From positions 1 through 20,114 of the IMG/VR virus record IMGVR_UViG_3300030328_000171: a DNA stretch of 20,114 nucleotides. One strand, given 5' to 3'. The position numbers and the translations under genes were made by a program. This document shows positions 1 to 20,114 of this stretch, piece after piece. Below the pieces are notes generated by a model that saw only the letters and a program-made list of their open reading frames with translations, was not told the DNA's origin and did no database searches. This stretch comes from a virus. The stretch's first letter is position 1; each line of letters begins with the position of its first letter.

Positions 1-12
1 ATTACTAATATT

Positions 13-185
13 ATGAAAAAATATATAAACCATTAATAGGTTTTAGAATCGTAGGCTATAGAACTGAAGACAACTATCCGATCTTTAAGGTACAAAGGGG
101 AGATGAGAAACTTGATCTTGTAATTTCTCAAGATCCTGAAGGTAATGGTGGTGGGTTTTTATTTATTGAGGAAACAAAAAAATGA
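13..185 (+). pseudogene. Small hypothetical gene with apparent one-base frameshift
   Basis: A long open frame ends at the TGA at 183-185 and encodes about 55 residues of ordinary-looking soluble protein, including the stretches YKPLIGFRIVGYRTEDNYP and GGGFLFIEETKK. That frame has no ATG, GTG or TTG after its upstream stop at 6-8. An ATG at 13-15 lies in another frame and stops after seven codons. Between them is a run of six A (16-21). One extra A, or a -1 slip on the run, would join the ATG to the open frame and give a 57-residue protein starting MKKIYKPL. I read it as a real small gene with an indel in a homopolymer, either a sequencing error or a true mutation. The stop overlaps the next ATG (ATGA). 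I do not recognise the family. Confidence 0.5.
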
Positions 186-301
186 GAAACGCAATCTTTT
201 TCCTGATCATATGTGTTGCATATGCGTGGGAAGTTTTAATTGAAGAAAGGTTTACAAGTCAATGGTATTACTCAAAAGTGCATTGGTCTGCCTTGCACTA
301 A
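182..301 (+). CDS. 39-residue hydrophobic small ORF upstream of the cell-wall hydrolase
   Basis: The ATG at 182 overlaps the stop of the preceding frame as ATGA, the coupling used by many genes here. The 39-codon product starts MRNAIFFLICVAYAWEVLI, so residues 4-19 could form one short membrane helix. A polar, aromatic-rich tail follows (ERFTSQWYYSKVHW). The last 40 bases overlap the start of the SleB-type hydrolase in another frame. A tiny single-span membrane protein overlapping a lysin is compatible with a minimal holin-like or lysis-accessory role. That is inference from position and hydrophobicity only; it could equally be a leader peptide for translational coupling or non-functional. 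There is no homology evidence. Confidence 0.4.
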   Translation: MRNAIFFLIICVAYAWEVLIEERFTSQWYYSKVHWSALH

Positions 302-654
302 ACATCTATCACGAAGCACGTGATCAGAGTACGGCAGGTCAGTTGGCAGTAGCACAGGTAACTGTCAACAGAGTGGATAGTAAACACTATCCCGATACAG
401 TATGTGATGTAGTGTATCAAAAAGGTAAGAGCATCTGTGCTTTCTCTTGGACATGTGATGGTGCAAGTGACACACCACATGAAGACAAGGCATGGCAGAA
501 GTCTATGATGTTGGCAGGTATGATGCTTGATGACAACAACAGTATAGATGTAGTGAATGGTGCGACACACTATCACACCACAGAAGTTAACCCCTATTGG
601 GCAGACAGCTTGCGAGTTGTCAAGCAGGTAGGGGATCACATATTTTATCAGTAA
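262..654 (+). CDS. SleB-family cell wall hydrolase (probable endolysin)
   Basis: The 130-residue protein matches the SleB/CwlJ cell-wall hydrolase pattern (Hydrolase_2). It has LALNIYHEAR around residues 11-20 with the likely catalytic Glu at 18, then AVAQVTVNRV (29-38), the segment around PDTVC (44-48), and AFSW (60-63). The family cleaves peptidoglycan glycan strands, so the likely role is lysis. There is no classical signal peptide: the hydrophobic N-terminus is the first helix of the fold, so export would need a holin or another route. The ATG at 262 is preceded by GAAGAAAGG at 242-250, and an in-frame stop at 241-243 limits extension. It sits at the head of the replication module, away from the opposite-strand genes. 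It could instead act on the envelope at another stage. Confidence 0.88.
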   Translation: MVLLKSALVCLALNIYHEARDQSTAGQLAVAQVTVNRVDSKHYPDTVCDVVYQKGKSICAFSWTCDGASDTPHEDKAWQKSMMLAGMMLDDNNSIDVVNGATHYHTTEVNPYWADSLRVVKQVGDHIFYQ

Positions 655-664
655 GGAGAATAAC

Positions 665-964
665 GTGAAGAGAATAAGGCATGCACCCAATAGGCAGGGT
701 GACATAACAGAAATCATGGCAACAACTTTGTTGCTTGACAAAGGGTATGAGGTATTTAGAAATGCATCTTGCATAGGTAAGATAGACATGATCGTATACC
801 GACCTAAGAAGAATGACTATCTGTATTTAGATTTAAAGACAGGCAGTTCCAAAGAAGTACTGACACCTAACAAGTGTCAGGTTAAGTTAGGAGTGAGGTG
901 TGCTACCATCAAGGGTGGTAAGGTACGCTACATGAGTGACAAGAATAGATTAATACTCGCTTGA
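665..964 (+). CDS. Small PD-(D/E)XK nuclease-fold protein
   Basis: The 99-residue protein shows the core of a PD-(D/E)XK nuclease: an N-terminal helix with Glu16 (GDITE), a strand ending in GKIDMIV with Asp41, and YLDLKTG with Asp56 and Lys58 as the (D/E)xK half. Such minimal folds occur in Holliday-junction resolvase-like and PDDEXK endonuclease families, so DNA cleavage during replication or recombination is the likely role. The specific substrate cannot be told. The start is GTG, with a strong AAGGAG at 653-658 that overlaps the stop of the preceding hydrolase gene and leaves a six-base spacer. The stop codon lies inside the -35 box of the next promoter. Confidence 0.72.
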   Translation: MKRIRHAPNRQGDITEIMATTLLLDKGYEVFRNASCIGKIDMIVYRPKKNDYLYLDLKTGSSKEVLTPNKCQVKLGVRCATIKGGKVRYMSDKNRLILA

Positions 965-988
965 CTTATTTAAGTTATGTGATATAAC
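961..988 (+). promoter_or_regulatory. Sigma70-type promoter P1
   Basis: TTGACT (961-966), a 16-base spacer and TATAAC (983-988) form a near-consensus housekeeping promoter with an extended -10 TG at 980-981. Expected transcription start is near 995, giving a leader of about 32 bases before the DUF932-like gene, with AAGGAG at 1015-1020. The -35 overlaps the stop of the upstream gene. The -10 closely resembles that of the promoter at 7537-7565 (shared TGATATAACTA). Confidence 0.75.
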
Positions 989-995
989 TAGTTAT
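973..995 (+). promoter_or_regulatory. Palindromic operator-like sequence over P1
   Basis: ATAACTAGTTAT at 984-995 is a perfect 12-base palindrome covering most of the -10 and the expected start point. A further AGTTAT half-site at 973-978 forms a second inverted pair with 984-989 across five bases. Three copies of one hexamer half-site in 23 bases over a promoter suggest a repressor or activator site. No binding protein is identifiable from this window. Confidence 0.4.
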
Positions 996-1026
996 CAGTT
1001 GAAACAATAAAGCAAAGGAGAAACAA

Positions 1027-1917
1027 ATGGCTTTAGATTATGTAAGTAATATAGACATACCATATGAGTATGACTTTAAGGTAAGCAAAGAACCCACTAA
1101 ATTTAAAGGACAATGTTACGTTGTCAATGAACATGATGGTGAGTATCTAGGTATAGTAGGTAATGGCTATGCACTCACTAGTCATGGTGAATACTTCAAC
1201 AAAGTGTGGTCTGTAGCAGAGGAAACACTAGGTCAAGGGAACTGTCTGTTGGCAGAGAAGAGATGGAGATCGGCACGTAATGGAGCATTCGTAATGCTTG
1301 ATGCAATCTTCAAAGATGACAGTATCACTATCACTAGTGACAAGCATGAAACAGAAGTATTCAAAAGAATGGTTGCCTTACATGGTGTAGATGGCAGATG
1401 TTCTAATCAAGTATTCTATGGCTTGATTGATGGGTTCTGTCTTAATGGTACAGTTACAGGTGATCACAACTACCTCAAGAAAAAGAATACTGCATTGTTT
1501 AATGTGGATATCTTTCAAGGTGAGTTAGCTGATTCAGTTGTAAACTTTGAAGGTGAAGCAGAGAAGTTGCAAGAGTGGGCAACCATAGACACAAAAAGAT
1601 TATGCGTTAAGTCTGTGCTTGATCACATGATGGGTAATGATAAGAAAGCAGACAAGATGCTCTCATTATACAGAGAAGAAACACGTAAACGTGGTGAGAA
1701 TCTCTTTGCTCTTTACTCAGCGTTTACTAACTACGCTACGTATGGTGATGAACGTAATGGATTCACAATACGTAACACAGGTAATGATACGAAAGCTATC
1801 ACCATGTGGAATCGTGAGCAAGAGGTAGCTAAGTGGATTGATTCTCCTATATGGAATGACTTAGTAAACTCAAGCCATAATTCTACTGTTGCAGAAAGGT
1901 GGGGGATAAATAGATGA
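1027..1917 (+). CDS. DUF932-like protein
   Basis: The 296-residue soluble protein resembles the DUF932 phage/plasmid family. It has a VGNGYALTSHGEYFNKV segment (about 45-61), a GAFVMLDAIF strand (about 86-95), and a conserved-looking core around FKRMVALHGVDGRCSNQV leading to FCLNGTV. The biochemical function of the family is not established; members are common in phages and plasmids near replication and recombination genes. It is the first gene after promoter P1 and has a good AAGGAG at 1015-1020. Its stop overlaps the integrase start as ATGA, so the two are probably translationally coupled. The family call rests on motif recall, not alignment. Confidence 0.58.
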   Translation: MALDYVSNIDIPYEYDFKVSKEPTKFKGQCYVVNEHDGEYLGIVGNGYALTSHGEYFNKVWSVAEETLGQGNCLLAEKRWRSARNGAFVMLDAIFKDDSITITSDKHETEVFKRMVALHGVDGRCSNQVFYGLIDGFCLNGTVTGDHNYLKKKNTALFNVDIFQGELADSVVNFEGEAEKLQEWATIDTKRLCVKSVLDHMMGNDKKADKMLSLYREETRKRGENLFALYSAFTNYATYGDERNGFTIRNTGNDTKAITMWNREQEVAKWIDSPIWNDLVNSSHNSTVAERWGINR

Positions 1918-3026
1918 GACTTCCTAGATATGTACAAGCTAGGACTACAGCAAGTGGTGAGGTTGTGTATCGATTCAACCCACCACAGAAGTTAGTTGAT
2001 GCAGGTGTTGTCACACGCAAACAGTTTGGGTCTGACCTCAAGAAAGTACGTAAGTGGGTGGGCAAGTTGAACGATTTGATCGATGACTATCGTAGCTTTA
2101 GTGCTACGACATGGTGTGTAGGTCAAGCTCCTACCTTGACAAAGCTGATTGAAGGGTACACCCAATCGCATGATTGGAAAATGTTAAGACCTAAGACACA
2201 GCATGACTATAGATATTTCCTAAGTGTTGCACAAAAGACACTAGGTAGGTACAAAGTAAAGGACATAGGTACTAAACTAGCCAAGAAACATTATCAAATG
2301 TGGCTTGAACGTGGTGTGACGCAAGCTAATCACATAACAAGTTGCCTATCTAGTGTGTATAATTGGGGAATCAACCAAGAGTTTGTGCTTATGAATCCTT
2401 TTTCACGTATCAAACGTACTACTGCACTCAAGCGTACAGATATATGGACTAAGCTTCAGGTAGAATTAGTGCTTGACCATGCCTATTCCCAATGGAAGAC
2501 ACGTAACGTGGGATTAATTATACACATGGCTTATGCTTTCTGTCAGCGACTAGGTGACATGCGTACTTTGAAGTGGTCTAACTTTGATGACAACTTTACT
2601 GTGTTATATTTACAGCAGTCTAAGCGTAGGGCAAAGGTAGAGTTACCTGTCGATGAGGAGATGAGAGAGATGTTGACTAGACAACATAAAGACTTTGGCT
2701 TTCAACCCTATGTAGCACCAAGCGTATCGCCTACAAATGGTGAGTACTTACCTTATACACTACACCAAGTATCCAAGATAGGAAGGACACTCATGGATTC
2801 ATGTACTATACCTAGTAACCTACGTCTTATGGACTTACGTAGGACAGGTATCATGGAGATGGTTGATGGTGGTGTGCCACTACCTCAAATCATGTCTGTT
2901 AGTGGGCATGCTAACCCTGCGTCAGTTAAACCTTACATGAAAAATACTTTAACCTCTGCAACAAATGCCTTGACAACTAGAAAAACATGGGTATCATCTG
3001 CGTTGAAGCAGCAGGAAGGTGTATAG
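1914..3026 (+). CDS. int: Tyrosine recombinase (phage integrase)
   Basis: The 370-residue length suits phage integrases. The N-terminal part carries an arm-type basic region and a core-binding helical domain (about 73-170, SAM-like). The catalytic domain shows Arg212 (FCQRLGDMR), the beta-hairpin Lys237 (SKRRAKV), Arg309 in MDLRR, His332 (SGHAN) and the nucleophile Tyr341 (VKPYM). The first position of the usual HxxR motif is Met306 instead of His, a known point of variation but worth noting. It would catalyse site-specific integration or genome resolution. It sits inside the replication operon and overlaps the upstream gene by four bases. No candidate attachment site lies beside it because there is no intergenic space. 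Confidence 0.95.
   Translation: MRLPRYVQARTTASGEVVYRFNPPQKLVDAGVVTRKQFGSDLKKVRKWVGKLNDLIDDYRSFSATTWCVGQAPTLTKLIEGYTQSHDWKMLRPKTQHDYRYFLSVAQKTLGRYKVKDIGTKLAKKHYQMWLERGVTQANHITSCLSSVYNWGINQEFVLMNPFSRIKRTTALKRTDIWTKLQVELVLDHAYSQWKTRNVGLIIHMAYAFCQRLGDMRTLKWSNFDDNFTVLYLQQSKRRAKVELPVDEEMREMLTRQHKDFGFQPYVAPSVSPTNGEYLPYTLHQVSKIGRTLMDSCTIPSNLRLMDLRRTGIMEMVDGGVPLPQIMSVSGHANPASVKPYMKNTLTSATNALTTRKTWVSSALKQQEGV
3013..3019 (+). promoter_or_regulatory. Ribosome binding site deciding the primase start
   Basis: AGGAAGG lies inside the end of the integrase gene, eight bases before ATG 3028. It abuts the upstream in-frame GTG at 3019 with no spacer, so the ATG is the better start. Confidence 0.65.
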
Positions 3027-3027
3027 T

Positions 3028-3774
3028 ATGTGGAGAATATGGGATTACGATGTCAAGAATGGTGAAACAAAGAGAGTTAACTGTCCTGTGTGTAGAGGAC
3101 ACAAGACTTTTACTATCACTAACAACATGGGTAGCTTGATGTGGAATTGTTACAAGGCTAGTTGTGATGTGAGTGGGGGTAAGCGTGTACGTCTAAGTGC
3201 AGAAGACATTAAGACTTCTTTAAAACCACAGGATCAGAAGGTAGAAGAATGGGATATGCCATCGTTTCTCGTATACCACCCACCACATGTACAGAAGTTT
3301 GTAGACAAGTGGAATCTACCTGCACATGTAGAGGTGATGTATGATGTGAAAGAAGAACGTGCCGTGTTCACTATCTACGATAACTATAGATGCGTGGATG
3401 CTATTGGTAGATCGATGGGAAACAGGCTACCTAAATGGAAAAGATATGGGAATAGCGACTTGCCATACACACATGGATGTGGTAAGGTTGCTGTAGTTGT
3501 TGAGGATTGCATTAGTGCTGTAATTGTAGGCGAGATTGATGTATATGTCGGGGTGGCTGTGTTGGGTACGTCACTCTCAGATGCACACAAGAAGTACTTG
3601 TCGCAATTCTCAACAGCAATCGTAGCGTTAGATCCCGATGCGTTACCTAAGACAATGCAGTTCGCCAAAGAACTACGCCAACACGTAGACAAGGTAGCTG
3701 TACTGAAACTAACCGATGACTTGAAGTATAGAAACGAAACCGACTTAGAAAATCTAACCAACATAGGAGTATGA
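3028..3774 (+). CDS. DNA primase (zinc-binding and TOPRIM domains)
   Basis: The 248-residue protein has an N-terminal zinc finger with Cys19, Cys22, Cys41 and Cys46 (NCPVC and NCYKASC), as in T7 gp4 and DnaG primases. It ends in a TOPRIM fold with Glu159 (VVVED) and the DxD pair Asp202/Asp204 (ALDPDA). It would make RNA primers for lagging-strand synthesis. In T7 primase and helicase are one polypeptide; here the helicase is a separate gene starting two bases after this stop, so the pair forms a split gp4-like unit. The middle region (about 60-150) is diverged from DnaG. An upstream GTG at 3019 is possible but has no usable ribosome site. Confidence 0.87.
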   Translation: MWRIWDYDVKNGETKRVNCPVCRGHKTFTITNNMGSLMWNCYKASCDVSGGKRVRLSAEDIKTSLKPQDQKVEEWDMPSFLVYHPPHVQKFVDKWNLPAHVEVMYDVKEERAVFTIYDNYRCVDAIGRSMGNRLPKWKRYGNSDLPYTHGCGKVAVVVEDCISAVIVGEIDVYVGVAVLGTSLSDAHKKYLSQFSTAIVALDPDALPKTMQFAKELRQHVDKVAVLKLTDDLKYRNETDLENLTNIGV

Positions 3775-3775
3775 A

Positions 3776-4999
3776 ATGGAATTATCACTACTAAGAAGCC
3801 TGATGGACAAGCCATTCTATGATGACCATAGAGGAGCGAAGTGTCCTAACAGACTATTCACCAAAGATGCACAGAAGATCAAGGCTATCATTGACTCTTG
3901 CATGACGAGGTATGAACGTACTGTTACACCCGATGAGGTGGAAGCGTTGTTCATATCAACCAATCCATCTATGACAACAGCACAGAAGACTGCTTACTCT
4001 CACTTGTTTGACAAGATCAAACGTGAACAACCGATGGGATCAGACATTGCACAAGAGGTATTGTCTAAGCTGTTCCAACAGGTAATAGGAGAAGACATAG
4101 CCAACTTAGGATTTGATTATGTCAACGGCACTAAGACTAGTCTTGAAGACGTACGCAATCTTCTTGAACAGTATGGTGATGACTTTACACCTAATCTTAA
4201 TATCACTTGGGATGATATAGATATTGAAACACTACTAGCTAAGAATGATCTTGAAGCTAGGTGGACATTCAACATCCCTTCACTTGTGCGTAAGCTAGAG
4301 GGAGTGAACGATGGTCACTTGATTGAGGTAGGTGCTAGACCTAACACAGGTAAGACTTCCTTCCATGCTAGTTTGATTGCAGGACCTGAAGGATTTGCAC
4401 GACAAGGTGCTAAGTGTATTGTCTTATGTAATGAAGAAGGTACGCATCGTGTCGGGGCTAGATACCTTACGGCTGCCACAGGCATGACAATGCAAGAGAT
4501 CAAACAGAACCCTCAACTAGCTAGAGATAAGTACGATCCTGTTCGTAAGAACATCCGATTGCGTGATGCTACAGGCAGAGATATGTCATGGGTAGAGAGC
4601 GTATGCAAAGCATACAAGCCTGACATTGTGATACTAGACATGGGTGATAAGTTTGCCGTAACTAGTGGCTTTGCGAGGCAGGATGAGGCACTCAAGGCTA
4701 ACGCTATACATGCACGTAGTATAGCCAAGGTGTATGGGTGTGGTATCTTCTACATGTCACAGTTATCTGCAGAAGCAGAGGGTAAGGTACTACTTAATCA
4801 GAGCATGATGGAAGGTTCACGTACAGGTAAAGCTGCTGAAGCAGACCTGATGCTTTTGATTGCTAAGAATCCTGTGGTGGAAGGACAGGATGAAGAGGAT
4901 ACACAACGACATTTAAACATTGTCAAGAACAAACTCACAGGATGGCATGGTGTTATCCATTGTGAACTTGACTACAAAACAGCGAGGTACACAGCATGA
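3776..4999 (+). CDS. Replicative DNA helicase (DnaB / T7 gp4 type)
   Basis: The 407-residue protein carries a RecA-fold motor in its C-terminal half: Walker A GARPNTGKT (186-194), catalytic Glu220 in LCNEE, Walker B IVILD with Asp288, and the sensor-like Gln329 in MSQLS. The first 150 residues are helical and may correspond to the DnaB-type N-terminal domain that contacts primase; that part is inference. It would unwind the fork as a hexamer alongside the preceding primase and the downstream family A polymerase. AGGAG at 3765-3769 precedes the ATG. The end overlaps the next gene by four bases (ATGA). Confidence 0.94.
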   Translation: MELSLLRSLMDKPFYDDHRGAKCPNRLFTKDAQKIKAIIDSCMTRYERTVTPDEVEALFISTNPSMTTAQKTAYSHLFDKIKREQPMGSDIAQEVLSKLFQQVIGEDIANLGFDYVNGTKTSLEDVRNLLEQYGDDFTPNLNITWDDIDIETLLAKNDLEARWTFNIPSLVRKLEGVNDGHLIEVGARPNTGKTSFHASLIAGPEGFARQGAKCIVLCNEEGTHRVGARYLTAATGMTMQEIKQNPQLARDKYDPVRKNIRLRDATGRDMSWVESVCKAYKPDIVILDMGDKFAVTSGFARQDEALKANAIHARSIAKVYGCGIFYMSQLSAEAEGKVLLNQSMMEGSRTGKAAEADLMLLIAKNPVVEGQDEEDTQRHLNIVKNKLTGWHGVIHCELDYKTARYTA

Positions 5000-5502
5000 G
5001 TAGACTACTAGAGATAAGAGAAGATGTTCCCACATTCCAAAGGGATCTACCTGTTAAGCATTGTAATAGATGTGCAACAGAACTAGTGATAGGAGAAACA
5101 TGGGGTGCAGGGAATGCACGTGTAAGTAACTACATGTGTAACAGTTGTGAGAAAAAGATCTCACGATACAACAGACTCAAGCGACTAGCACGTAACGTAT
5201 CTAAGATCGTATGGAAACAGTATGATACAGCCAAAGATGGTTACGTATATATCATATCCAACCCTACGTGGAGTGGGTGGTACAAGATTGGTATGGCTCT
5301 TGATGCTGAAGATCGTTTAAATAGTTATCAAACCTCTAGTCCTTTCAGAGATTATGTGCTAGAGTACAGTAAGTATTTCAAAGACAGAAAGAAAGCAGAA
5401 GCAATGGCACACCACAACATCGGTAGGATAAGCGATAAGAGAGCTAACGAATGGTTTCAAGTGCCTAAACACGAAGCAATAAATGTAATAGAGGGAATAT
5501 AA
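4996..5502 (+). CDS. Zinc-ribbon plus GIY-YIG (T5orf172-like) protein
   Basis: The 168-residue protein joins a four-cysteine zinc ribbon (Cys23, Cys26, Cys48, Cys51) to a C-terminal GIY-YIG domain of the T5orf172/MUG113 type. The domain shows GYVYIIS (82-88), WYKIGM (95-100), Arg107 in EDRLNSYQTS, Glu135 and His139/140 in AEAMAHH, and NEWFQV (151-156). The fold generally cuts DNA using a metal ion. It lies between helicase and polymerase, overlapping the helicase by four bases and ending two bases before the polymerase start. It could be a replication-associated nuclease or a domesticated homing-type endonuclease; the tight coupling and full integration favour the former. Confidence 0.84.
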   Translation: MSRLLEIREDVPTFQRDLPVKHCNRCATELVIGETWGAGNARVSNYMCNSCEKKISRYNRLKRLARNVSKIVWKQYDTAKDGYVYIISNPTWSGWYKIGMALDAEDRLNSYQTSSPFRDYVLEYSKYFKDRKKAEAMAHHNIGRISDKRANEWFQVPKHEAINVIEGI

Positions 5503-5504
5503 GA

Positions 5505-7559
5505 ATGAAACTAGTACTTGATGTAGAGAATACTGTCACCAAACGTAACGGCAAGATGCACCTTGATCCATTTGAGCCTGACAATAGCTTGGTTATGGTG
5601 GGTGTCTTACCTGCAGATATTAAAGATGACGTTAGGACACGCATCTATACGTTTGACCATGCCGATATTGAACCTACCTTCAATGGCAAAGAGGAGTTAC
5701 AATTAACTTTAGATAACACTACTCTTTTGATTGGTCACAATATTGCATATGATTTACTGTGGCTATGGGAGTCAGGGTTTAAGTATAATGGTGATGTGTA
5801 TGATACGATGCTTAATGAGTACGTCATTCAACGTGGAGTAAAAGAACCCTTATCGTTACAGGCATGTGCCGAGAGGTATGGTGCGACACCAAAGCAAGAC
5901 ACACTCAAGGAGTACTTTGCCAAAGGGTACAGTACACGTGACATACCACACGCAGAACTGTGTGAGTATTTACGTGCCGACCTACAGGCAACTAAGGATC
6001 TATACGATAGTCTTTCGTTACGTTATGAAGAGCCTGAGAATATAGGCTTAAAGAATACGGCAAGGCTAACAGATCAGGTAGCCGTGTGTCTTGCACGTAT
6101 ATATCAGCGTGGATTTAGTGTTAACCTAAGTAAGTTGAATGAAGTTCGTACTGAATTTGAAACTGAAAAGAATCAGATTGAGAAAGCGTTAACTCATCAG
6201 ACGAGAGAACTGATGGGAGATATACCTATCAATCTCAATAGTCCTGAACAATTATCATGGATAATCTATAGCCGTAAGCCCAACGATAAAACTATGTGGG
6301 GCAATGCGTTTGAACCATACATGTCTGATGCAGACTTCCGAAGGGTTATACAAACACAGTCACGTGTCGTATACAAACAGAGGGCAGTCAAGTGTAAGAC
6401 CTGCTATGGTACAGGTTATGTAAGGAAGACTAAGAAAGATGGAACTCCATTTGCAAAACCCAACAGATGTGTACTTTGTGATGCTGTTGGTTATCAATTT
6501 GTTAATACTGATCCACCTGCTTTGGCAGGACTAAAGTTCTCACCACCTAATCCTAAGTGGGCGAGTGCTAATGGTTTCACTACTAGCAAAACAAATCTTG
6601 AGATACTTGAGAAGGTAGCACGATCACGTGGCATGAAGGATGCCGAGTTATTCCTGCAACGTGTACGTAGATTGTCTGCCCTTGATACCTATTTGAGTAG
6701 CTTCATTGACGGCATCCAAACTCATACCAAGCAGGATGGTAAGCTACACGTACGCTTACTGCAACATCGTACTGCTACAGGTAGGTTTAGTGGTGCAGAT
6801 CCTAACATGCAGAACATGCCTAGAGGTGGTACGTTTCCTGTGAAGAAGGTATTCATATCCCGATTCAAACATGGCAAGATACTTGAAGCTGACTTTGCAC
6901 AGTTAGAGTTTCGTGTGGCTGCCTACCTTGGACAGGACACTACTGCTATTGAGGAAGTGAACACAGGCTTTGATGTACACAAGTACACGGCTGACATTAT
7001 CACCAATGCAGGTCAGAAGATCTCCCGACAAGATGCCAAGGCACATACGTTTGCTCCTTTGTATGGGGCGAGTGGACATGGCAGAACACCTGCAGAGGCT
7101 GCTTACTACAAGCAGTTTAATACTAAGTATAGTGGTATATCTAAATGGCATAAGCAATTAGCACATGAAGCACTAAACAAAGGTAAGATTAAGACACCAT
7201 CAGGAAGGGAGTTCGCATTTCCTGACATGGTACGTAAGCGTAATGGTGTGTCACACTTTACGCAGTTAAAGAATTATCCTGTACAATCCTTGGCAACTGC
7301 AGACATTGTGCCTGTAGCCTTGCTGTACATTGATAGTAAGCTTGATGATATGGAGAGTTGTATTGTAAATACTGTACACGATTCTATCGTCATTGATGTT
7401 CATCCTAATGAGAAGGGAAAGGTTCTCGACATAATAAGTAACACTAATAAAAAGTTAAATAATTTAATTGAAACACGATGGAATATTAAGTTTAATGTGC
7501 CACTATTACTTGAATCTAAAATAGGTAATAATTGGCTTGACACACATGATGTCGCATGA
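5505..7559 (+). CDS. polA: Family A DNA polymerase with 3'-5' exonuclease and DnaJ-like zinc insertion
   Basis: The 684-residue protein has proofreading exonuclease motifs Asp6/Glu8 (LDVEN), Asn79/Asp83 (GHNIAYD) and Tyr155/Asp159 (EYLRADL). Polymerase motifs follow: A DFAQLEFR (463-470), B with Arg508, Lys512, Phe516 and Tyr520, and C VHDS with His625/Asp626. The residue equivalent to E. coli Pol I position 762 is Phe516. Between the two halves, around 297-330, is a four-cysteine unit (CKTCYGTGY and CVLCDAVGY) like a DnaJ zinc finger. This arrangement is known from the SAR116 phage HMO-2011. It would replicate the phage genome with the primase and helicase upstream. The stop region overlaps promoter P2. 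Confidence 0.97.
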   Translation: MKLVLDVENTVTKRNGKMHLDPFEPDNSLVMVGVLPADIKDDVRTRIYTFDHADIEPTFNGKEELQLTLDNTTLLIGHNIAYDLLWLWESGFKYNGDVYDTMLNEYVIQRGVKEPLSLQACAERYGATPKQDTLKEYFAKGYSTRDIPHAELCEYLRADLQATKDLYDSLSLRYEEPENIGLKNTARLTDQVAVCLARIYQRGFSVNLSKLNEVRTEFETEKNQIEKALTHQTRELMGDIPINLNSPEQLSWIIYSRKPNDKTMWGNAFEPYMSDADFRRVIQTQSRVVYKQRAVKCKTCYGTGYVRKTKKDGTPFAKPNRCVLCDAVGYQFVNTDPPALAGLKFSPPNPKWASANGFTTSKTNLEILEKVARSRGMKDAELFLQRVRRLSALDTYLSSFIDGIQTHTKQDGKLHVRLLQHRTATGRFSGADPNMQNMPRGGTFPVKKVFISRFKHGKILEADFAQLEFRVAAYLGQDTTAIEEVNTGFDVHKYTADIITNAGQKISRQDAKAHTFAPLYGASGHGRTPAEAAYYKQFNTKYSGISKWHKQLAHEALNKGKIKTPSGREFAFPDMVRKRNGVSHFTQLKNYPVQSLATADIVPVALLYIDSKLDDMESCIVNTVHDSIVIDVHPNEKGKVLDIISNTNKKLNNLIETRWNIKFNVPLLLESKIGNNWLDTHDVA

Positions 7560-7565
7560 TATAAC
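7537..7565 (+). promoter_or_regulatory. Sigma70-type promoter P2
   Basis: TTGACA (7537-7542), a 17-base spacer and TATAAC (7560-7565) with an extended TG at 7557-7558 make an excellent promoter. The -35 lies inside the polymerase gene and the -10 starts just after its stop. Expected start is near 7572, leaving a leader of about 25 bases with AAGGAG at 7585-7590. The TGATATAACTA block is shared with P1, though the P1 palindrome is not. Confidence 0.78.
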
Positions 7566-7596
7566 TAAGATTCGATCATTTTAAAAGGAGATAAGC

Positions 7597-8496
7597 ATGA
7601 CAGATTTAGTCACAATTAATGTTAATAACTACGATGCAATGGCGAAAGCTATGGGCATTGGTAACGAGAGATCCGAAAGTACAAAAGAGAAAGCTAGTAC
7701 GCTTGCTCGTTTAAGGATTAGCCATGTACCTATCATGGGTACGGCTGAAGTAAAAGGTAAGCAGGTCAACGTAGAGGTTGTCGAAGGTGGTATGTATAAG
7801 CTTGAGATACCTGACGGACCTACTTACTTTTCAAAGAGCGTAAAGGTAAGACCTTTTATGCAGAGGTTCATGTTCAAAAGATTTATCATGGGTAAGGGTA
7901 CAACCAAGAATAGGTTTATCAAGACCATCATGGCTGACAATCTTAACATAGACCTCAAGGATAGTGATGGTGGATTCAACTGTGGTAAACCTTCAGGTTG
8001 GGTTAAGGATTTCAAAGCACTACCACAAGCACAACAGGACTTGATTAGATCCTGTAAGCGTGTTCGGGTTGTGTTCGGAAACGTCACTATGGTAGATCCT
8101 GTTGATGCAACAGGTGCTAGTGTATCCCTAGATCCTACTCCTTTCATATGGGAAGTAGAGAATAGAGATGCGTTCAAGAGTATAGGTAAATGTTTCAACG
8201 ACTTAGCACGTGCTAAGAGATTACCTGTACAACATGAGATCACTTTGTCTACTGAAGCAAACTCGTTAGCGAATGGTAATACGTTCTTCTTACCTAGTCC
8301 GACACTTGACCTAACTAATACTATCGAAGTTGGTGATGATGATCAGGCTATGTTTGCTAATCTTGTGTTATGGATTCAAAACTATAACGACTATATCCTG
8401 TCACAATGGGATGAAAACGTACACAAGAATGAGTCAGTCGATGAAGATGTTCTTGATGACTTCATTGAGATCGACACAGACGAGGTTGTTTCTTAA
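7597..8496 (+). CDS. Probable single-stranded DNA-binding protein (acidic tail)
   Basis: The family is not recognised from sequence alone. The 299-residue protein has a beta-rich, basic middle (for example VKVRPFMQRFMFKRFIMGKG near 82-101) and ends in a strongly acidic tail (ESVDEDVLDDFIEIDTDEVVS region, about 277-299). An acidic C-terminal tail is the hallmark of T7 gp2.5 and bacterial SSB, where it recruits replication partners. The gene directly follows DNA polymerase, precedes two nucleases, and has its own strong promoter and a consensus AAGGAG. That fits a protein needed in stoichiometric amounts to coat single strands. The role is inference from architecture and position. Confidence 0.55.
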   Translation: MTDLVTINVNNYDAMAKAMGIGNERSESTKEKASTLARLRISHVPIMGTAEVKGKQVNVEVVEGGMYKLEIPDGPTYFSKSVKVRPFMQRFMFKRFIMGKGTTKNRFIKTIMADNLNIDLKDSDGGFNCGKPSGWVKDFKALPQAQQDLIRSCKRVRVVFGNVTMVDPVDATGASVSLDPTPFIWEVENRDAFKSIGKCFNDLARAKRLPVQHEITLSTEANSLANGNTFFLPSPTLDLTNTIEVGDDDQAMFANLVLWIQNYNDYILSQWDENVHKNESVDEDVLDDFIEIDTDEVVS

Positions 8497-9341
8497 TGAA
8501 ACACCCTGCAGAAATGGTGGTACATCAGTATCTCGACAAAGCATCTAAGGGGGAAACTACTATCTCCCCTAGCACAGTCAATCAGATTTGTGTGGATGTG
8601 AGAAATGCTGTTGTCAAGCAGTTCGGTGGGGGCAATAAGCGTGAGGGGTTTGCCTTTCGTATGTCCAACGTGGGCAGACCCTCATGCCAACTGTGGTTTG
8701 AAAAGAACAAGCCACAGGAAGCATTGCCTAAACCAACTACATTTGTAATGAACATGATGCTAGGTGATATAGTGGAAGCTGTATTCAAAGGCATCCTAAA
8801 AGAAGCAGGAGTCAAGTATGAAGATCCTAAACGTGTTACATTGGATATGGGCGAAGACTCACCACAACGTGTCGTTACAGGAGAATATGATCTTGTTGTT
8901 GATGGTGCAGTTGATGACGTTAAATCAGCATCAGATTGGTCATATCGAAATAAGTTTGACTCGTTTGATACCCTAAGAAATGGTGATGCTTTCGGATATG
9001 TTAGTCAACTAGCAGGGTATGCTAGTGCTTCAGGAAAGAAAGCAGGTGGTTGGTGGGTAGTTAATAAAGCCAATGGCGATATTAAATACGTACCTTCACA
9101 GATAAACGTAGAGCAAGAGGTCACTAAGTTTAAAGCTAATATGAAGAAAGCTAGTAGTGATACCTTTGAAAGATGCTACGAACCTGTAGAAGAAACCTTT
9201 AGGGGAAAGCCTACAGGGAATAAGATCCTACCAATCACGTGTAGGTTTTGTTCTTATCGTAGGTCATGCCATCCAACACTACAAGAACTACCACAGAAAA
9301 TGTCTAAGGCAAAAGATCCTAAGATTGTGGCTTATGTATAA
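8496..9341 (+). CDS. Cas4/RecB-like iron-sulfur PD-(D/E)XK exonuclease
   Basis: The 281-residue protein has the pattern of Cas4/AddB-type nucleases. Cys64 (RPSCQLW) and a C-terminal CRFCSYRRSC cluster (Cys249, Cys252, Cys258) supply four ligands for an iron-sulfur cluster. Between them are a helix with Gly90-Asp91 and Glu94, Asp132 (GEYDLVVDG), Asp141-x-Lys143 (DDVKSAS) and a QxxxY motif (Gln171-Tyr175). Such enzymes degrade or resect DNA ends, here perhaps host DNA, replication intermediates or ends for recombination, in the slot filled by gp6 exonuclease in T7. The start overlaps the previous stop (TAATG), as does the next gene. No CRISPR context exists, so a Cas role is not suggested. Confidence 0.8.
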   Translation: MKHPAEMVVHQYLDKASKGETTISPSTVNQICVDVRNAVVKQFGGGNKREGFAFRMSNVGRPSCQLWFEKNKPQEALPKPTTFVMNMMLGDIVEAVFKGILKEAGVKYEDPKRVTLDMGEDSPQRVVTGEYDLVVDGAVDDVKSASDWSYRNKFDSFDTLRNGDAFGYVSQLAGYASASGKKAGGWWVVNKANGDIKYVPSQINVEQEVTKFKANMKKASSDTFERCYEPVEETFRGKPTGNKILPITCRFCSYRRSCHPTLQELPQKMSKAKDPKIVAYV

Positions 9342-9793
9342 TGGATAGTAAGCAGTTCAAAGCGGCACGTAAGTATGGGTATAGGTCAGGGTTGGAGCAA
9401 AAGCTTGCCGCCTACCTAACCCAACTTAAAATCAAGTACCAATATGAAGCCGTTAAAATTGAATGGGAAGACTTGGCATACAGGACTTACACTCCTGACT
9501 TTATTCTTACGAATGGTATTATCGTGGAGACTAAGGGTATGTTCACAGCAATGGATAGACGTAAGCATCTTGCAATCAAGAAGCAACATCCCAAGCTAGA
9601 CATACGCTTTATCTTTGAGAATAGCAGACGTAGGTTACGTAAGGGTGCTAAGTCTACGTATGCTCAATGGTGTGATCGCTATGGGTTTCAGTATGACAAC
9701 CGAGTTATCCCTGAATCTTGGTTAAAAGAAAAGGGTAAGGTTGTTCATCCTAAATTTATAACCTTCACTCGCAAAAAGATTGTGAGGAAATAA
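9341..9793 (+). CDS. Endonuclease I, Holliday junction resolvase (T7 gp3-like)
   Basis: The 150-residue protein matches T7 endonuclease I in size and active-site layout: Glu19 (SGLEQKLA), Asp53 (YTPDFIL), and Glu63 with Lys65 (VETKG), followed by a basic C-terminal half (FENSRRRLRKGAKS). The enzyme resolves four-way junctions and branched DNA and in T7 helps break down host DNA. It overlaps both neighbours by one base (TAATG), so it is translated with the Cas4-like nuclease. Together they form the recombination and processing block after the putative single-strand binding protein. Confidence 0.94.
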   Translation: MDSKQFKAARKYGYRSGLEQKLAAYLTQLKIKYQYEAVKIEWEDLAYRTYTPDFILTNGIIVETKGMFTAMDRRKHLAIKKQHPKLDIRFIFENSRRRLRKGAKSTYAQWCDRYGFQYDNRVIPESWLKEKGKVVHPKFITFTRKKIVRK

Positions 9794-10149
9794 TGGCAAA
9801 ACAAATACCACTAGACCTAGAAGAAGAAGACTTTGTGATTAGAGTTCATCCACACAGAGATACTAATAACAAGTGGACAGGTGACGTTACGTTAGGTATC
9901 ATTACATCTGATGATAATCCCTTGTCAGACTATGATTTTTATTATATGATGGAGTTCGTTAATCTAATCTGTGCGTCAGTTCCTCTGATGTCAGAAGACG
10001 AATCATTTAGAATTGCGTTAGAAGATTTTATAGAAGAGGAGAAGAAAGTTATAGAAGCTAACGCTAGACGAAAAAGAAAACTGAAAAAAGAAACCAAAGG
10101 AAATGTTATTACAGTAAACTTTTCCGACAAAGTAGATGGGAGTGCGTAA
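9793..10149 (+). CDS. Hypothetical protein with acidic N-terminus and basic tail
   Basis: I do not recognise this 118-residue protein. It opens with an acidic run (LDLEEEDF), has a central mixed helix-strand region (SDYDFYYMMEFVNLICASVPLM, about 44-66), then a highly charged helix (FIEEEKKVIEANARRKRKLKKETKG, about 79-103) suited to coiled-coil or nucleic-acid contact. There is no signal peptide or convincing membrane span. It overlaps endonuclease I by one base and ends one base before the DUF3310 start, so it belongs to the same transcript. An accessory role in replication or nucleotide metabolism is possible, but nothing in the sequence shows it. Confidence 0.75.
   Translation: MAKQIPLDLEEEDFVIRVHPHRDTNNKWTGDVTLGIITSDDNPLSDYDFYYMMEFVNLICASVPLMSEDESFRIALEDFIEEEKKVIEANARRKRKLKKETKGNVITVNFSDKVDGSA
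10138..10142 (+). promoter_or_regulatory. Ribosome binding site deciding the DUF3310 start
   Basis: GGGAG lies eight bases before ATG 10151. It overlaps the alternative in-frame ATG at 10136, which therefore has no spacer and no clear site of its own. Confidence 0.5.
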
Positions 10150-10150
10150 C

Positions 10151-10426
10151 ATGATGGATAATGATAAAGATAATTTCAAAGGAGAGTACCAAGAACCTAC
10201 TGCAGATATGGTAAATCACCCACCACATTACAACAAGTATGGTGTGGAGTGCATTGAGGCATTACGATCTGCCTGTGGTGAGGGATTTGAGTACTACTTA
10301 CAGGGTAATATTATGAAGTACCTATGGAGATACCGATACAAGAATGGTGTAGAAGACTTAAAGAAAGCTAATTGGTATCTTGAATTACTGATGGAGACTG
10401 TAGAAAATGGCGATAAGAAAAACTAA
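10151..10426 (+). CDS. DUF3310 family protein
   Basis: The roughly 91-residue protein carries the full DUF3310 signature: VNHPPHYNKYGVECIEAL, then GNIMKYLWRYRYKNGVEDLKKA and WYLELLMETV. The family is widespread in phages and is sometimes annotated as nucleotide kinase-like, but its activity is unproven; its neighbours here (ribonucleotide reductase, MazG) fit nucleotide metabolism. I chose ATG 10151, directly after the upstream stop and with GGGAG at 10138-10142. An in-frame ATG at 10136 would add MGVRN. The 3' end overlaps the next small gene by 20 bases. Confidence 0.85.
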   Translation: MMDNDKDNFKGEYQEPTADMVNHPPHYNKYGVECIEALRSACGEGFEYYLQGNIMKYLWRYRYKNGVEDLKKANWYLELLMETVENGDKKN

Positions 10427-10577
10427 AATCTATATCACCCTAGAGGTGGACACAGAAGAGTATCCAACTCCTGTAGATGAACAACTAGAGGATGATTTAA
10501 GGGATCAGTTTGAGTCATTTATATATGATATAGATGGCTTTCATTTAAACAATATTAAACTATTAGTAGGAGAATAA
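10407..10577 (+). CDS. 56-residue acidic hypothetical protein
   Basis: An open frame from ATG 10407 to TAA 10575-10577 fills the whole gap between DUF3310 and the ribonucleotide reductase. The product begins MAIRKTKIYITLEVDTEEYP, a beta-strand-like basic start. It continues as an acidic helix (DEQLEDDLRDQFESFIYDI) and closes with a strand (FHLNNIKLLVGE). That compact strand-helix-strand pattern looks like a real folded small protein. It ends one base before the next ATG and overlaps the previous gene by 20 bases. Below a 60-codon cut-off it is easily missed. Function unknown. Confidence 0.68.
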   Translation: MAIRKTKIYITLEVDTEEYPTPVDEQLEDDLRDQFESFIYDIDGFHLNNIKLLVGE

Positions 10578-10578
10578 C

Positions 10579-12486
10579 ATGGGATTACCGACAGACTATC
10601 AAAGCTTCATAGCTACCTCTCGCTATGCAAGATGGAAAGAAGACGAGGGGAGAAGAGAAACTTGGGAAGAAACAGTAACACGATACGTGGACTTCATTTG
10701 GTCTAGAGCCAATGTTGACAACATCATGCACGACAGAACACGTACGAAAATATGGAAAGCTATATATAACCTAGAGGTTATGCCATCCATGAGAGCATTG
10801 ATGACTGCAGGTAAAGCACTTGATCGTGACAACACGGCAGGATACAACTGTAGCTACCTGCCTGTCGATGATGTTAAATCTTTTGACGAGGCTATGTACA
10901 TACTACTGTGTGGTACAGGTGTAGGCTTTAGTGTTGAACGCAACTACATCAACAAGCTACCTGAAGTACCTGAGAAGTTATACGACAGCGATACGTGTAT
11001 ATCAGTTAGCGATAGCAAAGAAGGATGGGCAAAGTCTTTTCGTATGCTACTCGCATTACTATATGCAGGAGAAATACCCACGTATGATGTCAGTAAAATT
11101 AGACCTGCAGGTGCTAGGCTAAAGATCTTTGGTGGTAGAGCGTCAGGCCCTGCTCCATTAGAAGATCTATTTAAATTCACAATAGGCATATTCAAAGGTG
11201 CAGTAGGCAGAAAGCTTACAAGCTATGAGTGTCATAGTATCATGTGTAAGGTAGGTGAAGTCGTGGTTGTGGGTGGTGTAAGGCGATCAGCTATGATCTC
11301 TCTCAGCAACTTGTCCGACATACGTATGCGTCATGCTAAGACAGGACAATGGTGGGAAACTGCACCACACATGGCACTATCTAATAACTCTGTAGTGTAC
11401 ACCGATAAGCCCGACTCCGAAACATTCTTACGAGAGTGGACTTCCCTAGTGGAATCTAAGTCAGGTGAACGAGGTATCTTTAATAGAGTGTCGGCACAGT
11501 ATCAAGCCAAGAGAAATGGCAGGAGAGATCCCGACTATGACTTTGGTACTAACCCATGTAGTGAGATCATACTTAGACCTTATCAGTTCTGTAATCTTAC
11601 AGAGGTTGTCGTTAGGAAAGATGACACACGTAAGAGCTTACAAAAGAAGATAGCTATTGCTACAATCTTAGGCACGTTACAATCTAAGCTTACTAACTTT
11701 CCTTACTTACGTAAGGTATGGCAGAAGAATACAGAAGAAGAAAGATTGTTAGGTGTAAGTCTTACAGGTATCATGGATAGCCCATTGACCAATGGTAAAG
11801 AGATGGGATTGCGTGAGAGATTAGATATCTTTAGAAAGGTAGCTGTTGATACTAACAAGAAGTATGCTGATCTATTAGGCATACCACAATCTACTGCTAT
11901 CACATGTGTCAAACCTAGTGGTACTGTATCACAGTTGTGTGATTCGGCTAGTGGCATTCATGCTAGACACTCCCAATACTACATACGTACTGTACGTGGC
12001 GATAACAAAGATCCACTTACACAGTTTATGAAAGATCAGGGAGTTCCTAGTGAGCCTGAAGTAAACAAGCCTAGTGAGGTGACAGTCTTTAGCTTCCCTA
12101 TTAAATCTCCTGAAAGTTCAGTAACTAGGGATCAAATGACAGCCATAGAACAGTTAGAGATGTGGAGAATCTATCAAGAGCATTGGTGTGAACACAAGCC
12201 ATCCATCACAGTAACAGTACGTGAAGGTGAGTGGCTAGAGGTTGGTGCTTTTGTATTCAAACACTTTGTCGATATGTCAGGTGTATCTTTCTTACCACAC
12301 TCAGATCATGTCTATCAACAAGCACCTTATCAAGAGTGTTCAGAGTTTGAGTATAATGCTATGGTAGATAAGATGCCTACCAAGATAGATTGGTCAGCAT
12401 TAAAAGAAGTAGAAGATACTACTGCAGGTAGTCAATCGCTTGCCTGTAGTGGAGATTCTTGTGAACTTGTAGATATAGGAGCGTAA
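10579..12486 (+). CDS. Adenosylcobalamin-dependent (class II) ribonucleoside-triphosphate reductase
   Basis: The 635-residue protein matches monomeric class II reductases such as Lactobacillus leichmannii RTPR (739 residues), so it is somewhat short. Active-site residues are in place: Cys91 (YNCSYLP) and Cys338 as the redox pair, the radical Cys327 and Glu329 in NPCSE, Asn325, and the C-terminal shuttle pair Cys623/Cys628 (ACSGDSC). CGTGVGFSVER (111-121) and KPSGTVSQLCDSASG (445-459) are typical. It reduces ribonucleotides to deoxyribonucleotides using coenzyme B12, without a second subunit or oxygen, and so feeds phage DNA synthesis. A TAGGAG at 10567-10572 precedes the ATG. The shorter length probably reflects loss of regulatory or insert regions. 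Confidence 0.95.
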   Translation: MGLPTDYQSFIATSRYARWKEDEGRRETWEETVTRYVDFIWSRANVDNIMHDRTRTKIWKAIYNLEVMPSMRALMTAGKALDRDNTAGYNCSYLPVDDVKSFDEAMYILLCGTGVGFSVERNYINKLPEVPEKLYDSDTCISVSDSKEGWAKSFRMLLALLYAGEIPTYDVSKIRPAGARLKIFGGRASGPAPLEDLFKFTIGIFKGAVGRKLTSYECHSIMCKVGEVVVVGGVRRSAMISLSNLSDIRMRHAKTGQWWETAPHMALSNNSVVYTDKPDSETFLREWTSLVESKSGERGIFNRVSAQYQAKRNGRRDPDYDFGTNPCSEIILRPYQFCNLTEVVVRKDDTRKSLQKKIAIATILGTLQSKLTNFPYLRKVWQKNTEEERLLGVSLTGIMDSPLTNGKEMGLRERLDIFRKVAVDTNKKYADLLGIPQSTAITCVKPSGTVSQLCDSASGIHARHSQYYIRTVRGDNKDPLTQFMKDQGVPSEPEVNKPSEVTVFSFPIKSPESSVTRDQMTAIEQLEMWRIYQEHWCEHKPSITVTVREGEWLEVGAFVFKHFVDMSGVSFLPHSDHVYQQAPYQECSEFEYNAMVDKMPTKIDWSALKEVEDTTAGSQSLACSGDSCELVDIGA

Positions 12487-12487
12487 C

Positions 12488-12739
12488 ATGGGAAACAGAG
12501 CCAAACGAAACTTAGGAAAGTATGATGCACCATTGGTGATTCAGTACAGGAAAGGCATGGATGATTTTCAAAAGGGTAGATTAACTAATCCTTTCCATCA
12601 GGACACGATGCAACATCGTGAATGGAATAGGGGATTTAATAAAGCCTATTTCGATAGACTAAAGAAAGTGGTTAAATATGAATCTAAAGAAAGAAGCAGA
12701 AGCATGGCAACAGCAAAGGCACAGTTCAATGCAACTTAA
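12488..12739 (+). CDS. Ribosome modulation factor-like small protein
   Basis: The 83-residue basic protein has a central stretch, about 20-61 (RKGMDDFQKGRLTNPF then REWNRGFNKAYFDRL), with the spacing of the RMF/CrpP family: Gly-x-x-x-x-x-x-Gly, an Asn-Pro aromatic turn, then a Trp-x-x-Gly-aromatic helix. E. coli RMF dimerises ribosomes into inactive 100S particles. A phage copy could damp host translation or stabilise ribosomes, but the family is loose and binding is not shown. The first 18 and last 20 residues are extra compared with RMF. It has AGGAG at 12477-12481 and its end overlaps the MazG gene in another frame. Confidence 0.58.
   Translation: MGNRAKRNLGKYDAPLVIQYRKGMDDFQKGRLTNPFHQDTMQHREWNRGFNKAYFDRLKKVVKYESKERSRSMATAKAQFNAT
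12715..12719 (+). promoter_or_regulatory. Ribosome binding site deciding the MazG start
   Basis: AAAGG lies nine bases before ATG 12729 and inside the RMF-like gene. The earlier in-frame ATG at 12678 has no comparable purine-rich site and would overlap the upstream gene by 62 bases. Confidence 0.45.
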
Positions 12740-13055
12740 TGATTACCAAGAGAACGCAAAGAAGACAGCCATCTATGCACCTGAACACAAGATAATGTAC
12801 CCTGCCCTTGGTTTGGCAGGGGAAGCAGGTGAAGTAGCTAACAAGGTTAAAAAAATAATGAGGGATGGAGTACAGAAACTCCCACCTGATTGGAAACAAC
12901 AACTTGCTTCAGAGGTGGGGGATGTTCTGTGGTACTGTGCCGTACTAGCCGATGACTTGAATATATCGCTAGGTACAATCGCTGCACAGAATATAGATAA
13001 ACTGTCAAGGAGACAATCTAAAGGAACACTACAGGGTAGTGGAGATAAACGCTAG
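12729..13055 (+). CDS. mazG: MazG-like nucleotide pyrophosphohydrolase
   Basis: The 108-residue form has the all-alpha NTP pyrophosphohydrolase signature: LGLAGEAGEVANKVKK with Glu32 and Glu35, and LASEVGDVLWY with Glu62 and Asp65, the four magnesium ligands. It would hydrolyse (d)NTPs or possibly ppGpp; phage MazG is often proposed to keep host metabolism in a growth-like state or clean the nucleotide pool. Start choice is uncertain: ATG 12678 adds 17 residues of low-complexity Lys/Gln sequence, while ATG 12729 has AAAGG at 12715-12719 and begins MQLNDYQ, typical of the family. Its stop at 13053-13055 overlaps the stop of the converging minus-strand gene. Confidence 0.9.
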   Translation: MQLNDYQENAKKTAIYAPEHKIMYPALGLAGEAGEVANKVKKIMRDGVQKLPPDWKQQLASEVGDVLWYCAVLADDLNISLGTIAAQNIDKLSRRQSKGTLQGSGDKR

Positions 13056-16000
13056 GGTTCTAAAGTAGCGTACTCATTTAGCCAAAGTAGATCTTCAACG
13101 TCAGTATAGTCAGGCATTCTACCTTCCCTTGACTTGAACCACAATAAAGCACGTTTGCGTTTCCTAGAATTAAGTTTCTTAAATGCGGCAAACTCTTGCA
13201 ACAGTAGAGGGGCATCTTGTAGAAGTTGTCCTTCTTTTTTTGCTTGTGTTCTAAACTCTGACAACCTAGACCTCACGTAATCTATTTCTTCGTTACGTAA
13301 AAATGCTGCTTGGTCTTCGGCACTCCCCTCGTAGTCAAACATTTCTCCTTCCTTTACTAATTCTGCTTCCTCTTTGAGTTGAGGTAGCATATCACGCATG
13401 ATCTTATTCTCTATGTTTCGTACAGAAGGTATGCCTGATTTACTTTGGACTTTCCACTCTTTGATGCCGAGTTCATGTAGCCATTCTCCAACTTCGCTAT
13501 TTCTTTCCACAACATTTAAACCAAACAAGGCACGTAACGCAGGAGCTTTACGATCCTTGGTGTCACCTTCTTGGTATAGATACTGCTTGTCAGGTAAGTC
13601 TTCTTCCTCTGATGGAGATAGAAGATTAAACACACCTCTTCTTCTTAGGGGTTGTGTCACTTGGTGTTTAAATGTATCCCAACCACCAACAGGCATTTCA
13701 TCCCCCTGCTTTGCATACTCTTTCATAGCTAACTGTCGTATTCCTACAGCACGTTCAAAGTCAGCAACCTGTGCTATTGGTATTGCCCACGATGATATAT
13801 AGTTACCAACAATATCTCCTAAACTTTTTCCCATACGTTCACTTGTTACAAGATCATCTGCGTCTGCATCACCCACAATCTTTGCAATGTCTTCTATGAT
13901 GACTTGTCCTGTACCTGCACGTACGTTTGTACCACCAAAGGTTTCAGCAACATCTTTCAGATCAAACCAATCTCCAAATGTACCTTCGCCCCATCGCTTC
14001 ATTGCCTCGCCTACCCACAGGTATTGTCGCATTGGAAACTGTGGAGTAACATCTACTCCTGCACCTTCTGCAATCATGTCAGCATCTATAACTTTATAGT
14101 CCTCACTTTCTGCAGTCATTCGGTACATGTATGCGGCCATTGCAGCCGATACACCTACGAGATTACGAGATATCCTTTGTCGATCCATGTCTGTTAGGGC
14201 AGATTTAAGTGCATCTGTATCATTACTAATAAGATTTCCTATCTTTCTAGTAAGTGGCATGGATGCCCCACCTGCATAGTTGCCCATTAATTCCATTGCA
14301 CTAAACATAAAACGTGGGAAAGGTATAATCAGAGTACCACCATACTTTGTTATAAAGGTAGTAGCCGCTTGAAACATAGGAGTATTAGCTTGCTTTGCGT
14401 ACGTAACATCAAGAGCTTTAGTAGTAGCTGACTCCATTAGCTGTTCAAATGTCTTACTATCAAGATTTGTACGTAAAGATGAGTCGTTGTTCATAATGGA
14501 TTTGATCTTACCTTTATCAAGTAAGTCCATGAAGTCCTGATCCCACTCACGTTTCACTAGGCGTTGCATCTCACCAAAGAATACGGATCTTCTAATAAGA
14601 AACTCTTGCCATCTGTTAGGAATATTTACTTTATCAACTATAAACTCCATTCCCTGTAAAGCTTTTTCACCTAGACCAATGTCCTTACCTTCCTGCTTAC
14701 CTGTGTATCTCCTGATCTCGTTTACCTGAGAGTACATTTTATCGTGCCATTTCTCCATGTCCTTGCCGTACTTGAAGAACCATTCATCCAAACCTTTTAA
14801 ATCTCTTGCTGTTAAGTAGCTCATACTCTTAAAAGAGTTCTTCCAATTCTCTCCTGAGAATAAGTTAGATGCCGCCTTACCAACTCCACCTTTCTGCAGA
14901 TCAAAGATAGCCTGATCCATGACGTTACCCAATCCTTCTAGTGGCATACGTATCATTGCAGATGTAAGGTTACGTGATGCAGTAGCAATAGAAGAAACCA
15001 TAGCACCTCTACGTATGTTCTCTATACGTAGCCAATACTGTCCTATGGCACTCTGAGTTTCCATCATTTCCTTGTACTTAGCTTCACCAACAAGACTCTT
15101 TAATCCCTTACCCATCTGTTGTGCTTTCTGCAGACCTCTACCAAATTGAGAAAACGATCCAACAGTTGCTAAGATAAATTGATTATATGACATGCCGTTG
15201 TTGCTCAGTATGTCGAGGAACATTTTTGGGTCCATCTCTTGATTAACAGCCATGTCGAACAGGTTGTCTATATTCGTTTTCTTATCATCCCATTTAAACT
15301 TAGACTTTTTCTTAGACTTATTCGGGGCAGCTAGTCTTTTAAAGTCTGCAATAATACCTGTTGTTTGATCTAAGGTATCTAAGTTTAATAGAGGATTAAT
15401 AGTATCATCTGCAGTTAAACCAAGTTTATCTATAGGAAGATCTTCTCCTTCTTTTAGTGTACCTTCTTCATTCTTTAACTTTGAAATAGCTTCGGTGTGT
15501 TGCGAAAGTCTGTCAGGATTTCTCAGAACTCGTAGACCTAGTTCCCTGTATGCCTCTCTGTCTACTACCATGTTTCCTGACTTATCTTTTTTTAATTTTA
15601 TTTTGCCTTGTTCGTAAACTACCTTGCCATTTTTATCTGTAACAAACTCAAAGTTTTCAACTTCGCCTTTTGCATTTCTAATAGTCTTTTTAATCTTAGG
15701 TACTAGAAGATCCTTTTCAAATTCCTTTACAAGTTCTAGCTGCTCCTTATTCGCTTTTGCAGCCTTGTTCTTCTGATTAGTTTTTGCTCTCTTTGCTTCA
15801 GCTTCAGTATTATACTTAATGTTATCTAAGTCAATCTGTCGCTGACCACCTATCAAGTTCTTCTTGTCGGACAACTTAGGTCCTTTAGGTTTCTTACCCT
15901 TCTGCTTGTCAAGAGCATTAGCAATAGCAATTTCCTGATCAGCAATCTTGCCTACTGTTTCATCGCTAACTTTACCATTCTCATTTAACTCTGTTCTGCC

Positions 16001-16969
16001 AACACGACCTAGCTTTACTTTCTTAACACCTCGGAATAGTAGTTCGAGAGGTCCACCAAGGATAGCACCCTCTGCCATGTTGCGTAGTCTATTTTTAAAT
16101 CTGTTATCTTCTCCTTCAGTCATGTCAGTCGCAAGGTAATCAGCAACAGCACCTTCTGCCCATCCAAACTCTTTTAACATGGCGGCTAGGTTTTCTTCAT
16201 CAGGATCAAACACAACAGCATCAGCAATACCTGCGTTAATCATTGTATTACGAAAGCCTTTGAATCCTTTTGCTCCACTCTTTAGCATCGTAAACTTACC
16301 TGCACCAATCATACCTGCAGCAAACTGCGTAATGCCTGAAGCTATTGATCCTGTTATTGTGTCGTACTCATCACTTATGATGTCAATGTTCTTAACGCCA
16401 CCTGTAATAGAATCCTGTACAGTTAACTTGCCATCAGCAAATCCTTTCTTGACATCTTCACGACTCCAATAAGAGGGTATCCAACTGTTATCATCATCCC
16501 ATACAAGTCTACCAATACCAAGTTGCTCTTCTACCCAATTACCAACGTCACCTATAAACGCTGCAGTTTGGTTGATCGCTCCTTCTATACCACCAAAAAT
16601 AGCTTGAGGTACTTCTAGTAGACCACCACCCATGTCCTTTAAAACAGCTACTGCAGTACTATTATTCCTGCCGTAGTAATCATCCTTTGCCATTTCGATA
16701 AGCACAGAAGGATCTGTATCGCTGTACTCTTCCGACTCTTGCATAGTTTTAACTAGTTCACCTATAGCAGTAGCATCATCTTCATTCTCAGCTTTTGAAA
16801 GCACCTCTTCCCTAAATTTTTTCTCTTGAATCCTTACCTTATTATCCCTATCAAAGTCTTCTTTATCAGGAATAACAAGTTCAGGGAGATACTCATCTTC
16901 CAATTCTTTTTCAGGAATAGGTACATCTGTTTTAAAATTGTCAATAAATTCTTGAGTAAGTTGTGCCAT
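13052..16969 (-). CDS. Very large virion/DNA-ejection-type protein (1305 residues)
   Basis: No domain is clearly recognised. The length (1305) is near T7 gp16 (1318), and it is the last gene of a minus-strand block of helix-rich proteins, the place expected for a large internal virion protein ejected with the DNA. Visible features are an acidic N-terminus, a Gly/Ala-rich amphipathic region (about 108-147), a Lys-rich linker (about 350-410), a helical core, and a Pro/aromatic hydrophobic stretch near 865-900 (GGTLIIPFPRFMFSAMELM) followed by an Ala-rich helix near 940. These could insert into membranes. I saw no transglycosylase ESxxNP signature. Its ATG is three bases after the stop of the preceding gene. 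A structural role is inference. Confidence 0.6.
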   Translation of the reverse strand: MAQLTQEFIDNFKTDVPIPEKELEDEYLPELVIPDKEDFDRDNKVRIQEKKFREEVLSKAENEDDATAIGELVKTMQESEEYSDTDPSVLIEMAKDDYYGRNNSTAVAVLKDMGGGLLEVPQAIFGGIEGAINQTAAFIGDVGNWVEEQLGIGRLVWDDDNSWIPSYWSREDVKKGFADGKLTVQDSITGGVKNIDIISDEYDTITGSIASGITQFAAGMIGAGKFTMLKSGAKGFKGFRNTMINAGIADAVVFDPDEENLAAMLKEFGWAEGAVADYLATDMTEGEDNRFKNRLRNMAEGAILGGPLELLFRGVKKVKLGRVGRTELNENGKVSDETVGKIADQEIAIANALDKQKGKKPKGPKLSDKKNLIGGQRQIDLDNIKYNTEAEAKRAKTNQKNKAAKANKEQLELVKEFEKDLLVPKIKKTIRNAKGEVENFEFVTDKNGKVVYEQGKIKLKKDKSGNMVVDREAYRELGLRVLRNPDRLSQHTEAISKLKNEEGTLKEGEDLPIDKLGLTADDTINPLLNLDTLDQTTGIIADFKRLAAPNKSKKKSKFKWDDKKTNIDNLFDMAVNQEMDPKMFLDILSNNGMSYNQFILATVGSFSQFGRGLQKAQQMGKGLKSLVGEAKYKEMMETQSAIGQYWLRIENIRRGAMVSSIATASRNLTSAMIRMPLEGLGNVMDQAIFDLQKGGVGKAASNLFSGENWKNSFKSMSYLTARDLKGLDEWFFKYGKDMEKWHDKMYSQVNEIRRYTGKQEGKDIGLGEKALQGMEFIVDKVNIPNRWQEFLIRRSVFFGEMQRLVKREWDQDFMDLLDKGKIKSIMNNDSSLRTNLDSKTFEQLMESATTKALDVTYAKQANTPMFQAATTFITKYGGTLIIPFPRFMFSAMELMGNYAGGASMPLTRKIGNLISNDTDALKSALTDMDRQRISRNLVGVSAAMAAYMYRMTAESEDYKVIDADMIAEGAGVDVTPQFPMRQYLWVGEAMKRWGEGTFGDWFDLKDVAETFGGTNVRAGTGQVIIEDIAKIVGDADADDLVTSERMGKSLGDIVGNYISSWAIPIAQVADFERAVGIRQLAMKEYAKQGDEMPVGGWDTFKHQVTQPLRRRGVFNLLSPSEEEDLPDKQYLYQEGDTKDRKAPALRALFGLNVVERNSEVGEWLHELGIKEWKVQSKSGIPSVRNIENKIMRDMLPQLKEEAELVKEGEMFDYEGSAEDQAAFLRNEEIDYVRSRLSEFRTQAKKEGQLLQDAPLLLQEFAAFKKLNSRKRKRALLWFKSREGRMPDYTDVEDLLWLNEYATLEP

Positions 16970-16972
16970 AAT

Positions 16973-18067
16973 CTATCCTAGTAATCCTAATCTTCTCAAT
17001 GTATCTTGTGTCATAATTGGATGATCACCTGTTCCAATCATTTCATATATGGTACGATCATCCTGTTTAACTTGAATAACTTTATTATCAATTTTAAATG
17101 CAGCATTCATTATTTGTTGTAATAAATTCTTCTTATCAGGAACACCCATTTGATTATATTGATAGTAGTCTTCTACATTTAATACTTGTACCAATTTTAC
17201 AGCTTTAGTATCTTTATCTACACCATCTTTATTACCTGCAGTTACACCTTGTATAACTTCATTGATTTGATTATCAAGAGTACTATTTACTCCCTCTAAA
17301 TGTCTTTGAATTTCAGGAACATTATCATACTCATTTTCAGTACTAAAAAATTTTGTTTGAGTATTTACAGCATTTTGATAACCTTTAATAAAAGTAAAAG
17401 GTTTAATTCCATCCCATTCTTTTTTCTTTAAATCAATTTTACCATCTCTCTTTGTTGCTAATCCGTTTTGCATCAAGAAAAAATCGTGAGTAGATTGTAA
17501 TGTAGCTACTGACATAGTTCTTCCATCTTTAGGCTCTCTAAACTCAGATATTAAGTTATGAACTTTTATCATTTTTTGTTTGTTTTCTTCTGTAGGATTA
17601 TCTAAATACTGAATACCAAGAGATTGAAATTCGTTTGCTAATGTATCCTGCTTAACTCTATATTGTTTATTGAATTGCTCCATGTTGATACTATAATCAG
17701 AAGACTGTGTACCATCATCTCCTGTAACTTGCTGTACTTTAATTAGAGTACTTAGATCAACAGCATTTTCTCCTTGAGCCTTTTCTAATAAAGAATTTTG
17801 TGCAACTGTTGGAAGAGAGGTTACATACTCTAGCATACCTTTATCCATGTTTGGACCACCAAAAGCCTTAAACATAGCAATAGCTTCTTCTTTCTCTTTA
17901 GCCCTTGCCGCATTTCTTGCAGCAGATTCTTTACGTGCTTGTGCTTTCATTCGCATGTTGGTAAGCTTTGTCTCAAGCTCTAGTCTATTTTTAACCTCAC
18001 GCTTTTCGTCATTAATTTGCATGCCACGTTGAGCCATGCCCCCTAAAAATGATAATGCTAAACTCAT
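16973..18067 (-). CDS. Putative structural protein with N-terminal coiled coil
   Basis: The family is not recognised. The 364-residue protein starts with a short hydrophobic stretch (MSLALSFLGGMAQ), then a long charged helix rich in Lys, Glu, Arg and Ala (about 17-65) likely to form a coiled coil. A mixed helical domain of about 300 residues follows, with few cysteines. Size and composition fit an internal virion or neck/ejection protein between the 177-residue and 1305-residue genes. The start overlaps the previous stop as ATGA and the end is three bases from the next ATG, so all are probably cotranslated. The N-terminal hydrophobic segment is too short to be a convincing signal peptide. Confidence 0.65.
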   Translation of the reverse strand: MSLALSFLGGMAQRGMQINDEKREVKNRLELETKLTNMRMKAQARKESAARNAARAKEKEEAIAMFKAFGGPNMDKGMLEYVTSLPTVAQNSLLEKAQGENAVDLSTLIKVQQVTGDDGTQSSDYSINMEQFNKQYRVKQDTLANEFQSLGIQYLDNPTEENKQKMIKVHNLISEFREPKDGRTMSVATLQSTHDFFLMQNGLATKRDGKIDLKKKEWDGIKPFTFIKGYQNAVNTQTKFFSTENEYDNVPEIQRHLEGVNSTLDNQINEVIQGVTAGNKDGVDKDTKAVKLVQVLNVEDYYQYNQMGVPDKKNLLQQIMNAAFKIDNKVIQVKQDDRTIYEMIGTGDHPIMTQDTLRRLGLLG

Positions 18068-18597
18068 TGCATAGCTCCTCTCGCCATTAATCCTTTCGGT
18101 GCATCCTCAACAGGAGCATCCGTTACTTCTTCTTCCCCACCAACAGGATCTCCTTCAGGAGTTTCCTCTCCTAGTTCTTCTTCAAATCTATCGAATGCCT
18201 TTTGTGCGGCAATACTATCTATAATGCTGTTATCTTCTTCCTCTTCTAAACCTAATTCAGGAGTAATACCTGCTTCTTCGGCTAAGTATTCTAGTAGTTC
18301 TATAATAAAAGGAATAACAAGAATACCTGTATCAATCGTATGCACACCTTCCATAACATTAGCAGTCATTAAAGTTTCAGAAAGCATAGTAATAGGTACA
18401 CCACTTTCCATGATAGACACAGCATTTGCCGATACTTTCGGAACTAGCATTCTGTCTACGTAATGGTTCATTACATCTGCAACTTCAGCAAACTGAGGTG
18501 GTCTTTGCCAAGGTCTTCCCCCCGGCTCGGCAGTTAAAGATTCCCCCGGAATCGGTGCATTAAATTTATCTATAGAACTAGGACTAACTATTGGCAT
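18064..18597 (-). CDS. Hypothetical virion-block protein with acidic C-terminal region
   Basis: The 177-residue protein is not assigned to a family. It opens with a Pro/Ser-rich extended segment containing PIPGESLTAEPGGRPWQRPP (about 15-34), then a helical middle with an Ile/Leu-rich helix (about 92-108, GILVIPFIIELLEYLAEEAG). The C-terminal third is strongly acidic (EEEED and later GGEEEVTDAPVED). Such an acidic tail could be a scaffold-like or partner-binding element. The ATG lies inside the end of the upstream 64-codon gene (14-base overlap) with an AAGGA-type site before it, and its own stop overlaps the next start as ATGA. Confidence 0.65.
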   Translation of the reverse strand: MPIVSPSSIDKFNAPIPGESLTAEPGGRPWQRPPQFAEVADVMNHYVDRMLVPKVSANAVSIMESGVPITMLSETLMTANVMEGVHTIDTGILVIPFIIELLEYLAEEAGITPELGLEEEEDNSIIDSIAAQKAFDRFEEELGEETPEGDPVGGEEEVTDAPVEDAPKGLMARGAMQ

Positions 18598-18778
18598 CGT
18601 TCATTTCCTTACGTTGTTTTCGTAACAGTTTTACAAAGTGTGCAACTGTGTGTATGGGTTCGTTGCCCTGTTCTTTAGGCTTTTTGTTTCCCATGAAACC
18701 TTTTGATGGTGACATGTCTTTGTCATCCATATACCCCTGATCATTAAAACTTTTCATAGCCATTCGTGCCATCTTCAT
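18584..18778 (-). CDS. 64-residue Met/Lys-rich basic small protein
   Basis: The product begins MKMARMAMKSFNDQGYM, has a Lys/Gly-rich middle (KGFMGNKKPKEQG) and a C-terminal basic helix (HTVAHFVKLLRKQRKEM). No family is recognised. The basic helix could bind DNA or the acidic tail of the next gene product, which overlaps it by 14 bases. I chose ATG 18778 because AAGGAGAT (18790 to 18783) sits just before it. An in-frame ATG at 18805 would place that site inside the coding region and overlap the upstream gene. Its position between virion-type genes suggests a minor structural or assembly role. Confidence 0.65.
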   Translation of the reverse strand: MKMARMAMKSFNDQGYMDDKDMSPSKGFMGNKKPKEQGNEPIHTVAHFVKLLRKQRKEMNDANS

Positions 18779-18782
18779 GTTT

Positions 18783-18790
18783 ATCTCCTT
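18783..18790 (-). promoter_or_regulatory. Strong ribosome binding site deciding the start of the 64-residue gene
   Basis: Read on the minus strand this is AAGGAGAT, four bases before ATG 18778. Its strength and placement exclude the upstream in-frame ATG at 18805 as the main start. Confidence 0.65.
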
Positions 18791-18791
18791 A

Positions 18792-20114
18792 CTATAATAT
18801 TCCACCTGTAATAAAGTCTACAACCCAACCACCAATATTAGCGGCACTTTGAGCATTCCTTGCATCTTCTGCCATCTGTGCGTTACCTTCTACCTGCATC
18901 TTAGTAGTAGCCAAAGTTGTATTCCTATCTAGTTGGCTTTCACTAGATCTCCACGCTCGTTCCATAGAGTCACCATACTGTTGCCATATCTGTTGGTATG
19001 CTGTCTGTGACATTTGCACTAAGTTCTGTGCATTAATCTCGTTAGCTCTATTGATTGCAGCCGTGTCACCTGTAGCGATTGCCCTTCTCCATTGAGCATT
19101 GCTTTGTGCAATAACTAATTGGTTCTGTGCATTAAATTGATCACGCTGATTTTTTATCTGCGTATTGAATTGCCCCATAGCATTCTTTTGCCCTGAGTTA
19201 AATTGATTCATTGCGTTAGTTTGTGCAGCGTTAAACTGTTTTACTTGTGTAGATAAACCATCATAGAATTGGTTCATCTGATTTGTACTAGATGCGTTGA
19301 ATTGTTTTGCGGCATTTTCTGCAGCTGTATCACTTAGAATAGCATTGATAGCTCCCTGTGCTTTTAACATAGAAGCCTGTTGATTGTTACTTAGATTAGC
19401 CATGTCAACAGCTAAAAAGTTTTGAGCGTTTTGTACTGCAGCTTGCTGTCTGTTATTGAGATTAGTTATGTCTAACTGCGACAATGCCGCGGCTTCAGCC
19501 ATCACTAGTGCTTGCTTGTTATTTAGATTAGCAAGGTTCATTGTATTAGCGATACGACTATTCTCTAATGCAACTTGCTGTTCAGCATTAAAATTCATAT
19601 TCGCTATGTCGGATATCTTTGATGCGTTGATAACCTTAGACTGAAACTCTTGATCAAACTTTTGACCCATAAACTTCGCACGTGTTTCGGCAGCCAACAT
19701 AACACGCTGTTGTCTGTTAGATAGATTCTGCCCCTCAAATCTTGCATACGTTTGAGCATCTATGTTAGCCATATTAACCTGTTGTTCTAACATGCCCTGT
19801 AGCATAGCCTGTGTCATGTCAGAACCTTGGATACCTTCAGCAGCCATCTTATCTCTTAGGCTTCGCATCATGTTTTTAGCTAATGGATTATCCTCCCTAA
19901 AAATTAACTCATCGTATTTTTCTAGTTGACCTGCTAGGGTAGCGTCTTTAGAGGGATCAGCTTGGGCAGCTTTTAATTCTTCAGCATACTTAGACGCACC
20001 CTCTGCATCTACAGTACTTTCTACAAGTTCACCATCCTGAAGTACACGCTTCTTGGGATCATCCATCATAATCCCTTCACCCTGTTCAGCTTTTAGTTTA
20101 GACACAGAGCTTTC
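18792..20114 (-). CDS. Hendecad-repeat, Gln/Asn/Ala-rich protein, probable virion/ejection protein (5' end open)
   Basis: The frame stays open to the window edge, so the true start may lie outside. In-window candidates are GTG 20105 (437 residues) and an ATG pair about 13 codons later. After a charged N-terminal region (to about 105) it is a long helix-forming protein. Residues 127-258 follow a 22-residue period with NLxNxQQ at 127, 171, 193, 215 and 237. Residues 268-344 repeat every 11 residues, each unit opening with QF. The C-terminus is Gly/Val/Ile-rich (GGWVVDFITGGIL) and may touch membrane. The make-up and position before the other virion-type genes suggest an internal virion protein forming part of an ejection conduit. 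No family homology is recognised. Confidence 0.7.
   Translation of the reverse strand, partial: ESSVSKLKAEQGEGIMMDDPKKRVLQDGELVESTVDAEGASKYAEELKAAQADPSKDATLAGQLEKYDELIFREDNPLAKNMMRSLRDKMAAEGIQGSDMTQAMLQGMLEQQVNMANIDAQTYARFEGQNLSNRQQRVMLAAETRAKFMGQKFDQEFQSKVINASKISDIANMNFNAEQQVALENSRIANTMNLANLNNKQALVMAEAAALSQLDITNLNNRQQAAVQNAQNFLAVDMANLSNNQQASMLKAQGAINAILSDTAAENAAKQFNASSTNQMNQFYDGLSTQVKQFNAAQTNAMNQFNSGQKNAMGQFNTQIKNQRDQFNAQNQLVIAQSNAQWRRAIATGDTAAINRANEINAQNLVQMSQTAYQQIWQQYGDSMERAWRSSESQLDRNTTLATTKMQVEGNAQMAEDARNAQSAANIGGWVVDFITGGIL
19074..19304 (-). repeat. 11-residue (33-base) coding repeat
   Basis: Units start at residues 268, 279, 290, 301, 312 and 323 with QFN or QFY, and a degenerate seventh (QSN) at 334, with no break in the spacing. 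Third-codon positions of the QFN triplets differ between copies, so the pattern is kept at protein level and is not a recent DNA expansion. Confidence 0.85.
19332..19727 (-). repeat. 22-residue (66-base) coding repeat
   Basis: Six consecutive 22-residue units at residues 127, 149, 171, 193, 215 and 237 of the minus-strand protein. Five begin with an NLxNxQQ-like motif; the unit at 149 is degenerate. The period is two hendecads, suited to a long amphipathic helix. Confidence 0.75.

Follow-up and report, generated by a model that had tools for sequence, protein, structure and literature searches.

Organization of the locus

The window, i.e. the whole stretch of 20,114 nucleotides analysed here, belongs to an uncultured podovirus of the HMO-2011 type. 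Integrase, helicase, and PolA genes were confirmed by Pfam, and genes for primase, class II RNR, and MazG were assigned from a gene order like that of HMO-2011; these replication genes lie on one strand. The structural operon converges on this strand. The family A DNA polymerase (5505-7559, plus strand) gives a weak match to a DnaJ-type CXXCXGXG zinc finger at residues 292-330, between its exonuclease and polymerase domains; a finger is annotated likewise in HMO-2011. Two further ORFs were recognized by eye: a putative SleB-type cell-wall hydrolase near the left end (262-654, plus strand) and a putative T5orf172/GIY-YIG-like ORF between helicase and polymerase (4996-5502, plus strand).

The gene examined here occupies the right end of the window. 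It is an open ORF, and the residue numbers used below refer to the C-terminal 440 residues that the window holds. The following features were distinguished.

18792-20114, minus strand: gene of the hendecad protein; C-terminal 440 residues only, 5' end outside the window
19809-19937, minus strand: head segment preceding the coil, residues ~60-102
19314-19808, minus strand: N-terminal coil part, residues 103-267, 15 hendecads arranged as double hendecads (lag-22 z = 5.5; position table)
19083-19313, minus strand: QFN coil part, residues 268-344, seven hendecads (lag-11 z = 8.1; position table)
19017-19082, minus strand: two weaker units in register, AIATGDTAAIN and RANEINAQNLV, downstream of the near-invariant NxxWR motif that closes the QFN part
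18795-19016, minus strand: C-terminal segment without 11-residue period (autocorrelation; Pfam on relatives), with a short hydrophobic, glycine-containing tail at its end

In relatives, the head segment reads P-x-WA-x-GA ... ARGLxxSS, followed by ALPIAQxDA within the first coil units. Residues P77, A79, G94, S98, and A103 are invariant (alignments A1/A3), as are N339, W342, and R343 of the NxxWR motif (alignment A10). The C-terminal segment is swapped or lengthened in relatives.

The 11-residue array

The seven units of the QFN part span 231 nt, or 77 codons. Split in frame from 19313 to 19083, they read AAKQFNASSTN, QMNQFYDGLST, QVKQFNAAQTN, AMNQFNSGQKN, AMGQFNTQIKN, QRDQFNAQNQL, and VIAQSNAQWRR. 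When each unit is counted strictly from its QFN, the array is QFNASSTNQMN, QFYDGLSTQVK, QFNAAQTNAMN, QFNSGQKNAMG, QFNTQIKNQRD, QFNAQNQLVIA, and QSNAQWRRAIA. Residue identity at lag 11 is 0.38 in this part; 20,000 shuffles, examined at every lag up to 35, never gave a value this high. The array reported in the sequence-only reading is therefore present on the minus strand and beyond chance. Its unit number of seven holds as well; the description as six perfect units and one degenerate unit does not, since five units carry an exact QFN, one has QFY, and one has QSN.

The extent of the array had been drawn too narrowly. The seven QFN units are the terminal stretch of about 22 unbroken hendecads (residues 103-344), the register running up to approximately residue 103. 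In the upstream double hendecads, NLNNxQ units alternate with other units to give a super-period of 22 residues. Across residues 103-366, identity is raised at lags 11, 22, 33, and 44 (z of 4.7, 8.1, 4.8, and 5.1, respectively), and lag autocorrelation detected no periodicity of their own in residues 1-102 and 345-440. With an unbroken register, hydrophobic core positions, and insertions or deletions in multiples of 11, the region has the sequence properties of a hendecad (11/3) coiled coil.

Relatives, database matches, and accessory domains

Matches to the hendecad protein were found by tblastn in 27 phage records, none of which gives it a functional annotation; nearly all call it hypothetical, and one calls it 'huntingtin'. 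The latter, from ctYwJ313 (L047, MW202701, 7345-9936), is a misannotation probably caused by Q/P-rich composition. The matching phages include HMO-2011, HMO-2011-type phages of RCA bacteria and pelagiphages, Vibrio phage CHOED, Aeromonas phages MQM1 and 1233, Pseudoalteromonas phage Slicky01, Sinorhizobium phage phiM6, and Rhizobium phages. At least 589 relatives are present in IMG/VR. The carriers are a very common yet unannotated group of ocean phages. Full-length relatives mostly comprise 590-1200 aa (717 aa in L006; 706 aa in phage1322_25 of HMO-2011). The same two phage contigs (L215-L218) were binned into metagenome-assembled genomes from two phyla, Flavobacteriales TMED123 and Neomarinimicrobiota MED589, so that this host assignment is unsafe.

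Pfam gave no match to the hendecad protein at E <= 1, neither Pfam nor PHROGs contained a family for the coil in this protein or its relatives, and single-sequence and profile searches of the PDB returned no match. A match of the CRP-3 protein to phrog_6121, which looked virion-structural, was discarded: the coil alone matches nothing in PHROGs, and the match therefore comes from the Peptidase_S74 end. Phage RIO-1 (Zobellviridae), whose annotation draws on mass spectrometry, has no relative of the hendecad protein, and no published virion proteomics for close relatives was found in the papers searched.

Some relatives carry additional domains. The hendecad proteins of CRP-235 (L042, gp25) and CRP-3 (L044, gp24) end in Peptidase_S74, and that of CRP-235 also has an N-terminal LysM, which fits contact with peptidoglycan. 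The better-known occurrences of Peptidase_S74 are in trimeric tail fibres. It fits a fibre or an ejection protein alike, because phrog_4287, named a DNA ejection protein, also has this domain, the match to phrog_4287 being confined to S74 itself. At the C-terminus of HMO-2011 gp25, a FCWVAREVYGEGDPRWY segment stands in place of S74, and L060 likewise has CWVAREVYGPANIDW.

The head segment is also found in a distant relative, Pseudoalteromonas phage Y3 (L048, 8527-10086; hhalign E 8.8e-8). There, RGLQSSS...ALPIAQQDAS is followed by a weaker 11-residue period of Y3's own, and the anchored coil is not shared. Head and coil therefore look like separable modules. Phage Y3 has an N4-gp56-type capsid, and its gene cluster ends in a 3421-aa protein of the DdrB/ParB type.

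Conservation of the register

The seven QFN units have diverged at the DNA level, as the sequence-only reading had noticed: their pairwise nucleotide identity averages 45% (maximum 61%), and CAA/CAG, TTC/TTT, and AAC/AAT are mixed among them. In comparison with L006, which is 86% identical, dN/dS is about 0.05 in the QFN part, 0.09 in the remaining coil, and 0.26 before the coil. Diverged codons together with low dN/dS imply that the repeat did not arise by recent slippage.

The length of the coil in relatives was measured between two anchors, ALPIAQxDA at its start and NxxWR at its end. With the stricter anchors, the spacing equals 7 modulo 11 in all 94 relatives; earlier versions of this test gave 33 of 33 and then 97 of 98, the one exception being a mis-hit anchor. 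Seven anchor-to-anchor lengths occur (150, 161, 172, 183, 216, 227, and 315 residues), and the spacing of 337 in ctYwJ313 is also 7 modulo 11. As a negative control, the lengths of the N- and C-terminal flanks (74 and 31 distinct values, respectively) are spread over all 11 remainders. The coil thus tolerates insertions and deletions only as whole hendecads.

Eight lengths require at least seven length changes, and we estimate the chance that all of them are multiples of 11 at about (1/11)^7, provided that length changes are independent and blind to the period. Accordingly, helix phase over the entire coil is under selection. The register is preserved between phages of Alpha- and Gammaproteobacteria at 25-40% identity. 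These data strongly support selection for an 11-residue helical period, as had been proposed; relatives lacking the spacing were looked for, and the proposal survived.

The same data bear on the idea that the period is a by-product of slippage expansion in a low-complexity protein rich in N, Q, and A. Unit number does vary among relatives and sequence complexity is low, as slippage would predict, but the divergence of the units under purifying selection and the register held at such low identity across two proteobacterial classes make this origin highly improbable.

Coil chemistry and predicted structure

In the N-terminal coil part, pooled relatives have hydrophobic residues at unit positions 2, 4, and 7 and amides at positions 1, 6, 9, and 11. 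In the QFN part, hydrophobic residues are found at positions 2, 5 (F), and partly 9, alanine at 7, and amides at 4, 6, and 11. About 31% of the coil is N+Q, and its charge is low, with 19 K+R and 15 D+E in 231 residues. When plotted on an 11/3 wheel, the hydrophobic residues do not gather on a single side; those of the N-terminal coil part lie at 98, 229, and 295 degrees. Judged from sequence, this would be expected for helices contacting two neighbours, unlike a lipid-binding helix.

A membrane-binding amphipathic helix, which the sequence-only reading had also named, would, if of the synuclein or perilipin type, share the 11-residue period, and the hydrophobic, glycine-containing tail could be counted in its favour. 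The coil, however, offers no single lipid face: it combines amide richness with few charges, has no flanking lysine pattern, and spreads its hydrophobic residues around the helix. Windows of the C-terminal tail are no more hydrophobic than those of the coil, and a C-terminal membrane anchor is for this reason not supported. We regard membrane binding of this kind as improbable.

The AlphaFold2 monomer model of the hendecad protein (59 sequences) is almost entirely helical. At a pLDDT of 53 and a pTM of 0.27, its confidence is low, and it therefore says nothing on the oligomer. At 1.5 A per residue, one continuous helix between the anchors would measure 340 A in most relatives and 225-505 A across the family. 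Since ~340 A exceeds a typical periplasm, the coil may fold back, form a bundle, or be used in part.

The gene cassette

In nearly all relatives seen, the hendecad gene is the first of a cassette that closes the structural operon where this meets the convergent replication genes. In the window, it is followed by four genes.

18584-18805, minus strand: cassette gene 2, ORF of 73 aa; a short ORF occupies this position in most relatives (synteny)
18064-18597, minus strand: cassette gene 3, 177-aa protein with a PIPGxSLT...PWxxPP motif, found in 26 phage records
16973-18067, minus strand: cassette gene 4, 364-aa protein; in relatives, divergent proteins of ~360-930 aa at this position (synteny)
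13052-16969, minus strand: last cassette gene, 1305-aa protein, gp16-like/polyvalent ejected protein by predicted fold (AlphaFold2; BFVD)

The order of a small ORF, a 177-aa PIPGxSLT protein, a divergent protein of 360-930 aa, and one of 800-1900 aa recurs in nearly all annotated relatives; phage HTVC033P is rearranged downstream of the hendecad gene. The 177-aa protein has no Pfam or PHROG family and is confined to essentially the same phages as the hendecad protein. No tblastn match to the 364-aa protein was obtained at E 0.01, and its homology therefore rests on synteny.

AlphaFold2 modelled residues 505-1305 of the 1305-aa protein (46 sequences) with a pLDDT of 68 and a pTM of 0.62. A fold search of BFVD returned viral models, all themselves predicted, with E values between 1e-18 and 1e-6. 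Among them were a polyvalent-domain protein and the internal virion proteins of three phages, Synechococcus phages S-RIP1 and S-CBP3 and Pelagibacter phage EXVC018P; the matches to internal virion and polyvalent proteins had E 2e-17 to 1e-6. No significant match was found by the corresponding PDB search. The syntenic protein of HTVC033P contains LPD38 (E 1.3e-23), and that of Slicky01 matches virion structural protein families. The 1305-aa protein of the window gave no match to the LPD38 profile and a negative hhalign comparison with the HTVC033P protein.

As in a podovirus ejection cassette, these late genes adjoin one another, and the last encodes a large protein that is gp16-like/polyvalent by predicted fold; cultured relatives keep the order. 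The proximity to ejection-type genes claimed in the sequence-only reading is thus upheld by inference for the 1305-aa gene, through its fold matches and the LPD38 domain of its HTVC033P counterpart. The layout is similar to that of podovirus JC1, whose purified virions contained an LPD38 protein; the gene for it directly follows those for virion-associated proteins of 196 and 510 aa (PMC9144972).

Gene position bears on two further explanations. The first is an external part of the short tail: a fibre, needle, or stalk built as a trimeric coiled coil, whose chains are trimerised by a chaperone at their C-terminus. Genes annotated as tail and tail fibre do lie upstream of the hendecad gene, the CRP-3 and CRP-235 versions end in the endosialidase/tail-fibre chaperone S74, and trimers and tetramers can be built from hendecads. 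Against this, the gene opens a cassette that ends in a polyvalent/internal-virion-like gene, S74 was not seen by Pfam in most relatives and, within the limit of the phrog_4287 match given above, also occurs in an ejection protein, and the coil is unusually rich in amides, with no single a/d/h seam. An external tail component is on balance unlikely.

The second is a protein inside the head that would act as scaffold, ruler, or core, organizing DNA or the ejection stack there, and would form no channel. A length quantized in hendecads would suit a ruler, an amide-rich surface could contact packaged DNA, and in T7-like phages a stack of helical ejection proteins makes up the core within the head (PMC8954989). 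The LysM of one relative, however, points to the cell wall, and the scaffold gene of tailed phages normally adjoins the coat gene, as in RIO-1 but not in the window. We consider such a role quite unlikely.

Comparison with known ejection and pilot proteins

Protein H of phiX174, a DNA pilot protein that forms a decameric alpha-helical tube (PDB 4JPP), is the closest working analogue. Its coil and that of the window protein are both long, helical, Q/N-rich, and proline-free (N+Q of 26% in H residues 151-271 and ~31% in the window coil). The H tube starts with three hendecads, QKELTKMQLDN, QKEIAEMQNET, and QKEIAGIQSAT, and 18 of the 23 residues lining its lumen are N, Q, or R (PMC7354561). Opening hendecads of the form Q..[ILM]..[ILM]Q are likewise present in the window coil. 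The two differ in that H has three hendecads followed by heptads over 121 residues, whereas the window coil has 22 hendecads and no heptads over 242 residues. Also, H is the wall-spanning genome conduit of an ssDNA microvirus; the window protein would play this part in a podovirus, with a putative decamer and lumen. The phiX174 units fit the position profile of the hendecad family best in their natural register out of 11; this match is suggestive only, with 11% of position-permuted controls doing equally well. No sequence relation to microvirus H was detected by Pfam (E <= 1) or by the PDB profile search.

Among podoviruses, the injection protein gp12 of Sf6 assembles into a decamer with a stem that has room for the phiX174 H tube (PMC4755594). 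It is an ejection protein from a phage group with a P22-like coat, and its gene lies near the end of the structural operon, as does the hendecad gene. No profile similarity between P22 gp20 and the hendecad protein was found by hhalign, and neither P22 gp20 nor Sf6 gp12 has an 11-residue periodicity (best lag-11 z 2.3). The gp14/gp15/gp16 set of T7 resembles the window in having smaller helical proteins followed by one of ~1300 aa (PMC8954989), but the cassette of the window has five genes, the first of them far larger than gp14. T7 gp14 showed no similarity to the hendecad protein in hhalign, and T7 gp14-16 gave no lag-11 signal. P22 gp7 and the hendecad protein share a GLGS/GLGASS-type motif in a helical region followed by an amide-rich stretch; gp7, however, has 229 aa and no hendecads, and hhalign revealed no relation even with an eight-member gp7 family alignment (probability 0.5%). 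Polyvalent proteins with LPD38 bear on the 1305-aa neighbour, which they resemble by predicted fold, rather than on the hendecad protein. The latter would accordingly be a variant among helical ejection/pilot proteins that is not, by the comparisons made, a detectable member of the T7 gp14, P22 gp7, or P22 gp20 families.

Proposed function

We propose, with a probability of about one half, that the hendecad protein belongs to the internal virion proteins that are ejected and that its coil builds an amide-rich helical tube or rod. Its gene adjoins one resembling genes of injected phage proteins, and the product may therefore help to build a channel through the envelope. A helical tube or trans-envelope channel, as suggested in the sequence-only reading, is plausible and is the best reading of the data.

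The hendecad protein would be packed in the head together with the downstream products of the cassette and would leave it ahead of the DNA, as the first or an early component. The N/Q-rich region of 22 hendecads would form a long straight helix, and such helices would self-associate side by side through the hydrophobic stripes on two of their sides to yield a hollow tube or a rod. Placed in or across the cell envelope, this assembly could serve as an amide-rich conduit for the genome or as a strut, like phiX174 H or Sf6 gp12. The 11-residue period would fix helix geometry, so that length could shift only by whole hendecads. In this scheme, the period with its conservation, the quantized lengths, the predicted helicity, and the cassette are findings, and the place in the virion, ejection, oligomerization, the tube, and contact with DNA are inferred.

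A bolder version is tentative, and we rate it as possible but doubtful. It holds that the coil is an envelope-spanning, amide-lined helical barrel made of hendecads throughout, which evolved in this group of tailed dsDNA phages independently of T7 gp14/15 and P22 gp7/20, is convergent with the phiX174 H tube, and has its length tuned to the host envelope in 11-residue steps (150-337 residues between anchors). If the protein does form an envelope channel, it would represent an independent instance of the phiX174-type amide-lined tube. It would also offer an all-hendecad system of simple sequence, in which the length of the tube, the chemistry of its lumen, and delivery of the genome could be tested by adding or removing whole units.
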